Source of the DNA: Petrimonas mucosa
GTDB lineage: Bacteria; Bacteroidota; Bacteroidia; Bacteroidales; Dysgonomonadaceae
DNA length: 64,000 nucleotides
Direction: 5' to 3'
Assembly (NCBI RefSeq): GCF_900095795.1
Contig: NZ_LT608328.1
Location: 1,233,001-1,297,000, forward strand
Under the pieces are notes generated by a model. It ran no database searches. It was not told where the DNA came from and was given only the letters and a program-made list of their open reading frames with translations. Shown one piece after another: positions 1 through 64,000 of this stretch. The position numbers were made by a program, and so were the translations under genes. How positions within the stretch are numbered: position 1 is the first letter of the stretch; every line of letters begins with the position of its first letter.

Positions 1-334
1 TATAAATCCAAACCGTTATCAGACGGCTCAAGATAGATTTTCTCATACTTGATATTGCGCCAGAATCTTTCAATGAAGATGTTGTCGATTGCACGTCCCT
101 TACCGTCCATACTGAACTTTAAACCCTCATGTGAAGAAAAGTAGGCCGAAAACTCGGGACTGGAGAATTGACTGCCCTGATCTGCATGGGATAGAAATTG
201 GCGCTACCTGGTGGGGATATGACCAGGATGAAGTTCATTCTTCCTGGTATGCTCCTGGACTGTTTCACGTTCTTGAAGGGTTTCTAAAACTATCTTTGTT
301 TAAAGCCGGCGCTGTAAGTTTTCCTTTTCTTCAT
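1..334 (-). pseudogene. Decayed IS3-family transposase (orfA/orfB remnant)
   Basis: On the minus strand an IS3-type OrfA begins at 334 (MKKRKTYSAGFK). A frame slip near 296 interrupts it, and it then continues as KIVLETLQERETV and ELHPG in another frame. After roughly 45 codons the sequence jumps to the C-terminal part of an IS3-type OrfB integrase domain, recognisable from 188 down to base 1: HADQGSQFSS, which carries the second catalytic Asp, and then GKGRAIDNIFIERFWRNIKYE, which carries the catalytic Glu. An in-frame TAG at 204-206 separates the two parts. The middle of the element, including the end of OrfA and the first catalytic Asp of OrfB, is missing, so this copy cannot be active. 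It runs off the left edge of the window. Confidence 0.8.
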
Positions 335-447
335 GACAGCAAAAATAGTACATTTTTTTAACGATACGTGTTGTCCAAGATTCGGGGGGAATTTAGTATA
401 AAAAATCACGAAAAAGGAGTTCAGATTTACAGGCTCTACAAAAAAAT

Positions 448-485
448 AAAAAACACTTGAATATTTGATATTCAAGTGTTTTTTT
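448..485 (-). terminator. Terminator of tRNA-Phe
   Basis: A near-perfect 17-bp inverted repeat (AAAAAACACTTGAATAT and its complement) flanks a 3-base loop and has A/T runs at both ends. It lies 3' of tRNA-Phe on the minus strand and would work in both directions, separating the tRNA from the IS3 remnant. Confidence 0.75.
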
Positions 486-488
486 AAG

Positions 489-561
<73 letters not shown>

Positions 562-583
562 AACATTGCTTTATTTGCGAGTG

Positions 584-615
584 CAAAGATAAAATATTTT
601 TTCTCCAAATGCAAA
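584..615 (-). promoter_or_regulatory. Promoter of tRNA-Phe
   Basis: The minus strand reads TTTG (612-615), exactly 20 bases, then TATCTTTG (584-591). This is an exact match to the Bacteroidetes primary sigma consensus TTTG/TAnnTTTG. It ends 22 bases before the tRNA 5' end. Confidence 0.75.
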
Positions 616-663
616 TTTTTCAGGTGGAATTTTTGGGGGGCAGAGTCAAGCAGCAAGTGCAAT

Positions 664-1623
664 TTACATTAATTGTTTGTAAAACTCAACTTTGGGTGTG
701 TTAAAGTCCAATTTTTTCCTCGGTCTTTCATTCAGCCTGTGCTGTATCCGCTTCAATCTGTCGGGTGGATAGTTCTTGAAGGACGCCCCCTTGGGGATGT
801 ATTGCCGGATGAGCTTGTTCGCGTTTTCGATCGATCCTTTTTGCCATGCCGAATAGGGGTCGGTGAAGTACACCGGGGCTTCCAGCATCTCCGTGATCCG
901 TTCGTGCGCCGCGAACTCCAAGCCGTTGTCCGTGGTGATCGTCCTTATCACGTCCTTGTAGGGTAGCAACATGCGGCACAGCACCTTGGCCAACCCTTTC
1001 GAGTCCCTTCCGCGGGGCAGTTCCCCGATCATCACGAGGTTCGTCTTCCTTTCCGTCACCGTCAGTATCGCCTCCGACTGGTCGGCCCCTATCATCGTGT
1101 TCATCTCGAAGTCGCCGAAGCGCTTCCCGTCGGCCTCCACGGGCCTTTCCCGGATGCTCCTGCGGTTGGGGATGCCTCTAACGGAGCCCACCGGTCTCTT
1201 GCGGTGCTTGAGCCTGTGACGGCAATGCTTGTAAAGGTCGCCCCCGGCCTTCTTGTCCTCCCGGATCCACTTGTAGATGGTCTCGTGGGAGACCCGGATA
1301 TTCTCCTTCTTTCTCAGGTGTCCGCTGATTTGCCCGGGCGACCAGTCCTTGCGCACGAGCCGGATCACCTTTTGTTTGATCCATTCCGGGGTGGACCGGT
1401 TGCCGGGCAGGCGTTCCCTTCTCTCCATCGCCATCTCGTGGGCCAGTCGCCACGAGTAGCCCCCGCGCTTGTCCTTGTTGCGCTGCAACTCCCTGGACAC
1501 CGCTGAAGGACTGGCACCTATCAAGCTCGCGATCGTCCGCTGGGTGTCACCGTTTTCTAAACCTAAATAAATCGCGTACCTTTGTTCTGAAGTTAACTGT
1601 TTGTATTTTTTCATAAGCAACAT
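664..1623 (-). CDS. IS30-family transposase
   Basis: A 319-residue DDE transposase. Residues about 8-50 form a helix-turn-helix typical of the family (LTSEQRYAIYLGLENG, then TIASLIGASPSAVSREL). A second DNA-binding segment with WSPGQISGHL follows at about 94-103. The integrase core supplies D171 (GDFEMNTMIG), D232 (TDNGLEF) and E266 (KGSIENANK), the expected catalytic triad. The length is normal and no frameshift is seen, so the enzyme is probably active. M1 and M4 are both possible starts; M4 (MKKYKQLTSEQR) resembles other family members more closely. Codon use is visibly more G+C-rich than in the neighbouring genes, which fits recent arrival. Confidence 0.95.
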   Translation of the reverse strand: MLLMKKYKQLTSEQRYAIYLGLENGDTQRTIASLIGASPSAVSRELQRNKDKRGGYSWRLAHEMAMERRERLPGNRSTPEWIKQKVIRLVRKDWSPGQISGHLRKKENIRVSHETIYKWIREDKKAGGDLYKHCRHRLKHRKRPVGSVRGIPNRRSIRERPVEADGKRFGDFEMNTMIGADQSEAILTVTERKTNLVMIGELPRGRDSKGLAKVLCRMLLPYKDVIRTITTDNGLEFAAHERITEMLEAPVYFTDPYSAWQKGSIENANKLIRQYIPKGASFKNYPPDRLKRIQHRLNERPRKKLDFNTPKVEFYKQLM

Positions 1624-1638
1624 AATAGTTAATTTTAG

Positions 1639-1660
1639 GGAGACTTCGGTCTCCTTTTTC
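1639..1660 (+). terminator. Hairpin with T-run in the IS30 leader
   Basis: GGAGAC-TTCG-GTCTCC is followed by TTTTTC on the plus strand. As a plus-strand terminator it would stop transcription antisense to the transposase start. On the minus strand the same hairpin lies in the transposase leader, just upstream of its start codon, and could hold down translation from read-through RNA, as known for other insertion sequences. The second role is inference. Confidence 0.5.
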
Positions 1661-1813
1661 TTTTATGTTGCTGTCCGACTCTCTTCGGGGGCTTGCGCGC
1701 CCCCGGCCGTTAGGCAAACCCCCGCGGTGTTTTTCATGATTGTTGTGAAGAATCATTTCAAAAAACAACACGTGGATGTTGCACTTCTAAGTTGAACTTA
1801 GGGGAAAATGGTG

Positions 1814-2845
1814 TTATTTTTCCAACGGATTCCATCCTTGCGCCTTCAATTTCATCTCCTGCCCGTCGCGGGTAACCAGATAGCACCCTTCATCAGGTTT
1901 GGTGATGTGGCCTACCAAGTGTATGCCGGGCAGGGTAGACATCTTGTCGTGGAGAGAGAGGGGAACGGTAAAGAGCAGTTCGTAATCCTCTCCGCCATTC
2001 AATGCGACGGTTGTGACGTTCATATTGAACGTTTCGGCCATCAGGGCAGTCTGGTAATCGATGGGAAGCCGCTCCTCAAAAATGCGGCAACCCGCGTTGC
2101 TCTGCTTGCAGATATGGAGGATGTCTGATGAAAGCCCGTCGGATACGTCGATCATGGATGTGGGAACGATCCCGTTCTCCGACAGTATCCGGACGATATC
2201 TCTCCGGGCCTCAGGCTTGAGCTGACGCTCCAGGATATACTCCTTGCCGGAGAAATCGGGTTGGAAATCTGCATTTCCCTTCTCCCCGAAAACAGCCTTC
2301 TCACGTTCAAGTAGCTGCAACCCCATGTACGCCGCTCCCAGATCGCCCGATACATAAATCAGATCGGTATCTTTGGCCCCATTGCGGTAGACGATCTTCT
2401 CTTCATCGGCTGTACCGATACAGGTTATCGAGATTGAAAACCCTGTCAGCGACGAGGAGGTGTCGCCACCCACCAGATCAACACCGTAGATCTCGCAGGC
2501 CAGCAACACTCCGGCATAGAATGTCTCCAGATCCTCCACCGAAAAGCGTTGGGATATACCCAGTGAAACTGTTATCTGTTGAGGTTTTCCGTTCATCGCA
2601 TAGATGTCGGAAAAGTTGACAATTGCCGCTTTGTATCCCAAGTGTTTCAGCGGGACGTAGGTCAGGTCGAAATGGATGCCTTCGAGCAACAGGTCGGTGG
2701 TGACAAGCGTATGTTTCCCGCCGTTGTCGATTACGGCGGCATCGTCACCTACACCTTTTCTGGTTGTGGGCTGTGTAAGTTGGATCTCCTTGGTGAGGTG
2801 GTCTATCAGTCCAAACTCTCCTAGCGTGCTTATTTCTGTGCGCAT
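1814..2845 (-). CDS. thiL: Thiamine-monophosphate kinase
   Basis: 343 residues, normal for ThiL, which phosphorylates thiamine monophosphate to the cofactor thiamine diphosphate in the cytoplasm. AIR-synthase-like fold motifs are all present: GVGDDAAVID near residue 32 for metal and ATP binding, TTDLLLEGIHFD near 49, VGGDTSSS in the middle, MIDVSDGLSSDI, and NGGEDYELLFTV towards the end. It is the last gene of an sppA-lpxK-PNP-thiL run, starting 4 bases after the phosphorylase stop. No other thiamine gene and no TPP riboswitch is seen here, so linkage to thiamine synthesis is not local. Its product would supply cofactor to the OGDH and KOR enzymes encoded elsewhere in the window. Confidence 0.95.
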   Translation of the reverse strand: MRTEISTLGEFGLIDHLTKEIQLTQPTTRKGVGDDAAVIDNGGKHTLVTTDLLLEGIHFDLTYVPLKHLGYKAAIVNFSDIYAMNGKPQQITVSLGISQRFSVEDLETFYAGVLLACEIYGVDLVGGDTSSSLTGFSISITCIGTADEEKIVYRNGAKDTDLIYVSGDLGAAYMGLQLLEREKAVFGEKGNADFQPDFSGKEYILERQLKPEARRDIVRILSENGIVPTSMIDVSDGLSSDILHICKQSNAGCRIFEERLPIDYQTALMAETFNMNVTTVALNGGEDYELLFTVPLSLHDKMSTLPGIHLVGHITKPDEGCYLVTRDGQEMKLKAQGWNPLEK

Positions 2846-2849
2846 AGGT

Positions 2850-3662
2850 TTATATCCTTTCCACTATGGTCCGCATAATCTCCGCCATCTTGGGCTGGGC
2901 GATTTTTGCAGCTTCCTGGACCTCTTCGTGTGTCACTTCCACGATCTTTCCGATGACACCCAAATCGGTAATGATGGAAAAGGCCAGAACCTTCATTTTG
3001 GCATGGTTGGCAACGATAACTTCCGGAACGGTAGACATGCCTACGGCATCACCTCCGATAACGCGGAAGAAATGGTACTCGGCAGGAGTTTCAAAAGTGG
3101 GTCCGGAAACGCCGACATAGACACCATGCTGCAACTTGATATTTTTCTCTTTTGCAATCTCCATGGCCATTAACCGGAGTTCCTTGTTGTAGGCCTCACT
3201 CATATCGGGGAACCGTGTTCCCAGCTCGTTGTAGTTCTTCCCGTGAAGCGGATGTTCGGGAAACATGTTGATGTGGTCTTCGATAAGCATGATGTCGCCT
3301 ACGTCGAAGCTGGGATTCATACCGCCGGCAGCGTTGGATACAAAGAGGTATTCCACTCCCAGTGCCTTGAAAACACGGATTGGAAATGTTACCTGTTTCA
3401 TGTTGTACCCTTCGTAATAGTGGAATCGTCCCTGCATGGCCAGCACCCTTTTGCTGCCCAGATTGCCGATGATGAGTTTCCCACTGTGCCCCTCTACGGT
3501 AGAGACGGGGAAATTGGGGATCTCTGTGTATGGAATTTCGGTCTTGTCGGTAATCTCCCGGGCAAGTTCTCCAAGTCCGGTTCCTAAAATGATGGCGGTA
3601 TTGGGCACATCTCCGATTCTATTTTTTAGATAATCGGCTGTTTGTTTGATTGCTTCTAACAT
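2850..3662 (-). CDS. punA: Purine nucleoside phosphorylase (trimeric, inosine/guanosine type)
   Basis: 270 residues, the usual size of the trimeric PNP family, which splits inosine and guanosine with phosphate to base and ribose 1-phosphate. Motifs seen: GTGLGELA for phosphate binding near residue 27, the GHSGKL histidine, RFHYYEGY, VSNAAGG, the strongly conserved GVSGPTFETPAEY, and GMSTVPEVI near the substrate pocket. The start codon lies inside the end of lpxK, an overlap of 44 bases in another frame. MLEAI is the only plausible start because the next Met is far inside the phosphate-binding region. It belongs to the sppA-lpxK-PNP-thiL operon and likely serves purine salvage. Confidence 0.95.
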   Translation of the reverse strand: MLEAIKQTADYLKNRIGDVPNTAIILGTGLGELAREITDKTEIPYTEIPNFPVSTVEGHSGKLIIGNLGSKRVLAMQGRFHYYEGYNMKQVTFPIRVFKALGVEYLFVSNAAGGMNPSFDVGDIMLIEDHINMFPEHPLHGKNYNELGTRFPDMSEAYNKELRLMAMEIAKEKNIKLQHGVYVGVSGPTFETPAEYHFFRVIGGDAVGMSTVPEVIVANHAKMKVLAFSIITDLGVIGKIVEVTHEEVQEAAKIAQPKMAEIMRTIVERI

Positions 3663-4758
3663 GTTTGTTGATTTTTTTATTGAATGACTCTTTTTCTCTT
3701 TTTTTCATGAATTGTACTCTAACCGGAATATAGTAGATTCTCCGTTTTATATTTTCATCCAGAAAAGACAATGCCCTGAAACGGATGGCATCTTTCTCGG
3801 TGGTTACAATTATCTTGTCGTCCTCGTCCACATCCAGTGTCTCCATTTCATCGGTTATCTTCCTGATGTCTTCCTTATTGAAGAAGTGGTGATCGGGGAA
3901 GAAGATCGGATAGAGGTTGTAGGTTTTCAACTCCAGTTTTTCCACCAACGGTTGAGGGGAGGCAATTCCGGTAACCAGAAATACATGTTTTTTACGTAAA
4001 TCGTCTGGTTCCAGTGTCTCCTGCTGCAACTGGGGAAAGACCGGCATCAAGTTCCCATAATCGAAAGTGGTAAAGTAGAGATCCTGATAGGGATAGAGGT
4101 CTAGACCGTTTTCATAGATACGGAAGTCGATGGGTTGCATATCACGGCTGCACTTGGTGACGATGACGATCGAAGCGCGATCCTTTCCCCGTAATGGTTC
4201 TCGCAGATATCCTGCCGGGAGGAGCTTGTCCTCATATACCGGACGATTACTGTCGACCAGCAGAATGGAGAGGGAAGGGGAGACGTGGCGGTGTTGAAAA
4301 CCGTCGTCCAACAGAATCACCTGCGGACGCTCCTCTGCATCGATGGAGCGGATCTTTTCAATGGCGCCTCTCCGGTTCTTGTCCACCACAACAAGTGTTT
4401 CGGGAAATTTCTGCTTTATCTGGAGTGGCTCATCACCCACATCCTGAGGTTTCGAGTCCACATCTACAATCCTGAACCCTTTTCTTTTACGCTTGTAACC
4501 CCTACTCAGGACTGCCACCCTGTATCTCGACGACAAGAGTTCAATCAGATATTCGATATGGGGAGTCTTGCCAGTACCCCCCACGGTGATGTTCCCGACG
4601 CAAATAACCGGAATGTCGAACTTATGCTGTTTCAGTATCCTTGCGTCAAAAAGCCAGTTCCGGAACCTTACACCCAGCCCGTACAGCCACGAAAGTGGCA
4701 GTAGTGAGCGACGAATATTGGGAGGAGGTAATTCCATCTTTGAAGTTTGAAATGGCAA
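3619..4758 (-). CDS. lpxK: Tetraacyldisaccharide 4'-kinase
   Basis: LpxK phosphorylates the 4' position of the lipid A disaccharide precursor at the inner face of the cytoplasmic membrane. The N-terminus carries a hydrophobic stretch (LLPLSWLYG) and then the Walker A region VGNITVGGTGKTP around residues 54-66. ILLDDGFQHR follows, a family signature with the catalytic Asp. The 379-residue length is slightly long because of a Lys/Asn/Ser-rich tail that overlaps the next gene. Two starts are possible, M1 at 4758 (2 bases after sppA) and M8 at 4737 (MELPPPNIRRS). The second aligns better with my memory of relatives. Translational coupling with sppA is likely. Confidence 0.94.
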   Translation of the reverse strand: MPFQTSKMELPPPNIRRSLLPLSWLYGLGVRFRNWLFDARILKQHKFDIPVICVGNITVGGTGKTPHIEYLIELLSSRYRVAVLSRGYKRKRKGFRIVDVDSKPQDVGDEPLQIKQKFPETLVVVDKNRRGAIEKIRSIDAEERPQVILLDDGFQHRHVSPSLSILLVDSNRPVYEDKLLPAGYLREPLRGKDRASIVIVTKCSRDMQPIDFRIYENGLDLYPYQDLYFTTFDYGNLMPVFPQLQQETLEPDDLRKKHVFLVTGIASPQPLVEKLELKTYNLYPIFFPDHHFFNKEDIRKITDEMETLDVDEDDKIIVTTEKDAIRFRALSFLDENIKRRIYYIPVRVQFMKKREKESFNKKINKHVRSNQTNSRLSKK

Positions 4759-4760
4759 TA

Positions 4761-6539
4761 TCAGTTGATGTTCAACTCAAAGGGGATGCGGGCCTGGATA
4801 TAATCCTGCTCCTTGATCCCCTTCAAGAGCGTAAACAGCTCATAGCTCTCTCCAAGGTAGCTCTTCAGCGTTTTGGCAGCCAGTTCCTCCTTGCCCTTGC
4901 TGAAAATTTCCTCGAGCGGAGATTTGGCCTTCGGATACTCGAAAACGGCATAACTCTTGCCCAGATTGGCCAGGTCTGCAGCAATGCGTACGGCCTCATC
5001 CACGCCACCCAGCTCATCTACCAGCCCGATCTCCTTCGCCTGATTCCCGGTCCATACACGACCTTCGGCAAATTTTGCCAGGCTATCTTTGGCTATTCCA
5101 CGACCCTCCGCACAGCGGGTCAGGAAGATGTCGTACCCGTTGTCCACATAAGCCTGCATCATGGCCGCCTCCCGTTCATTGAACGCCCGGGATGGGTTGC
5201 CAAAATCGGAAAAATCGTTGGTCTTGACTACATCAGAATTGATTCCCAGTTTATTGAAGGTCCCGCTGAAATTGGGGAACATGCCGAATATACCGATAGA
5301 ACCTGTTATGGTGGTGGGTTGAGCCACAATCTTGTTGGCATTGCAAGCGATATAGTAGCCGCCAGAAGCTGCGACATCTCCCATCGATACAACCACCGGC
5401 TTTTCAGATTTCAAATCGGAGATGGCTTTCCATATCTGTTCCGAAGCGTATGCGCTTCCGCCTCCAGAATTGATGCGGAAGACAACCGCTTTGATGTTCT
5501 TGTCTTTCCGGAGTTTTTCAATCTCGTTTACATAGTATTTATCCTGAATACCCGATGAACGGTTACCGGACATGATGTTCCCCGTGGCGTAGAGCAGTGC
5601 GATGGAGTTGGTAGATTTCCTGATGGCAGGTGTCGTTTTTACCGACCTCATCTCTGCTACCGTTGCCGAAGGAATTTTCTCGTCAGCATCTACTCCGAGA
5701 AGTTCCCGCAGGTACTGCTTCATTTCGCTTTCATAGAGGAGAGTGTCAACCAGATTTGACGCCAGCAGGAAATCGGTTTTCCTGAGCATCGGAAACTGGT
5801 TGGCGATAGAGTCGATCTGGGCTGGCTCCAGTTTCCTGGAAGCGGCCATCTCGTTTTTCATGTTGTTCCAGATATCGTTGATGAATGAGGTGATCTGTTC
5901 CCGGTTGGCGTCACTCATCTCGGTCTGCGTAAAGGACTCGGCAAACGACTTGTAGGTTCCCACCTTGAATAACTGGATTCCTACCCCCATCTTTTCCAAC
6001 GCATCCTTGTAAAAGAGGAGAATCGATGAGAGGCCGTGAATGTCGAGCATTCCCTGTGGATTGATCGCAACCTTGTCGGCGACAGAGGCCAGGTAATAGC
6101 CGCTCTGGGTGTAGGTATCGGCATAGGCCACGATGAACTTTCCGCTCTCCTTGAAATCTTCCAGCTCCTGACGTATTTCGGCCAGTGTGGCGTTGGATGC
6201 TGCAAAAATCCGGGTATCGAGGTAGATCCCTTTTATCTTGTCGTTATTCTTGGCCTTGCGGATGGCTCCAATGATATCGTTCAGACCCATTGCTGATGGT
6301 ACGCCACCAATCAGCTCAATGAAAGGATCATTTTCTGCAATTCGTTCCTGTACGGTGCCTTCAAGTCTCAGATTTAATACGGAGTTTTCCTGTAACACAA
6401 ATGTATCCTGTTTGCCGAAAGAGCCCATCAAGGAGCCCATCAGGGCAAACATGACCAGCATTGAGACGAGCGAGAATATGAGACTCGCAATGATGAAGCC
6501 CAATGCAGATGCAAACATCATTTTAAAAAAATCTTTCAT
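4761..6539 (-). CDS. sppA: Signal peptide peptidase SppA, 67K type
   Basis: A membrane-anchored serine protease that degrades cleaved signal peptides on the periplasmic side. I chose the start at 6539 (MKDFFKMMFASALG), 20 codons inside the longest frame, because a promoter-like TATTTTTG sits just upstream and the N-terminal transmembrane helix (about residues 11-38) then lies at the very start. Length is 592 residues with two ClpP-like halves. The expected catalytic dyad is visible: K197 in VGTYKSFAE in the first half and S391 in AASGGYY in the second, matching the E. coli K209/S409 layout. The usual INSPGGS reads INSGGGS here, a mild change outside the dyad. It is the first gene of the operon that continues into lpxK. 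Confidence 0.94.
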   Translation of the reverse strand: MKDFFKMMFASALGFIIASLIFSLVSMLVMFALMGSLMGSFGKQDTFVLQENSVLNLRLEGTVQERIAENDPFIELIGGVPSAMGLNDIIGAIRKAKNNDKIKGIYLDTRIFAASNATLAEIRQELEDFKESGKFIVAYADTYTQSGYYLASVADKVAINPQGMLDIHGLSSILLFYKDALEKMGVGIQLFKVGTYKSFAESFTQTEMSDANREQITSFINDIWNNMKNEMAASRKLEPAQIDSIANQFPMLRKTDFLLASNLVDTLLYESEMKQYLRELLGVDADEKIPSATVAEMRSVKTTPAIRKSTNSIALLYATGNIMSGNRSSGIQDKYYVNEIEKLRKDKNIKAVVFRINSGGGSAYASEQIWKAISDLKSEKPVVVSMGDVAASGGYYIACNANKIVAQPTTITGSIGIFGMFPNFSGTFNKLGINSDVVKTNDFSDFGNPSRAFNEREAAMMQAYVDNGYDIFLTRCAEGRGIAKDSLAKFAEGRVWTGNQAKEIGLVDELGGVDEAVRIAADLANLGKSYAVFEYPKAKSPLEEIFSKGKEELAAKTLKSYLGESYELFTLLKGIKEQDYIQARIPFELNIN

Positions 6540-6568
6540 AAATTTGTGTCCTATAGTGATTATATGCA

Positions 6569-6600
6569 CAAAAATAGGGAAAAAAGAGTTATATTGCAAT
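6569..6600 (-). promoter_or_regulatory. Promoter of the sppA-lpxK-PNP-thiL operon
   Basis: The minus strand reads ATTG (6597-6600), 20 bases, then TATTTTTG (6569-6576), close to the Bacteroidetes consensus. It gives a short leader before the ATG at 6539 and supports that start over the upstream one. Confidence 0.55.
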
Positions 6601-6644
6601 TGAAACTAGACACATTTTCATTTAGTAATCTTAGCAGAAAAATA

Positions 6645-6666
6645 TACCTCCGATCTGCTGGAGGTA
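6645..6666. promoter_or_regulatory. Perfect 7-bp inverted repeat, possible operator
   Basis: TACCTCC, 8 bases, GGAGGTA lies between the divergent sppA and ECF sigma genes. It has no T-run on either side, so it does not look like a terminator. The 15-bp centre spacing would suit a dimeric regulator, or it may be a leader hairpin. Its function is unknown. Confidence 0.3.
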
Positions 6667-6732
6667 ATTTGATGATAAGGAAACCCGATGTTGGTTAAAA
6701 AAATATAAAGAGTAGAGGAAAAGAGGTAACCG

Positions 6733-6765
6733 GTGCAACGTTTTTACCTTTTTTTCATCTTAACT
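6733..6765 (+). promoter_or_regulatory. Candidate self-regulated promoter of the ECF sigma operon
   Basis: GTGCAAC, a T-rich spacer and CATCTTAACT precede the sigma gene and do not match the housekeeping TTTG/TAnnTTTG pattern. I recall similar TGCAAC-T-rich elements ahead of other Bacteroidetes ECF sigma genes, but could not verify this. Confidence 0.35.
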
Positions 6766-6781
6766 AATGTAAGCGAAAAGC

Positions 6782-7339
6782 ATGGATGATTCGCAACTGA
6801 TAGCAGCATGTAAGAAGCAGAACCGTAGTGCCCAAAAGGCATTATACGAGTTGTACGCTCCTAAGATGATGGCTGTCTGTATGCGATATTGCAAAGATAA
6901 TGAGACTGCTCGCGATCTTCTCCATGACGGTTTTCTGCAGGTTTTTACACAGATTGGCTCTTATGCGGGCAAGGGTTCTTTTGAAGGTTGGTTGCGCCGG
7001 ATTTTCGTGAATCTGGCTCTTGAGAATTATCGAAAGGAGAAAAAGAGACTTGATTTCTTGAACGATTACGGAAAAGAGAATGAAGATTTTTTAGATGCTC
7101 CGGAGGATGACTGCCTCGAGGTAGGAGACGTTCCCCGGCAAGAGTTGCTGGATATAATTCGTGGAATGCCAGAAGGTTACAGAACGGTGTTTAATATGGT
7201 AGTCTTTGAAGATATGCCACATAAGGAGATAGCTGCCATGCTGGGCATAACGGAGAATGCTTCTCGGTCGCAATATTTCAGGGCCAAGACTTTTCTACAA
7301 AACAAGGTGCAATCGATAATGAAGAAGAAATACATATGA
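6782..7339 (+). CDS. ECF-type RNA polymerase sigma factor (sigma-70 family)
   Basis: 185 residues with only regions 2 and 4, as expected of ECF sigma factors. Region 2 includes LYELYAPKMMAVCMRYCKD and ARDLLHDGFLQVF (about residues 22-57), for core binding and -10 recognition. Region 4 near residues 125-180 has MPHKEIAAMLGITENASRSQYFRAK, a helix-turn-helix for -35 recognition. The spacer between them is short and acidic. The gene is followed after 6 bases by an anti-sigma-like membrane protein and then a NigD-like lipoprotein, so the trio is probably one envelope-responsive operon. It is divergent from sppA. Which genes it controls cannot be told from the window. Confidence 0.93.
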   Translation: MDDSQLIAACKKQNRSAQKALYELYAPKMMAVCMRYCKDNETARDLLHDGFLQVFTQIGSYAGKGSFEGWLRRIFVNLALENYRKEKKRLDFLNDYGKENEDFLDAPEDDCLEVGDVPRQELLDIIRGMPEGYRTVFNMVVFEDMPHKEIAAMLGITENASRSQYFRAKTFLQNKVQSIMKKKYI

Positions 7340-7345
7340 ATATCA

Positions 7346-8635
7346 ATGAACGAAGAAGATATATTTAAAGAACAGCTCAGGTCAGTTTTCAGCGATTATG
7401 AGGTTCCGGTGCCCTCCGATGGTTGGGAGAGACTGGAGCAATCGCTCGACAGCTTGCAGCGGACCAGAATAGTTCGCCGCAACTGGTTTATCGGTTCGGC
7501 TGCTGCTACTGTAGCCATACTCCTGGGAAGTCTCTTCTTTTTTAACCTGCCAAAGCCGATTGAACCGAATGTTCATCCTGTTCTGGCGGAAGAGATGACA
7601 TCTGGTGAGATAAAGATACCCGATATGCAACAAGAGATTGAGGTAGCCAGATCTGAATTTCCGGTGAGGCAGAGAGCGGGCGGTGGTAGACAGGAGGTGT
7701 TGATTGCCAAATATACCGAAAGGGAGGCAACTAAATCGCAGATCGCAAGCGATAAGCCTGAACATCCGGAGCAAATGGTTGTTGATGATCAGATTGAAGA
7801 TCTTCATGCCGATAATGACGCTGTGACTGCGAGATCACGTATTGCCCAACCCGACCCAGAAGAGATAGAACGGCTCGTCAAGGAGTTTGAGCATGCCGGA
7901 AAGGCCACCGCTTTCGAAGGTCTCTCACTCGAAGAGGAGAATAAGAAGCCGATGACGTTGGCAATCAATGCGAAAGGAGGGCTGACATCCTCCAGGAAAA
8001 TAGTAAACAGTCCCATGACCCTTCGCAGTACATCAGCTGCCGGACCATCAGAGATGGCCTATGCAGCCTTGCCATTGAATACCATGAGTGTTGCGGATAA
8101 TGTGGCCCAGATGGTACACGATCAGCCCGTATCTATCGGCCTTACCATCTCCAGGAGCATTGTCGACCGGCTATCGGTTGAAACCGGTGTGGTATACACC
8201 TACCTCTTCTCCCGGGCAAAAAATACCAGCGTCGATTTTCAAAACCAGGAGACGCAGCTTTTCCACTACCTTGGTATCCCTGTCAACCTGAATTACAATT
8301 TTGTGAATATCGGAAGGCTGGGTATGTTTGCATCGTTTGGAGGGATGGTAGAAAAAGATATCTACGGTGAATTCAGGAAGAGAGAACAGAGTGTTTCCAA
8401 GGAGTTGAACAGTACGGCTCAGGGCGTTATCAGTACCAAAATCAGTCAGAAGAACCCGCAGATCTCGGTAAATGCCGGGGTAGGGCTCTTCTATCCCATT
8501 TACGGGGGATTTAACCTGTATGGCAAGATTGGCGGGGCTTACTACTTCGATGCAGGAAATTACGATTATAGAACGATATATACCGACAAAAAGATTGTCT
8601 TCGATCTCAATGCCGGTATCCGGTTTGACTTTTAA
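7346..8635 (+). CDS. Anti-sigma-like membrane protein with beta-barrel-like C-terminus
   Basis: 429 residues. Residues 1-45 are hydrophilic and include FSDYEVPVPSDGWERLE, a pattern common in Bacteroidetes proteins encoded next to ECF sigma genes. One transmembrane helix lies at about 48-67. A long Glu/Ala/Arg-rich linker follows to about 260. The last 165 residues show alternating hydrophobic strands, many aromatic residues, Gly turns and a terminal Phe (GIRFDF), as in small outer-membrane barrels. There is no cleavable signal peptide before the helix. I infer that the cytoplasmic N-terminus holds the sigma factor while the C-terminus is exported. How a barrel domain would reach the outer membrane from such an anchor is unclear. 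The operon places it as partner of the upstream sigma factor. Confidence 0.75.
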   Translation: MNEEDIFKEQLRSVFSDYEVPVPSDGWERLEQSLDSLQRTRIVRRNWFIGSAAATVAILLGSLFFFNLPKPIEPNVHPVLAEEMTSGEIKIPDMQQEIEVARSEFPVRQRAGGGRQEVLIAKYTEREATKSQIASDKPEHPEQMVVDDQIEDLHADNDAVTARSRIAQPDPEEIERLVKEFEHAGKATAFEGLSLEEENKKPMTLAINAKGGLTSSRKIVNSPMTLRSTSAAGPSEMAYAALPLNTMSVADNVAQMVHDQPVSIGLTISRSIVDRLSVETGVVYTYLFSRAKNTSVDFQNQETQLFHYLGIPVNLNYNFVNIGRLGMFASFGGMVEKDIYGEFRKREQSVSKELNSTAQGVISTKISQKNPQISVNAGVGLFYPIYGGFNLYGKIGGAYYFDAGNYDYRTIYTDKKIVFDLNAGIRFDF

Positions 8636-8662
8636 GAATTTTAAACAGTAATAATTATGTAC

Positions 8663-9367
8663 ATGAGAAAATTGATTTTACTTTTTGCAGTGTTGGTCTC
8701 CGGCCTCTTTCTGACATCATGTCTGGAAGCAGGAGACAGTAATCTTGCCGGTTCAGGGCAATTGTTTTACATTACCCAATCGGAAGGGACCCAAATTGCC
8801 CACAACGGGGGATTTGCCATGACTTCGAACGAGATAAAGATGCAGGAACCCGAAAGATGGTACCTGATCACCTGGTCGTGGACAACAGCCAACGGGATGC
8901 TCTCTTCCACCGTACACAACGCCATTACGACGGATATCGAGCAGATACCTTACGGTCTATACCTTCACGAGGAAGCCCCCGAGGGGAGTTCAACTCCAAT
9001 CAACTCCTTCGGCATGATCAGTGGATTACCTATAACCGGAGGATTCGGTGATTTTCTGATACTTCAATACAGTTGGGCCAAGAAAGAGGGTGAGTCTGTT
9101 CAGGTAAGGCTATATAACGAAACGATGCAACAGACAGCAATGGACCAGTTTACACTGGAGTTGCGGCTGGAGAAATCGGGAACTGCCACCGGAACTACTG
9201 AAAAGAATGAGGATGCATTTGCTGCGATCAAAATGGCTCAACTGCGTAACCTGATAGATTTCAACGGACAGGATTATAAGGATATCCAGTTGAAGTTCAA
9301 CTATCTTAAGGGCAGTTCTGCAACACCTTCCAGCGTGACAAATACGGTGAGGATATATAAACAGTGA
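8663..9367 (+). CDS. NigD-like lipoprotein
   Basis: About 234 residues beginning MRKLILLFAVLVSG with lipobox LTSC, so it is a lipoprotein anchored at about Cys20. A Met two codons upstream (8657) is an alternative start. The body resembles NigD-like proteins of Bacteroidales: an N-terminal small beta domain (FYITQSEGTQIAHNGGFAM) and a C-terminal beta domain ending in FNYLKGSS and VRIYK. The family is named from the nigrescin bacteriocin cluster of Prevotella, but its biochemical role is not known and nothing else here suggests a bacteriocin. It is the third gene of the sigma operon and may be part of the envelope response. Confidence 0.75.
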   Translation: MRKLILLFAVLVSGLFLTSCLEAGDSNLAGSGQLFYITQSEGTQIAHNGGFAMTSNEIKMQEPERWYLITWSWTTANGMLSSTVHNAITTDIEQIPYGLYLHEEAPEGSSTPINSFGMISGLPITGGFGDFLILQYSWAKKEGESVQVRLYNETMQQTAMDQFTLELRLEKSGTATGTTEKNEDAFAAIKMAQLRNLIDFNGQDYKDIQLKFNYLKGSSATPSSVTNTVRIYKQ

Positions 9368-9393
9368 TCCACCGATCAAGTTCAAGAAACGAT

Positions 9394-9428
9394 AAGAGGC
9401 TGTCTCACAATGAAGACAGCCTCTTTCT
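9394..9428. terminator. Bidirectional terminator between the NigD-like gene and rpsA
   Basis: A perfect 12-bp stem AAGAGGCTGTCT/AGACAGCCTCTT around an 8-base loop, with T-rich sequence after it on the plus strand and TTATCG on the minus strand. The two genes converge here, so it can serve both. Confidence 0.8.
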
Positions 9429-9449
9429 TATTATCGATCAGCGTAAGGA

Positions 9450-11354
9450 TTACTCTTCGCTTGTCGTCTCTTCAGTTTTGTTTTCTGCAGACTCATCGGT
9501 CTCGGCTTTTTGGGCCTCAAGTTCAGCTGCCTTGGCCTTCTCACTGGCTTCTTTCTTGAAAGCAGCAACCTTCTGGTTATCCAGTTTCTCCTTCAATGCG
9601 GCGAGCTCTTCGATATCACCCAGCGTGGTCTTTTCCATTACAGGCATTGCCATTGCTGACGATGAGCCCTCTTTCTTGCCTGAACGTTTGCCTTTCCGGC
9701 TCTCGTCACCGCCACCCTGAGCATCCTCGTGGATCCGGCTGTGCGAAACAATAATCCGTTTGGCATCTTTATTGAACTCGATCACTTTGAATTCCAGTTT
9801 CTCGTCAACCTGAGCCTGTGTGCCATCCTCTTTCACCAGATGCTTGGGAGTGGCAAAGCCTTCAACGCCGTAAGGCAACGCAATCACAGCTCCCTTATCT
9901 ACAAATTCGAGTACGGTGCCTTCGTGAACTGAACCTGCGGTGAAGATGGTTTCAAATACATCCCATGGATTTTCTTCCAACTGTTTGTGCCCAAGGCTCA
10001 AACGACGGTTCTCCTTGTCGATTTCCAATACCTGTACTTTAATCGGAGCTCCGATTTCGGTCACTTCGCTCGGGTGTTTGATCTTCTTTGTCCAGGAGAG
10101 ATCGGAGATGTGGATCAATCCTTCAACACCTTCTTCAATTTCAACAAAAGCACCGAAGTTGGTGAAATTCCGAACGGTAGCAGTGTGGGTGCTTCCAACA
10201 GGATATTTCTCTTCGATGTTTTCCCATGGATCGGGTTTGAGCTGTTTTACACCCAGCGACATTTTTCTCTCTTCGCGGTCGAGTGTCAGGATAACAGCCT
10301 CTACCTCGTCGCCTACCTTCATGAAGTCCTGGGCGCTGTGCAGGTGCTGTGTCCAGCTCATCTCAGAAACGTGGATCAAGCCTTCAACACCTGGAGCTAC
10401 CTCTACAAATGCTCCATAATCGGCAATGACAACCACTTTACCCTTAACGATGTCGCCTACTTTCAGGCTGTCGTCCATAGCATCCCATGGATGAGGAGTC
10501 AACTGCTTCAAACCAAGAGCGATACGCTTCTTGTCATCGTCGAAGTCGAGGATAACCACATTGATCTTGTCGTCCAGTTTAACCACTTCGTCAGGGTGTT
10601 GAATACGGCCCCATGAAAGATCAGTGATGTGGATCAAGCCGTCAACGCCGCCAAGATCAACGAATACACCATAAGAGGTGATGTTCTTGACAACACCTTC
10701 GAGCACCTGTCCTTTTTCGAGTTTCGAAATAATCTCTTTTTTCTGTTGTTCCAGCTCTTCTTCAATGAGGGCTTTGTGTGAAACAACCACGTTCTTGAAT
10801 TCAGGATTGATCTTGACAACCTTGAATTCCATGGTTTTGTCAACAAAAATATCGTAGTCGCGGATCGGTTTCACATCGATCTGTGAACCCGGAAGGAATG
10901 CTTCGATACCGAAAACATCCACAATCATACCGCCTTTTGTACGGCACTTGATATACCCTTTTATTACTTCGTTGTTTTCCAAAGCTGCGTTTACGCGATC
11001 CCAAGAACGCGAAGCACGTGCTTTTTTGTGGGAAAGAATCAATTGCCCTTTTTTGTCTTCCTGGCTTTCGATGTATACTTCTACCTCGTCGCCAACTTTC
11101 AGATCAGGGTTGTAACGGAATTCGTTCATCGACACTACACCGTCCGATTTGTAACCAATGTTTACAACCACTTCGCGTTTGTTCATGGAGGTTACGATAC
11201 CGGTCACCACTTCCTTGTCGTTGATCTTGCTCAACGTGTTGTCGTAGCTCTCGGTAAGTTTTTCTTTGTTTTCTTTGGAGTAGACGTCACCTTTTGCGTA
11301 AGCATCCCAATCGAAATTCTCTAAGGGAGTTACATTTTTTAAATTGTCTGTCAT
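9450..11354 (-). CDS. rpsA: 30S ribosomal protein S1
   Basis: 634 residues with six S1 RNA-binding repeats. The first two are the more divergent, ribosome-docking ones (VTGIVTSMNKREVVVNIGYKSDG and IKGYIKCRTKGGMIVDVFG). Repeats three to five are typical, each with GVFVDLGGVDGLIH-like strands followed by DLSW or EMSW and K-H-P. The sixth is at about 480-550. The C-terminal 75 residues are a highly charged Lys/Glu/Ala tail. S1 helps mRNA bind the small ribosomal subunit. In Bacteroidetes, where Shine-Dalgarno pairing is rarely used, this role is likely more important. It appears monocistronic with its own promoter. Confidence 0.97.
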   Translation of the reverse strand: MTDNLKNVTPLENFDWDAYAKGDVYSKENKEKLTESYDNTLSKINDKEVVTGIVTSMNKREVVVNIGYKSDGVVSMNEFRYNPDLKVGDEVEVYIESQEDKKGQLILSHKKARASRSWDRVNAALENNEVIKGYIKCRTKGGMIVDVFGIEAFLPGSQIDVKPIRDYDIFVDKTMEFKVVKINPEFKNVVVSHKALIEEELEQQKKEIISKLEKGQVLEGVVKNITSYGVFVDLGGVDGLIHITDLSWGRIQHPDEVVKLDDKINVVILDFDDDKKRIALGLKQLTPHPWDAMDDSLKVGDIVKGKVVVIADYGAFVEVAPGVEGLIHVSEMSWTQHLHSAQDFMKVGDEVEAVILTLDREERKMSLGVKQLKPDPWENIEEKYPVGSTHTATVRNFTNFGAFVEIEEGVEGLIHISDLSWTKKIKHPSEVTEIGAPIKVQVLEIDKENRRLSLGHKQLEENPWDVFETIFTAGSVHEGTVLEFVDKGAVIALPYGVEGFATPKHLVKEDGTQAQVDEKLEFKVIEFNKDAKRIIVSHSRIHEDAQGGGDESRKGKRSGKKEGSSSAMAMPVMEKTTLGDIEELAALKEKLDNQKVAAFKKEASEKAKAAELEAQKAETDESAENKTEETTSEE

Positions 11355-11412
11355 TTGTTGTTTTTAAAATTTTAATAATTAAATAAGTTAGACTTTATAT
11401 TGTCAAAAAAAC

Positions 11413-11458
11413 GGTGCAAAGATAGTCGGTTTTTTCTTAATAACCAACTCTTTGCACC
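11413..11458 (-). promoter_or_regulatory. rpsA promoter embedded in a 10-bp inverted repeat
   Basis: The minus strand reads GTTG (11445-11448), 20 bases, TATCTTTG (11417-11424), a good promoter. The same segment is bracketed by a perfect inverted repeat, GGTGCAAAGA at 11413-11422 and TCTTTGCACC at 11449-11458, so one arm overlaps the -7 element and the other lies just upstream of the -33 element. Confidence 0.6.
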
Positions 11459-11511
11459 CTGAATTTTCGAGAAACATCAAGAAGGGGCTAACCGAAAGTT
11501 CCGTAGCCGGA

Positions 11512-12057
11512 TCAGAGCAGCAACCCTTCCTGTACCTCTTTTCTCGTTCCTGCACCTGCAATCGTTTCTACCAGTTCCAACGCAAAGTCGAAAACCAGAC
11601 CGGGACCTCTCCCGGTGATAATGTTGTTGTCGACGCTCACCTTGTCGCCGGTGACCTCCGCTCCTCTCAGTTCTGTTTCAAAACCGGGGTAGCAGGTGAC
11701 TTTTTTCCCCTCCAGCAGGCCCAAACCGCCTAAAACCATCGGTGCGGCACAAATTGCGGCTACAACCTTGCCCTTTTCGGCATGCTCTTTTATTGCCGCT
11801 TTCAGCTCTTTCTGCTCATTGAGGTTCTTTGCGCCGGGCATACCGCCTGGAAGTACCAGCAGATCCATGCCGGCAAGATCCACTTCGGAGAAGGTCGCAT
11901 CGGCCTGGACGGTTATGCCGTGTGCGCCGGCAACACTTTTTTCGTCGGTTATCGATACGGTCTGAACAGGAATACCTGCCCTGCGTAGAATGTCTACGGT
12001 ACCCAAGGCTTCAATCTCTTCGAAACCATTGGCCAAGAATAATGCTACTTTCTTCAT
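11512..12057 (-). CDS. DJ-1/PfpI family protein (YajL/ThiJ-like)
   Basis: 181 residues, the usual length for a single-domain DJ-1 protein. The nucleophile elbow AAICAAPMVL gives the conserved Cys near residue 107, and NGFEEIEA near residue 10 gives the conserved Glu that lowers its pKa. A third signature, LPGGMPGAKNL, lies in between. Members act as methylglyoxal-detoxifying enzymes, protein-repair factors or chaperones. Sequence alone does not decide among these. It follows tonB after 114 bases that contain a palindrome, so it may be the tail of that operon or transcribed separately. Confidence 0.9.
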   Translation of the reverse strand: MKKVALFLANGFEEIEALGTVDILRRAGIPVQTVSITDEKSVAGAHGITVQADATFSEVDLAGMDLLVLPGGMPGAKNLNEQKELKAAIKEHAEKGKVVAAICAAPMVLGGLGLLEGKKVTCYPGFETELRGAEVTGDKVSVDNNIITGRGPGLVFDFALELVETIAGAGTRKEVQEGLLL

Positions 12058-12128
12058 CGGATTAATATTTAAACGTTAGGGTTGTTTAGACATTGAACAA
12101 GGTGGAAGCGACAATTGTTCGGCTCCCG

Positions 12129-12143
12129 CACATCCGGGATGTG
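12129..12143. repeat. Palindrome CACATCC-G-GGATGTG
   Basis: A perfect 7-bp stem around one base in the gap between tonB and the DJ-1 gene. It has no T-run on the minus strand, so an RNA-processing or protein-binding site is as likely as a terminator. Confidence 0.35.
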
Positions 12144-12171
12144 GTGGCCCTGTGATGTAGATCTATTGCAA

Positions 12172-12966
12172 TCAGTTGAGGTTGAACTTGTAGGTGATGG
12201 TCCCCTGCTGGTTGTTGGTTGAGTTGATGGCGTTGAATTTGGTTCTGAGTGCGGCACGTCGCGCTTCGTTAAGTAGTGCGGTATTGGGAGTATTGGTCCC
12301 CTTTCCGATCTCGGCCTTGATGACATTTCCATTCGGATCTACCGTGATGTTGACGACAACTGTTCCGTAATCGTTTACCGAATATTTAGGCTGGATCAAT
12401 CCGCCGGGTCCAACGCTGCGACCGCCCAGATCGTAGGTGCCGATACCTCCGATACCCGATTTGGCACCCTCGGTAGCGTTGCCTGTGGAGACCCCCTGTG
12501 TGCCGCTGCCCTGGGTTTCACCCCGGTTACCGGCATTTTCACCGAAAAGGCCGCTCATCTTCTGGTTGATCTCCCGCTTTTTGGCCTCCTCCTGTTCGCG
12601 CCGTCTCCGTTCAGCCTCCTCCTCTCGTCTGCGCTGTTCTACCAACTCGGCCTGACGCCGCTCGGCCTCCCTCCGTTCAGCTATCTCAATGGAGGGTTCG
12701 CTCTTCTGTGTAATCAACGGTTCGTTGGGTGTCGGTTTCGGAGCTGCGGGGGTAGGGGCTGGTGTAGGTTCAGGTGTGATCTCATGCTTGGGCGACTCGG
12801 TAGAACCGAACGCCTCATCCACATTCCCGAACATGACAGGAATTCCTTCCAGTTCCTGTGGTGGAAGTGCCAGTGTGAAATAAGAGAACATCAGGATAAG
12901 CAGTAGCAATATGGCAAAGAGGATTGTCCCTGCTATTCCTGCTGTTTTTTCCCTTGTAATCTCCAT
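12172..12966 (-). CDS. tonB: TonB-type energy transducer
   Basis: 264 residues. A single N-terminal transmembrane helix lies at about 11-32. A Pro/Thr-rich stretch follows (TPEPTPAPTPAAPKPTPNE). Residues about 97-135 form a strikingly charged helical segment of alternating Glu, Arg and Ala, likely to be extended or coiled-coil in the periplasm. The C-terminal TonB-like domain runs from about 180 (GTVVVNITVDPNGNVIKAEIG, then LLNEARRAALRTKFN). Following exbB and exbD, it is the third part of the complex that passes proton-motive force to outer-membrane receptors. A TolA-like role in division is an alternative, since the charged helix resembles TolA and the last domain is shared by both families. 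Confidence 0.85.
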   Translation of the reverse strand: MEITREKTAGIAGTILFAILLLLILMFSYFTLALPPQELEGIPVMFGNVDEAFGSTESPKHEITPEPTPAPTPAAPKPTPNEPLITQKSEPSIEIAERREAERRQAELVEQRRREEEAERRRREQEEAKKREINQKMSGLFGENAGNRGETQGSGTQGVSTGNATEGAKSGIGGIGTYDLGGRSVGPGGLIQPKYSVNDYGTVVVNITVDPNGNVIKAEIGKGTNTPNTALLNEARRAALRTKFNAINSTNNQQGTITYKFNLN

Positions 12967-12990
12967 TCCGTTTTAAAATGAACTTTTTTA

Positions 12991-13398
12991 TTAGTTCGGC
13001 CTTGTCATCAATACCATTTTAAACCGGTTCTGATTGGCAATATCCAAAATCTTCACTATTTCGCGATAAGGAACCTCCTCATCGGCGTAGAGTGCCACAA
13101 AGATGTCGGGTTCGGCCGTGTAGACCGATTGCAAGAAGGGCGTGATCTGCTCGAAAGTGACCTTCCGTTCTCTCTCGTTTGCGTTGGCTACATAATAGTT
13201 CAGATCCTTGTCGATGGTAACCCGGGTGATCGGTTTTGCCTGGGCCTGCTGTTGAGCTTTGGGCAGCAACACCTTTATGGCATTGGGGACTACGATGGTG
13301 GATGTGATCATGAAGAAGATCAGCAGGAGAAAGATCACATCGGTCATCGAGGCCATGCTGAAACTCGCTTCTACATTGAATCGCTGTTTTAATGCCAT
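12991..13398 (-). CDS. exbD: ExbD/TolR family biopolymer transport protein
   Basis: 135 residues: a short basic N-terminus, one transmembrane helix at about 20-40 with the conserved proton-path residue D20 (SMASMTDVIFLLL), and a periplasmic ExbD domain ending in IANQNRFKMVLMTRPN. Start and length are normal for the family. It lies 12 bases after exbB and 24 bases before tonB, so the three products likely form one inner-membrane motor. Confidence 0.95.
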   Translation of the reverse strand: MALKQRFNVEASFSMASMTDVIFLLLIFFMITSTIVVPNAIKVLLPKAQQQAQAKPITRVTIDKDLNYYVANANERERKVTFEQITPFLQSVYTAEPDIFVALYADEEVPYREIVKILDIANQNRFKMVLMTRPN

Positions 13399-13410
13399 CT
13401 TCTTACCCTT

Positions 13411-14103
13411 TTATGCCACCGGCTCGTTCAAAATATCCATAAACTCCATGATACGCATCTCAAGTTTGTTGACGATGCCCTTTATCCGCGTTGTCAGGTA
13501 GTTGTATGCAAAAAGTGCAATGATACCCACAACAAGTCCACCAACGGTTGTTACCAGCGCCTCGTAGATACCTGTCGACAGGATGGTTACATCCACGTTT
13601 GCACCGGCGCTTGCCATGCTCATAAAGGCCTTCACCATTCCGGTGACCGTTCCGAGGAACCCGATCATGGGAGCACCGGAAGCGGTGGTTGCAAGCAGTG
13701 GCAGCCCCTTCTCCAGTTTGGAGATCTCGATATTTCCCTGATTCTCGATGGCCGACATGACATCGGCTGTTGGCCTGCCCAACCGGGAGATGCCCTTTTC
13801 CACCATACGTGCGGTGGGGGTGTTGGTGTTCCGGCAAAGCGACATTGCTGTCTCAATTTTTCCATCCAGGATGTAATCCTTGATGCGGTTCATAAAGGAG
13901 CTGTCCTCCTGTCTGGCTTTGTTTATCACCAATGTCCTCTCTATCAATACATATACCGAAAGGAGCAAGAGAACCAGCAACACGATCATCAGCCATCCAC
14001 CCTTAAAAGCCAGGTCTAAAGCATTTGTCGTTGTCTGGGGTTCAACCGAGGTCGTGATCTGCTGCAATGTATCCTGAACAGAAGCAATTTGTAACAAGTT
14101 CAT
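13411..14103 (-). CDS. exbB: ExbB/TolQ/MotA family proton channel protein
   Basis: 230 residues. A first transmembrane helix at about 33-53 (GGWLMIVLLVLLLLSVYVLIER) is followed by a cytoplasmic loop with SFMNRIKDYI. Two further helices lie at about 135-205, with the signature GAPMIGFLGTVTGMVKAF and ALVTTVGGLVVGIIALFAYN. These are the hallmarks of the ExbB/TolQ channel. It is the first motor gene, 42 bases after pdxJ. The pdxJ-exbB-exbD-tonB order is, as I recall, common in Bacteroidales. Confidence 0.95.
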   Translation of the reverse strand: MNLLQIASVQDTLQQITTSVEPQTTTNALDLAFKGGWLMIVLLVLLLLSVYVLIERTLVINKARQEDSSFMNRIKDYILDGKIETAMSLCRNTNTPTARMVEKGISRLGRPTADVMSAIENQGNIEISKLEKGLPLLATTASGAPMIGFLGTVTGMVKAFMSMASAGANVDVTILSTGIYEALVTTVGGLVVGIIALFAYNYLTTRIKGIVNKLEMRIMEFMDILNEPVA

Positions 14104-14145
14104 CGAGTAGGGTAATTATAAGTTTCTGTAAAGATAAACAATATT

Positions 14146-14883
14146 CTAAGGTTTAGGGCTGTCAAGTGGCCTATTTAAGCAATTTTTATATGCTTTGATT
14201 GTTTTTTCCAACCCCATGTAGAGTGCATCACTGATGAGCGAATGTCCGATGGATACCTCTTTCAGCCAGGGAATATTTACGTAGAGATAGTTGAGGTTCT
14301 CCAAGTTCAGGTCATGCCCTGCGTTTACTCCCAGTCCCAGTTTCTTTGCCATGGTTGCCGCCTCGATGTAGGGTGCGATGGCTTTTTCCCTGTTGCTCTT
14401 GTACTCCATGGCATAGGGCCCGGTAAAGAGTTCGATCCTGTCGGCACCGATTTTCGATGCCATTTTTATCATCTCCAGGTTTGTATCCACGAAGATGGAA
14501 GTGCGTACCCCCATCGACTGGAACTCGTTAACCACATCGGTAAGGAAATCCTTGTGCTCGACCGTGTCCCAGCCGGTATCGGAAGTGAGCACATCGTGGG
14601 CGTCCGGAACAAGTGTTACCTGTGTGGGACGTATCCGTTTTATCAATGAAATAAACTCCGGTGACGGATTTCCCTCAATATTGAATTCTGTATTTATCCT
14701 GGGTTGCAGGTCGATCACATCTGCATAGCGGATATGACGTTCATCCGGTCTGGGATGGACGGTGATCCCGTCTGCGCCAAAAAGTTGACAATCAATAGCC
14801 ACCTGGACAACATCCGGAATATTCCCCCCTCTGGAATTTCTAAGGGTGGCCACTTTATTGATGTTTACACTTAGCTTTGTCAT
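14146..14883 (-). CDS. pdxJ: Pyridoxine 5'-phosphate synthase
   Basis: 245 residues. PdxJ joins 3-amino-2-oxopropyl phosphate and deoxyxylulose 5-phosphate to pyridoxine 5'-phosphate. Signatures include [17 protein letters not shown] at the N-terminus, [17 protein letters not shown] near residue 37, [17 protein letters not shown], and the later [13 protein letters not shown] and [13 protein letters not shown]. All lie in order on a TIM barrel. The start [10 protein letters not shown] fits the family exactly. The gene heads a run that continues into exbB and is divergent from the ACT-like/nadK pair, with 154 bases between. Confidence 0.96.
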
Positions 14884-15037
14884 TTATTTTACCTTATTCT
14901 CTTTGTAAAAATATTTGCTATTTTCCCTGATGTGGAACGATAAAAAACTGCCAATGGCCGTTTTTTACCAAAAAATTCCCATCTTTGTAAGACGTTACAA
15001 AATTAATACGAAATAACGGTTTTGCCTAAAAAAACAG

Positions 15038-15409
15038 ATGAAAGATTTTATCACTCATCAGATAGAGAAACAGTCTCTCTCCTTTACTGCAGAGAGTTTT
15101 CTCGGACTATCCGATACGGAAAATTCACTGGTTCTGGTTGAGATTCCGCTGGCTGATTATACGCTCACCGAGATCGCCCGGATCGTGGAGAGCAACAACG
15201 CCCGCGTCATGAATCTTTTCGTCCTCCCGGTGGCCGACGGCAATACCTTGATCCTCTCCATCAAACTGAACCTGCTGGATGTCTCCCCTCTACTGATGAG
15301 TCTCGAGCGGTTCAATTACAAGGTTCTGCATTACGAGATGAAGGAGGGGAGCGTTACCGACACCCACAAAGAACGCCTGGATGAACTTTTGTATTATCTG
15401 TCGATGTAA
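15038..15409 (+). CDS. ACT-like domain protein lacking the CBS pair of its relatives
   Basis: 123 residues. The start MKDFITHQI resembles the first residues of a CBS-domain protein that I recall upstream of NAD kinase in many Bacteroidales (about 220 residues). From about residue 30 on, the sequence resembles the C-terminal ACT-like part of that protein (VLVEIPLADYTLTEIARIVESNNARVMN, then SLERFNYKVLHYEM and ELLYYLSM). The two CBS motifs that normally lie between appear to be missing, with no stop codon or frameshift. ACT and CBS modules usually bind small ligands, so this may be a regulatory partner of the nadK product 58 bases downstream. Function is inferred from context only. Confidence 0.7.
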   Translation: MKDFITHQIEKQSLSFTAESFLGLSDTENSLVLVEIPLADYTLTEIARIVESNNARVMNLFVLPVADGNTLILSIKLNLLDVSPLLMSLERFNYKVLHYEMKEGSVTDTHKERLDELLYYLSM

Positions 15410-15467
15410 AAAAGTTCCCCTTGCCCCACGGGAAGGCAAAGATAGATATTTTTGACAAGCTGAAAAA

Positions 15468-16352
15468 ATGAAAATAGCACTATTTGGAAGCCTTTTTTCC
15501 GGATATACTTCGCAGTCTGAGAATCAACTGATAGATGTCTGTCATGCAGTGACGCGACATCCAGCAGCGCTCTACTTGCCCGAAACCCTGTTCTGTTCAC
15601 TCTCGCGACCAACACAGGACAACATCCGTCCCCTCTGCCTGCTTTTCGACCATCTTCCACCGGTGGATCTGGCACTGAGTGTCGGCGGCGACGGAACTTT
15701 CCTGCGTACGGCAGCTGTTGTGGGTGACTCGGGTATACCTGTCCTGGGTATCAATACCGGCAGGTTGGGCTTTTTAGCCGATGTCAATTTCAGCGACCTG
15801 GATCAGACACTTTGCGAGATTTTTGCGCAGGAGTATATGATAGAGGAGCGCTCCCTGCTCGAAATATCGGTAGGTGAAATATCGGCAGGTGAGCCCGGTC
15901 GGGCCTTGAATGAAGTGGCTATCATGAAACAGGACACCGCATCGATGCTGACCATCCATACCTATATCGATGACGATTTTCTTACCTCATACCAGGCCGA
16001 TGGGCTGGTCATCGCCACGCCGACCGGATCGACAGCCTATTCGCTCAGTGTCGGGGGACCGATACTTGTCCCCAGTTCACCCAGTATTGTGTTGTCGCCC
16101 ATTGCTCCACACAACTTGACGTCGAGACCGCTGGTCATCCAGGACGATGCCCGGATCAGGTTGATGATCGATAGCCGTAGCAACACTTTTCTGGTATCGC
16201 TCGACGGTCAGTCGCAAGTGTGCCATGTCCGCACCGAGATCGAGGTTCAGAAAGCAGACTTTACGCTTAAGGTGGTCAAGCGAAAGGGGCATACCTTTTA
16301 CGAGACTCTGCGCGATAAACTGTTGTGGGGTGTAGATGTAAGGAGAAAGTAA
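15468..16352 (+). CDS. nadK: NAD kinase
   Basis: 294 residues. It phosphorylates NAD to NADP using ATP or polyphosphate. The glycine-rich GGDGTFLRTA near residue 70 carries the catalytic Asp, and NTGRLGFLADV follows. NEVAIMK near 140 and TPTGSTAYSLSVGGPI near 180 form the NAD-binding region. All are in the usual order and spacing. The gene follows the ACT-like gene in the same direction and ends at a terminator hairpin, so the two probably form a small operon. Confidence 0.97.
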   Translation: MKIALFGSLFSGYTSQSENQLIDVCHAVTRHPAALYLPETLFCSLSRPTQDNIRPLCLLFDHLPPVDLALSVGGDGTFLRTAAVVGDSGIPVLGINTGRLGFLADVNFSDLDQTLCEIFAQEYMIEERSLLEISVGEISAGEPGRALNEVAIMKQDTASMLTIHTYIDDDFLTSYQADGLVIATPTGSTAYSLSVGGPILVPSSPSIVLSPIAPHNLTSRPLVIQDDARIRLMIDSRSNTFLVSLDGQSQVCHVRTEIEVQKADFTLKVVKRKGHTFYETLRDKLLWGVDVRRK

Positions 16353-16353
16353 T

Positions 16354-16383
16354 ACCGGAGGAGAATTTTACTCCTCCGGTTTT
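16354..16383 (+). terminator. Terminator of nadK
   Basis: ACCGGAGGAG, a 7-base loop and CTCCTCCGGT, followed by TTT. The hairpin starts just past the nadK stop and also covers the last codons and stop of the convergent 47-residue gene on the minus strand. Confidence 0.65.
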
Positions 16384-16511
16384 GCCTCCTCCTCATACGG
16401 AAGCAGTTTGTCCAGCCAGACGATCAGCAGGTAAAAGATGGCCATGAAGACAAAGATGCCTGCTATTCCAATAGCGGCAATCAACAAGGTGTTTTCTATT
16501 GTCGTTATCAT
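16368..16511 (-). CDS. OadG-like small membrane subunit (47 residues)
   Basis: A 47-residue protein beginning MITTIENTLLIAAIG, with one transmembrane helix at about residues 8-33 (a hydrophobic run ending YLLIVWL) and an acidic tail (PYEEEAKPEE). It starts 12 bases after the second beta-subunit gene. This layout, one helix plus a charged C-terminus beside OadB, matches the small gamma-type subunits of sodium-translocating decarboxylases. It lacks the longer soluble tail of true OadG. Its likely role is to help assemble or stabilise the adjacent beta subunit. It is distinct from the larger lamin-tail/OadG fusion at 19438-20343. Confidence 0.8.
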   Translation of the reverse strand: MITTIENTLLIAAIGIAGIFVFMAIFYLLIVWLDKLLPYEEEAKPEE

Positions 16512-16523
16512 ATGCTTCAGTTT

Positions 16524-17681
16524 TTAAGCGAATAACGGAACCAGTGTGAGAATTATTCCTCCTGCAACAACCGATCCGATCTGACCGCCTACGTTGGCAC
16601 TGATGGCCGGCATGAGCAGATAGTTATACGGGTCCTCCTTTTGTCCCATCTGGTGGATAACACGGGCCGACATGGGAAACGCAGAGATACCGCATGCCCC
16701 GATCATGGGATTGATCTTGTTACCCTCCTTCCGGAAAAGGTTGAGGAATTTGGCAAAGATCACTCCGCCAAAGGTGTCGAAGATAAAAGCAAATAATCCC
16801 AGGGCGATGATCAACAGGGTATCTACCCTGACAAACCGGTCGGAGGTCATGGTGCTGGCAATGGTGATTCCCAGCAGAATGGTGACGAGGCTGGCCAGTT
16901 CGTTCTGGGCAGAGAGCGACAATTTGTTCAAGACCCCACATTCGCGGATCAGGTTGCCAAACATCAGGAATCCGATCAAGGCTAGTGATGAGGGTGCAAT
17001 GATGCCGGCAACGATGGTGACTACGATGGGGAAGGCAATCAGTGCCTTTTTTGAAATCTTCTTGTTGGCATGACCGGTTCCCGTCATCCTGATCAGCCGC
17101 TCCTTGCGGGTGGTCAGCAACCGGATCACCGGCGGCTGGATAATGGGCACCAGCGCCATGTATGAGTAGGCTGCTACCGATATGGGACCCAGCAGGTTGG
17201 GAGCAAACCGGGAGGCAACCACTATGGAGGTTGGACCGTCTGCAGCACCGATAATGCCGATTGAGGCAGCCTCTCTCAGATCGTAGCCCAGGCAGGAGGC
17301 CAGTACCATGGTCATGAAGATACCGAATTGTGCCGCCGCACCGAACAAAAGCAACGAGGGACTTCTGAAGAGTGGCGAGAAATCGATCATCGCCCCGATT
17401 GCGATGAAGATGAGCAAGGGGAATATCTCCGTTGCAATCCCAGCGTTGAAGAAAACATTGAGAACACCTTCCACCGCCTCCCCGGTAGCAGGGTCAAGCT
17501 GTGTGATGGCAGACGATAGAGGAATATTCACCAAAATAGCCCCGAAACCCATCGGCAGAAGCAGCGTGGGTTCATAATTCTTTGCAATGGCCAGGTAGAT
17601 GAGGATTAGTCCGATGGCTATCATAACCAGGTCTTGCCATCTCATTCCTGCGATAGCAGGCATCAATTGTTCAAATCCCAT
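16524..17681 (-). CDS. oadB: Sodium-translocating decarboxylase beta subunit, second copy
   Basis: 385 residues, mostly membrane helices. OadB-type proteins decarboxylate carboxybiotin and pump sodium outward. Residues matching the functional sites of Klebsiella OadB are kept: D148 in GIIGAADGPTS (D203 there), and N324, G328 and S333 in NPMIGACGISAF (N373, G377, S382 there). Around these sites the sequence is more divergent than in the neighbouring copy: ACGISAFPMSAR here against NAGVSAVPDAAR there. It is separated from that copy by 113 bases holding a hairpin. It could be an isoform for another alpha subunit encoded elsewhere or a regulated alternative. Confidence 0.9.
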   Translation of the reverse strand: MGFEQLMPAIAGMRWQDLVMIAIGLILIYLAIAKNYEPTLLLPMGFGAILVNIPLSSAITQLDPATGEAVEGVLNVFFNAGIATEIFPLLIFIAIGAMIDFSPLFRSPSLLLFGAAAQFGIFMTMVLASCLGYDLREAASIGIIGAADGPTSIVVASRFAPNLLGPISVAAYSYMALVPIIQPPVIRLLTTRKERLIRMTGTGHANKKISKKALIAFPIVVTIVAGIIAPSSLALIGFLMFGNLIRECGVLNKLSLSAQNELASLVTILLGITIASTMTSDRFVRVDTLLIIALGLFAFIFDTFGGVIFAKFLNLFRKEGNKINPMIGACGISAFPMSARVIHQMGQKEDPYNYLLMPAISANVGGQIGSVVAGGIILTLVPLFA

Positions 17682-17736
17682 AGTTTAAAGATTTTAATGT
17701 CAAATATTTTGTAGCAGTAGGTCCATTTTGTACAAT

Positions 17737-17764
17737 AAGGGCATTGCCTTGCGGCAACGCCCTT
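17737..17764. terminator. Hairpin between the two beta-subunit genes
   Basis: AAGGGC-A-TTGCC, loop TTGC, GGCAA-C-GCCCTT: a 12-bp stem with one A-C mismatch. On the minus strand, the direction of the genes, it is followed by a weak TTATTG, so it may cause partial termination or protect the upstream message rather than end it. Confidence 0.5.
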
Positions 17765-17794
17765 TTACAGACCACTTGGGTCCGGTGAACGGTA

Positions 17795-18952
17795 TCAATA
17801 GAGGAACCCGAGCATGATACCGGCAGCAACGGCTGAGCCGATTACACCGGCAACATTGGGTCCCATAGCATGCATAAGCAGGTAATTGCTGGGATTGTAT
17901 TCTAGTCCTACCACCTGCGATATCCGTGCTGCATCAGGTACTGCCGATACTCCTGCATTGCCGATAAGCGGATTGATTTTGTTCTCCTTTTTCAGGAAGA
18001 GGTTGAAGAACTTGACAAAGAGAATTCCTGCGCAAGTAGCCACCACAAAGGAGAAAGCACCAATTACAAAAATCTTGATCGATTCTGGACGCAGGAAAGT
18101 GGTAGCCTGGGTGGAGGCACCTACGGTAAGTCCCAACAAGATGGTGATGGTGTCGATCAGCGGACCACGTGCAGTCTCAGCCAGTCGACGGGTTACACCC
18201 GACTCTTTCAACAGGTTGCCAAAGAAGAGCATACCCAGCAGGGGAAGTCCCGAAGGCACCAGGAAAGTGGTCAGTAAAAGACCAATAATGGGAAACAGGA
18301 TCTTCTCCGTCTGCGAAACCACACGTGGGGCCTTCATCTTGATCATGCGTTCCTTCGATGTTGTCAACCATCTCATGAAGGGGGGCTGGATCACCGGAAC
18401 CAGTGCCATATAGGAGTATGCCGATATGGCAACTGCACCCAGCAATTGAGGAGCCAGTTTCGATGTGAGGAAGATGGCCGTTGGACCGTCCGCACCACCG
18501 ATAATACCGATAGAACCTGCCTCATTGGGCGCAAAACCCCAAGCAAGTGCAACGATATAAGCACCGAAGATGCCGAACTGGCAAGCAGCGCCGATCAAGA
18601 ACAGTTTCGGGTTGGCAATCAATGACGAGAAGTCGGTCATCGCGCCGATACCCATGAAAATAATTGGAGGATACCATCCTTTGACAACACCTTGATATAA
18701 AATATTCAGAACCGAACCCTCTTCATAGATTCCGACCTGTAAGCCGGCAGCCTCATTGAAAGGGATGTTCCCGATAAGAATACCAAAACCGATGGGAATT
18801 AACAGCAACGGTTCATATTCTTTTGATATGGCCAGATAAATAAAGATTAAGCCAACCAGAATCATGATGATATGACCGGAGCTGGCGTTTGCCATTCCGG
18901 TATAGTCCCAGAATGTTTTCAGGTTGTCGCTCAAAGACAAAAGTGTATTCAT
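17795..18952 (-). CDS. oadB: Sodium-translocating decarboxylase beta subunit, first copy
   Basis: 385 residues with about nine to eleven membrane helices. Key positions are present: D155 in GIIGGADGPTA and the NPLIGNAGVSAVPDAARI segment towards the C-terminus, with the conserved Asn, Gly and Ser of the carboxybiotin and sodium site. It follows the biotin carrier gene by 11 bases, so it is the canonical beta subunit of the complex with the carboxyltransferase (20355-21917) and the carrier. Substrate is most likely methylmalonyl-CoA, judged from the epimerase gene at the head of the operon. Confidence 0.95.
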   Translation of the reverse strand: MNTLLSLSDNLKTFWDYTGMANASSGHIIMILVGLIFIYLAISKEYEPLLLIPIGFGILIGNIPFNEAAGLQVGIYEEGSVLNILYQGVVKGWYPPIIFMGIGAMTDFSSLIANPKLFLIGAACQFGIFGAYIVALAWGFAPNEAGSIGIIGGADGPTAIFLTSKLAPQLLGAVAISAYSYMALVPVIQPPFMRWLTTSKERMIKMKAPRVVSQTEKILFPIIGLLLTTFLVPSGLPLLGMLFFGNLLKESGVTRRLAETARGPLIDTITILLGLTVGASTQATTFLRPESIKIFVIGAFSFVVATCAGILFVKFFNLFLKKENKINPLIGNAGVSAVPDAARISQVVGLEYNPSNYLLMHAMGPNVAGVIGSAVAAGIMLGFLY

Positions 18953-18963
18953 TTTCTCCTTGT

Positions 18964-19401
18964 TTATTCTATGGTTACTAATTCGGCTCCCTCAAGTACA
19001 GAGTCTCCTTTGTTAACCAAGATCCCTGTGATTTTACCGTTGGCGTTTGCCAGGATGTTGTTCTCCATCTTCATCGCTTCCAGGATCATGATGGTCTGTC
19101 CCTTCTTCACCGTATCTCCTACCTGGCACTTGATATCGAGAATAATACCCGGAAGCGGCGACTGTACAGTATTTTTTCCGGTAGTCTCTTTCGGTCTGGT
19201 CACAAGCGGAGTAGATGCAGTTTGTGGTGTAGGCGTGGTGATGGCCTGTTTCTTGATTTTTGAAAGCGGTTTGCTCTCCTTCTTCTCCAGTTCAACTCTA
19301 TACGGTGTGCCGTTCACTTCAAGTTCAACGACTGAACTGTCCGAACTGTTGATAATCACGCGGTAGGGAGCACCGTTGATTTTATAATTAAATTCTTTCA
19401 T
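18964..19401 (-). CDS. Biotin carrier subunit of the decarboxylase
   Basis: 145 residues. The C-terminal biotinyl domain carries the attachment motif EAMKM with K111 as the biotinylated lysine, preceded by SPLPGIILDI and GDTVKKGQTI. The N-terminal half (about residues 1-80) is a small beta segment with EFNYKINGAPYRV and a flexible Thr/Pro-rich linker, as in MmdC and GcdC subunits. It lies between the OadG fusion and the first beta subunit. Its job is to carry CO2 from the cytoplasmic carboxyltransferase to the membrane subunit. Confidence 0.94.
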   Translation of the reverse strand: MKEFNYKINGAPYRVIINSSDSSVVELEVNGTPYRVELEKKESKPLSKIKKQAITTPTPQTASTPLVTRPKETTGKNTVQSPLPGIILDIKCQVGDTVKKGQTIMILEAMKMENNILANANGKITGILVNKGDSVLEGAELVTIE

Positions 19402-19437
19402 AAGGAATGTTTCTTTCTGAATAAGTGGATTAATGAA

Positions 19438-20343
19438 TTATCTACGGGGATCTTGACGCAAGGTGTAGAGTTTGGAACTCCAGGGTGAGTATTTGCGTTT
19501 CACTTCACTGATGGTAAGGATGGTGCTCTCCACATCGTGAACATCCTGGTTCAACTCATAGATTGCTGCAGATATGGCGGCTAATACTTCACCGGTAAGC
19601 AGGCTTTCACTTCTTACCGCCGACAGGGTTCCGGTGCTGGCCACCCGTTTGTTGGAGATTCTTTTTGCCGTGTTGCCGATTGCCCTGAATATGAGATAGA
19701 GCAGGAGCAATCCCACAAACACCACCAACATGGAGGTCATCGTCATCATAACCCCCCACGGGTCACTTTCACTCAATAGGGTGACTTTGGGGTTCTCTTC
19801 CAGAACTGCATTGTTGCTGCTTGGAGTCACCCTTTCAAGCTGGGCTGCCAAATAGTTTCCATCCTTGTCGTATTTGACGCCATCGGTAGGATAGCCATAT
19901 GTCTTGTCCGTGGGTAATCCGGCCGGGATGACGATCTCGTCGAGCAGTGTCTTGCCGTCGTTCTCGTACAGCGCGATGTAATTATCCTTGGTTGGATCGA
20001 GCTTAAAATTGACATGGAATGTTCCGTTGAACGGTTCATTGTCTGCCCAGAACAAAACATGCTGACGGGGCGGGATTTTTGTGAGGACGTCCCCCCTGGG
20101 AATCGGATATTTCTTTGGATTGTTGGGGTCGTCGGTAAGAAATCTTCCACCCAGATCCTGAGTCTTATAAGTGTTGTTGAATATCTCGATCCATCCGTTT
20201 CGTTGCCCGAAGTCATCCATGTAACCGGTCTGGTTATCCACCATGACTTCATTGATCACCCAGTGTGGATTTTCATCCTTGACGGCGCAACCCACAAGCA
20301 GGATCAATGCAGACAAAAACAACAGTTGTTTAAATTTATTCAT
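19438..20343 (-). CDS. Lipoprotein fusing a lamin-tail domain to an OadG gamma subunit
   Basis: 301 residues. The N-terminus is a lipoprotein signal ending in LLVGC (Cys19). Residues about 26-170 look like a lamin-tail (LTD) domain: INEVMVDN, NGWIEIFN, YPIPRG, HVLFWADN and YIALYENDG. A transmembrane helix at about 197-220 (DPWGVMMTMTSMLVVFVG) begins the OadG part, followed by a basic cytoplasmic tail. LTD would face the periplasm and the tail would reach the carboxyltransferase. It lies 11 bases after mmdA. A double anchor, lipid plus helix, is unusual, and it is not certain that the lipobox is used. The purpose of LTD here is unknown; binding of a surface or partner protein is a guess. Confidence 0.85.
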   Translation of the reverse strand: MNKFKQLLFLSALILLVGCAVKDENPHWVINEVMVDNQTGYMDDFGQRNGWIEIFNNTYKTQDLGGRFLTDDPNNPKKYPIPRGDVLTKIPPRQHVLFWADNEPFNGTFHVNFKLDPTKDNYIALYENDGKTLLDEIVIPAGLPTDKTYGYPTDGVKYDKDGNYLAAQLERVTPSSNNAVLEENPKVTLLSESDPWGVMMTMTSMLVVFVGLLLLYLIFRAIGNTAKRISNKRVASTGTLSAVRSESLLTGEVLAAISAAIYELNQDVHDVESTILTISEVKRKYSPWSSKLYTLRQDPRR

Positions 20344-20354
20344 GCTGTTCTAAA

Positions 20355-21917
20355 TTATAGTGGTAAATTATCGTGTTTTTTGGGAGGATTGATCAACTTC
20401 TTGGTCTGTAGTTGCTGCAATGCCCTGATTACACGGAAACGGGTATTTCTCGGTTCAATTACATCGTCGATATAGCCGTAACGGGCAGCCTCATAGGGGT
20501 TGGTGAAGAGATCGTTGTACTCCTTCTTCTTCTCTTCCACAACGGCCGCCACTTTTTCGGGATCCTTTTCGGCTGCAATCTCCTTGCTGTAAAGTACCTC
20601 TACGGCTCCTTCTGCACCCATTACCGCAATCTCTGCGCTTGGCCATGCGTAGTTGATGTCGCCACGCAGCTGTTTGCAACTCATTACGATGTGTGCTCCT
20701 CCGTAAGATTTGCGCAAGGTAACTGTCACTTTCGGCACGGTAGCCTCTCCGTATGCATAAAGCAGTTTTGCGCCATGGGTGATTACGCCGCCATATTCCT
20801 GTCCGGTACCGGGAAGAAATCCGGGAACGTCAACCAATGAAACGATGGGGATATTGAAGGCGTCGCAGAAACGTACAAACCGGGCTGCTTTCCGTGATGC
20901 ATTGATATCGAGAACGCCTGCCAGGAACTTGGGCTGGTTGGCAACAATACCCACCGATTGGCCGTTGAATCGGGCAAACCCTACGATGATGTTCTTTGCA
21001 TAGTCGGCATGTACTTCGAGGAATTCGCCATGGTCTACAATGGCACCGATCACCTCATACATGTCGTACGGCTTGTTGGCGCTGTCGGGGATAATCTCGT
21101 TCAGGCCATCCTCCAGCCGGTCGATCGGATCGGTGTTCTTGACCGTCGGCGGCTCTTCCAGGTTGTTCTGTGGAATGTAGGACAACAGTTTCTGGATGAT
21201 CTGAATGGCATCCTCTTCGGTTTGAGCGGAGAAATGGGCGACACCCGACTTGGTGGTGTGTACCGAGGCTCCTCCCAATTGTTCCTGGGTAACGTCTTCT
21301 CCGGTAACTGTTTTTACTACCTTGGGACCGGTAAGGAACATGTATGAGGTTCCCTGGGTCATGATATTGAAGTCGGTGAGGGCAGGCGAGTAGACGGCAC
21401 CTCCTGCGCAGGGCCCGAAAATACCGGAAATCTGCGGAATTACACCCGATGCCAGAATGTTGCGTTGAAAAATCTCGGCATATCCGGCCAATGCGTTGAT
21501 CCCTTCCTGGATACGTGCGCCGCCGGAGTCGTTGATCCCGATCACCGGTGCACCCATTTTCATGGCCTGGTCCATCACCTTGCAGATCTTTTTGGCGTGC
21601 ATCTCGGACAATGAACCGCCTGAAACGGTGAAATCCTGTGCGAAAACGTATACCAGACGGCCCTGGATGGTACCATATCCTGTAACAACCCCGTCGCCAA
21701 GGAATTTGTTTTTTTCCATGCCGAAGTTGTGGCAGCGGTGCTCTACGAACATGTCGAACTCTTCAAAACTTCCTTCGTCAAGAAGCATGGCCAGACGTTC
21801 GCGAGCTGTGTATTTACCTTTTAAGTGTTGGGCTTCGATTCTTTTCTCTCCACCACCTAAGCGAGCTTTTTCCCGCAATTGAATAAGCTCTTTAACTTTT
21901 TCGAGTTGGATGCTCAT
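20355..21917 (-). CDS. mmdA: Methylmalonyl-CoA decarboxylase alpha subunit (carboxyltransferase)
   Basis: 520 residues of the biotin-dependent carboxyltransferase family. Two crotonase-like halves are seen. The first has [17 protein letters not shown] and [15 protein letters not shown] near residues 100-137. The second has [42 protein letters not shown] and [12 protein letters not shown], for acyl-CoA and biotin binding. Propionyl-CoA carboxylase beta chains look almost the same. The local carrier, beta and gamma subunits, and the absence of a biotin carboxylase gene, favour the decarboxylase. The enzyme would move CO2 from methylmalonyl-CoA to biotin, releasing propionyl-CoA. Confidence 0.93.
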
Positions 21918-21995
21918 AAGATTATTGTTTGTTGTGAATTAAATTTTGTGTTCAGTTGCTGCATCTGCCGCTTTTGTGCAACAGCGGGTTTACCC

Positions 21996-22403
21996 TTATT
22001 CCGGATGTTCGCACAGTTCAGTCAGGACACTGCCGGTGGATTTTGGGTGTAAAAAGGCGATGTTTAATCCTTCTGCGCCGGCACGGGGTTGTGCATCTAT
22101 CAGGCGTACACCTTTTGCTTCAATCTCCTTAAGGGAATCGCTGAGGTTTTTAGTGGCAAATGCGATGTGATGAATGCCTTCACCTTTTTTTTCGATGAAT
22201 TTGGCAACAGTGCTCTCTTCACTGGTAGGTTCCAGCAGTTCGATTTTTGTTTGACCGATCATGAAAAAGGCTGTTTTTACCTTTTGGTCTTCAACTGTTT
22301 CGATATTGTAGCATTTTAGACCCAAAACTCCCTCGTAATATGGTAGTTGCTCCTCGATGCTTTTAACGGCGATGCCGATGTGTTCGATGTGTGTTAATTC
22401 CAT
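21996..22403 (-). CDS. mce: Methylmalonyl-CoA epimerase
   Basis: 135 residues, the normal size of this VOC-superfamily enzyme. Metal ligands expected of the family are visible: the His in EHIGIAVKS near the start, the His in HHIAFATKN in the middle and the Glu in TELCEH at the end. It interconverts the two epimers of methylmalonyl-CoA, linking the B12-dependent mutase product to the decarboxylase. It is the first gene of the cluster, 78 bases before mmdA, and has a promoter of its own. Confidence 0.95.
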   Translation of the reverse strand: MELTHIEHIGIAVKSIEEQLPYYEGVLGLKCYNIETVEDQKVKTAFFMIGQTKIELLEPTSEESTVAKFIEKKGEGIHHIAFATKNLSDSLKEIEAKGVRLIDAQPRAGAEGLNIAFLHPKSTGSVLTELCEHPE

Positions 22404-22439
22404 ATCAATCTATTAAATATTTGTTTTATTTAAGAAATG

Positions 22440-22471
22440 CAAAGGTAAGGTTTTTAAGTTGTATGATAAAA
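22440..22471 (-). promoter_or_regulatory. Promoter of the decarboxylase cluster
   Basis: The minus strand has TACCTTTG at 22440-22447, with TTTT about 20 bases upstream. The expected start of transcription lies about 30 bases before the mce ATG. Confidence 0.5.
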
Positions 22472-22484
22472 TTTATTTTCACGT

Positions 22485-23468
22485 TTAGATAGATGAGATC
22501 TTGAGAACCTCAAGCAGTTCTGGGCTGATCTCTCGATCCTTTTTAATAGCCCGTTTGAACGGCACATAGTCGATCTCGTTCTCCCGGATACCGATCATTA
22601 CGTTGCGCTGGTTCTCCAGTAACGCCTGGATGGCAGCGACACCCATCCTGCTTGCCAGGATCCGGTCCTGTGCCGTAGGCGATCCGCCCCGTTGCAGGTG
22701 TCCCAATATGGAGACCCGTACATCGTACTGTGGATACTCCTTTTTTACCCTTTCCGCCAGGTTCATGGCTCCGCCGGTCACCTCGCTCTCGGTGACAAGA
22801 ACCATGCTGCTGCTTTTCGACTTGCGGAACCCTTGATTGATGAGCTCCGCCAACTGATCCTTTTCAATGCTTATCTCCGGTATGATTGCCGCTTCGGCGC
22901 CGGAAGCTATTGCACTGTTGAGGGCCAGGTATCCGCAGTTTCGTCCCATTACCTCTACAAAGAAGAGCCGTTCGTGAGAAGTGGCCGTATCGCGGATCTT
23001 GTCCATCGACTCCATGATGGTATTCAGGGCGGTGTCGTAACCGATGGTGGTGTCTGTTCCGTTCAGGTCGTTGTCGATAGTACCCGGCAGTCCAACGATC
23101 GGAATGTTGTATTCGTTGGCAAATACACCTGCACCAGTCAGTGATCCGTCACCACCGATAACCACAAGTGCATCTATTCCATGACGTTGCATGTTTTCGT
23201 AGGCCGTCTTTCTTCCCGCCTCGGTCATGAACTCTTCACAACGGGCAGTTTTCAGTATCGTTCCACCCTTCTGGATGATGTTGCTGACGCTGTTGGTCTT
23301 GAATTCCTCTATTTCGTTGCTTATAAGCCCCTTGTAACCTCTGTAGATGCCAAAAACGCGCATGCCGTTAAAAATTGCAGCGCGAGTCACGGCACGGATG
23401 GCCGCATTCATGCCCGGTGCATCCCCTCCTGATGTGAGCACACCGATGCTTTTTACATTTGAATCCAT
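22485..23468 (-). CDS. pfkA: ATP-dependent 6-phosphofructokinase
   Basis: 327 residues counted from [10 protein letters not shown]. This start at 23468 is preferred over a Met 14 codons upstream because the glycine-rich [17 protein letters not shown] then lies at the usual distance and the promoter at 23518-23549 leaves room for a leader. GGDGSLTGA binds ATP, and [12 protein letters not shown] carries the catalytic Asp. [20 protein letters not shown] and [15 protein letters not shown] complete the fructose-6-phosphate site. Glycolytic role, cytoplasmic. It stands between the decarboxylase cluster and ispH as a single gene. Confidence 0.96.
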
Positions 23469-23517
23469 ATTGAAATTCGTTCGTTTTAAATTGGTTGAAC
23501 CTGAATACAATCGGCTG

Positions 23518-23549
23518 CAAAGGTAGTTTTTTTTTAGGAGGCGTACAAA
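23518..23549 (-). promoter_or_regulatory. Promoter of pfkA
   Basis: The minus strand reads TTTG (23546-23549), exactly 20 bases, TACCTTTG (23518-23525), a full consensus match. Its -33 element is formed by the last bases of the T-run of the ispH terminator. Confidence 0.75.
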
Positions 23550-23577
23550 AAAAAGCTGCTTTAAAAAGCAGCTTTTT
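23546..23577 (-). terminator. Terminator of ispH, overlapping its last codons
   Basis: On the minus strand AAAAAGCTGC, a short A/T loop containing the ispH stop codon, and GCAGCTTTTTTTTG. The hairpin begins inside the coding sequence, so the last residues of IspH (KAAF) are fixed by the terminator stem. Confidence 0.8.
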
Positions 23578-24454
23578 CAACTTCCGTTTCCGGTATCAAT
23601 TCCTTTATCTTTTTGGCGACAGCCTCCATCTGCCACATGGGGGTTGAGGTTGCTCCGCAGATGCCGATGCTGATGTCGTCCCGGATCCATTCCGGGTTGA
23701 TCTGGTCGGGATCATGTATCAGGTAGGAGTTCTCGTTGTGCTTTTTACATTCGGCAAAAAGAACCTTTCCGTTGGAACTCTTTTCTCCTGCGATGAAGAT
23801 TACCAGATCGTGCTTCTTGGCAAACTCATGCATGTTCGGCACACGATTGGATACCTGGCGACAGATGGTGTCGTAGAACTCAAATGTCGCACCCTCTTTC
23901 ATGCGCGATTTGATCAGCTCGCCGATCTCCTGGAATCCGTCGAGTGGCTTGGTCGTCTGAGAGAAGAGGCTGATGTCGCGTGAGAAATCGAGTTTCTCGA
24001 TATCCTCTTTCTTCTCAATTACAATGGCCGTCTCATCTGTCTGTCCCATCAATCCGTTCACTTCGGCATGACCTTTCTTTCCAAAGATCACAATCTGTCC
24101 CTCTTCATCCTGTTTGGTGATGAACTTCTTTTTTATGCGTTTCTGCAGCCCAAGGACGACGGGACAGGAAGCATCGATCAGTTCGATGTTGTTCTCTTTC
24201 GCTATCTGGTAGGTGCTTGGGGGTTCTCCGTGGGCACGAAGCAGTACACGGACATTCTTGAGTTGCTTAAACTCTTCGTGATTGATGGTGATCAGGCCCA
24301 TCTTGGCAAGACGTTCCACCTCCACATTATTGTGAACAATATCGCCCAAACAGTATAGCGTACCGCCTTTCTTCAGTTCCTCCTCTGCCTTGCTGATGGC
24401 TTTGGCCACACCAAAACAGCACCCGGACTGCTTGTCGATTTCAATTTTACTCAT
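23561..24454 (-). CDS. ispH: 4-hydroxy-3-methylbut-2-enyl diphosphate reductase
   Basis: 297 residues. IspH makes isopentenyl and dimethylallyl diphosphate in the last step of the non-mevalonate pathway, using an iron-sulfur cluster. The three cluster cysteines are visible in GCCFGVAKA near residue 12, IDASCPVV near 95 and [12 protein letters not shown] near 200. RAHGEPPS and GQTDETAI lie in between. The later [10 protein letters not shown] replaces the TAGASTP seen in E. coli. The enzyme needs electrons from ferredoxin or flavodoxin. It overlaps the end of cmk by 8 bases, so the two are translationally coupled. Confidence 0.96.
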
Positions 24455-25139
24455 GTTGTGTTGTGATTTTGTTAAACATATCCATTGCCCATTGCAACTG
24501 TTCTGTTATCGTGACATTTGAATTGTCCAGTTCAATTGCATCGGGAGCTTTTCGTAGCGGGCTCTCCGAGCGTGTTGTGTCTCTTTCGTCCCGTTCGATG
24601 ACGTTGGCCAGAGTCTCTTCGTAGGAGACAGGCGTGCCCTTGGCCTGAAGTTCTTCGAAGCGACGTCGAGCCCTCACTTCGGGGGAGGCTGTGAGGAAGA
24701 TCTTCAATTCGGCATCGGGGAAAACCACGGTGCCGATATCTCTGCCATCCATGACCACTCCCTTCTTTTTCCCCATAGCCTGTTGCTGGCGCACCAGCTC
24801 CTTCCGTACAAACCCAAGGGTGCTTACGCGGCTTGCGCCATTTCCAATTTCGAGCGACCGGATCTCCCGCTCGACATTCTCGCCGTTCAGATAGGTCTCC
24901 TGTTGCCCTGTGGGAGCTGTCTCAAAGGAGATGACGATTTCTGAAATGTGCTTCTGTAAAGCCGCCTCATCAATTGTTGTATCGGTCATCCAACCATTGC
25001 GGTAAGCAAACAGGGCTACCGCCCTGTACATGGCCCCGCTGTCGATATAGGTATAACCCAACTCCTTTGCCAATCCTTTGGCTATAGTACTTTTGCCGCA
25101 CGATGAGAAGCCATCCACAGCGATATTTATTTTTTTCAT
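24447..25139 (-). CDS. cmk: Cytidylate kinase
   Basis: 230 residues from MKKINIAVDG at 25139. This start is chosen because the P-loop VDGFSSCGKSTIAKGL then begins at residue 8, as usual; a Met 12 codons upstream is less likely. YIDSGAMYRAV follows, then VMDGRDIGTVVFPDAELKIFL near 130 and RDERDTTRSESPLRKAPDA for CMP binding. The enzyme phosphorylates CMP and dCMP. Its gene overlaps ispH by 8 bases. The cmk-ispH pairing is, as I recall, common in Bacteroidetes. Confidence 0.95.
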   Translation of the reverse strand: MKKINIAVDGFSSCGKSTIAKGLAKELGYTYIDSGAMYRAVALFAYRNGWMTDTTIDEAALQKHISEIVISFETAPTGQQETYLNGENVEREIRSLEIGNGASRVSTLGFVRKELVRQQQAMGKKKGVVMDGRDIGTVVFPDAELKIFLTASPEVRARRRFEELQAKGTPVSYEETLANVIERDERDTTRSESPLRKAPDAIELDNSNVTITEQLQWAMDMFNKITTQHE

Positions 25140-25215
25140 CCCTGTCGAAAAAACAATTGCTGACCTTGTAAACAACTACACAGTCGGAATGTTTTCGCAA
25201 TTGCAAGGTTTTTCT

Positions 25216-26853
25216 TTAATCTTCGTCGGCCAGAAAGTTCGGATAGAGGTAATTTGTAGGTGGAACAAACGTCTCCTTGATGGTCTGCGGCGATACCCAG
25301 CGGAGCAGATTGAACAGTGAACCTGCCTTGTCGTTGGTGCCCGATGCACGGCCACCGCCGAACGGCTGCTGGTCTACAACGGCTCCGGTGGGCTTGTCGT
25401 TGATGTAGAAGTTGCCGGCAGTATGGGTGAGCCGGGTTGTCAACTTCTCGATATTGCTCCTGTTGCTGGAGAAGATCGCTCCAGTAAGCGCATAGTCGGT
25501 GGTCGTGTCGAGAATATCGAGCGTCTCGTCCAGCTTCTCCGGTTCGTAGAGATAAACGGTGAGTATGGGGCCAAACAGCTCTTCCCTCATCGTGACGTAG
25601 TCTGGCTTTTTGGCCAGGATAACGGTCGGCTCAATGAAATAACCTTTAGACTTGTCGCATTTTCCACCCATGATCACTTCGGCATCGGGCGACTGTTGTG
25701 CCTCGGCAATCTTGCCTGCCAGTTTATCAAACGACTCCTCGTCGATAACCGCGTTGATAAAATTGGTGAAATCTTCCGGTACGCCCATTTTTATCGACTG
25801 CAGATCCGCTTCCATATAACTGCGTACCTCCTCCCAGATGGTTGTGGGGATATAGGCCCGGGAAGCGGCAGAACATTTCTGTCCCTGGTATTCGAACGCT
25901 CCACGCGTAAGGGCGGTGGCCACCTCCTTGGGGTTGGCAGTTGCGTCGGCAAAAACATAATCCTTCCCTCCCGTTTCACCTACAATACGGGGATAAGACC
26001 TATATTTCTCCATATTCCCGGCGATGGTTTTCCACATCCCGTTGAATACAGCAGTAGAGCCGGTGAAATGGAGACCGGCAAATTCCCGATGATTGAAGAT
26101 CACGTCGGCAGCTTCCTTGCCACCTGTGTAGACCAGGTTGATCACACCGTCGGGCAGTCCCGCCTCTTTCAACACTTGCATGATGAGGTGAGCCGAATAG
26201 ACCGCCGTTTTCGACGGCTTCCAGACTACGGTGTTGCCCATCAGTGCGGGGGCTCCACCCAGGTTGCCGGCTATGGAGGTAAAGTTGAAGGGGGTGAGTG
26301 CGAAGACAAATCCCTCCAGCGGTCGCCAAACCGTACGGTTCCATGTTCCTGGAGCCGAATTGGGCTGCATGCCGTAGAGTTCATACATATTGCGTACGTT
26401 GAACCGGTAAAAGTCGACCAGTTCGCAAACGGCATCGATCTCCGATTGGAATGCATTTTTAGACTGGCCGATCATGGTGACGGCATTGAAATCGTACCGG
26501 TAGGGACCGGCAATCAGTTCGGCCGCCTTTAGGAAAATTGCCGCACGGCTTTCCCAATGCATCGCTTCCCAGGCAGGTTTTGCCTTGAGTGCGGCCTCGA
26601 TAGCCATTTGTACGTGGGTTTTGTCGCCCTGATGATAATGTCCCAACAGGCGTTGATGGTCGTGCGGAGGGCGGATATCGGATAGATTTCCCGTCCGGAT
26701 CTCTTTCCCGTCGATGATCATCGGGATCTCCAAACCTCCTCTATTCAGTTCAGAGAGTTTCTGCTTCAATGCTTCTCGTTCAGGTGATCCCGGTGCATAG
26801 CTTTTTACGGGTTCGTTCTTGATTTCGGGCAATTTGTAGACTCCTTTTGGCAT
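25216..26853 (-). CDS. pruA: L-glutamate gamma-semialdehyde dehydrogenase (1-pyrroline-5-carboxylate dehydrogenase)
   Basis: 545 residues from MPKGVYKLPEI (26853), 13 codons inside the longest frame. It oxidises glutamate semialdehyde to glutamate with NAD. The general-base Glu is in IVGETGGKDYVFAD and the catalytic Cys in QGQKCSAASRAY. FTGSTAVF is the usual nucleotide-binding turn, and PFGGGRASGTNDKAG lies near the end. The length fits the class without proline dehydrogenase. Its partner, a separate proline dehydrogenase, lies at 27700-28884 on the other strand, so proline breakdown is encoded as a divergent pair around a small lipoprotein gene. Confidence 0.95.
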   Translation of the reverse strand: MPKGVYKLPEIKNEPVKSYAPGSPEREALKQKLSELNRGGLEIPMIIDGKEIRTGNLSDIRPPHDHQRLLGHYHQGDKTHVQMAIEAALKAKPAWEAMHWESRAAIFLKAAELIAGPYRYDFNAVTMIGQSKNAFQSEIDAVCELVDFYRFNVRNMYELYGMQPNSAPGTWNRTVWRPLEGFVFALTPFNFTSIAGNLGGAPALMGNTVVWKPSKTAVYSAHLIMQVLKEAGLPDGVINLVYTGGKEAADVIFNHREFAGLHFTGSTAVFNGMWKTIAGNMEKYRSYPRIVGETGGKDYVFADATANPKEVATALTRGAFEYQGQKCSAASRAYIPTTIWEEVRSYMEADLQSIKMGVPEDFTNFINAVIDEESFDKLAGKIAEAQQSPDAEVIMGGKCDKSKGYFIEPTVILAKKPDYVTMREELFGPILTVYLYEPEKLDETLDILDTTTDYALTGAIFSSNRSNIEKLTTRLTHTAGNFYINDKPTGAVVDQQPFGGGRASGTNDKAGSLFNLLRWVSPQTIKETFVPPTNYLYPNFLADED

Positions 26854-26891
26854 AATGCGTACAATTTTTGTGCGGTTAATTATTGTTGTCA

Positions 26892-26899
26892 CAAATCTA
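26892..26899 (-). promoter_or_regulatory. -7 element ahead of pruA
   Basis: The minus strand reads TAGATTTG about 39 bases upstream of the chosen pruA start. No clear TTTG lies 20 bases further up, so the call rests on the -7 element alone. It sits over the upstream Met of the longer frame, favouring the later start. Confidence 0.4.
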
Positions 26900-27093
26900 C
26901 AAAAAAAGGTGGATAAGTGGGTTTTGTAGATGGATAAATTGTAAAAAATATAGCAAGCAGCTCTTGTGCAGGATCTCTAATGGTTGTTTGAGAAAGTTTT
27001 GGGAAATATTTTTTAACATTTTTGGAGCAGCGTTTCTATTATTTTTTCATCTATAATCTGTATTATTGTAACTTGGTTTTGGTTATGAGTGGG

Positions 27094-27573
27094 ATGAGAA
27101 GGAATACCATTGTAATGTTGTTCGGGCTTCTGATGGCCATATTGTCGGCTCTGCCCGGCTGTTCGCGCGTCGATGAGCTGGGGTTGGAGAGCTCGCTTTA
27201 CCGGCAATCGCCTTACGGTAAGTGGAAACTGCAGGGGTATGGAAGCAAGGGAAGTCAGCTGAAACAGTTGGCCTTGGGCAAAAATCCGAATGCCTTCACG
27301 CTGACTCTGCATGCCGACGGCACTTTTAACGGTATCTCCTCGGTCAACGAGATCAGGGGAACCTACAGTTGCGACCTGAAGCACCACAACATCAGTTTTT
27401 CACAGATCGATACCGAGAACAACCGCAGGGCGAGTGAAACCAGGGAGGGCAATCTCTATCTGGACCGGCTGGTGAAGGTGTATAAGTATGAATATAAGGC
27501 TTCTGCGGATCAACTCTATCTCTATTACTCCAATACCGAATACCTGCTCTTCCTGAAGTTGCCCGACAAGTGA
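27094..27573 (+). CDS. Small lipoprotein, META/HslJ-like beta fold suspected
   Basis: 159 residues from MRRNTIVMLFG, with MSG at 27085 as an alternative start. A signal peptide ends in the lipobox-like ALPGC. The mature part begins around SRVDELGLESSLYRQSPYGKWKL. It continues with LTLHADGTFNG, EIRGTYSCDLKHHNISFSQ and LYYSNTEYLLFLKLP. The pattern of 'kWkL ... F..dG.f.G ... G.Y' resembles small META or lipocalin-like domains of Bacteroidales lipoproteins, but I cannot assign a family firmly. It is divergent from pruA and followed by proline dehydrogenase 126 bases on. Confidence 0.65.
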   Translation: MRRNTIVMLFGLLMAILSALPGCSRVDELGLESSLYRQSPYGKWKLQGYGSKGSQLKQLALGKNPNAFTLTLHADGTFNGISSVNEIRGTYSCDLKHHNISFSQIDTENNRRASETREGNLYLDRLVKVYKYEYKASADQLYLYYSNTEYLLFLKLPDK

Positions 27574-27699
27574 AGCGCCCTGGCCGGCCAGCGACTTCCC
27601 TCCAGACATATTTTTCGGTCAAAAAATGGGGCCGGCTGGAATCAGATTGGTAAAAACTGTTTATTTTTGTTCCTGAAATCTAAATACTCAACAGAATAT

Positions 27700-28884
27700 A
27701 TGCCGTTGACACATCATCTTATCGATTTTGACAATTCAGAAATAGCCTTCCGGAACAGATCGAATGCCGAATTGAGACGGGCCCATCTGCTGTTTAAGGT
27801 AATGAACAATGCCGGTCTGGTAAAGACGGGAAAACAACTGGTCAACCTCGCCTTTGCCATCCGTTTCCCGATCAGTGGAATTTTACGAATAACCATTTAC
27901 CGGCAATTTGTGGGTGGAATGTCGATTGACGACTGTGCTGCCACCATTGAAAAACTGGCTGCGCGTAACGTGGGGACAATCCTCGATTTTGCAGTTGAGG
28001 GGGAAGAGCGTGATGATCTGTTTGACGCCACCTGCGCCGAAGTGATCCGGACGGTGGAGTTTGCCCACAACAACCGGAACGTGCCCTTCAGTGCATTCAA
28101 GATTACCGGTGTCGGCCGGTTCGATCTGCTTGCAAAGGTGAGTGAGAAGGCCGAGCTTACTGAGGATGAATCGGCAGAATACAAGAGGATTTACGACCGT
28201 GTGGAATCTATCTTCAGACGGGGTTACGAACTGGGGGTTCCGGTGCTTATCGACGCGGAGCATACCTGGATCCAGCCTGTGCTGGACAATCTGGTGCTGG
28301 AGATGATGGAGCGATATAACCGGGAGGCGGCCATTGTGCAGAACACCTACCAGATGTACCGTCACGATGCTATTCACCGGTTGAAGGAGCATCACCGGAT
28401 TGCACTCGAGAAGGGGGTGAAGTTCGGGTTGAAGATTGTGCGCGGGGCCTATATGGAAATCGAGCGAGCACGAGCCGCCGAGATGGGTTATCCCTCCCCC
28501 ATCCAGCCAGACAAGCCGGCTACGGACAGGGATTTCAATGAGGCGATCCGTTACTTCGTGGAAAATGTCGATACAATCCACTTTATGGTGGCTACCCATA
28601 ACGAGGAGAGCTCGAACCTGCTTGCACAGTTGATCGATGAACGGGGCTTGCCCCACAACCATCCGCACATCTATTTCTCGCAACTTTACGGTATGAGCGA
28701 TCACATCACTTTTAACCTGGCCGAGAAGGGTTACAACGTGGTAAAGTATGTGCCGTACGGGGAGGTGAAGACCATGATGCCCTATCTTTTCCGCCGGGCA
28801 GAAGAGAATAGTTCGGTCAAGGGCCAGTCGAGTCGTGAGTTGAAGCTTATCGAAAAGGAGGTTGAGCGAAGGAGGGGTAAATAG
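27700..28884 (+). CDS. Proline dehydrogenase
   Basis: 394 residues from MPLTHHLIDFDN. The longer frame adds 11 residues across a promoter-like TATTTTTG at 27662-27669 and is unlikely. The FAD-dependent TIM barrel shows FAIRFPISG, TILDFAVEGEE, AFKITGVGRFDLL, LIDAEHTWIQPV, FGLKIVRGAYMEIERARA, MVATHNEES and FSQLYGMSDHITFNL near the C-terminus. These match PRODH motifs, including the Arg/Tyr residues that bind proline. It oxidises proline to pyrroline-5-carboxylate and passes electrons to the quinone pool. PruA, encoded divergently upstream, finishes the pathway. Confidence 0.93.
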   Translation: MPLTHHLIDFDNSEIAFRNRSNAELRRAHLLFKVMNNAGLVKTGKQLVNLAFAIRFPISGILRITIYRQFVGGMSIDDCAATIEKLAARNVGTILDFAVEGEERDDLFDATCAEVIRTVEFAHNNRNVPFSAFKITGVGRFDLLAKVSEKAELTEDESAEYKRIYDRVESIFRRGYELGVPVLIDAEHTWIQPVLDNLVLEMMERYNREAAIVQNTYQMYRHDAIHRLKEHHRIALEKGVKFGLKIVRGAYMEIERARAAEMGYPSPIQPDKPATDRDFNEAIRYFVENVDTIHFMVATHNEESSNLLAQLIDERGLPHNHPHIYFSQLYGMSDHITFNLAEKGYNVVKYVPYGEVKTMMPYLFRRAEENSSVKGQSSRELKLIEKEVERRRGK

Positions 28885-28902
28885 GGACCGGTACGATCCT
28901 TC

Positions 28903-29787
28903 CTATTTCAACAGTATGATCAGTACCGATCCGGTGACCATGATGGCAGATCCAATAATCTTCCTGCCGATTGATTTTTCGCGGAAAAAAGTGTATCCGA
29001 ACAGAATGGTTACGATGGCCGAAAGCTGGAATAGCGACAAGGCATATCCCACCGGCATATGATCGAATGTGTAGTTGGTGGTGAGTTGCATCATTCCTAT
29101 ACATCCGGCCAACAGGAGAAATTTGCCCGTCCGGCCCGATTTTGTTGCCCTGACGAGCTCCGATTTAAGGTTCAGCTTGCCGGAAAAAAGCACGAGAAAG
29201 GAGAAGATTGCGCCAAACAGGCACCAGCTCATAAAGGCCACCGCGGCCGATGATACCGCGATTACCTTTTTAATGAAGACCGCCTCGACGGCGGTAAGGA
29301 GCATTGCCCATATCCTGAACTGTATCTCGGGGCGGTTCAACAATTTCCATGAGAATCTCGCCTCGGTTGTATCCAGGACGAAGTAGCTGCCGTAAATGAT
29401 CAATGCAATTCCCAGGATACCCCAGCCATTGGGGATCTCCGAGAGAAGGAAGATGCCGAAAATAATCCCGACAACCGATTTGTATGAGTTGATGGGTCCC
29501 AATACCGAGAGGTCGCCCAGTTGAAGTGCCTTTACCAGCAATCCGTTGCCCAGCGCACCAGCGATTCCGCCAAGGATCGAGTAGAGCCAGAAATCGCTGT
29601 CGGGTGAGGGGATCTCTGTAAAGAACAGCGAAATGCCGCAGGCCACAGATAGCAGGAAATAGGTCAGAAAGTTGACAACCAGCGGATGGTTTCCCCGTGA
29701 TGCCAGTTGTTTCTGGAAAACATTGGCAAGCGGGTTGGAGAGTATCCTCAAACCTACCGCTATGGTCACTGAAACGGTTTCGCCCAT
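28903..29787 (-). CDS. EamA/DMT-family membrane transporter
   Basis: 294 residues with about ten predicted membrane helices in two repeats of five, the layout of drug/metabolite transporters. Gly-rich helices such as YSILGGIAGALGNGLLVKAL and SYKSVVGIIFGIFLLSEIPNGWG carry the conserved Ser/Gly and Glu positions. The second half ends in SIGRKIIGSAIMVTGSVLIILLK. The substrate cannot be told. It follows sucB by 5 bases and converges with the proline dehydrogenase gene 18 bases away, so it may be cotranscribed with sucAB. Confidence 0.85.
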   Translation of the reverse strand: MGETVSVTIAVGLRILSNPLANVFQKQLASRGNHPLVVNFLTYFLLSVACGISLFFTEIPSPDSDFWLYSILGGIAGALGNGLLVKALQLGDLSVLGPINSYKSVVGIIFGIFLLSEIPNGWGILGIALIIYGSYFVLDTTEARFSWKLLNRPEIQFRIWAMLLTAVEAVFIKKVIAVSSAAVAFMSWCLFGAIFSFLVLFSGKLNLKSELVRATKSGRTGKFLLLAGCIGMMQLTTNYTFDHMPVGYALSLFQLSAIVTILFGYTFFREKSIGRKIIGSAIMVTGSVLIILLK

Positions 29788-29792
29788 CCGGT

Positions 29793-31067
29793 CTACAGCT
29801 CCAGTAACTCTTTCTCTCCGCTGCTCTTTCCGAAGAGCATATCTGTGGGATTTTCAAGTAACTGTTTTACCCTGACCAGGAAGCCAACCGATTCGCGCCC
29901 GTCGATCATTCGGTGGTCGTACGACAGCGCCACATACATCATTGGCCGTACAACTATCTCTCCGTCAATCACCACCGGCCGGTCCATGATATTATGCATC
30001 CCCAGGATGGCAGACTGCGGGGGATTGATGATCGGCGTAGACATCATCGATCCGAAAACACCTCCGTTGGTTATTGTAAATGTTCCACCGGTCATTTCGG
30101 GAATGGCGAGTTTCCCTTTGCGTGCCTTGTCGGCTACTGCGGCGACAGCCTTTTCAATCTCGGCCAGCCCCATGCTCTCCACATTCCGGATTACGGGGAC
30201 CAACAGACCCTTGGGAGTACTTACAGCTACCGAGATATCGGCATAGTCATAACTGGTTATGTTTTCTCCCTCCATCGTCGAGTTTACGCTCGGAAATTCC
30301 TGCAGCGCAATGGCACAGGCCTTCATGAAGAACGACATCATGCCCAGTTTGATTCCGTGTCTTTCGACGAACTTGTCCTGGTATTTTTTCCGCAGATCCA
30401 TGATCGGCTTCATGTTTACCTCGTTGAAGGTGGTCAGCATGGCCGTCTCGTTCTTTACAGCAACCAGGCGCTCACTCAACTTCCGGCGCAGTGAACTCAT
30501 CCTGCTGGTTTTGGATTCCCGACTTGCCGGCTTTTTCAGTCCGCTTACGGGAGCTACACCGCTAGCCGATAGCACCGCCTCTACATCCGAACGTTTCAGC
30601 CGGCGCAGCCCGTTTATCACATCCTCCACCGACAGGTCATTCTCTTCCATTACCCGTTTGGCCAAGGGAGTAACCTTTACGTTTTCATATTCGCCGGTTG
30701 CAGGTTTTTCCCCTTTTTCGGGCTGTTTGGGCGTTGCCGGTCCGGCTGCTGCCGGTTGTTCCGGCCTGATGGCTTCCGGTGAAGCAGGCTTCCCGCTTTT
30801 CGGTTCCGGCTCTGCCGTTTCGGGTTGAACGGCGGTGTCGATGGTGCAAGCCAGGGAACCTACCTCCAGGCTATCGCCCTCTTTAGCTTTCAGCGATACC
30901 TTTCCCGATTCTTCAGCAACCAGGGTCAATGTTGCCTTTTCAGACTCCAACTCTGCAATTTCACTGTTTTTAGTGACGACAGCGCCGTCAGCAACCAGCC
31001 ATTTGTAGAGTTCGACATGTGTGATCGACTCACCGGGACTGGGAACCCTTATCTCTATTATTGCCAT
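29793..31067 (-). CDS. sucB: 2-oxoglutarate dehydrogenase E2 (dihydrolipoamide succinyltransferase)
   Basis: 424 residues with three parts. The lipoyl domain (1-80) has the lipoylated K44 in [11 protein letters not shown] Pro/Ala/Glu-rich linker follows, then an E3/E1-binding domain near 125-160 ([19 protein letters not shown]). The catalytic acyltransferase domain (195-415) carries the active-site [16 protein letters not shown] near the C-terminus. It forms the core of the OGDH complex with SucA, encoded 18 bases upstream. No dihydrolipoamide dehydrogenase gene is present in the window. Confidence 0.95.
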
Positions 31068-31085
31068 GATGAATTACGATTTATG

Positions 31086-33803
31086 CTATTTCATTGCTTC
31101 CGTTATGATCTCTGCCTGATGTATCTTGTGGAGAGCTGTCAGCCCTTCCGCGGTAACACCGCTTGGGGGGCGGCTGATGATTTCCAGTTTACAGTCGCCC
31201 ATCCACTGTTTAACAAACAATGCGGCTCCCATGTTCAACGGTTCTTCCTGAACCCAAACAAGCTTTGCATCTTTCCTGTATCCTTTCAAAATCTTCTTGA
31301 GCTGCTTTTCGGGGAAGGGGTAGAGCTGTTCGATGCGGATGACGGCGATATGACCGGCACCGGCCTTCCTGCGGGCGGCCTCCAGTTCGTAGTATATCTT
31401 TCCCGTACATAGCAGCACCTTGGAGACTTTAGACGGGTCCGCCTTGTCGTCGCCAATCACCTCCCTGAAATGACCTTCGGTGAAATCGGCAAGGGTTGAG
31501 GTACATTCGGGGTGACGCAGCAGACTCTTTGGCGTGAAGAGAATCAGCGGAACCCGGATGTCGCGGTGCAGCTGCCTGCGGATGACATGGAAATGGTTGG
31601 CCGGGGTGGTGGGGTTCACCACCTGCAGGTTGAGGTTGGCACACTGGGTGAGAAACCGTTCCATCCTGCCACTCGAATGTTCTGCTCCCTGGCCTTCATA
31701 GCCGTGAGGCAGGAACATCACCAGACCCGATTTGACGCCCCATTTCTCGTGTGCAGCCGAGATATACTGGTCGACAATTACCTGACCCACGTTGAAGAAG
31801 TCGCCGAACTGCGCCTCCCAGATGGTTAGCCCGAACGGGTTAGCGAGTGAATAGCCATACTCAAAACCCAGCACGCCATACTCGTTAAGAGGTGAGTTGT
31901 AAACACGTACGGTAGCATGTTCGCCTCCCAGGTTCTTCAGCGGGAAATATTTCTCTTCCCCGTCTTCGGTGATGATCTCCGCGTGCCGGTGTGAAAATGT
32001 GCCCCGTTCGGAATCTTGTCCACTCAGCCTGACCGGATAATTCTCCTTGGCCAGTGATGCGTAAGCCATCAACTCACCCATGGCCCAGTCGTAGGCATCG
32101 GTTTTGATCATGTCGGCCCTTTGAGAGAAAAGTTTGATGGTCTTGTTGTAGAACCGTTTCCCTTCGGGCAACGTGGTAATCCGTCGTGCCAGATCGAGGA
32201 ACATCTCTTTGGAGATGGCTGTGTTGCAAACTGTTTCGAAATCTTCCGGCAGTGGCGACCGGATCTCCCGGTACTGTTCCTTGAGGAAGGAGTGGATGTT
32301 CAACTTTCTGCTTTGGTTAGCTTTTGCATAGGCCTGATCCAACACATCCTGAAACCCTTTCAACCGGGTTTCATACTCCTGCCGGGTGAGCACCCCTTCG
32401 TCGATCAGTCTCTCCGCATAGATGTCGCGAGGATTTTTATGCTTGGCGATGATTTCGTACAGCTTGGGCTGCGTGAAACGGGGTTCGTCCCCCTCGTTGT
32501 GCCCATATTTCCGGTACGATAGTAGATCGATAAAGACATCGATATTGAATTTCTGCCTGAACTCCAGTGCCAGTTTGGCTACAAAGACCATCGCCTCCAC
32601 ATCGTCACCATTTACGTGAAATACGGGCGACTGCGTCACCTTGGCAATATCGGTACAATAGGTGCTGGAGCGAGCCTGTAGATAGTTGGTGGTGAACCCG
32701 ACCTGGTTGTTGATCACGATGTGAATGGTTCCGCCCGTTTTGTATCCGTCCAGCTTTGAAAACTGGATTGTTTCGTAAACGACTCCCTGTCCGGCAATGG
32801 CGGCATCGCCATGGATCAGGATGGGCAACACCTGGTTGTACTGGTAATCGTGTGCCAGTTCCAACCGGGCCTTGGCGATCCCTTCCACCACGGGTCCCAC
32901 TGCCTCCAGATGGGAAGGATTGGGCGACAGGTTCACCGAAATTTTCCGTCCCTCATGGTCGATGGTATTGTTGTACCCCAGGTGATATTTAACGTCGCCA
33001 TAGAGGTTCTCCTCTTCGTAGTTCTCTGCCGTGAACTCCCGGAATACCTGATAGTAGGGTTTCTTCATTATGTTGGTCAGCACGTTGAGCCTACCCCGGT
33101 GTGCCATTCCGATAACGATCTCGTTTACATCGTAGTCGCCTCCCAGCGTGAGGATCGCATCGAGCGCGGGGATTATCGCTTCCGATCCCTCCAGGGAGAA
33201 CCGTTTCTGTCCTACATATTTCCTGTGCATGTAATCCTCAAATCCTGAGGCTTCAACCAACCGGTCGAGGATATGCAGTTTCTGCTCTCCCGAAAGAGGC
33301 TCCTGATTGCGGCACCCCTCCATCTTCTGTTGCAGCCACTGTACGATCTCCGGTTTGGTCATGTAGCGATATTCCACCCCGATCGACTTGCAGTAGGTCT
33401 CGTTCAGGTGTTCAACAATTTCCCTCAGGGTTGCCCTGCCTATCCCGATCTCCTTTCCGGCCTCGAACTCTGTATCCAGGTCCTCTTCGGAAAGGTTGAA
33501 GTTTTGAAGGTCGAGGGTAGGGGTGTATGACCTCCGCGTACGGACCGGATTGGTCTTGGTGAACAGATGTCCCCTGCGCCGGTAGGCGGTGATCAGGTTC
33601 ATCACGGCAATCTCCTTGGCCGGAACTCCAGCACCACCCTCCGTTTTCCGGGGTTTAGTCGGGAAGTGCTTGATAGCCAGGTCGAATCCCTGAAAGAAAA
33701 AGCGAAAACTCTCGTCCACATTTTCCGGATTCTCCTTATACTGCTTATACAATGCCTCTATGGCTCCTATATCCATAAAATTTATCTTATTTCCGGTATC
33801 CAT
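31086..33803 (-). CDS. sucA: 2-oxoglutarate dehydrogenase E1
   Basis: 905 residues, full length for OGDH E1. The N-terminal FMDIGAIEALYKQYKENPENV matches the E1 docking segment. GMAHRGRLNVL, LIHGDAAIAGQGVVYET and INNQVGFTTNYLQARSS make the thiamine diphosphate and substrate site. HNEGDEPRFTQP and SGQDSERGTFSHRHAEI follow further on. M10 (MDIGAIEALY) is an alternative start. SucA decarboxylates 2-oxoglutarate and hands succinyl to SucB. The organism also has the ferredoxin-linked KOR just upstream on the same strand, so it can oxidise 2-oxoglutarate to either NADH or reduced ferredoxin. Confidence 0.96.
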   Translation of the reverse strand: MDTGNKINFMDIGAIEALYKQYKENPENVDESFRFFFQGFDLAIKHFPTKPRKTEGGAGVPAKEIAVMNLITAYRRRGHLFTKTNPVRTRRSYTPTLDLQNFNLSEEDLDTEFEAGKEIGIGRATLREIVEHLNETYCKSIGVEYRYMTKPEIVQWLQQKMEGCRNQEPLSGEQKLHILDRLVEASGFEDYMHRKYVGQKRFSLEGSEAIIPALDAILTLGGDYDVNEIVIGMAHRGRLNVLTNIMKKPYYQVFREFTAENYEEENLYGDVKYHLGYNNTIDHEGRKISVNLSPNPSHLEAVGPVVEGIAKARLELAHDYQYNQVLPILIHGDAAIAGQGVVYETIQFSKLDGYKTGGTIHIVINNQVGFTTNYLQARSSTYCTDIAKVTQSPVFHVNGDDVEAMVFVAKLALEFRQKFNIDVFIDLLSYRKYGHNEGDEPRFTQPKLYEIIAKHKNPRDIYAERLIDEGVLTRQEYETRLKGFQDVLDQAYAKANQSRKLNIHSFLKEQYREIRSPLPEDFETVCNTAISKEMFLDLARRITTLPEGKRFYNKTIKLFSQRADMIKTDAYDWAMGELMAYASLAKENYPVRLSGQDSERGTFSHRHAEIITEDGEEKYFPLKNLGGEHATVRVYNSPLNEYGVLGFEYGYSLANPFGLTIWEAQFGDFFNVGQVIVDQYISAAHEKWGVKSGLVMFLPHGYEGQGAEHSSGRMERFLTQCANLNLQVVNPTTPANHFHVIRRQLHRDIRVPLILFTPKSLLRHPECTSTLADFTEGHFREVIGDDKADPSKVSKVLLCTGKIYYELEAARRKAGAGHIAVIRIEQLYPFPEKQLKKILKGYRKDAKLVWVQEEPLNMGAALFVKQWMGDCKLEIISRPPSGVTAEGLTALHKIHQAEIITEAMK

Positions 33804-33904
33804 CGGTATGTTGTAATCGTTAATCTATTCAAACTGTTAAGATGATGATTTTGTTCACTTTTTTGCAATATATTTATAGGATTATAGTCCGATATGTGAT
33901 AATA

Positions 33905-33932
33905 AAAGGGACGGAGCAGGCCCCGTCCCTTT
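33905..33932 (-). terminator. Terminator of korAB
   Basis: AAAGGGACGG, an 8-base loop and CCGTCCCTTT, followed on the minus strand by TTATTATC. It lies 30 bases after the korB stop and separates the korAB unit from sucAB. Confidence 0.75.
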
Positions 33933-33962
33933 CTATACTGTCATATATGACCTGTTCGTTAC

Positions 33963-35003
33963 CTATTTGATCTCCCAGATATGGGCAGAACTCATCAGAA
34001 AATCGGTAAACGATTGTTTGCCGGTTTTCCTTTGCACTTCGGCAATCTGCTCCTCGTAATCGCTATCATAGGATGGCGAATCCACCGAACGGATAACGCC
34101 CAGCGCAACCGGCAGGTCGTTGTCGTAACCCATCAGACTGAGCTTGATGTGCAGTGTATTGTCGGGTGTAGTGGCGTCGTGAACCAGAACATCGTCGATC
34201 GTGTAACCCTCTTCACCGAGGGTTACTGCTTTCAGGTTCCAGCCATCCAGGACAATACCCCGGTCGTTCTCCTTTCCGAAGAGCATCTTCTCGCCATGTC
34301 TCAGCATCACCGTCTTTTCGGCTTTCCATGCACGATCGGCAATCTTGTCGTGGATACCATTATTGAAGATGATGCAGTTCTGCAACACTTCCACCACCGA
34401 TGCTCCTTTATGTTTAGCTGCAGCGACCATGATCTCGGTGGTGTTCTTCATGTCCACGTCGATAGCCCTGGCAAAAAAGGTTCCTCTGGCACCGAAACAG
34501 AGTTCCGACGGACGGAAGGGATCCTCGATAGTTCCGTACGGTGATGATTTGGAGATAAATCCGCGATCGGAAGTGGGGGAGTATTGACCTTTGGTAAGCC
34601 CGTAAATCTTGTTGTTGAACAGGATAATATTGATGTCGACATTCCTCCTTACGGCATGGATAAAGTGATTGCCGCCGATGGCCAGTGAGTCGCCGTCGCC
34701 AGTCGTCACCCATACGTTCAGGTTGGGGTTGGCCACCTTCACGCCGGTGGCTATGGCAGCTGCCCGGCCGTGAATGCCGTGAAATCCGTAGGTATTCATG
34801 TAATAGGGCAGGCGTGACGAACAGCCAATTCCTGAAACCACTACCGTTTCATGGGGATGGATATTCAGTTCCGCCATGGCTTTATGCACGCAGCTTAAAA
34901 TGGCAAAGTCCCCGCAACCGGGACACCAGCGTACGTTTACATCACTTTTATAATCCTTCTGGACATATTTGGTTTCGATCTTATCTGCTGTTGCTGTTTC
35001 CAT
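33963..35003 (-). CDS. korB: 2-oxoglutarate:ferredoxin oxidoreductase, beta subunit
   Basis: 346 residues. The thiamine diphosphate domain is seen in WCPGCGDFAIL near residue 27, GIGCSSRLPYYMNTYGFHGIHGRA, and the Mg-binding TGDGDSLAIGGNHFI near 100, followed by NNKIYGLTKGQYSPTS. The four-subunit family's beta chain carries a cluster-binding CPGC pair here. The subunit runs about 40-50 residues longer than archaeal forms at the C-terminus, with DFLMSSAHIWEIK as the end. It lies 74 bases after korA. The complex converts 2-oxoglutarate and CoA to succinyl-CoA, CO2 and reduced ferredoxin, reversibly. Confidence 0.94.
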   Translation of the reverse strand: METATADKIETKYVQKDYKSDVNVRWCPGCGDFAILSCVHKAMAELNIHPHETVVVSGIGCSSRLPYYMNTYGFHGIHGRAAAIATGVKVANPNLNVWVTTGDGDSLAIGGNHFIHAVRRNVDINIILFNNKIYGLTKGQYSPTSDRGFISKSSPYGTIEDPFRPSELCFGARGTFFARAIDVDMKNTTEIMVAAAKHKGASVVEVLQNCIIFNNGIHDKIADRAWKAEKTVMLRHGEKMLFGKENDRGIVLDGWNLKAVTLGEEGYTIDDVLVHDATTPDNTLHIKLSLMGYDNDLPVALGVIRSVDSPSYDSDYEEQIAEVQRKTGKQSFTDFLMSSAHIWEIK

Positions 35004-35077
35004 ATATCTCTTTTTTGTTATCCGACTGCTATTTAGATGGCCGTTTTATTTACGGTGACAAAATAACATCGGTTGGT

Positions 35078-36940
35078 CTACTTCTCTTCTATGATTTTAA
35101 TAAACTCGTTCACCAGCTCGCTAACGCTGAAAGGTTGACCTTCCACCCGGTTGAACCGGTCTATCTTGAGGTCGTTGAACTGGCCCGACAGGTAGGATGC
35201 AAAGTGGCCGGTATTTTGTTCAGCCACGATAATCTTTTTGTACCTTTTCAGGATATCGTAGGTGTTACGCGGCAAGGGGCTGATAAACCGGAAGTGGGCC
35301 AATGCCACCCTCTTCCCCTTGTCCTGGATGCGCATCATCGCTTCCAGTAAATGGCCGTAAGTTCCTCCCCAGCCTACGATCAACGTGTCGGCATCACTGC
35401 TGCCGATCACCTCCTGTTCGGGGATGAAATCGGCAATCTTCTCGATCTTGGCCTTGCGGGTATTCACCATCAACTGATGGTTCTCGGGATTAGACGAGAT
35501 TACGCCTGTCAGGTAATCCTTTTCCAGTCCTCCGATGCGATGCATGAATCCTTTGGTGCCCGGTACGCTCCAATACCTGACCAGGCTCTCCTTGTCGCGG
35601 AGATAAGGCCTCCACTCTTCACTCTCTCCGGTAAACTGTTTCTGAACATAGGGCGGAGTGATGGCGGGGTACTCGTTCAGATCGGGAATCTTCCATGTAG
35701 AGGCTCCGTTGGCAATATATCCGTCAGTTAGCAAAATTACCGGAGTCATATGTTCCAGTGCAATCTTCGAAGCCCAGTAGGCGCTGTCGAAACAGTCGGT
35801 GGGTGTGGTGGCGGCAATCACTACCAGCGGACTCTCGCCATTTCTGCCGTAAAGTGCCTGGAGCAGGTCGGCCTGTTCGCTTTTTGTGGGCATCCCCGTT
35901 GAGGGGCCACCCCGCTGTACGTCGATCACTACCAGCGGCAATTCGGTCATGACGGCCAATCCCAGTGCCTCGCTTTTGAGTGATAACCCCGGACCGGAGG
36001 TGGATGTGGCTCCCAAGCTTCCGGCAAAGCTGGCGCCGATGGCGGTGCAGATACCGGCAATCTCATCTTCCATTTGGAGTGCCTTTACCCCCAGGTTCTT
36101 CCTTGCGGAGAGCTCCTGAAGGATATCGGTGGCCGGTGTGATGGGGTAGGAGCCGAGAAACAGCTGTACACCCGCCTTCTCGGCAGCCGCTATCAGTCCG
36201 TACGCCGTGGCGGTATTGCCATTGATGTCGGTATAAAGACCTTTGCCGGTTTTTACGGTGTCGATCCGATAGGTGCTGGCTGTCAGGTGTGTATTGTGAC
36301 CGAAATTATATCCGTCGGTCAATGCTTTTATGTTGGTTTCAACCAGTTTTGGCCTTTTCTTGAATTTGTCCCTCAGCAACTGTTCAGCAATTTCGATCGG
36401 CCGGTTAAAAAGCCAGCAGACGATGCCAAGAGAAAACATGTTCTTGCTGCGCAAGATATCTTTGTTTTCCATCCCGCTATCGGCCAGTGACTCCTTGGTC
36501 ATCGAGGTGATGGGAACCGGAATGGGTTGAACGTAACCGAGGTCAAGTTCGTTAAAGGGATCTTCACTCTTGAACAGTGCTTTCTCCAGATCTTTGCGGG
36601 TAAAGGAATCGGTATCGAAGATCACGATTGACCCTTTTTTCAGGTGTTGCCGGTTGACCTTCAGAGCGGCTGGATTCATAGCAACCAGTACATCGGCTTT
36701 GTCCCCAGCATTGAAGACATCCTTCGATCCTACCCGAACCTGAAAACCTGAAACTCCGTTTAACGTGCCTTGCGGCGCGCGAATCTCTGCCGGATAATCG
36801 GGAAATGTGGCGATTTCATTTCCGAAAATAGCAGACAAGGTGGAAAATAACGTTCCGGTCAACTGCATCCCGTCGCCCGAGTCGCCGGAAAACCGAATCG
36901 TTACCTGCTTCAAATCTGTAATAACAGTTTCATTTGTCAT
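35078..36940 (-). CDS. korA: 2-oxoglutarate:ferredoxin oxidoreductase, fused gamma-alpha subunit
   Basis: 620 residues. The first 190 are the gamma domain (VTIRFSGDSGDGMQLTG, FPDYPAEIRAPQGTLNGV). The rest is the alpha subunit with GSYPITPATDILQELSARKNLGVKALQMEDEIAG (cited in part), ATSTSGPGLSLKSEALGLA and VVIDVQRGGPSTGMPTKSEQADLL, which is the CoA and substrate region. Separate gamma and delta genes are absent, as is usual for Bacteroidetes KOR. It supplies reduced ferredoxin for Rnf, encoded at 50138-55322. Confidence 0.94.
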   Translation of the reverse strand: MTNETVITDLKQVTIRFSGDSGDGMQLTGTLFSTLSAIFGNEIATFPDYPAEIRAPQGTLNGVSGFQVRVGSKDVFNAGDKADVLVAMNPAALKVNRQHLKKGSIVIFDTDSFTRKDLEKALFKSEDPFNELDLGYVQPIPVPITSMTKESLADSGMENKDILRSKNMFSLGIVCWLFNRPIEIAEQLLRDKFKKRPKLVETNIKALTDGYNFGHNTHLTASTYRIDTVKTGKGLYTDINGNTATAYGLIAAAEKAGVQLFLGSYPITPATDILQELSARKNLGVKALQMEDEIAGICTAIGASFAGSLGATSTSGPGLSLKSEALGLAVMTELPLVVIDVQRGGPSTGMPTKSEQADLLQALYGRNGESPLVVIAATTPTDCFDSAYWASKIALEHMTPVILLTDGYIANGASTWKIPDLNEYPAITPPYVQKQFTGESEEWRPYLRDKESLVRYWSVPGTKGFMHRIGGLEKDYLTGVISSNPENHQLMVNTRKAKIEKIADFIPEQEVIGSSDADTLIVGWGGTYGHLLEAMMRIQDKGKRVALAHFRFISPLPRNTYDILKRYKKIIVAEQNTGHFASYLSGQFNDLKIDRFNRVEGQPFSVSELVNEFIKIIEEK

Positions 36941-37107
36941 AATAAATGTTTTGATTTATAAATCATTAACCTCTATGCGTGGTTTTTCAATCGGGCTCAG
37001 AAAAATTGCTGCTTCAATCTCCTGACAGGTTAATACCATTGTTGATAATGAAGTTGCAAAGTAACAAAAGAGTTGGGGAAAAAGCAAATTTTTATCCGGA
37101 TTTGAAT

Positions 37108-38412
37108 CTACCTCCGCTCAATGTTTGCTCCCAGTCTGTTCAACCTTAAATCGATATTCTGATATCCCCGGTCGATCTGATCGATATTGTGAATGGTGCT
37201 TACTCCCTTGGCGCTCATTGCCGCTATCAGCAGGGAGATCCCGGCGCGAATATCGGGTGAGGTCATGGTCATTCCGCGGAGTCTGAACCGGTCGCCCAGG
37301 CCGATCACTGTTGCCCGGTGGGGGTCACACAGGATAATCTGCGCTCCCATGTCGATAAGCTTGTCCACGAAAAAGAGACGGCTTTCAAACATCTTCTGGT
37401 GAATCAATACGCACCCCTCTGCCTTGGTGGCGACAACCAGCATGACGCTCAGCAGGTCGGGTGTGAGTCCCGGCCATGGGGCATCGGCCAGTGTTAGGAT
37501 CGATCCGTCGATAAATGATTCGATGGTGTAGCTCTCCTGTGGAGGGATGTAGAGGTCATCACCCTGCTGTTGGACCGTAATTCCCAACTTGCGGAAGCTC
37601 TCGGGGATGATTCCGAGATTTCCTACCGATACGTTCTTTATGGTCACCTCCGATGTGGTCATTGCTGCCATCCCGATAAAACTGCCCACCTCGATCATGT
37701 CGGGGAGCAACCTGTGACGGCATCCCCCAAGTCTTGTAACTCCATTTACGATGAGCCTGTTGGAACCGATCCCCTCGATTTTTGCCCCCATGCCGACCAA
37801 CATCTTGCTCAGTTGCTCCACATAGGGTTCGCATGCAGCATTGTAGATAACGGTTTCACCTTCTGCAAAGACTGCTGCCATCAACAGGTTGGCAGTTCCG
37901 GTCACCGATGCCTCGTCCAGCAGGATGTACTGGCCGCGTAGCCGCTCGGCAGAGAGTGAAAAGAGTTGTTTCTCCTCATCGAAACCCAGTTTTGCCCCGA
38001 GCTTCATGATCCCGTTGAAGTGGGTATCGAGCCGCCGGCGACCGATCTTGTCGCCTCCCGGTCTGGGGACAACAGCTTTTCCAAATCGGGCCAGAAGCGG
38101 GCCGATTATCATGATCGATCCGCGCAGGGCGGCGATCTTCTTCATGTAATCTTCGGTCTTGGTAAACTCCAGATCTATGGATGACGCCTTGAAGGAATAG
38201 GTGTCGGGACTCAGTTGCCGTACCTCCACACCCATATCCTTGAGCAACGCGATGAGGTTGTTCACGTCGAGGATGTCGGGAATATTTTCGATCACAACCT
38301 CCTCTTCAGTGAGGAGTGTGGCGCAGATGACCTGCAACGCTTCGTTTTTGGCTCCCTGGGGGACTATTTCGCCCTTCAGTCGATGCCCGCCTTCGATAAT
38401 AAATGATGCCAT
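37108..38412 (-). CDS. murA: UDP-N-acetylglucosamine 1-carboxyvinyltransferase, Asp-type
   Basis: 434 residues from MASFIIEGGHRL at 38412; the longer frame adds 63 residues with no family match. MurA transfers enolpyruvate from PEP to UDP-GlcNAc, the first committed step of peptidoglycan synthesis. GAKNEALQV lies near residue 20. The loop that normally holds the catalytic Cys (E. coli C115) reads PRPGGDKIGRRRLDTH, with Asp at position 121. The same Cys-to-Asp change is known from Mycobacterium and Chlamydia and makes MurA insensitive to fosfomycin while still active. The gene follows murB by 82 bases, with a promoter-like element in between. Confidence 0.96.
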   Translation of the reverse strand: MASFIIEGGHRLKGEIVPQGAKNEALQVICATLLTEEEVVIENIPDILDVNNLIALLKDMGVEVRQLSPDTYSFKASSIDLEFTKTEDYMKKIAALRGSIMIIGPLLARFGKAVVPRPGGDKIGRRRLDTHFNGIMKLGAKLGFDEEKQLFSLSAERLRGQYILLDEASVTGTANLLMAAVFAEGETVIYNAACEPYVEQLSKMLVGMGAKIEGIGSNRLIVNGVTRLGGCRHRLLPDMIEVGSFIGMAAMTTSEVTIKNVSVGNLGIIPESFRKLGITVQQQGDDLYIPPQESYTIESFIDGSILTLADAPWPGLTPDLLSVMLVVATKAEGCVLIHQKMFESRLFFVDKLIDMGAQIILCDPHRATVIGLGDRFRLRGMTMTSPDIRAGISLLIAAMSAKGVSTIHNIDQIDRGYQNIDLRLNRLGANIERR

Positions 38413-38445
38413 ACGTCGATTTTCTATGTCAGAATTGGGTGAGTA

Positions 38446-38453
38446 CAAATTTA
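38446..38453 (-). promoter_or_regulatory. -7 element ahead of murA
   Basis: The minus strand reads TAAATTTG about 34 bases before the murA ATG. No good -33 element is seen at 20 bases, so murA may also depend on read-through from murB. Confidence 0.35.
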
Positions 38454-38494
38454 CGGAATTTAGTGTTAACCTGCCCCATGTTTTGCACAACCCC

Positions 38495-39493
38495 TTAAAA
38501 TATCCATACTTCGGGCTCCAGTCCGATGTTGAATCTGGTTTGTACCTCTTGCTGGATCTCCCGGACAAAGTCGAGAATCTCGCTACCGGTCCCGGTTCCA
38601 TAATTCACAACGATCAGCGCGTGCCGGTCGTAAATACCTACATCTCCCTTTCGTCTCCCTTTGTAACCCGCTTTTTCGATCAGGTATGCCGCCGAGGTCT
38701 TATAACTGTTATTGCCAAAACGGTATATGGGTGCATCGGGTAGTAGCTTGAGCAGCTCATCCTTCTCCAGTTCAGTCAAAACCGGATTTTTGAAAAAACT
38801 TCCGGCGTTGGGTAATTTCAGGTGGTCGGGAAGCTTGCGGGTGCGGATCCGGATAACGGCATCCCTCACCTCTTGTAGTGAAGGGTGGGGATTCCCCTGC
38901 AGTTCCTGCTTCAGATCTGCATATTTTTCCACATAGCTGAATTTTTTTTGCAACCTGAAGATTACCGAAGTGATTACAAATCTCCGGGTCTCTTTAAAGA
39001 TGCTGTTGCGATAGGTGAAGCCGCATGCGGCATTTGTGAAGCTCTCCCTGTTGCCGCTGACGCTATTCACCGCTTCGACGCGGGTAATCACATCCTTCAC
39101 TTCGGTGCCGTAAGCGCCGATATTCTGTATCGGGGCGGCTCCCACTGTTCCGGGAATAAGCGAGAGATTCTCTACTCCTGCAAAACCTCTGGAGACGCAA
39201 AACGCCACGAAATTGTCCCAATCTTCCGCTGCTCCCGCTTCAATCTCCACCCAGTCGTCGTTCTCCTTCAAAACCTGGATGCCGGAGATGTCGGGTTTGA
39301 TGACCAGACCGTCGAAATCACGGGTAAAAAAGAGGTTGCACCCCTTTCCGATAACCAGTTTATCCTCAGATTTATATCTGGCAAGAATCTGCTGCAGCGC
39401 GGCAACGGTTGCCGGCTGTGCGAAAAGTTTGGCCACTGCTCCTGTCCTGAAGGAGTTGTAGGGTTGTAACTGGATATTATGTTGAATCTCCAT
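38495..39493 (-). CDS. murB: UDP-N-acetylenolpyruvoylglucosamine reductase
   Basis: 332 residues. The FAD-binding part has NSFRTGAVAKLFAQPAT near residue 13, VIGKGCNLFFTRDFDGLVI and ENLSLIPGTVGAAPIQNIGAYG. The substrate domain has FTYRNSIFK with a conserved Arg, and NAGSFFKNPVL with the proton-donating Ser in the later part. EPEVWIF at the end carries the last Glu. The extra loop between the two domains places it in the type I, E. coli-like, group. It acts directly after MurA, encoded next door. It lies 13 bases after the tetrapyrrole-methylase-like gene. Confidence 0.95.
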   Translation of the reverse strand: MEIQHNIQLQPYNSFRTGAVAKLFAQPATVAALQQILARYKSEDKLVIGKGCNLFFTRDFDGLVIKPDISGIQVLKENDDWVEIEAGAAEDWDNFVAFCVSRGFAGVENLSLIPGTVGAAPIQNIGAYGTEVKDVITRVEAVNSVSGNRESFTNAACGFTYRNSIFKETRRFVITSVIFRLQKKFSYVEKYADLKQELQGNPHPSLQEVRDAVIRIRTRKLPDHLKLPNAGSFFKNPVLTELEKDELLKLLPDAPIYRFGNNSYKTSAAYLIEKAGYKGRRKGDVGIYDRHALIVVNYGTGTGSEILDFVREIQQEVQTRFNIGLEPEVWIF

Positions 39494-39506
39494 TCGAATC
39501 GGGTAG

Positions 39507-40214
39507 CTATCTGTAGATAAGAAAAACAGTCGGCTTCTTGTGCATGTCGGGCAGATTGTCTCTCCATGCCTTTACCGGTTTTGTTACAATATATTCATCT
39601 TCACACGAGATGTTCATCGCAATGCATAGCAAGGTTTCCGCTCTGCAATGCTGTAGGATCTCCTCTGCCAGTTTCCGGTTGCGGTAAGGTGTTTCAATAA
39701 AGAGTTGTGTCTGGTTTTCCGAATAGGCACGGTTTTCCACCCTTTTCAGCATCTTTATCCGCTCCCCCCCATCAATGGGAAGATAGCCGTGAAAGGCGAA
39801 GCTCTGCCCGTTGAATCCTGATGCCATTACCGCCATAAGCAGGGAGGAGGGGCCCACCAGCGGCACCACTTTGATCTTTTCTCCTTGTGCAATGGCCACT
39901 ACATCAGCCCCCGGGTCGGCAATGGCCGGACACCCTGCCTCGGAGATGATTCCCACGCTCTCTCCCCGCCGGATCGGCTCGAGGTAAGCCGAGATGTGAT
40001 GCCGGTCGGTATGTTCATTCAGTTCGTAGAATGTAAGCGAGTCGATATCGATCTTCGTATCGCATTGTTTCAGAAACCGTCGAGCCGTACGGATATTTTC
40101 GACGATAAAGTGACGTAATCCGGAAACTATCCGGATATTATGCGCGGGCAACACCCTGTCGACCGGCGTACTTCCCAATGTTGTGGGAATCAGGTATAGG
40201 AGCGCTTCTTTCAT
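39507..40214 (-). CDS. SAM-dependent methyltransferase, tetrapyrrole-methylase/RsmI superfamily
   Basis: 235 residues from MKEALLYLIPTTLG. This start at 40214 overlaps the Nudix stop as ATGA and is preferred to a Met 10 codons upstream. The fold is seen in GESVGIISEAGCPAIADPGADVV and VVPLVGPSSLLMAVMASGFNGQSFAFHGYLP, which match RsmI, the enzyme that methylates C1402 of 16S rRNA at the ribose. The N-terminal GNLGD-type motif of true RsmI is replaced by PTTLGSTPVDRVLP, so this is a divergent relative with an unproven substrate. It lies in the rhomboid-Nudix-methylase-murB run. Confidence 0.85.
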   Translation of the reverse strand: MKEALLYLIPTTLGSTPVDRVLPAHNIRIVSGLRHFIVENIRTARRFLKQCDTKIDIDSLTFYELNEHTDRHHISAYLEPIRRGESVGIISEAGCPAIADPGADVVAIAQGEKIKVVPLVGPSSLLMAVMASGFNGQSFAFHGYLPIDGGERIKMLKRVENRAYSENQTQLFIETPYRNRKLAEEILQHCRAETLLCIAMNISCEDEYIVTKPVKAWRDNLPDMHKKPTVFLIYR

Positions 40215-40780
40215 ATGAGACGGTGTAGAGCCATATACTTCCATAAGGGGGCAGCCATGGTTGCCTGGATGATTTCGCCATTGATCAGCAACTCTTTTAG
40301 CTCCTCGAGCGAGAAAAGATGTACCGATAGATCTTCCGATTCTTCAAGGGCCTGATCGTTTATCTTTTCCACATCTTCAGCAATAAAACAGTAGGAGAGG
40401 TTGGTATTTGCACTTGCGTTGGGCGAGAGAGTGATGAATTCACTCCATCTCCCGTTCCCGTAGCCGGTCTCCTCCATCAACTCCCGCTTTGCCGATTCGA
40501 GTGGCGACTGGTCATATTTTTCACAAACGCCTGCACACAGTTCATAACAGACCTGGCCGATGCCATGACGGTACTGTTTCACCAGGATGAATTTCTTCTC
40601 GCGGGTAACAGCAATGATATTTACCCAGTTGGCATATTCCAGCACGTAATAGTCGGAGGCAATGGTGCCGTTGGGTAACTGCAGGCGCTCCTTCCTCACG
40701 GTCAACCACGGCTCATGGTGAAGATATTCGCTCTCCAGCACTTCCCAATGCAGGGCTTTGTTATCGCTTTTCAGAATCAT
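40211..40780 (-). CDS. Nudix hydrolase
   Basis: 189 residues from MILKSDNKALHWEVLESEYL. The longer frame adds 20 unlikely residues. The Nudix box is complete: a Gly in CAGVCEKYDQSPLESAKRELMEETGYGNG, with the catalytic RELMEETG. Preceding VREKKFILVKQYRHG and ELCAG resemble ADP-ribose or GDP-mannose pyrophosphatases. The substrate is most likely an ADP-sugar but this is not certain. Its stop overlaps the next start by 4 bases, so the two are translationally coupled. Confidence 0.9.
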   Translation of the reverse strand: MILKSDNKALHWEVLESEYLHHEPWLTVRKERLQLPNGTIASDYYVLEYANWVNIIAVTREKKFILVKQYRHGIGQVCYELCAGVCEKYDQSPLESAKRELMEETGYGNGRWSEFITLSPNASANTNLSYCFIAEDVEKINDQALEESEDLSVHLFSLEELKELLINGEIIQATMAAPLWKYMALHRLI

Positions 40781-40840
40781 GGGTGGACATTTTCCTGCAA
40801 AATTAGGCAAAAATGTCCATAGATATGCTCTTTTTACCAA

Positions 40841-41497
40841 TCAATAACCGAACCTGAGGAGGTCGCCGACTGAGTGGATCGATATCTTTTGGGCGAATTC
40901 ACCGATCAGGTTGATGTCGGCAAGCGCCATGAAGAGAATCACGGTAAAGGCAATTCCGTATAAGCTGCCGGTAATGTGTGCGGAGTGATTGATCCCCCCG
41001 CCCTGTTTTTTGTCGAGTGCGACAGAGATGAGCAGGAAGATGGTGCCGAAAAGGAAGGCGGGAAGCCAGATCGGGATAAAGAGGATGCCCATGAAATTCA
41101 TCGGATGGATCAGGATATATGCGAAAATTACGGCCGAAACCGCTCCCGACGCACCCAGACCTCGGTAGTTGGTGTTGTTTTTCTGCTTAAAGTAGGTGGG
41201 CAGGATCGATATGGGTAGTGCAGTCAGGTAGAGCAGCAGGTAGCAGATAACACCTGTCTGGTCGCCAAGTACCGTCTTGAAGGTGTGCTCGATTACTCCG
41301 CCAAAGAAATAGAGCGTGAACATGTTGAAGATAAGGTGCGCGTAGTCGGCATGCAGTACGCCGTAGGTAAAAAAGCGATACCATTTTCCAGGCCCGGTTT
41401 CCGCGGGCCGGAAAATGAATCGCTCCATTATCGTGTAGTTGCCGAAAGCGACTACTGATATCAGTACGGTAATTCCGATGATCAGGAATGTAATCAT
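40841..41497 (-). CDS. Rhomboid-family intramembrane serine protease
   Basis: 218 residues, six membrane helices. The catalytic Ser is in GLGASGAVSAVIFAY and the His in INHSAHITGSLYG, the two parts of the dyad. The L1 loop ahead carries WYRFFTYGVLHADYAHLIFNM, the conserved family signature with Arg and His. It cleaves transmembrane or membrane-proximal substrates. None is identifiable here. It lies 2 bases after the sugar-isomerase stop and 60 before the Nudix start. Confidence 0.92.
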   Translation of the reverse strand: MITFLIIGITVLISVVAFGNYTIMERFIFRPAETGPGKWYRFFTYGVLHADYAHLIFNMFTLYFFGGVIEHTFKTVLGDQTGVICYLLLYLTALPISILPTYFKQKNNTNYRGLGASGAVSAVIFAYILIHPMNFMGILFIPIWLPAFLFGTIFLLISVALDKKQGGGINHSAHITGSLYGIAFTVILFMALADINLIGEFAQKISIHSVGDLLRFGY

Positions 41498-41499
41498 CC

Positions 41500-42327
41500 C
41501 TATTTTGTGGCAGCTATTACCCCGCGGAAATAACCAATCGATTCGGCGATACCGAGGAACGGGTCGTCCATGTTGCGTTCATGTTCCAGGCTGCATACTC
41601 CGTCGTAACCCACTTTCCGGAGCATCTTGACAAATGCCGGGATATCTAGGATTCCACGTCCGATTTCAACCGAGTAACCCTGCTTGGAGGCACCCGTCAC
41701 ATCCTTGATGTGAATGTCGAAAACGCGCGACTTGTATCTCTTCAGATCCTTTACGGGATCTTTTCCGTTACGGCGGTCGTGGCCGATGTCGAGACACATC
41801 CCGATACGCGGATCAAGATCCTTTACATTGTTCCAGACATCTTCAGCGTCGGGATAGAGCGGCATGTCGGGTCCATGGAGGTGGATGGCATACTTGAAGT
41901 CATACTCCTTCACCTTCTTGTCAACGTAGGGCAAGAGGTCATAGTTGGGGACGCCAACAATCATCTTCACCCCCACACGCTTCGCATACTCGAATGCCTT
42001 GTCTACCTCCTCCTGCGACCGCATATAGATGGGCCCCACGGCGTAGCCGGTCACGTTTTTGGCTTTCAGCTTGGCGTGAAAAGCGGCAATCTGTTCATCG
42101 GTACTGTTCAGTGGCAGGTGAAAATCCTTGATGCAAAGGTAGTGTACATCGCAACGCTGCATGATTTCCAGCGTCTTGTCCAGATCGAACTTCACAAAGG
42201 TGTATCCGGCCATTCCCAGCTTAAATTTCTCGGACGTCTCAGGTGCCGGTTGCGGATCGGGCCGTTGTTGCGCATGAACCAACAGGGAAAATAGTACCCA
42301 CGTTAGCAATAATAATGTTTTTCTCAT
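41500..42327 (-). CDS. Exported sugar phosphate isomerase/epimerase-like protein (xylose isomerase-like TIM barrel)
   Basis: 275 residues. A signal peptide (MRKTLLLLTWVLFSLLVHAQ) makes it periplasmic. The TIM barrel has KFKLGMAGYTFVKFDLDK and YLCIKDFHLP near the start, IVGVPNYDLLPYVDKK, and the metal-type motifs DIGHDRRNG and DIHIKDVTGASKQG, with CSLEHERNMDDP near the end. This matches the AP endonuclease 2/xylose isomerase-like superfamily, which includes inosose dehydratases and 3-keto-sugar epimerases. The real substrate is unknown. A glycoside hydrolase is encoded divergently 219 bases away, which suggests a shared glycan pathway. Confidence 0.85.
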   Translation of the reverse strand: MRKTLLLLTWVLFSLLVHAQQRPDPQPAPETSEKFKLGMAGYTFVKFDLDKTLEIMQRCDVHYLCIKDFHLPLNSTDEQIAAFHAKLKAKNVTGYAVGPIYMRSQEEVDKAFEYAKRVGVKMIVGVPNYDLLPYVDKKVKEYDFKYAIHLHGPDMPLYPDAEDVWNNVKDLDPRIGMCLDIGHDRRNGKDPVKDLKRYKSRVFDIHIKDVTGASKQGYSVEIGRGILDIPAFVKMLRKVGYDGVCSLEHERNMDDPFLGIAESIGYFRGVIAATK

Positions 42328-42363
42328 CTTGCGTTAAATTAAAAGGTGTTATGTGTTCGTCCA

Positions 42364-42371
42364 CAAAAGTA
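42364..42371 (-). promoter_or_regulatory. -7 element ahead of the isomerase operon
   Basis: The minus strand reads TACTTTTG about 37 bases before the isomerase ATG. The -33 region is weak, so confidence is low. Confidence 0.35.
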
Positions 42372-42546
42372 CAAATTTTAAGGAGAAACGGGAACTAAAA
42401 GTCAATTTTGTTCAAAAAAACCTCTTACTTTGTGAAAAAATCATCCGGTTGATACAGAGATGGGGGATGCCGGATGCTACATGGAGAAATAGATCGGCCA
42501 GTCATGATTGGATCAGTTGATAAAAAATAACCAAAAATATAAGATT

Positions 42547-44484
42547 ATGAGAACAGTGCCTTTTTATGTAGCAGCGTTATCGCTTGTTTTGATGATTGGA
42601 TGTGCTCCAAGGGAGAAGGGTTTCAAAGTGAGATTTGACAGCTCCAAGGAGGTGTCGGGCAGGAAGTTTGCCATAAAGGATATTAACCCAGATCTGCCGG
42701 CCGATTGGGATGATTTCAACTATGTGGTACTGGAGTTCAGGATTACCACGGCTCAGCGCTTTCACGTGGGTTTTACCACCGACAACGGATACAACGAACT
42801 CCGTGTAATGAGTTATGTGCCCAATGCCTGGAACCGGCTCGCCATACCGTTGCGTTTTTTCAGGGAACTTCCCGACGCGAGGCACGATCTTGCGGCAACA
42901 TACAACCAGCCGCGTTATACCGGCTGGATTAACCTGGGCGGAAAACGGGGAGCCCTGCACGGGGTCGATTCGATCGGGATCAGGATGAGGGCGCCGATTG
43001 GAAATCCTGAGTTCGAGATCCGGAATATTACCCTCACGGTCGATGATCCGGGTGACGAGTACCTGGAGCCTGTCCCTGCCATCGATGAGTTTGGTCAGTC
43101 GAACCTGGTGGAGTATGAGGGCAAAATTACCTCCCTCGAACAGCTGCAGGCTGAATGGAAAACCGAGGAGGAAGAGACGGTAGATAGCACTCTCTACAAC
43201 TATTCGAAATTTGGAGGTTATAAGCAGAAGCGGGTGAAGGCGACCGGTTTTTTCAGGACCGAACAGATCGATGGGAAGTGGTGGTTTGTCGATCCGGAGG
43301 GCTACCTGTTCCTCTCGGTAGGGGTAGACTGTATACACCCCACGCCAGGTGGATTGGCAAAAGATGTGGATAAACGCGAGAAGATGTTCAAGGTGCTACC
43401 TCCCAGGGAGCTGTTCCCGGCTGATCCCCGCCATCCGAACGACTATTCGTTCGGAGAGTGGAACCTCTATCGCCGTTACGGTAATGATTACAGGCAAAAA
43501 GCGAGTGAGGCGGTTATTCGCCGGATGGAAAAATGGGGGATCAACACCATTGCCAACTGGTCGAGCGCCGAGATCATGAAGATGAACCGGAAGGCGTTCG
43601 TTACCTCCATGCGGACAGCCGGGGTTGAAGGGCGACTCATGGGTCTTGCCGACGTATATGCTCCCGGTTTTGAGGAAAATCTGGATGAGGCGATGAGAAA
43701 TTCAGTGGGCGTGCAAAAGGAGAATCCCTGGGTGATCGGTTTCTTTGTAGGGAACGAACCTGCCTGGATCGGAAATGAGGAGCGGGTTTGTGCAATTATC
43801 ATGGAGGGAGAGGATTGCCCCATCAAGCAAAAATTGACGGAATATTTTGCCCTGCACGGGAGATCGCCTGAATCGTCACGGAAGTTTATCTGGGAAACCT
43901 TTGAGCGATTTATCCAGGCAGTAAACAGGGCACAAAAGAGGTATGCTCCCAACCACCTGAACCTGGGTTACCGGTTTGGAAATCTGGATGAGATTGCGGA
44001 TGAAGTGTTGTTGATCTGTAGCAGGGCCTTCGATGTGCTTAGTTTCAACAGTTACTCCCTTGCCCCCAGCAAGAGCATGATGGATAGGGCATTGCGATTG
44101 ACTAACCTGCCGATGATCATCGGGGAGTACCATTTCGGTACTGTAGACCGGGGGTTGGCCCAATCGCTCTGGCAGGTGGATACGCAGGAGGAACGGGGGG
44201 TTGCCTATCGTTACTATACAGAGCAGGCATATGCTCACCCCGGTCTGATCGGTACAGCCTATTTTCAATGGAACGATCAGGATATCACCGGCAGGCGATA
44301 CGACGGGGAGAATTACAACTGCGGGTTGATCGACGTTACCGATCGCCCCTACAGGCATCAGGTAGAAGCAATGCAGGAGACGGCAAAGGTTCTTTTTGAC
44401 ATACATATGGGGACAAAGGCACCGTACGACAGGAAACCGGGTCGGGCCCGCGGCCATGGCGCCATCCCCGATCTGTGGGAATAA
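42547..44484 (+). CDS. Putative clan GH-A glycoside hydrolase, lipoprotein, agarase-like
   Basis: 645 residues from MRTVPFYVAALSLVLMIGC, a lipoprotein signal with lipobox MIGC. The longer frame adds 13 residues and is unlikely. Residues about 20-180 look like a beta-sandwich carbohydrate-binding module. A TIM barrel starts near 235 (KATGFFRTEQIDGKWWFVDP, LSVGVDCIHP). Two glutamates sit as in clan GH-A: E404 in VGNEPAW as acid/base and E527 in IIGEYHFG as nucleophile. The WFVDPEGYLFLSVGVD pattern recalls beta-agarases of marine Bacteroidetes. No SusC/SusD pair lies nearby, so it is not a typical polysaccharide locus. The substrate is unproven. Confidence 0.8.
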   Translation: MRTVPFYVAALSLVLMIGCAPREKGFKVRFDSSKEVSGRKFAIKDINPDLPADWDDFNYVVLEFRITTAQRFHVGFTTDNGYNELRVMSYVPNAWNRLAIPLRFFRELPDARHDLAATYNQPRYTGWINLGGKRGALHGVDSIGIRMRAPIGNPEFEIRNITLTVDDPGDEYLEPVPAIDEFGQSNLVEYEGKITSLEQLQAEWKTEEEETVDSTLYNYSKFGGYKQKRVKATGFFRTEQIDGKWWFVDPEGYLFLSVGVDCIHPTPGGLAKDVDKREKMFKVLPPRELFPADPRHPNDYSFGEWNLYRRYGNDYRQKASEAVIRRMEKWGINTIANWSSAEIMKMNRKAFVTSMRTAGVEGRLMGLADVYAPGFEENLDEAMRNSVGVQKENPWVIGFFVGNEPAWIGNEERVCAIIMEGEDCPIKQKLTEYFALHGRSPESSRKFIWETFERFIQAVNRAQKRYAPNHLNLGYRFGNLDEIADEVLLICSRAFDVLSFNSYSLAPSKSMMDRALRLTNLPMIIGEYHFGTVDRGLAQSLWQVDTQEERGVAYRYYTEQAYAHPGLIGTAYFQWNDQDITGRRYDGENYNCGLIDVTDRPYRHQVEAMQETAKVLFDIHMGTKAPYDRKPGRARGHGAIPDLWE

Positions 44485-44547
44485 CCCTTTCATCTCTATG
44501 AGCACTTTTTTCGTTACTTTGCAGACAATTTAAGGTAAAAGATACGG

Positions 44548-45696
44548 ATGATTCCTATATTTGAATCCTGGAGGCAACCGGTGAAGCTTCTGTTTATGGC
44601 TGTGGCAGTTGCTGTTGTCCTGGTTTCGCTTGTTTTTTCGAACAGGCTTGTAAAGCAGTTGGCAAAAGAGGAACGGAGCAAGATCGAGATATGGGCGGCC
44701 GCCATGGAGTTGTTGCCCAAAAGCGGTGAGAGCAGCGACATGAAACTGGTGTTGCAGATTCTGCAAAGCAACAAGACGATTCCGGTAATCTTGCACGACA
44801 AGACGGCTGGCTCCTTTTCCGCCAACAACCTGAAGATCCCAGAAGGGGATGCGAGCGGTTACCTGCTGAAAAAGACAGTCGAGTTTGAAAAAAAGCATGC
44901 TCCCATTGTGCTTGAAGAGCTCAACCAGTATCTCTATTATGACGACTCCTACATCCTTAAACGGCTGCAGCTCTATCCCTATGTACAACTCTCGGCAATT
45001 GTCGTCTTCATAGTATTGGCCTTTACGAGCCTTGTCAGTTCGCAAAGGGCGCAACAGAACAAAATCTGGGCCGGCTTGTCCAAAGAGACGGCACATCAGC
45101 TGGGAACTCCGCTCTCGGCCTTGACGGCATGGACGGAATATTTGAAACTGAGGAGCTTCGATCCGGTATTGATTGCCGAGATAGACAAGGATGTGGATCG
45201 TCTCAGGGTGATTGTCGACCGGTTCTCCAAAATCGGTTCCGTTCCGGAGACCGGCACCGCCGTATGGCAGGAGGTGGTGAGGCGATCGGTCGCATATCTG
45301 GAAAAACGGATTTCCGGCAAGGTGGAGCTGCGCTTCAAGTTTCCCGAATCACCGGTTGTCGTACAGCTCAACGAACCATTATTCAGCTGGGTGGTGGAGA
45401 ATCTGACCAAGAATGCAGTTGATGCGATGGGGGGTGAAGGGGTGATCACCTACACGATGGGAGAGAGAGGAAATTACTGTTACCTCGATATTGACGATAC
45501 CGGGAAAGGTATTGCCAAATCGAGATTCAACCGCATCTTTCAGCCTGGCTTCACGACCAAGGAGCGGGGGTGGGGATTGGGGTTATCCCTGGCAAAACGG
45601 ATAGTGAAGGAGTATCACAACGGTAAGATCTTTGTAAAACAGTCGGAAATCGGGAAAGGGACCACTTTTAGAATTCTGTTGAGGAGAAGATGGTAA
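44548..45696 (+). CDS. Orphan sensor histidine kinase
   Basis: 382 residues. Two transmembrane helices (about 13-30 and 147-164) flank a periplasmic sensor region of 116 residues. The HisKA part carries H183 in SKETAHQLGTPLSALTAW. The ATPase has NLTKNAVDAMGG (N box), DIDDTGKGI (G1) and GWGLGLSLAKRIV (G2). No response-regulator gene lies nearby, so it must pair with one elsewhere. The last 29 bases overlap the convergent B3/B4 gene. The input signal is unknown. Confidence 0.92.
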   Translation: MIPIFESWRQPVKLLFMAVAVAVVLVSLVFSNRLVKQLAKEERSKIEIWAAAMELLPKSGESSDMKLVLQILQSNKTIPVILHDKTAGSFSANNLKIPEGDASGYLLKKTVEFEKKHAPIVLEELNQYLYYDDSYILKRLQLYPYVQLSAIVVFIVLAFTSLVSSQRAQQNKIWAGLSKETAHQLGTPLSALTAWTEYLKLRSFDPVLIAEIDKDVDRLRVIVDRFSKIGSVPETGTAVWQEVVRRSVAYLEKRISGKVELRFKFPESPVVVQLNEPLFSWVVENLTKNAVDAMGGEGVITYTMGERGNYCYLDIDDTGKGIAKSRFNRIFQPGFTTKERGWGLGLSLAKRIVKEYHNGKIFVKQSEIGKGTTFRILLRRRW

Positions 45697-46342
45697 TCTC
45701 GCGCGCTTCCGCGTACTTCTTCAGCAATTCCACCGAATAGGAGGTTGCTTCGGGCAGACCCTTCCGGCCGGAATAGCCGTTAATGATCATCAACAGGTGG
45801 GTTGTCTCCGCTGTAATCTTTGTACGTTCCTCGTCGCTGGTGGGGGTGCCTATTCCACCCATCTCATCGCGATATACCGGCAATCCTTCAATATTCAGCA
45901 GCCCGCGTCCGATCGCCTCAAACCTCTCGCCAGCCATGCCCACGCCCAGTTCGAGGTTGCCCCTTATCTGGTCGAGATCGAATCCGCCGATGGAATAGCC
46001 GGTCTTCAGTGAAACCAGGTTGATCAGGTCGACCAACGTATCGATAGGGTAGAGGCTGTTGCCCTTCATGATCCTCCTGCAAAGCGCTTCGGCAGATGGC
46101 CGGTACCTGTTCGGGTCCTTTCCCAGTTTTTTGTATGCCTGGCGCGTGGCAAGAATGGCCTCCCGCTTGTTTATCTCCTCCATGCTGTACCGCGACCGGA
46201 ATTCTGCCGAGAATGCTTCCAGTTCTTCCCATAGTTGGTTGTTGTGTGGAGTGTTTTTAACCTTGCACCGGATGGCGGAAAGACAGAATTGGGGACAAAC
46301 CCTTAAAATCTCGTTGCTGACAGTAAGCTTCACTTCGTTCAT
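45668..46342 (-). CDS. B3/B4 domain protein (PheT-like tRNA-binding fold)
   Basis: 224 residues. The B3/B4 fold, otherwise found inside the phenylalanyl-tRNA synthetase beta chain, is recognisable in AILATRQAYKKLGKDPNRYRPSAEALCRRI and LVDLINLVSLKTGYSIGGFDLDQI, with GGIGTPTSDEERTKI towards the end. Free-standing copies are widespread and are thought to act on amino-acid or tRNA substrates, possibly as editing-like enzymes, but this is not settled. Its end overlaps the convergent kinase gene. Confidence 0.85.
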   Translation of the reverse strand: MNEVKLTVSNEILRVCPQFCLSAIRCKVKNTPHNNQLWEELEAFSAEFRSRYSMEEINKREAILATRQAYKKLGKDPNRYRPSAEALCRRIMKGNSLYPIDTLVDLINLVSLKTGYSIGGFDLDQIRGNLELGVGMAGERFEAIGRGLLNIEGLPVYRDEMGGIGTPTSDEERTKITAETTHLLMIINGYSGRKGLPEATSYSVELLKKYAEAREITIFSSTEF

Positions 46343-46449
46343 GTTGATTCAATCCCTATGAAAAAGAACCACAAAATTACAAAATATCAACCAATCTTTT
46401 GGAAATCTGACGCAATGAAATGAATTCATGAAAAATAAGCCATGAAAAG

Positions 46450-46480
46450 TTGTGAAAAACCGGAGCAATGACTATATTTG
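46450..46480 (+). promoter_or_regulatory. Promoter of the zapB-like/zapA operon
   Basis: TTG (46450-46452), 20 bases, TATATTTG (46473-46480) on the plus strand. A 20-base leader then precedes the ATG at 46500. Confidence 0.65.
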
Positions 46481-46499
46481 TGTGAGTTTTTGTTTTTCC

Positions 46500-46790
46500 A
46501 TGACTGAAGAGAAAAAAAAGTTGTTGACTGACCTGGAGTTTCGAGTAAGACAGGTGATGTACATGTGCGACACCCTCAGAAATGAAAATCATCGGTTAAG
46601 ATCTGATTTACAGGTTGTACAACAACAGCTTGTTGATAAGACGGAGCAACTCGACCAGCTGAAAACAAAATACGATAGTTTAAAAACGGCAAGAACCATT
46701 ACTGCTGCATCGGTGGATGTTAAAGTTGCCAAGAACAAGCTGTCCAAGTTAGTGCGAGAAGTTGATAAGTGCATAAATTTATTGAGCTGA
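46500..46790 (+). CDS. ZapB-like short coiled-coil protein
   Basis: 96 residues from MTEEKKKLLTD, since a promoter overlaps the upstream Met. Residues 3-70 are a heptad-rich coiled coil (LEFRVRQVMYMCDTLRNENHRLR, LQVVQQQLVDKTEQLDQLK). The C-terminal part has AKNKLSKLVREVDKCINLL. It resembles ZapB in size and composition, and lies 16 bases before zapA, but has no clear sequence identity with E. coli ZapB. A role at the FtsZ ring together with ZapA is the natural guess. It may be a Bacteroidetes-specific functional analogue. Confidence 0.7.
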   Translation: MTEEKKKLLTDLEFRVRQVMYMCDTLRNENHRLRSDLQVVQQQLVDKTEQLDQLKTKYDSLKTARTITAASVDVKVAKNKLSKLVREVDKCINLLS

Positions 46791-46806
46791 AGGTAAAATT
46801 TATGCT

Positions 46807-47106
46807 ATGGGCGACGAAAAATTTTTATTAACATTGGAAATTGACGGGAGGAAGTACCCTCTGAAGATCAAACAATCTGAAGAGGAGGCTTTCAGAAAGG
46901 CCGCCAAAACAATACACAATAAAATCAATCAGTACCGGGCCAAATTTGGGGAAAACCCCGATCTGACCGTACAGGACTTTATGGCATTGATAGCCATACA
47001 GGCATTGGTAGAGAATTTTTCTATTGAGAGTAAGAATAATACGAAACCCTATGAAGATACCATCGGTTCGTTGATCAAGGAACTGGATATCTTCCTGCAG
47101 AAATAG
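46807..47106 (+). CDS. zapA: Cell division protein ZapA
   Basis: 99 residues, typical length. The N-terminal beta part has LTLEIDGRKYPLKIKQSEEEAFRKAAKTIHNKINQYR, followed by the helical tail QDFMALIAIQALVENFSIESKN. ZapA bundles FtsZ filaments at midcell. It follows the coiled-coil gene by 16 bases and is followed by a terminator hairpin. Confidence 0.92.
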   Translation: MGDEKFLLTLEIDGRKYPLKIKQSEEEAFRKAAKTIHNKINQYRAKFGENPDLTVQDFMALIAIQALVENFSIESKNNTKPYEDTIGSLIKELDIFLQK

Positions 47107-47112
47107 AACAGA

Positions 47113-47125
47113 CCCCGATTATCGG
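47113..47125 (+). repeat. Palindrome CCCGAT-T-ATCGGG
   Basis: A perfect 6-bp stem around one base, just after the zapA stop. Together with the longer hairpin downstream it makes a two-stem 3' end of the zapA message. Confidence 0.4.
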
Positions 47126-47138
47126 GAGTAACTTGCAT

Positions 47139-47188
47139 CGCACTTTTATACGGTTGATTCCTATCATGCCGTAAAGGTGCGTTTTTTT
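47139..47188 (+). terminator. Terminator of zapA
   Basis: CGCACTTTTATACGG pairs with CCGTAAAGGTGCG around a loop of about 15 bases and is followed by seven T. It ends the zapB-like/zapA operon ahead of rny. Confidence 0.7.
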
Positions 47189-47294
47189 GTTGGAAATTGA
47201 TTGAGTGTTAAATATTTAATATAGTAGAGTTGTTTCCTGTATTCGTTTGGTAAATTGGGTGCAGGAATTTTATAAATCATTAATAAACATAAGT

Positions 47295-48824
47295 ATGGAA
47301 ATAGTTATAGGAATTATCGGATTAATTATCGGGGCAGTTCTTGCCTGGTATTTAACCGGTAAGGCAGCCAATTCACGAGCTCAGAATATCTTGAGCGACG
47401 CTGAAAAAGATGCTGAGGTAATCAAGAAGAATAAGTTGCTGGAGGCCAAGGAGGAGATCATCTCGATGAAGGCCGAGGCTGAAAAGCAGGCCAACGCACG
47501 TGCCTCGAAACTGCAGATTGCAGAGAATCGATTGAAACAGAGAGAGATGTCTTTGAATCAGCGGCATGAAGAGTTGAGCAAGAAGGGACAGGAGATCGAT
47601 ACGATCCGTCTTAATCTGGAGAACCAGCAAGAGCTGCTCGATAAAAAGAGTGCCGAGTTGGAGAGAATTTACCGTCAATCGCTCGAACAGCTGGAGGCGA
47701 TCTCGGGGCTTTCGGCAGATGAAGCCAGGGAGCGACTGATCGAGTCGATCAAGGAGGAGGCGAAAACCAACGCCCAGTCGTACATCAACGAGATCATGGA
47801 AGAGGCGAAGATGACGGCAAACAAGGAGGCCAAGCGTATCGTTGTACAAAGCATTCAGCGGGTAGCTACCGAAACGGCTATCGAGAACGCCGTCACTGTC
47901 TTCCACATCGATTCGGATGAGGTGAAAGGTCGCATCATCGGACGTGAGGGACGCAACATCCGCGCACTGGAGGCTGCAACCGGGGTAGAGATTGTTGTGG
48001 ACGACACCCCCGAGGCGATTGTGTTGTCGGGTTTCGATCCTGTACGGCGTGAAATTGCCCGCCTATCGCTGCATCAGCTTGTTGCCGACGGTCGTATCCA
48101 CCCGGCCCGGATCGAGGAGGTGGTTGCGAAGGTGAAAAAGCAGATCGAGGAGGAGATCGTAGAGACCGGTAAGCGGACAGTAATCGATCTCGGTATCCAC
48201 GGGATGCATCCGGAGTTGATAAGGCTGATTGGAAAGATGAAGTATCGCTCCTCATACGGACAGAACCTGCTGCAACACTCCCGCGAAACGGCCAATCTCT
48301 GTGCCATCATGGCTGCAGAGCTTGGATTGAATCCGAAGAAGGCTAGACGTGCCGGGTTGTTGCACGATATTGGAAAAGTTCCCGATGATGAACCGGAGTT
48401 GCCACACGCTTTGCTTGGTATGAAACTGGCGGAGAAATACAAGGAGAAGCCCGATATCTGCAATGCGATCGGATCACACCACGATGAGGTGGAGATGACA
48501 ACTCTTCTGGCTCCGATCGTGCAGGTTTGCGATGCGATCTCAGGTGCCCGTCCGGGAGCAAGACACGAAATCGTGGAGGCGTACATGAAGCGCCTGAATG
48601 ACCTGGAAAACTTGGCACTTTCCTATCCCGGCGTGGTGAAGACTTATGCCATTCAGGCCGGTCGCGAACTGCGGGTTATCGTGGGTGCCGACAAGCTCGA
48701 CGATCAGGATACCGAGAAACTCTCTGCAGAAATTGCCAGAAAGATCCAGACCGACATGACCTATCCTGGACAGGTGAAGATAACCGTAATCCGTGAAACG
48801 CGGGCGGTAAGCTATGCGAAATAG
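47295..48824 (+). CDS. rny: Ribonuclease Y
   Basis: 509 residues from [13 protein letters not shown] at 47295, 16 codons inside the longest frame, so that the transmembrane helix sits at the very N-terminus as in other RNase Y. A long coiled coil covers residues about 35-190. A KH domain ([26 protein letters not shown] cited in part) follows, then the HD domain with [11 protein letters not shown] and SHHDEVEM as metal ligands. It is membrane-bound and begins mRNA decay. It ends at a strong terminator. It takes the role of RNase E in many bacteria without it. Confidence 0.96.
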
Positions 48825-48846
48825 GAGGGACTAAAAAGTATATGAC

Positions 48847-48877
48847 AAAAAAAGCCGCAGTTCTTGCGGCTTTTTTT
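48847..48877 (+). terminator. Terminator of rny
   Basis: A perfect 13-bp stem AAAAAAAGCCGCA/TGCGGCTTTTTTT around GTTCT. The T-runs on both strands let it also serve the convergent Ser/Arg-tailed lipoprotein gene that ends 19 bases away. Confidence 0.9.
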
Positions 48878-48895
48878 GTCTTTTGTATCTTCCCA

Positions 48896-50032
48896 TTACC
48901 TGCCTCCCGAAGAAGATCTGGATGATCTCGATTCGCTCGATCTTGAAGAGGATGAGCTGCTGCTGCGGGATGAGCTGCTGCCCTGGTTCGAGGAGCGGGT
49001 GGTAGTGGCCCTGGTTGTCGAGGATGAACTGCTGCTCCGGGTTGCGTTGGCATCACTGCTCCGGTTGGTGGAACGGGTGGTTGTTTTGTTGGCTGCCGGC
49101 GCCGGAGTGGAGTTGCTCTCGCGGGTGGTGCTGCGGGTAGAGGAGTTGGCGTTTCCACTTGTAGCAGATGAGCTCCGTGTTGTGGAGGAGGAACCTCTTG
49201 TGGTCTGGTTCGTTGTGTTGGCCGACCTGGAGACGCCGCTGCTTCGCGGATTGCTGTTTACCGGTGCATATGCGTTAACCGACCGGTCGCTAACCGTTGT
49301 TCTGCCTGAACGTTCATTTACCTCCAACTTGCGTACATCTACGCTTCTTCCTGTAGTAGTGCGGTATTCATTGACTGTAGGACCGCTGTAGTAACGGTTA
49401 TTGTTATAGATGTAGGTGTTGTTGATGATCGTGGTCCTGTTGTAGATAACCTGATATTGATTCCTTTTGGGATAATACCTGTGCATGTTTCTGTTGTACA
49501 TGTATCTGTCAGGCAGGAATACCCAGTAGTTTATCGGCAGGTTGATCTGTATGTTGATGCCCATCCGGGGACCCATCGGTGCCCATCCGTAATATCCACC
49601 GCCGTTCCTCCATACTACCCAGGCTGGTGCCCACTCATATCCAGGAATCCAGGCCCATCCGTAATAATCATCGTAGAACCACCGTCCGTAGTGGAAAGGT
49701 GCCCACCCCCATGAGAAATCAGACACCCAGGTGTTCCCGTAATCGGTCATTACCCAATAACCGTTGGTTGCATAGGGATGGAAATTGCGTCCCACCCTTG
49801 GTATCCAGATATCGCCATACCTGCTGTCTCTGATCCATCTGCCGTGAGGCCGCAGGGCATCGTAGAACAGCTGGATGCTTACTCCGCCCTGGTTATAGTA
49901 ATTGTTATCGCTGTAGTAGTACTCATTGCCATCGTAAGGGCTCTGGGCATATGCGCCACCATGTAATGTCATGCAGGATGTAAGCAATATGGTTGCGACG
50001 GCTGCCAGGAGGGAGTTTATTAACTTTTTCAT
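48896..50032 (-). CDS. Lipoprotein of the DUF6600/YXWGXW type with long Ser/Arg/Thr tail
   Basis: 378 residues. A lipoprotein signal ends in LLTSC (Cys20). Residues about 45-200 are full of Trp, Tyr and Gly, with repeated WxP and GWAP patterns (YGDIWIPRVG, FSWGWAPFHYGRWFYDDYYGWAWIPG cited in part, YEWAPAWVVW, YYGWAPMGP). That resembles DUF6600-like domains, whose job is unknown. A short Asn/Tyr-rich segment follows. From about 260 to the end the protein is almost only Ser, Thr, Arg, Asn and Gln, including long Ser runs, and looks disordered. A cell-envelope location is likely. The tail could be a substrate for glycosylation or a brush-like spacer. Confidence 0.75.
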   Translation of the reverse strand: MKKLINSLLAAVATILLTSCMTLHGGAYAQSPYDGNEYYYSDNNYYNQGGVSIQLFYDALRPHGRWIRDSRYGDIWIPRVGRNFHPYATNGYWVMTDYGNTWVSDFSWGWAPFHYGRWFYDDYYGWAWIPGYEWAPAWVVWRNGGGYYGWAPMGPRMGINIQINLPINYWVFLPDRYMYNRNMHRYYPKRNQYQVIYNRTTIINNTYIYNNNRYYSGPTVNEYRTTTGRSVDVRKLEVNERSGRTTVSDRSVNAYAPVNSNPRSSGVSRSANTTNQTTRGSSSTTRSSSATSGNANSSTRSTTRESNSTPAPAANKTTTRSTNRSSDANATRSSSSSSTTRATTTRSSNQGSSSSRSSSSSSSRSSESRSSRSSSGGR

Positions 50033-50137
50033 ATCTGTACCAATTAAAGAGTGAAACGTCGTTCTGTTTACCTCTATGACAAACGGGCGGGCGTTTGGTT
50101 TAACGATCTGTCCAGCTATTCGGGGAAAAAGGAGTGC

Positions 50138-50722
50138 TTATTTGAATACCTGGTCAATTCCTGAGAATCCCATAAACGCCATGGCGATTATGCCTGCGGT
50201 AATCAGGGCGATAGGTATGCCCTGCATGGCCTTGGGTACCTTGGTGAGGGCAAGCTGTTCCCGTATCCCCGAGAAGATGATCAGCGCCAGCGCAAAGCCG
50301 ATTGAAGTGGAGATGGCAAAGACTACCGATTGCAACAGGTTGAAATCTTTCTGAATAACCAGAATAGCAACTCCCAGGATGGCACAGTTCGTGGTGATCA
50401 ACGGCAGAAATACCCCCAATGCCTGATACAGTGACGGTGAGACCTTTTTCAGGATAATCTCTACCATCTGTACCAATGCGGCAATAACCAGAATAAATGA
50501 AATGGTCTGCAGGTATTCCAGTCCGAATGGCTCGAGAATCCCCTTTTGCAGGAGAAAGGTAACGATGGTGGAGATGGTCAGCACAAAAGTAACGGCCAAC
50601 CCCATGCCGATGGCGGTGTCAACTTTTTTCGAAACACCCAGGAAAGGGCAGATTCCCAGAAATTGCGAGTAAACAATGTTGTTTACAAAGATGGCAACGA
50701 TTATAATTCCAATGTATTCCAT
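50138..50722 (-). CDS. rnfA: Rnf electron transport complex subunit A
   Basis: 194 residues with six membrane helices. Family signatures include [21 protein letters not shown] at the start and [14 protein letters not shown] in the centre. The Cys residues in these two stretches, one in each half, likely bind the iron-sulfur cluster shared with RnfE. It is the last gene of the operon. The complex carries electrons from reduced ferredoxin to NAD and pumps sodium or protons. Confidence 0.96.
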
Positions 50723-50780
50723 ACTCTTTTATGTTTCGGGTACCGCGTTTTGGCAAAACTGCCACGCAGGGAACCCGGTT

Positions 50781-51368
50781 CTACTTTTTCTGCAACTTGT
50801 TAAACATGGCGATGAGGTATCCCAGTGCGATGAATGCTCCCGGAGCGAGCACGAAGATAAGCGATCCGAAATTTTCAGGATAGACAGACAGGGAGAATAT
50901 TTTCCCGGTCCCCAGCAGCTCCCTGACAGCTCCCAGCAGTGTCAAGGCCAAGGTAAATCCAAGACCGATACCCAATCCATCGAGGGCAGATGCCAGCACG
51001 TTGTTTCTAGATGCAAAGGCCTCGGCGCGACCCAGCACGATGCAGTTAACCACAATCAGGGGAATGAAGATTCCCAGGCTGGCAGCCAATGCCGGCACAT
51101 AAGCGTTCATCACCATTTCGACGATTGTAACGAAAGCGGCAATCACGACAATAAAGGCCGGTATGCGTACCATGTCGGGAATGAGGTTCTTCAATGCAGA
51201 GATTGCCGCATTGGAGCAGATCAACACAAACATGGTGGCTAATCCCATGCTCATCCCGTTTAATGCCGAACTGGTCGTGGCCAGGGTAGGGCACATCCCC
51301 AATAGAAGTACAAACGTGGGATTCTCCTTGATCAGTCCGTTGACAATGACTTTAAAATAGTTATTCAT
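50781..51368 (-). CDS. rnfE: Rnf complex subunit E
   Basis: 195 residues from MNNYFKVIVNGLIKENP, a paralogue of RnfA with about six membrane helices. The longer frame adds 19 residues that overlap the upstream gene. VLLLGMCPTLATTSSALNG and LIVVNCIVLGRAEAFAS carry the two conserved cysteines. It starts inside the last 8 bases of rnfG. Confidence 0.95.
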   Translation of the reverse strand: MNNYFKVIVNGLIKENPTFVLLLGMCPTLATTSSALNGMSMGLATMFVLICSNAAISALKNLIPDMVRIPAFIVVIAAFVTIVEMVMNAYVPALAASLGIFIPLIVVNCIVLGRAEAFASRNNVLASALDGLGIGLGFTLALTLLGAVRELLGTGKIFSLSVYPENFGSLIFVLAPGAFIALGYLIAMFNKLQKK

Positions 51369-52017
51369 GACTCTCTCCTCCTTCCTCTCTCTGATTTTCA
51401 TCGCGTTTATTCTGTTTTGTGGCACCTGAGTCGGCGTCGCTCTGTTTGTAGACCTGATATGCCCTGTTTATGGCTTCCAGGAAAGCGCGCGACGTGATGG
51501 TGGAGGCGGTGATGGCATCGATCTGCCCGCCATCTTTCGAAACAGCCAGCTTCCCTTCCGACAATTTCCGGCCGATCACCAACTGGTTGGGTTTGCTGCT
51601 GTCACGGAACCAGTCGCTCATCTTGGATCCCAGCCCCGGCGTCTCCGCGTGCGAAAGGACGGTATAGTTTACCACCCTCTCCTCCGTGTCGAAACCCACC
51701 ATGATCTGGATATTTCCGCTGAATCCGTTGTTGGAATAGCTGTTTACAGCAAAACCTACCAGCTCGTCTCCCTTTTTTGCAGGATATACCAACAGTGAGT
51801 CGCCATCGGGTGTTGCCATCATATAGGCTTCAGCTACAGGATTATTGTCGAATTCGGGAACCACCTCCTTTACTGCATTTTCCAACTTGAGGGCCTTGGC
51901 TGCCGCTATAGGTTTGGCGGTCATTTTGTTCACCTGGGCCAGCAGGGTCGCTACCACCAGAGTGATGATGAAAAGCGACAGGAACATGTTCTTGAATGTA
52001 GATTGTAACTTAGCCAT
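51361..52017 (-). CDS. rnfG: Rnf complex subunit G (FMN-binding)
   Basis: 218 residues. One transmembrane helix at about 10-30 is followed by a periplasmic FMN-binding domain. The flavinylation segment reads DAITASTITSRAF, with the Thr before IT as the likely attachment site; the usual S/T-G-A-T motif is slightly altered to T-A-S-T. VLSHAETPGLGSKMSDWF is the other hallmark. The Glu/Arg-rich C-terminal tail (ATKQNKRDENQREEGG) is unusual. It overlaps both rnfD and rnfE by 8 bases, so the three are translationally coupled. Confidence 0.94.
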   Translation of the reverse strand: MAKLQSTFKNMFLSLFIITLVVATLLAQVNKMTAKPIAAAKALKLENAVKEVVPEFDNNPVAEAYMMATPDGDSLLVYPAKKGDELVGFAVNSYSNNGFSGNIQIMVGFDTEERVVNYTVLSHAETPGLGSKMSDWFRDSSKPNQLVIGRKLSEGKLAVSKDGGQIDAITASTITSRAFLEAINRAYQVYKQSDADSGATKQNKRDENQREEGGESHE

Positions 52018-52975
52018 TTTTCACTACCTCCCCGAATCGTTTTGGTGTTGTATAATTATTGATCAGCGGAGTAAAGGCGTTCATCAGCAGAATGGCGAAC
52101 GAAACACCTTCGGGATAAGCACCCCACAACCGGATGCAGACGGTGATCAATCCGATGCCTGTGCCATAGATAAGCATACCCGATCTTGTCATCGGGGATG
52201 TCACGTAATCTGTCGCCATAAAGACAGCTCCCAGCATCAATCCTCCCGAAAAGAGGTGGATGAGCGGATTGTTCATCGGAACGGGATCAAACGCATAGAG
52301 GATACCGGTAAAAATCGCCACCGAGAGAAGGATGGAGACCGGGATATGCCAGGTGATGATCTTTTTCCACAAGAGGTAGGCCAGACCCAGCAAAAGCGCC
52401 AGAGCGCTCATCTCGCCGATAGATCCCCCCTCAAAACCGAGGAACATCTCTTTTAAGGCAGGCAGCGCTTCGGGCTGAAACCTCAGGTTGGAGAGAACAG
52501 TTGCCGATGTTGTGGCGTCAGTCGCTACACCCACAGCAGGGGTAGGCCATGTGGTCATCTGCGCCGGGAATGAGATGAGCAGAAAAATACGTCCGGCGAT
52601 AGCGGGATTGAAGATATTGTTTCCCAGTCCCCCGAACGACATCTTTACCACGCCGATGGAGAAGAGTGCACCAAGTGCAAGGATCCATACCGGTAAATTG
52701 GAAGGCACATTGAAAGCCAGCAATACACCGGTGATAATGGCAGATCCATCGAGAACCGAAGGTTCCCTCTTCATGATAAATCTGGCGATGAGGTATTCCG
52801 ACACCACACAGAATAGTATAGATAGAGCCGTGATTTTTAACGCATCTATCCGGAACAGATATAGTGCGACCAGAAACGCCGGCATCAGCGCAATCAGCAC
52901 ACCATACATGTTCTTTTCGATACTGTCTCCACTGTGCACATGCGGTGAAGGGGAGACGATTAGTTTGTTGTTCAT
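52010..52975 (-). CDS. rnfD: Rnf complex subunit D
   Basis: 321 residues, mostly membrane helices. SPSPHVHSGDSI at the N-terminus, GGLGNNIFNPAIAGRIF near residue 115 and the flavin site SATVLSNL around T159 match the family. It likely binds FMN covalently on the periplasmic side, like NqrB. It takes electrons in the ion-pumping part of the complex. It lies 93 bases after rnfC and overlaps rnfG by 8. Confidence 0.95.
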   Translation of the reverse strand: MNNKLIVSPSPHVHSGDSIEKNMYGVLIALMPAFLVALYLFRIDALKITALSILFCVVSEYLIARFIMKREPSVLDGSAIITGVLLAFNVPSNLPVWILALGALFSIGVVKMSFGGLGNNIFNPAIAGRIFLLISFPAQMTTWPTPAVGVATDATTSATVLSNLRFQPEALPALKEMFLGFEGGSIGEMSALALLLGLAYLLWKKIITWHIPVSILLSVAIFTGILYAFDPVPMNNPLIHLFSGGLMLGAVFMATDYVTSPMTRSGMLIYGTGIGLITVCIRLWGAYPEGVSFAILLMNAFTPLINNYTTPKRFGEVVKNG

Positions 52976-53068
52976 ATTACTCCTTCATCCCCGGATAGGG
53001 ATTTCAATAGTGTTTATTTGTTAATACTTGATTTCAATCGTTTGCAGTTCTCAACATCCACTGCTTGG

Positions 53069-54400
53069 TCAACCCTTTCTTGCCCGGATGATTCCCATCA
53101 CCTTGCCTTTCCCCATGCGGATGTAGTCGAGCAGGGGGCGGTCGGAAGGACAGGTAAAGCTGCAGGAGCCGCATTCGATGCAATCGGTGATGCGCCCTTT
53201 TTCGGCCTTCTCCCATTCGCCAAATTCAGACAGGTTCATCAGGAGGGTGGGATTCAGCCCCATCGGGCATACCTGGATGCACTTGGTGCAGCGGATACAC
53301 TCTCTCATCCGTTTGCGTTTCGATTCCAACGTGGGTATGATCAGTATTCCGGAGGTTCCTTTTGTTACGGGGACTTCAACGCTCGCGATCGCTTTGCCCA
53401 TCATGGGGCCGCCACACACAATCTTCCCGGTAGTTTCGGGTAACCCTCCGGCAAATTGAATGAGGTCGCCTACCGAAATCCCGACCCGTGAAAGAATGTT
53501 GCACGGATTTTTGAGATCTTTTCCGGTAACGGTCACCACCCGCTCCACGAGCGGTTTGTTTTTCTGCACTGCTTCGTAGACGGCAAAGGCTGTCCCTACG
53601 TTCTGCACCACTGCTCCTACCGAGATGGGAAGGGCTCCGCTGGGAACCTGACGGCCAAGAATGGCATCGATAAGCTGCTTTTCGCCACCTTGAGGATATT
53701 GCACTTTGAGAGGCTGTACCGAAATTCCGGGATAGGATTTGACTGCCGCGGTGAAACGGGCGATCGCATCCTTCTTGTTGTTTTCAATACCGATGACCGC
53801 CTTCTCGACGTTGATCGCCTTCATCAGCAGGGTCGTGCCCACCAGAATCTCTTCGGTCTTCTCCAGCATCAACTGATGGTCGGATGTGAGATATGGTTCA
53901 CATTCAACACCATTGATGATGAGTACTTCAGCTTTTGTTCCGGGAGGCGGAAGCAGTTTTACATGAGTGGGAAATGTGGCACCTCCCATCCCTACTATGC
54001 CTGCTGCGGAGATCTTGTCGATGATCTCCTTGGAGGTGAGGGTGCAGCTCTTTACCACAGTCTCGGAACGATCGATCTTCTCCTCCCATTGATCGCCTTC
54101 AACCTGAATAAAGACCGCATCGCGTTTATAACCGCTGGTGTCGAGCGCCTTGTCGATTTTCAAAACCGTCCCAGAGACAGACGAGTGGATGTTGGCCGAA
54201 ACAAATCCTACCGTTTTACCGATAAGTGTTCCTACTTTCACCTTATCCCCCTTTTTTACTACGGGTTGGCATGGAGCACCAATGTGCTGTGTAAGTGGAA
54301 TAACGACTTGCGCGGGAAGGGCAATAGGCTCTATTGCTTTCCCGGCAGAGAGTTTGTTTTCTTTAGGGTGAATTCCCCCAATGCGAAATGTTTTTAACAT
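53069..54400 (-). CDS. rnfC: Rnf complex subunit C (NADH-binding)
   Basis: 443 residues. The N-terminal part is a soluble domain with GGIHPKENKLSAG; the FMN and NADH region carries GIVGMGGATFPTHVK and INGVECEPYLTSDHQLML near residues 130-180. Two [4Fe-4S] motifs are at the end, CIRCTKCIQVCPMG and CIECGSCSFTCPSDRP. The length is shorter than the E. coli homologue because the Ala/Lys-rich C-terminal extension is missing. It sits on the cytoplasmic face and reduces NAD. Confidence 0.96.
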   Translation of the reverse strand: MLKTFRIGGIHPKENKLSAGKAIEPIALPAQVVIPLTQHIGAPCQPVVKKGDKVKVGTLIGKTVGFVSANIHSSVSGTVLKIDKALDTSGYKRDAVFIQVEGDQWEEKIDRSETVVKSCTLTSKEIIDKISAAGIVGMGGATFPTHVKLLPPPGTKAEVLIINGVECEPYLTSDHQLMLEKTEEILVGTTLLMKAINVEKAVIGIENNKKDAIARFTAAVKSYPGISVQPLKVQYPQGGEKQLIDAILGRQVPSGALPISVGAVVQNVGTAFAVYEAVQKNKPLVERVVTVTGKDLKNPCNILSRVGISVGDLIQFAGGLPETTGKIVCGGPMMGKAIASVEVPVTKGTSGILIIPTLESKRKRMRECIRCTKCIQVCPMGLNPTLLMNLSEFGEWEKAEKGRITDCIECGSCSFTCPSDRPLLDYIRMGKGKVMGIIRARKG

Positions 54401-54455
54401 AGAACTCTTGTAATCTCTTTGAAGAGAATCTTTTATTGTGAGTTTTTTATCTGAA

Positions 54456-55322
54456 TTAAGCGTTTACCGTTGCCTCTTCCTTAATGGCCGGTGGAGTCTC
54501 TTTTTTCGGCGGGAAGTTGAGTTCCAGTATGGAGTTTGTAGGACATACGGGAACGCATTTGCGGCAGAGACGACATTTGTCGTCATTGATGTATGCCAGG
54601 TTATTTTCGATGGTAATGGCTTCGAACGGACAGGCCTGTTGGCATTTGCTGCAGCCTATACAGGCCACATTGCATGCCTTGCGTGCCACCGCTCCCTTAT
54701 CCCTGTTCACGCAGCTGACATAGATGCGGCGCGATTTGGGACCTTGCTTCCGCAATTCGATGATATCTTTGGGACAGGCTTTGACACATGCTCCGCAGGC
54801 GGTACATTTGTCCTCCACCACTTCGGGCAACCGGGTGAACGGATTGATATGGATGGCATCAAATGTGCATGACGTTTCACAATCGCCCAGTCCGAAACAT
54901 CCGAATGAGCAACCGGTTTCGCCCCCGTAGAGCGCTGCAGCTATGGTACAGTTTGAAACTCCGTCGTAGAGGTTTGTTCGCGGCCGTTCATCGCACGAAC
55001 CGCTGCATCTGACAACCGCTATCTTTTTTGCCGAGGTAGTTGCCGTTTTTCCCAATATGGAGGCGACCTTGTTCATGGTCTCCTGCCCTCCAACCGGACA
55101 GAAGAGATTGTCGAGGGTGTCGGCTTTGACGCACGCGTTGGCAAACGACGAACAGCCAGGGAAGCCACAACCTCCACAATTGGCTGCGGGAAGTGCCTCC
55201 TGAATCTCCTCGATCCGGGGATCCTCCTCCACATGAAATTTTCTTCCCACAATGTAGAGAATGGCGGCGCTACCGGCTCCTATTGCTCCTAATGTGGCTA
55301 CTGCAGAAAGTAATACACTCAT
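54456..55322 (-). CDS. rnfB: Rnf complex subunit B (ferredoxin-like)
   Basis: 288 residues. One transmembrane helix at about 5-25 is followed by a four-Cys cluster domain (NCGGCGFPGCSSFANACV) and then by several ferredoxin-type motifs: CTACGACVKACPKDI, CIGCSKCQQACPFEAI and CRLCRKCVPVCPTNSI, plus an additional Cys pattern CSFGCFGLGDCETSC. RnfB accepts electrons from reduced ferredoxin, whose local source would be KOR. The C-terminus is an Ala/Glu-rich tail. The gene follows rseC by 10 bases. Confidence 0.96.
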   Translation of the reverse strand: MSVLLSAVATLGAIGAGSAAILYIVGRKFHVEEDPRIEEIQEALPAANCGGCGFPGCSSFANACVKADTLDNLFCPVGGQETMNKVASILGKTATTSAKKIAVVRCSGSCDERPRTNLYDGVSNCTIAAALYGGETGCSFGCFGLGDCETSCTFDAIHINPFTRLPEVVEDKCTACGACVKACPKDIIELRKQGPKSRRIYVSCVNRDKGAVARKACNVACIGCSKCQQACPFEAITIENNLAYINDDKCRLCRKCVPVCPTNSILELNFPPKKETPPAIKEEATVNA

Positions 55323-55332
55323 ATTTCAATTA

Positions 55333-55743
55333 TCAATGGTTATTTTTGATCGTAAATTTAAATGAGCCTGCCATTTTATGGCGAAGAAAATAGAGTAACA
55401 GGTAATAAGGTGCCAGTGCAAGAACAGAGGCAACGGCCGCTTCCGTTTCACCCCATCTCCATGCGGAAGTGGCGACAATGATTGTCGATACAAGAATGAC
55501 GACGGGAACGACGAAAGCCCATAGGACAGCCCTGTAGCCCATCGACTCCTTGCACTCGAGGGTCACAAGGTCGTTCAGCTTGTAGTTGCCTTCGACATTG
55601 GTTACCTCGATTGTCTTCTCCTTGGAATCTGCAGCCATGCATGCCCCTTTGGCGTGACAACTGCTGCAAGCCGATTGCTGTAAAATCTTAACAGATATTT
55701 TTTTGTCCGATATGGCTGTTATGATTCCCTGGTGTTCAATCAT
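55333..55743 (-). CDS. rseC: SoxR-reducing system/RseC family protein
   Basis: 136 residues. A Cys-rich N-terminal segment (SACSSCHAKGACMAAD) is followed by two membrane helices at about 72-94 and 102-120. Members are linked to Rnf in many bacteria, where they are thought to help assemble or to reduce SoxR. No SoxR is seen here. As first gene of the rnf operon, it most likely helps the Rnf complex itself, perhaps in cluster insertion. Confidence 0.9.
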   Translation of the reverse strand: MIEHQGIITAISDKKISVKILQQSACSSCHAKGACMAADSKEKTIEVTNVEGNYKLNDLVTLECKESMGYRAVLWAFVVPVVILVSTIIVATSAWRWGETEAAVASVLALAPYYLLLYFLRHKMAGSFKFTIKNNH

Positions 55744-55781
55744 AATAATGACCTTCTGTTATCTATTTCAGAATGACCGTG

Positions 55782-55789
55782 CAAAATTA
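55782..55789 (-). promoter_or_regulatory. -7 element ahead of the rseC-rnf operon
   Basis: The minus strand reads TAATTTTG about 39 bases before the rseC ATG. The -33 region is weak. Confidence 0.4.
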
Positions 55790-55851
55790 GATATAATTTT
55801 TCTGATTTTGCCGGATATTTCCCTTATTTAACGATTGAGACAATTTCTCCA

Positions 55852-55883
55852 TTGCCTAATCTCGCAGATAATTCTTATTTTTG
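55852..55883 (+). promoter_or_regulatory. Promoter of the dipeptidyl peptidase gene
   Basis: TTGC (55852-55855), 20 bases, TATTTTTG (55876-55883). An 80-base leader would precede the ATG at 55964. Confidence 0.55.
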
Positions 55884-55963
55884 TGACCGATATCATCTTG
55901 TCCTTCGGCAGATCTTCTCCGACGTGGACTACAAAATAAGACAATTCAATATACGAAAATAAG

Positions 55964-58123
55964 ATGAAGAGAATATTTCTTTTTTTCTGCCTTGCATGCG
56001 GTACATTGCTGCTTCAAGCCCAGCAATACACCCTGAAAGAGCTGGTCGAAGGCCGTTTTTCGGCGAAAGGTATCGGTCAGATGGAATCTTCTGCCGACGG
56101 GATGCACTATTACCAGACCGACCCTGAAAACCGGGCGGTAATAAAGTACTCCTATGCAACCGGTAAGGCGGTCGATACACTATTCAATACACGTCGTGCT
56201 AGGGAGTGTACTTTCGATACGTTTCAGGGATTTCTGGTCAGCCCGGACGAGAACCGGGTATTGGTCTACAGGGAGCGGGAACAGATCTACCGCCACTCAT
56301 TCAAGGCCACCTACTATTATCACGATGTCCGTCGCAACCTGGTACGTAAACTTACCCAGAATTCATCAAAACAGATGATTCCCACCTTCTCGCCCGATAG
56401 CAAGATGCTGGCCTACGTTGCCGACAACAACATCTGGCTTGCCAAATTCGATTTTGATACCGAGTCGCAAGTGACTAAGGATGGTGAGATCAATAAGATC
56501 ATTAATGGATCAACAGACTGGGTTTATGAAGAGGAGTTCGGCACAACCCGGCTGATGGAGTTTTCACCCGACAGCAAGTTGCTCGCTTTTGTCCGATCCG
56601 ACGAGTCACAGGTCAGGGAGTATCAGTTTCAGACATTTAACCGGGAACTCTATCCCGGCTTCTACAGCTACAAATATCCCAAAGCGGGCGAGAGAAACGC
56701 ATCGGTGGAGCTGCGTGTCTTTGATATCGATTCCCGGACCATACGCAAGATGGATCTTCCGCTCGAGAGTGACGGATATATTCCGAGGATAACCTTCACT
56801 GGAAACCCCGATGAACTGGTGGCCATGACCCTTAACCGGAACCAGAACCGGTTTGACATGTATTTTGTCAATCCCAGAAGCACGGTGGCAAAACTAGTTC
56901 TGAGAGAGGAGAGCAATTACTATATCGATGCAGACCTGCTCAACAGCATCCATTTCTTGTCGAACCGTTTCACTTACCTGTCGGAAAAGGAGGGTTACAG
57001 TCAGATCTATATCTACGGATTTACGGGGACGTTGCAAAAGAAACTGACCACCGGCCAGTACGACGTGACAACTCTCCTGGCTGTGGATGAGCAGACCCAA
57101 ACGCTCTTCTACGAGGCGGCAGATGAGAGCCCCCTGCGCAGGAATGTCTACAGGATAAATATCGACAAGGGTCAACCCCAAAAGTTGTCGGTCCGTCAGG
57201 GCTACAATCAGGCATCGTTCAGCAACCACGGGAAATTTTTTGTCAACCGTTTCTCCGATACCCGCACACCGCCACTCATTACGTTGCATGATGCCACCGG
57301 AAAAGAACTTCGGGTGCTTGAAGATAACGGACAACTGGCGGCACAGTTGGCGGCGGCGCAACTACCACAAAAGGAGTTTATCACGGTTCCGGCAGCTGAC
57401 GGTATCACGCAGCTGAATGGCTGGATCATCAAACCTGTCCGGTTTGATGCTTCAAGAAAATATCCGGTTGTGATGATACAATATAGCGGACCCAACTCTC
57501 AACAGGTGCTGGACCGGTTTGGAACGGACTGGTATTATGCCCTGGCAAACGAAGGCTTTGTGGTCGCGTCGGTCGACGGACGGGGTACCGGTGCACGGGG
57601 TGAGGCGTTCCGAAAGCAGACCTACATGAACCTCGGTGTGATGGAGTCGGACGATCAGGTGGCTGCAGGCCGTTATCTCGCATCGCTTCCCTATGTCGAT
57701 GGCAACCGTATCGGTATCTGGGGATGGAGTTACGGGGGCTATAACGTACTGATGAGCATGAGCAGGGGTAACGGATTTTTCAAGGCTGGAGTTGCCATTG
57801 CGCCCGTAACCGACTGGAAGTTTTATGATTCGGTCTATACCGAACGATTTATGCGGACGCCACAACAGAATGCCGCGGGATACGCTGATGGTTCGGCCAT
57901 CTCACTGGCTTCCAGGTTGGAGGGGCAACTGCTGCTGGTCCATGGTATGGCCGATGATAATGTTCACTTCCAGAACTCTGTTGAATATTCGCGGGCGCTG
58001 ATCGCTGCCGGAAAACATTTCGAGATGTTTTTCTTCCCCGACAAGAATCATTCAATCTATGGCGGAAATTCCCGTTTGTACCTTTATGAGAAGGTGATCG
58101 ATTTTTACAGGAAGAATCTCTAA
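55964..58123 (+). CDS. Dipeptidyl peptidase IV family serine peptidase (S9B)
   Basis: 719 residues. A signal peptide (MKRIFLFFCLACGTLLLQAQ) sends it to the periplasm. An eight-bladed propeller covers about 30-470; the DWVYEEEFG motif that holds the substrate amino end is at about 184-192. The hydrolase domain has the triad S589 in GWSYGGYN, D664 in HGMADDNVH and H696 in DKNHSIYG. The family releases X-Pro or X-Ala dipeptides from peptides. This suits a protein-fermenting, proline-using organism, in line with the pruA and proline dehydrogenase genes. Confidence 0.95.
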   Translation: MKRIFLFFCLACGTLLLQAQQYTLKELVEGRFSAKGIGQMESSADGMHYYQTDPENRAVIKYSYATGKAVDTLFNTRRARECTFDTFQGFLVSPDENRVLVYREREQIYRHSFKATYYYHDVRRNLVRKLTQNSSKQMIPTFSPDSKMLAYVADNNIWLAKFDFDTESQVTKDGEINKIINGSTDWVYEEEFGTTRLMEFSPDSKLLAFVRSDESQVREYQFQTFNRELYPGFYSYKYPKAGERNASVELRVFDIDSRTIRKMDLPLESDGYIPRITFTGNPDELVAMTLNRNQNRFDMYFVNPRSTVAKLVLREESNYYIDADLLNSIHFLSNRFTYLSEKEGYSQIYIYGFTGTLQKKLTTGQYDVTTLLAVDEQTQTLFYEAADESPLRRNVYRINIDKGQPQKLSVRQGYNQASFSNHGKFFVNRFSDTRTPPLITLHDATGKELRVLEDNGQLAAQLAAAQLPQKEFITVPAADGITQLNGWIIKPVRFDASRKYPVVMIQYSGPNSQQVLDRFGTDWYYALANEGFVVASVDGRGTGARGEAFRKQTYMNLGVMESDDQVAAGRYLASLPYVDGNRIGIWGWSYGGYNVLMSMSRGNGFFKAGVAIAPVTDWKFYDSVYTERFMRTPQQNAAGYADGSAISLASRLEGQLLLVHGMADDNVHFQNSVEYSRALIAAGKHFEMFFFPDKNHSIYGGNSRLYLYEKVIDFYRKNL

Positions 58124-58284
58124 TGACGGATTGCAGACTGTTGTAAATTGCCTGCCTATCTCTTTTTTAGTCTCCCCAAAACAAAAAACCCTGCCGAGTG
58201 TTATTATGACAGGTTAAAATTTTGGGTCAAAGCTGTTTTATTCCCGAACAAGCGAGGGAATGGGCTGAGAGACGAAACTCGATT

Positions 58285-59385
58285 ATGGGAGAAGGCAGTG
58301 TAATTATAAAACAACTGAGAAATCCGGCATACGGGCTTATACCGTTACTTGTTTTCTCTATCCTGAGCAAGTGGGTGGATACGGGAACGGCACTCTGTGT
58401 AGCGTTGGGTTTGGCATTGTTGGGTGTTTTTCTGGTAAGGAAACATAGCCGGATGTTGTATGACATATCCGCCATCACATTCTGCATCGCACTCATTATG
58501 CTCCTTTTTCAATATCCACTCGACGACTTTGGGAAATTTGTGATTGTCGAGGTGATTTTTGTCATGGCCCTGGTTGTCTCCAGGCTGCTCCGTACCCGGG
58601 TAATCACCATACTGGCTAGAAACCGGCAACCCAACGTCAGAAACTATCTGTCGGAATCGTTTCGTGTGGCATTCCAGATACAGTATGCCCTCTTTTTCCA
58701 TCTACTGCTGACACTGGTCTACTTTACACTATCCACTGTCCAGCCTCCAAAGATTGGAGAACGAGAGATCATACTGCTTGCGGAGGTTATCATCCTTGCA
58801 GTGATTGTGATGGAGGTGGTCCGCTTCCACTTTCTGGATAAGAAACTGAGGGCGGAGGAGTGGCTGCCCGTGGTGACAGAGTCGGGAGAGGTAACCGGCA
58901 AAGTGGCCAAGTCGGTGACAAGGGAGATGAAGAACAAGTTTATGCATCCGGTTGTGCGGATAGCGCTGATAAGTAACGGAAAGATCTATCTGAAAAAGCG
59001 GGATGCCTCAAGATTGCTCAATCCAGGTGCCCTCGATTACCCGTTCGAGAAATATATGCAGTATAATCACGATATCAACGAAGCCATCCTCAATATGGTC
59101 AAGAAAGAGATCGGGACCAAGGATATTCCGTTACGTTTTTTACTGAAGTACATTTTCGAAAACAAGAGTACCAAGCGGTTGATCTTCCTCTATGTCTCCA
59201 TTATCGATGATGAGGAGAAGTTCAACAGCCTGGAGTTGAAAGATGGCAAACTGTGGACAGAAAAGCAGATTGAGGAGAACCGCAATTCCAATATTTTTTC
59301 CGAATGCTTTGAACTGGAGTTTGAATACCTGAAAAATACCGTGTTGCTGAATTATAAGTTGAAAGCTACCGAAACACCCTGCTGA
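58285..59385 (+). CDS. Membrane protein with a degenerate Nudix-like C-terminal domain
   Basis: 366 residues from MGEGSVIIKQLRN, with a frame open 21 codons further upstream. About five to six membrane helices lie at 18-180. The C-terminal part, from about 192, matches the Nudix fold: EWLPVVTESGEVTGKVAKS, HPVVRIALISNGKIYLKKRD, then LLNPGALDYPF. The expected catalytic box (GxxxxxExxxxxxxREUxEExG) reads YNHDINEAILNMVKKEIGTKD, so the RE and most acidic residues are lost, and the GG before it is replaced by FEK. It is unlikely to hydrolyse nucleotides but may still bind one. Upstream and downstream genes give no strong clue. It could be a membrane-tethered sensor. Confidence 0.75.
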   Translation: MGEGSVIIKQLRNPAYGLIPLLVFSILSKWVDTGTALCVALGLALLGVFLVRKHSRMLYDISAITFCIALIMLLFQYPLDDFGKFVIVEVIFVMALVVSRLLRTRVITILARNRQPNVRNYLSESFRVAFQIQYALFFHLLLTLVYFTLSTVQPPKIGEREIILLAEVIILAVIVMEVVRFHFLDKKLRAEEWLPVVTESGEVTGKVAKSVTREMKNKFMHPVVRIALISNGKIYLKKRDASRLLNPGALDYPFEKYMQYNHDINEAILNMVKKEIGTKDIPLRFLLKYIFENKSTKRLIFLYVSIIDDEEKFNSLELKDGKLWTEKQIEENRNSNIFSECFELEFEYLKNTVLLNYKLKATETPC

Positions 59386-59490
59386 ACGCAGCTGCCTGCC
59401 TTAATCTAAGTTAAAATGCCGCTATCTCGTATATAAAAACTATTTTTTTAGTAATATTGTACGTTTAACCGCAGCTGTCGGGAAAATCAA

Positions 59491-62400
59491 ATGAAAATAG
59501 CAAAGAAAATTGTCCGGATTTTTGCCATTGTTGTCGTTTGTGTAATAGGATTAAATATTATACTTTTCCTGACATTCAGTTTTCAGCCCGTTCAGAAGTT
59601 TGCTGCTGACTTTGCCATCGGAAAGCTTGAACCGAAGCTGAAGACCGAAATGGCTGTGGAGAGGATCCGGATCAAGCTCTTCAACCGGGTAGAGATCGGG
59701 GGGCTTTATGTTGAAGATCAGAGGCGTGATACCCTCTTTTTTGCCGAAACCTTGTCGGCACGACTCAACATCTGGAATCTGCTGAACAATCACCTCTCCA
59801 TCGAGTCGGTCCGCCTGGAAAACTTTACGGCGAAGGTATACCGGCTGACACCTGCCGATCCCTTTAATTTCCAATTTATTGTCGACGCTTTTGCACCTGC
59901 CGACACTGTCAGGAAGGAGCCAAAGGAAGATCCGATGAAAATTTCCATAAACGACATCAGGCTTTCCGATGGAACACTTCGTTACGACATCGTGTCACAG
60001 CCGGATACCCCCGGTAAGTTTAATGCCGCTCACTTTTCCGTAAGGCAATTCAATCTCGTTGCCGATATCTCATCGCTCGATATCAAACATCTTATCGCGG
60101 ATATAAGCAAGTTGAGTTTCGATGAGGAGCTTACAGGATTGAGGGTGCACGACCTGCAGGCGATGGTGCGTTCGGACGGCTCAAGGCTTTGGAGTAACCG
60201 GGTACTCCTTTCGCTGAACAATTCCGGCCTGGAGGTAAGTGATGCCGCCTACGACCTGGAAAGTAAAGCATTCAACCTGACCGTAAAGAGTGATCAGATC
60301 GATCCGAAGGATGCTGCCATCTTCTACGACAAGTTGACCCATCTCGATAAACCGATTCTTTTCAATGCCGATTTGGCCGGGAAGCTTCCTCAAGCCGAAA
60401 TACGGAACCTGACATTCAGGTATGGAAGCAAGACAACCATTACTGTAAATGGCGAGATCGCAGATTATGCAAAATTCGGGGATACGGCCATCAGTGTGGA
60501 GATTCCCAATCTCAGGATGAGCGTGGAGGATCTGGAGGATTTTATCCGTATCGGTGCGCCCCGGTTTGAGTCGGTCCCGCAACTGGCAGCTTTGGAAGAT
60601 ATCGGGTTGACATTGAAAGCAAAAGGTACTCTTGCCGGTTTCAGCGTGACGACCCGCATAAACACATCTCCCGGAACCCTTCTGTTTGATGGAAGGGGAC
60701 GGGCCGACGGCAGATTTGAAAATATCTCGGTAGACGGTCGTTTGAGGAGCGATAATCTCCGGATAGGCAAGGTAATCGGTGAGCAGGTTGGCGTGGATGA
60801 TCTCTCCCTCAATACAGTTGCCAACGTGAAGATCCGGAAGAAGGAGCGTCCCGTGGTGGCGATCGACGGCAATATCGGATCGGTCTCCTACAAGGGGTAT
60901 CCCTACAGGGATATTGCGGTGAATGGCACCTACAATGGAAATGAAAACAGTGTTGCCGGCAGGGTCTTGATGGATACTGAAGAGAACCGGTTCGACCTGC
61001 AGGCCGATATCGGTTTTGGAGATCGGATGAAGTTTGATGTGAATGGGATCATCGACAAACTTTTTCTTGGCTCCCTTATTACGGTCGAATCGTGGGAAAA
61101 TCCCTACCTGACAGCAAGAATCAATGGAAGCCTTTCAGGCAAGAACCTCGATGATCTTGTAGGAAACGTAGTGATCGACAGTACATCACTCTACGATGCC
61201 AATTTTATCTATAATCCCGGTCCGGTCTATCTTCAGGCTCTTTCGGATGAAATTAGCGGCGAGAAGAAGATTGAGCTACTCTCGTCGATTGTAGAGGGGA
61301 AACTGTCTGGAAATTATAGTTTTGTCTCTATCGGATCGGAGCTGATGAATGCTTTGCATCCGCACCTGCCTACATTGATTAAGGAGCCAGCAAAAAAGGT
61401 GGCGGCGACGGGAATGAATCACTTCAACTTTAATTTTCTGCTGAAGAACACTGAGGATATCTCCTATGCCTTGTCGCTTCCGTTTATCAATGTCGAGCCT
61501 GCAACCCTTTCGGGTACGGTGGATATGGTGAATGGAAAATCGGTAAGGGTAGAGTGTCATGTTCCGCGACTGATGTTTGGGCAGAACGATCTCCGCGAGA
61601 GCCGGGTCGAACTGAATCTGGATACAGTGTCGGGAGCCCGCGTAAGTGCCGGCAGCTACCTGGTTCAGGAGAACGGTCATATCAATGCCCGGCTGGATAC
61701 TCGTGCAATCAGTGATTCGATCACCCACCTGTTGTCGGTTCATGTCGATAACAATGTCGCCCATGCAGACGGGAACCTGAATGTATCGATGGGGTTCCGT
61801 AATGATCTGGAGGGGAATCCGGTGTCGGATATCTCCATCCACCCTGCAGAGATCCTCTTCAACGGAAAAACCATCCATGTAGCGCCGTCAACCGTCGTTT
61901 ATGAAAAGGAGAGGATCACCGTAAACGATTTCGAGATACGTGAAGAGGAGATGCTGTTGCTGGGTATTGACGGGGTTGCTTCAAAAAGGCAGGAGGACGC
62001 GATCAGGGCGTTTTTCAACAATACCGAGATGGAAACCATCCTGGCGGCATTTAATATATCAACATTCAAGGGGGCGATCAACGGTGGTGTTACTGTCAAC
62101 CAGGCGTTGGCAGATCCGCTTATCCGGACCGAAAATTTCCGGATCGAGAATATCCGGACGCAGACCGATACCCTCGGTACCCTTTTTATCGAAGGCAACT
62201 GGGACCTGCTCAAAAGGGGCCTTTCGCTGGATGCCAGCATAAAGAACAACAAAAGCAACTATCTCGTAGTGGATGGATTCATTCCGATCGGTAGCGATCA
62301 TCCCATGGATATCGATATCCGGATCAACAATCTGCCGTTGGCCTGGGTACAACCTTTTGCCGTATCCACCTTCAGCCAACTCTCCGGCACGGTCAACTCC

Positions 62401-63930
62401 GCCATCAACCTCTCCGGCAAGACATCTGCTCCGGTAACCGAGGGATGGCTGGGGATCAACAAGGGGATAATGACGGTGGCATTTACCAACGTGACCTACA
62501 GCATTTCGGATACCATCACCATTACCCCGGGGAATATCGGGCTCAACAATCTGATTATAAAGGATAACAACAATCATGAGGCGCGATTGAACCTCTCATT
62601 GAGCCACAATAACTTCGACGGGATGAGCTACAACGTCGGCATCATCATGTCCGATTTCCTCCTGTTGAACAATGCACAGCGAACCGACGAGATAGCATAC
62701 GGGACACTGAAATTGAGTGGAAATATCAATATTAACGGCTCTTCATCCGGAATTTACGGTAATGCAAACCTGAGGAGCGAGAGCCGGTCGAGCATCAGGA
62801 TTGAACTGCCCCAAACCGCCCAGGCAGAGGAGTATAGCGGCATCATTTTCATCAATACTCCGCAGGTGGCGGATTCGCTCTCCTTCCTGAAAAAAAGGGA
62901 GAATAGCGACAGGCAGATCAATACCCGCCTGAGTGCCGGAATTCCCATAAACATTCAGGCAATCCTGAACCTGACCCCGATGCTGGAGGCCGGTGTGGTG
63001 ATCAATCCTACTACGGGCGATGCTCTGGAGATCAACGGATCTGGCCAGATTCGTGCCAATTTCGATTCGAGGGCTGTTCCCCCTGTCCGTCTCTATGGCG
63101 ATTATGTGGCTGAAGAGGGAAAATTCCGGTACAATTTCCAAAATCTCAAGACCATAGACTTCAATATCCGTGAAGGGAGTACCGTTACACTTGTGGGTGA
63201 TCCGCTGAGTACGCAGTTCAATATCGCCGCATTTAACCAGGTAAATGCAGATATTGCCACACTTAGTGAAACTTTCACGACACAACTCTCCAATACCCGG
63301 ACAACTGTCAACGCGCTGCTTGAGATACAGGGCAATCTGGAGCAGATGAACCTGAAGTACGGGATTGAACTCCCGGATGTCTCCAATGATATCAGACAAC
63401 GGTTAAACAGTCTGATCAGCACGGATGAGCAGAAGAACCGTCAGTTTGCCAGTCTTATCCTGACCGGCGGCTTCTTTCCGGCTGAAGGTTCGTTGGGCGT
63501 GGCGTTTGGCAACAACATGGCCGCCACCTTTGCGGCAGGCCAGCTGGCCAAGGGGCTGGATGCCCTCCTGGCAGGAGCCTTGAACGACAACTGGACTGTA
63601 AGCACCAATCTTCAGAGTCTCGATGGAACCTTCGAGAATGTAAGGATGGGGGTAGATCTCTCCACCCGGCTGTTTGACGACCGGTTGCGTGTCTCCACCA
63701 ACCTCAGCTACGGCGACAACTCAACCCTGGCAACCCAACAGGCATTTATGGGGGAATTTGAGCTGGAGTATGATATCAACAACTGGCTGATGATCCGCGC
63801 CTACAACCGGGCGAACCAGCGTTTTTCGAAACGGGCGCCCACCACACAGGGGGCAGGGATTGTAGTTACACGTAATGCCCGGACATTAAAGGAGCTGTTC
63901 CGGTTTAGTTTCAGGAAGAAAGAGGATTAA
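59491..63930 (+). CDS. tamB: TamB-like translocation and assembly protein
   Basis: 1479 residues. An N-terminal transmembrane helix (about 8-31) is followed by a very long beta-rich periplasmic body with repeated short strands, an AsmA-like lead-in (SLSARLNIWNLLNNHLSIESVRLEN cited in part) and the C-terminal TamB domain (from about 1150, with INLSGK, NINGSSSGIYGNANL, GEFELEYDINNWLMIRAYN and a terminal RFSFRKKED). TamB proteins bridge the two membranes and help lipid or outer-membrane protein traffic. The next gene begins 4 bases later and encodes a lipoprotein, which fits a TamA/TamL partner. Confidence 0.93.
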   Translation: MKIAKKIVRIFAIVVVCVIGLNIILFLTFSFQPVQKFAADFAIGKLEPKLKTEMAVERIRIKLFNRVEIGGLYVEDQRRDTLFFAETLSARLNIWNLLNNHLSIESVRLENFTAKVYRLTPADPFNFQFIVDAFAPADTVRKEPKEDPMKISINDIRLSDGTLRYDIVSQPDTPGKFNAAHFSVRQFNLVADISSLDIKHLIADISKLSFDEELTGLRVHDLQAMVRSDGSRLWSNRVLLSLNNSGLEVSDAAYDLESKAFNLTVKSDQIDPKDAAIFYDKLTHLDKPILFNADLAGKLPQAEIRNLTFRYGSKTTITVNGEIADYAKFGDTAISVEIPNLRMSVEDLEDFIRIGAPRFESVPQLAALEDIGLTLKAKGTLAGFSVTTRINTSPGTLLFDGRGRADGRFENISVDGRLRSDNLRIGKVIGEQVGVDDLSLNTVANVKIRKKERPVVAIDGNIGSVSYKGYPYRDIAVNGTYNGNENSVAGRVLMDTEENRFDLQADIGFGDRMKFDVNGIIDKLFLGSLITVESWENPYLTARINGSLSGKNLDDLVGNVVIDSTSLYDANFIYNPGPVYLQALSDEISGEKKIELLSSIVEGKLSGNYSFVSIGSELMNALHPHLPTLIKEPAKKVAATGMNHFNFNFLLKNTEDISYALSLPFINVEPATLSGTVDMVNGKSVRVECHVPRLMFGQNDLRESRVELNLDTVSGARVSAGSYLVQENGHINARLDTRAISDSITHLLSVHVDNNVAHADGNLNVSMGFRNDLEGNPVSDISIHPAEILFNGKTIHVAPSTVVYEKERITVNDFEIREEEMLLLGIDGVASKRQEDAIRAFFNNTEMETILAAFNISTFKGAINGGVTVNQALADPLIRTENFRIENIRTQTDTLGTLFIEGNWDLLKRGLSLDASIKNNKSNYLVVDGFIPIGSDHPMDIDIRINNLPLAWVQPFAVSTFSQLSGTVNSAINLSGKTSAPVTEGWLGINKGIMTVAFTNVTYSISDTITITPGNIGLNNLIIKDNNNHEARLNLSLSHNNFDGMSYNVGIIMSDFLLLNNAQRTDEIAYGTLKLSGNININGSSSGIYGNANLRSESRSSIRIELPQTAQAEEYSGIIFINTPQVADSLSFLKKRENSDRQINTRLSAGIPINIQAILNLTPMLEAGVVINPTTGDALEINGSGQIRANFDSRAVPPVRLYGDYVAEEGKFRYNFQNLKTIDFNIREGSTVTLVGDPLSTQFNIAAFNQVNADIATLSETFTTQLSNTRTTVNALLEIQGNLEQMNLKYGIELPDVSNDIRQRLNSLISTDEQKNRQFASLILTGGFFPAEGSLGVAFGNNMAATFAAGQLAKGLDALLAGALNDNWTVSTNLQSLDGTFENVRMGVDLSTRLFDDRLRVSTNLSYGDNSTLATQQAFMGEFELEYDINNWLMIRAYNRANQRFSKRAPTTQGAGIVVTRNARTLKELFRFSFRKKED

Positions 63931-63934
63931 AGCA

Positions 63935-64000
63935 ATGAACATGATGAAATATTTTTTCTGTATACTGCTTGCCTTGCTTTTCATCTCGTGCAGTGCCACA
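63935..64000 (+). CDS. Lipoprotein, N-terminus only, possible TamL/BamA-like partner of TamB
   Basis: Only 22 codons lie in the window: MNMMKYFFCILLALLFISC and then SAT. This is a lipoprotein signal with a lipobox ending ISC. It starts 4 bases after tamB, so it is almost certainly cotranscribed. In Bacteroidetes tamB is often followed by a lipidated BamA-like barrel protein (TamL). The assignment here is inference from position and the lipobox, since the rest of the gene lies outside the window. Confidence 0.6.
   Translation, partial: MNMMKYFFCILLALLFISCSAT

Follow-up and report, generated by a model that had tools for sequence, protein, structure and literature searches.

The window, a 64,000-nucleotide stretch of the Petrimonas mucosa genome (NZ_LT608328.1), encodes a membrane protein whose C-terminal half is a Nudix fold with a destroyed catalytic box and whose N-terminal half, compared through intact-box intermediates, appears to be a diverged YciB-type domain. 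We tentatively favour, with slightly less than even confidence, the reading that this protein is a Nudix pseudoenzyme mounted on a diverged YciB-type six-helix membrane domain and acting as a ligand-binding regulator. Feature positions are collected in Table 1; the membrane spans were read from the AlphaFold2 model and the sequence together.

Table 1. Position of the fusion gene, its domains and its neighbours in the window
Feature	Position	Strand	Basis or remark
Gene, 366-aa membrane protein with degenerate Nudix domain	58285..59385	+	ATG 58285, stop 59383-59385; ORF coordinates agree with the initial annotation
Membrane domain, residues ~8-188, six helices read as membrane spans	58306..58848	+	AlphaFold2, profile comparison
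Nudix-fold domain, residues 190-353	58852..59343	+	VIA against 2fkb (YfcD)
Residues 256-278, where the Nudix box used to be; catalytic residues substituted	59050..59118	+	Alignment to intact-box relatives
Motif ILNMVKKEIG	59086-59115	+	Motif agrees with the initial annotation
Upstream neighbour, dipeptidyl peptidase IV (S9 family)	55964..58123	+	Pfam DPPIV_N and Peptidase_S9
Downstream neighbour, TamB	59491..63930	+	Pfam TamB

The C-terminal half is a Nudix fold

The start codon is common to close orthologues of the genus in the alignment; at the locus, a promoter scan stayed at chance level and no terminator was found. A Pfam scan of the full protein returned no match, and no NCBIfam model exceeded its cut-off (YfcD model: E 2.3e-6, 27 bits, cut-off 152); the family came to light only via its intact-box relatives. 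A sequence search of the PDB matched E. coli YfcD (2fkb) at E 4.2e-4. The AlphaFold2 model, built from a 27-row alignment (pLDDT 84.3, pTM 0.63), consists of helices up to residue 190 followed by an alpha/beta domain. Foldseek matched this model to 2fkb at E 1.1e-8, and VIA superposed the C-terminal half on the same structure with Z 18.2 over 155 of 161 residues (rmsd 2.1), an alpha/beta/alpha Nudix arrangement; both IPP isomerase and DR0079 scored Z ~16, and NrtR and AraR were also among the fold matches. These results confirm a real Nudix fold, beyond chance, of the YfcD/DR0079/IPP-isomerase type. The initial annotation, made from the letters alone, had already read a membrane protein ending in a Nudix fold and had proposed structure prediction and comparison as the check that could overturn it; the model places helices before the Nudix domain, and the C-terminal part does model as Nudix. 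From the charge pattern, judged by eye, this domain is thought to lie on the cytosolic side.

The same annotation had suggested a nucleotide or ADP-ribose ligand, a suggestion that is not supported, as no result points to ADP-ribose: the best sequence and fold matches of the Nudix half lie instead in the branch of YfcD, DR0079 and IPP isomerase. An intact-box relative with the same architecture, L038, scores 63 bits against the IPP isomerase profile and 51 against YfcD; ADP-ribose diphosphatase is absent among the families listed for intact fusions, and its profile gives 16 bits on the soluble sister described below. Within this branch, DR0079 prefers cytosine di- and triphosphates (Buchko 2008, as cited in PMC5389931). 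YfcD carries a box in the alignment from the PDB sequence search, and the DR0079 box is described as having one variation (PMC5389931), whereas the window protein has no box left and an added membrane domain.

The catalytic box was probably lost once

Alignment to intact-box relatives places the residues of the signature GX5EX7REUXEEXGU at G256, E262, R270, E271, E274 and E275, where the window protein has K, H, N, M, K and E. E275 is thus the sole survivor of the six, and the protein lacks the intact box that marks an active Nudix hydrolase. The box is absent in all 30 rows of the first alignment, which excludes both a sequencing error and a private mutation. By sequence, the destruction of the box is confirmed, in agreement with the initial annotation, which had seen the RE and the key Glu replaced.

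Intact boxes do occur in homologues. Using a pattern that tolerates A at the first Gly, N at the first Glu and K at the Arg, we found one in 58 of 163 non-identical full-length fusion proteins; of the homologues gathered within the window's own family or genus, none has it. The first such relatives, L037 and L038, match PF00293 (NUDIX) and PF04279 (IspA/YciB) above gathering scores. A tree computed without the box columns from 98 rows (58 degenerate and 40 intact, each box state thinned separately at 66% identity) contains a single change of box state (SH-aLRT 98). A tree of the membrane half, in which rows cannot be grouped by the box itself, also has one change, with SH-aLRT 93, or 95 without four long rows. 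For the tree without these four rows, the program warns that L196, a long row of the intact set, joins the degenerate side. All of these are quick trees with many open forks and four to twelve long rows. Among the tree and locus rows, no family code contains both box states.

A tree was built of 97 Nudix domains (six distant Nudix genes as outgroup, 30 degenerate fusions hand-picked from the 58, 40 intact fusions and 21 soluble copies); on few columns and with modest support, degenerate fusions (85) and soluble intact-box copies (96) form separate groups, both nested within the intact fusions. An intact-box fusion is therefore most likely the ancestral state. Read from these trees, the active site was lost long ago, in one branch of Bacteroidales. 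The initial annotation had held that homologues with an intact box would speak against it; such homologues exist, but only in a separate branch, and so they indicate when the loss took place and do not overturn it.

We sampled 80 fusion-holding genomes, from which 11 intact-box genomes were left out. Of the 33 with a degenerate fusion, 22 also hold a closely related free-standing Nudix protein with an intact box (E below 1e-60); of the 47 with an intact fusion, none does. In intact-fusion genomes, the best match after the fusion itself reached E 4e-16. The association has a Fisher p of 7e-12 in a statistic that ignores kinship; with one loss on the trees, it amounts to little independent evidence. 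Catalysis seems, from these sequence counts, to have moved onto the soluble copy, although the sister is missing in 11 of the 33 degenerate-fusion genomes, that of the window included. In the window genome, four genes exceed the Pfam cut-off for NUDIX, and the fusion gene is not one of them. A second Nudix gene also lies in the window itself (L287, 40286-40624, minus strand, 209-aa open frame); its REUXEEXGU part is intact (RELMEETGY) and the first Glu of its box seems to be Q.

Distribution of the degenerate fusion

Matches to the degenerate fusion were found in 43 of 61 near genomes. In the window's own family, Dysgonomonadaceae, 35 of 37 genomes match (all except G005 and G029), and the full-length matches there are free of stops; outside it, the fusion matches in 8 of 24 near genomes, most of these 8 via the C-terminal half only. 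Among the best 80 of 86 relatives, the named ones are mostly Dysgonomonadaceae, the nearest being Petrimonas sp. IBARAKI at 81%. Wider surveys, all of whose counts include matches to the Nudix half alone, gave 13 of 296 genomes for the class (narrow profile), 165 of 393 for the order (wider profile) and 18 of 296 for the phylum.

One record each of Bacteroides finegoldii and Parabacteroides distasonis also holds the degenerate fusion, as inspection of the box showed; RefSeq calls it 'hypothetical protein'. Other records of these two species carry the annotation 'NUDIX domain-containing protein'. A record titled Ruminococcaceae UBA1438 (L057) holds a typical Dysgonomonadaceae stretch and is probably a mislabelled or mixed assembly. 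No relative of L038 was found on viral contigs.

The membrane half connects to YciB through intact fusions

Modelled alone from 59 rows, the membrane half of the window protein reached a pLDDT of 94.1. It has no Pfam match, neither to PF04279 (IspA/YciB, "septation protein A") nor to any other family, and among degenerate membrane halves 1 of 58 matches, at E 0.031, which is within noise given that an unrelated family reaches 0.0028. The intact fusions behave differently: PF04279 matches 38 of their 40 thinned membrane halves at E up to 0.01, and a profile of these 38 aligns to E. coli YciB (b1254) over 137 columns (hhalign, 97.5%, E 7e-12). In turn, all 58 thinned degenerate membrane halves align to all 40 intact ones over 189 columns (99.0%, E 3e-18). 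These hhalign E-values refer to single pairs, not to a database, and the EEWLP linker common to both sets raises the degenerate-intact score; an earlier comparison on a selection of 36 of the 58 degenerate and 38 of the 40 intact rows gave a very similar result. Aligned to E. coli YciB without intermediates, the degenerate profile scores poorly (13.8% with all 58 rows, 3.1% in another run). Homology to YciB/IspA is thus reached via intermediates, and because the intact-box proteins connect both sides, the window protein is, on this profile evidence, a diverged YciB-Nudix fusion; YciB itself is 179 aa long and has no Nudix domain. The divergence extends to single positions, since residues 62, 70, 84 and 85, which are D, G, K and P at 0.86-1.00 in the intact clade, are altered in the window protein. 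Among the 61 near genomes, PF04279 occurs in one, namely in an intact fusion.

Foldseek gave no match for the membrane model at E up to 0.001, and searching PDB sequences with the profile of the intact membrane halves yielded 0 matches. The best VIA match, the 5-HT3A receptor (Z 9.0, 126 aligned, rmsd 4.8), falls in the usual helical-bundle range. Neither a TRP nor a YciB structure was among the 50 matches listed, and no match of any kind was confident, so signalling through the membrane half is unsupported from this side.

To our knowledge, the role of YciB is unsettled. It is described as a receptor exploited by CDI toxins (PMC11630599), and together with DcrB it is said to act in membrane fluidity (PMC9487459). 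By analogy with these few accounts of E. coli YciB, the membrane domain might serve membrane fluidity or the upkeep of the envelope.

The Nudix half is constrained and altered

We compared seven sequences of the genus (21 pairs) by NG86. Where dS was finite, dN/dS was 0.008-0.044 in the Nudix half (6 of 21 pairs) and 0.066-0.128 in the membrane half (13 of 21), the remaining pairs being saturated; as all Nudix pairs of the window protein itself are saturated in dS, the low ratio rests on the other members of the genus. The proportion pN is lower in the Nudix than in the membrane half in all 21 pairs, and 42 columns are invariant in 27 sequences. The dead Nudix half is under tighter constraint than the membrane half. 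A decaying gene without function would account for the lost catalytic residues and for a membrane half that diverges faster than the rest, but it is scarcely credible when 35 of 37 family genomes keep the gene with stop-free full-length matches, invariant columns persist and dN/dS lies far under 1; a pseudogene was rejected on the selection data.

Conservation was then compared between the degenerate clade (73 rows at 75% identity) and the intact one (50 rows). Within the Nudix domain of the degenerate clade, conservation is lowest in the box helix (1.85 bits vs 2.39-2.70 in the other blocks), whereas beyond the box it slightly exceeds that of the intact proteins (2.39 vs 2.20 bits); the membrane half drops from 2.10 bits in the intact to 1.36 in the degenerate set. 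Many positions have changed residue and become fixed, for example: 225 is R (0.99) rather than H (0.94 in the intact set), 253 is P (0.97) rather than A (0.78), 298 is R (0.88) rather than E (0.92), and the TPN of intact proteins at 339-341 has mostly become SEC. Our reading of these alignments is that function changed rather than was lost. With the active site gone and selection nevertheless strong, the domain is probably a binding or signalling part and not an enzyme.

An enzyme of other chemistry, in which acids outside the box (such as E255, E292 and E345) would bind a metal or serve another reaction, is quite improbable. Such conserved acids do exist, and IPP isomerase, one of the closest folds, uses the Nudix scaffold for isomerisation. 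The catalytic residues of IPP isomerase are a Cys and a Glu. Against an enzyme stand the low conservation of the box helix and the state of the box itself, of which only E275 is left in the window protein, a residue present at a frequency of 0.32 in the degenerate set.

Scaffold or ligand-binding regulator

The same conservation could equally stem from a protein-protein surface, with the dead Nudix domain serving as a scaffold that tethers another protein of the cytosol to the membrane, be it the soluble Nudix sister or an enzyme of the envelope, without binding a small ligand. We regard this as rather unlikely. In its favour, non-enzymatic members of the Nudix clan are described in PMC5389931, and the C-terminal helix carries E347 (0.85), K350 (0.82) and L354 (0.82) where the commonest intact residue reaches 0.18, 0.24 and 0.30. 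However, E345 is conserved in both clades (1.00 degenerate, 0.96 intact), so this helix is not new as a whole, and the changed residues R225 and P253 would lie, as placed from the model strands, on or next to the pocket strands of Nudix folds. The sister, moreover, is missing from 11 of the 33 genomes with a degenerate fusion, including the window's, and a role as its partner therefore cannot be general.

In the ligand-binding regulator that we prefer, the cytosolic Nudix domain would no longer cleave its substrate; it may instead bind a small diphosphate-type molecule, or a molecule that the soluble sister makes or uses, and binding would alter the state of the membrane domain, as with the Nudix-derived effector modules of NrtR/AraR and TRPM2. 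The Nudix sensor proposed in the initial annotation remains plausible in this form, its membrane protein, Nudix fold and dead box being supported and its ADP-ribose or nucleotide ligand unsupported.

Precedents differ in what the broken domain is attached to. In the Bacteroides regulator AraR, a Nudix domain with a broken box is described as an arabinose receptor whose movement reaches the next domain (PMC4666351). NrtR and AraR thus resemble the window protein in having a Nudix fold with a broken box, which in them is the effector-binding domain, but there it is joined to a DNA-binding domain and not to a membrane part, whereas the window protein ends with its Nudix domain. A winged-helix DNA-binding domain is absent, as the Nudix alignment stops at residue 353 of the 366 and no further domain appears in the model. 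TRPM2 combines six membrane helices with a cytosolic domain at its C-terminus. Its NUDT9-H domain is reported to be canonical in one branch, the invertebrates, and vestigial in another (PMC6461439), which by analogy would be a similar course of events in a membrane protein. TRPM2 is, however, an animal cation channel with a Nudix domain of another subfamily, and no confident structure match marks the membrane half of the window protein as a channel or a relative of TRP. That the window protein is a bacterial counterpart of TRPM2, a YciB-type module set by a small diphosphate on a dead Nudix domain, with an ancestral membrane-bound Nudix enzyme giving rise to a soluble enzyme on one side and a sensor in the membrane on the other, is an unlikely conjecture; if true, it would give a first handle on the function of YciB-type proteins.

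Broken Nudix domains acting as receptors are already known. By title and abstract opening, the matches listed from the open-licence literature include no description of one joined to a YciB-type membrane domain or septation protein. That YciB occurs naturally fused to a Nudix enzyme suggests that one process involves both the membrane part and a diphosphate substrate. Set side by side, the dead fusion, its intact counterpart and the soluble sister allow a ready comparison of the passage from enzyme to regulator.

Gene neighbourhood

Flanks were compared at 154 loci (54 intact, 99 degenerate and one unclassified; L121 and L239 are the same contig). A DPP4 cluster lies within a few kb of 65 of the 99 degenerate loci and 2 of the 54 intact ones, and where an upstream neighbour is present, it is co-directional at 91 of 98 degenerate loci, compared with 35 of 54 intact ones. 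Other companions of degenerate loci are a lipA-like gene (21 loci; Pfam Radical_SAM, lipA by likeness and RefSeq), GtrA (22 loci, in Dysgonomonas and in records titled Prevotella or uncertain, with a PMT_2 gene in 16 of the 22), a miaA-like gene (10 loci; Pfam IPPT) and a TamB cluster (7 of 99). No constant or stable operon partner was found across the 154 loci; as these neighbours vary from locus to locus, no function was derived from an operon. The initial description of the gene as unlinked holds in part: the DPP4 cluster is frequently nearby, but no neighbour has a clear functional link.

The GtrA/DPMS-type membrane gene precedes the dead fusion at its 22 loci in Dysgonomonas and related records (L103 and L117 among them), and with the PMT_2 glycosyltransferase it suggests polyprenyl-phosphate sugars; polyprenyl chemistry, hinted at by GtrA and miaA, was judged too weak a lead. 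In both the B. finegoldii and P. distasonis records (L292, 27614-36150 of NZ_OY725925.1, and L293), the order is DPP4 (S9 peptidase), lipA, dead fusion; miaA precedes DPP4 in B. finegoldii, and the records are labelled plasmids and look chromosomal. Five intact fusions (L188, L191, L192, L205 and L249) follow short coiled-coil, ZapA-like and RNase Y-like genes, as judged by eye. Upstream in the window itself, RnfC-, RnfB- and RseC-like genes, likewise assigned by eye, occupy 53069-55743 on the minus strand.
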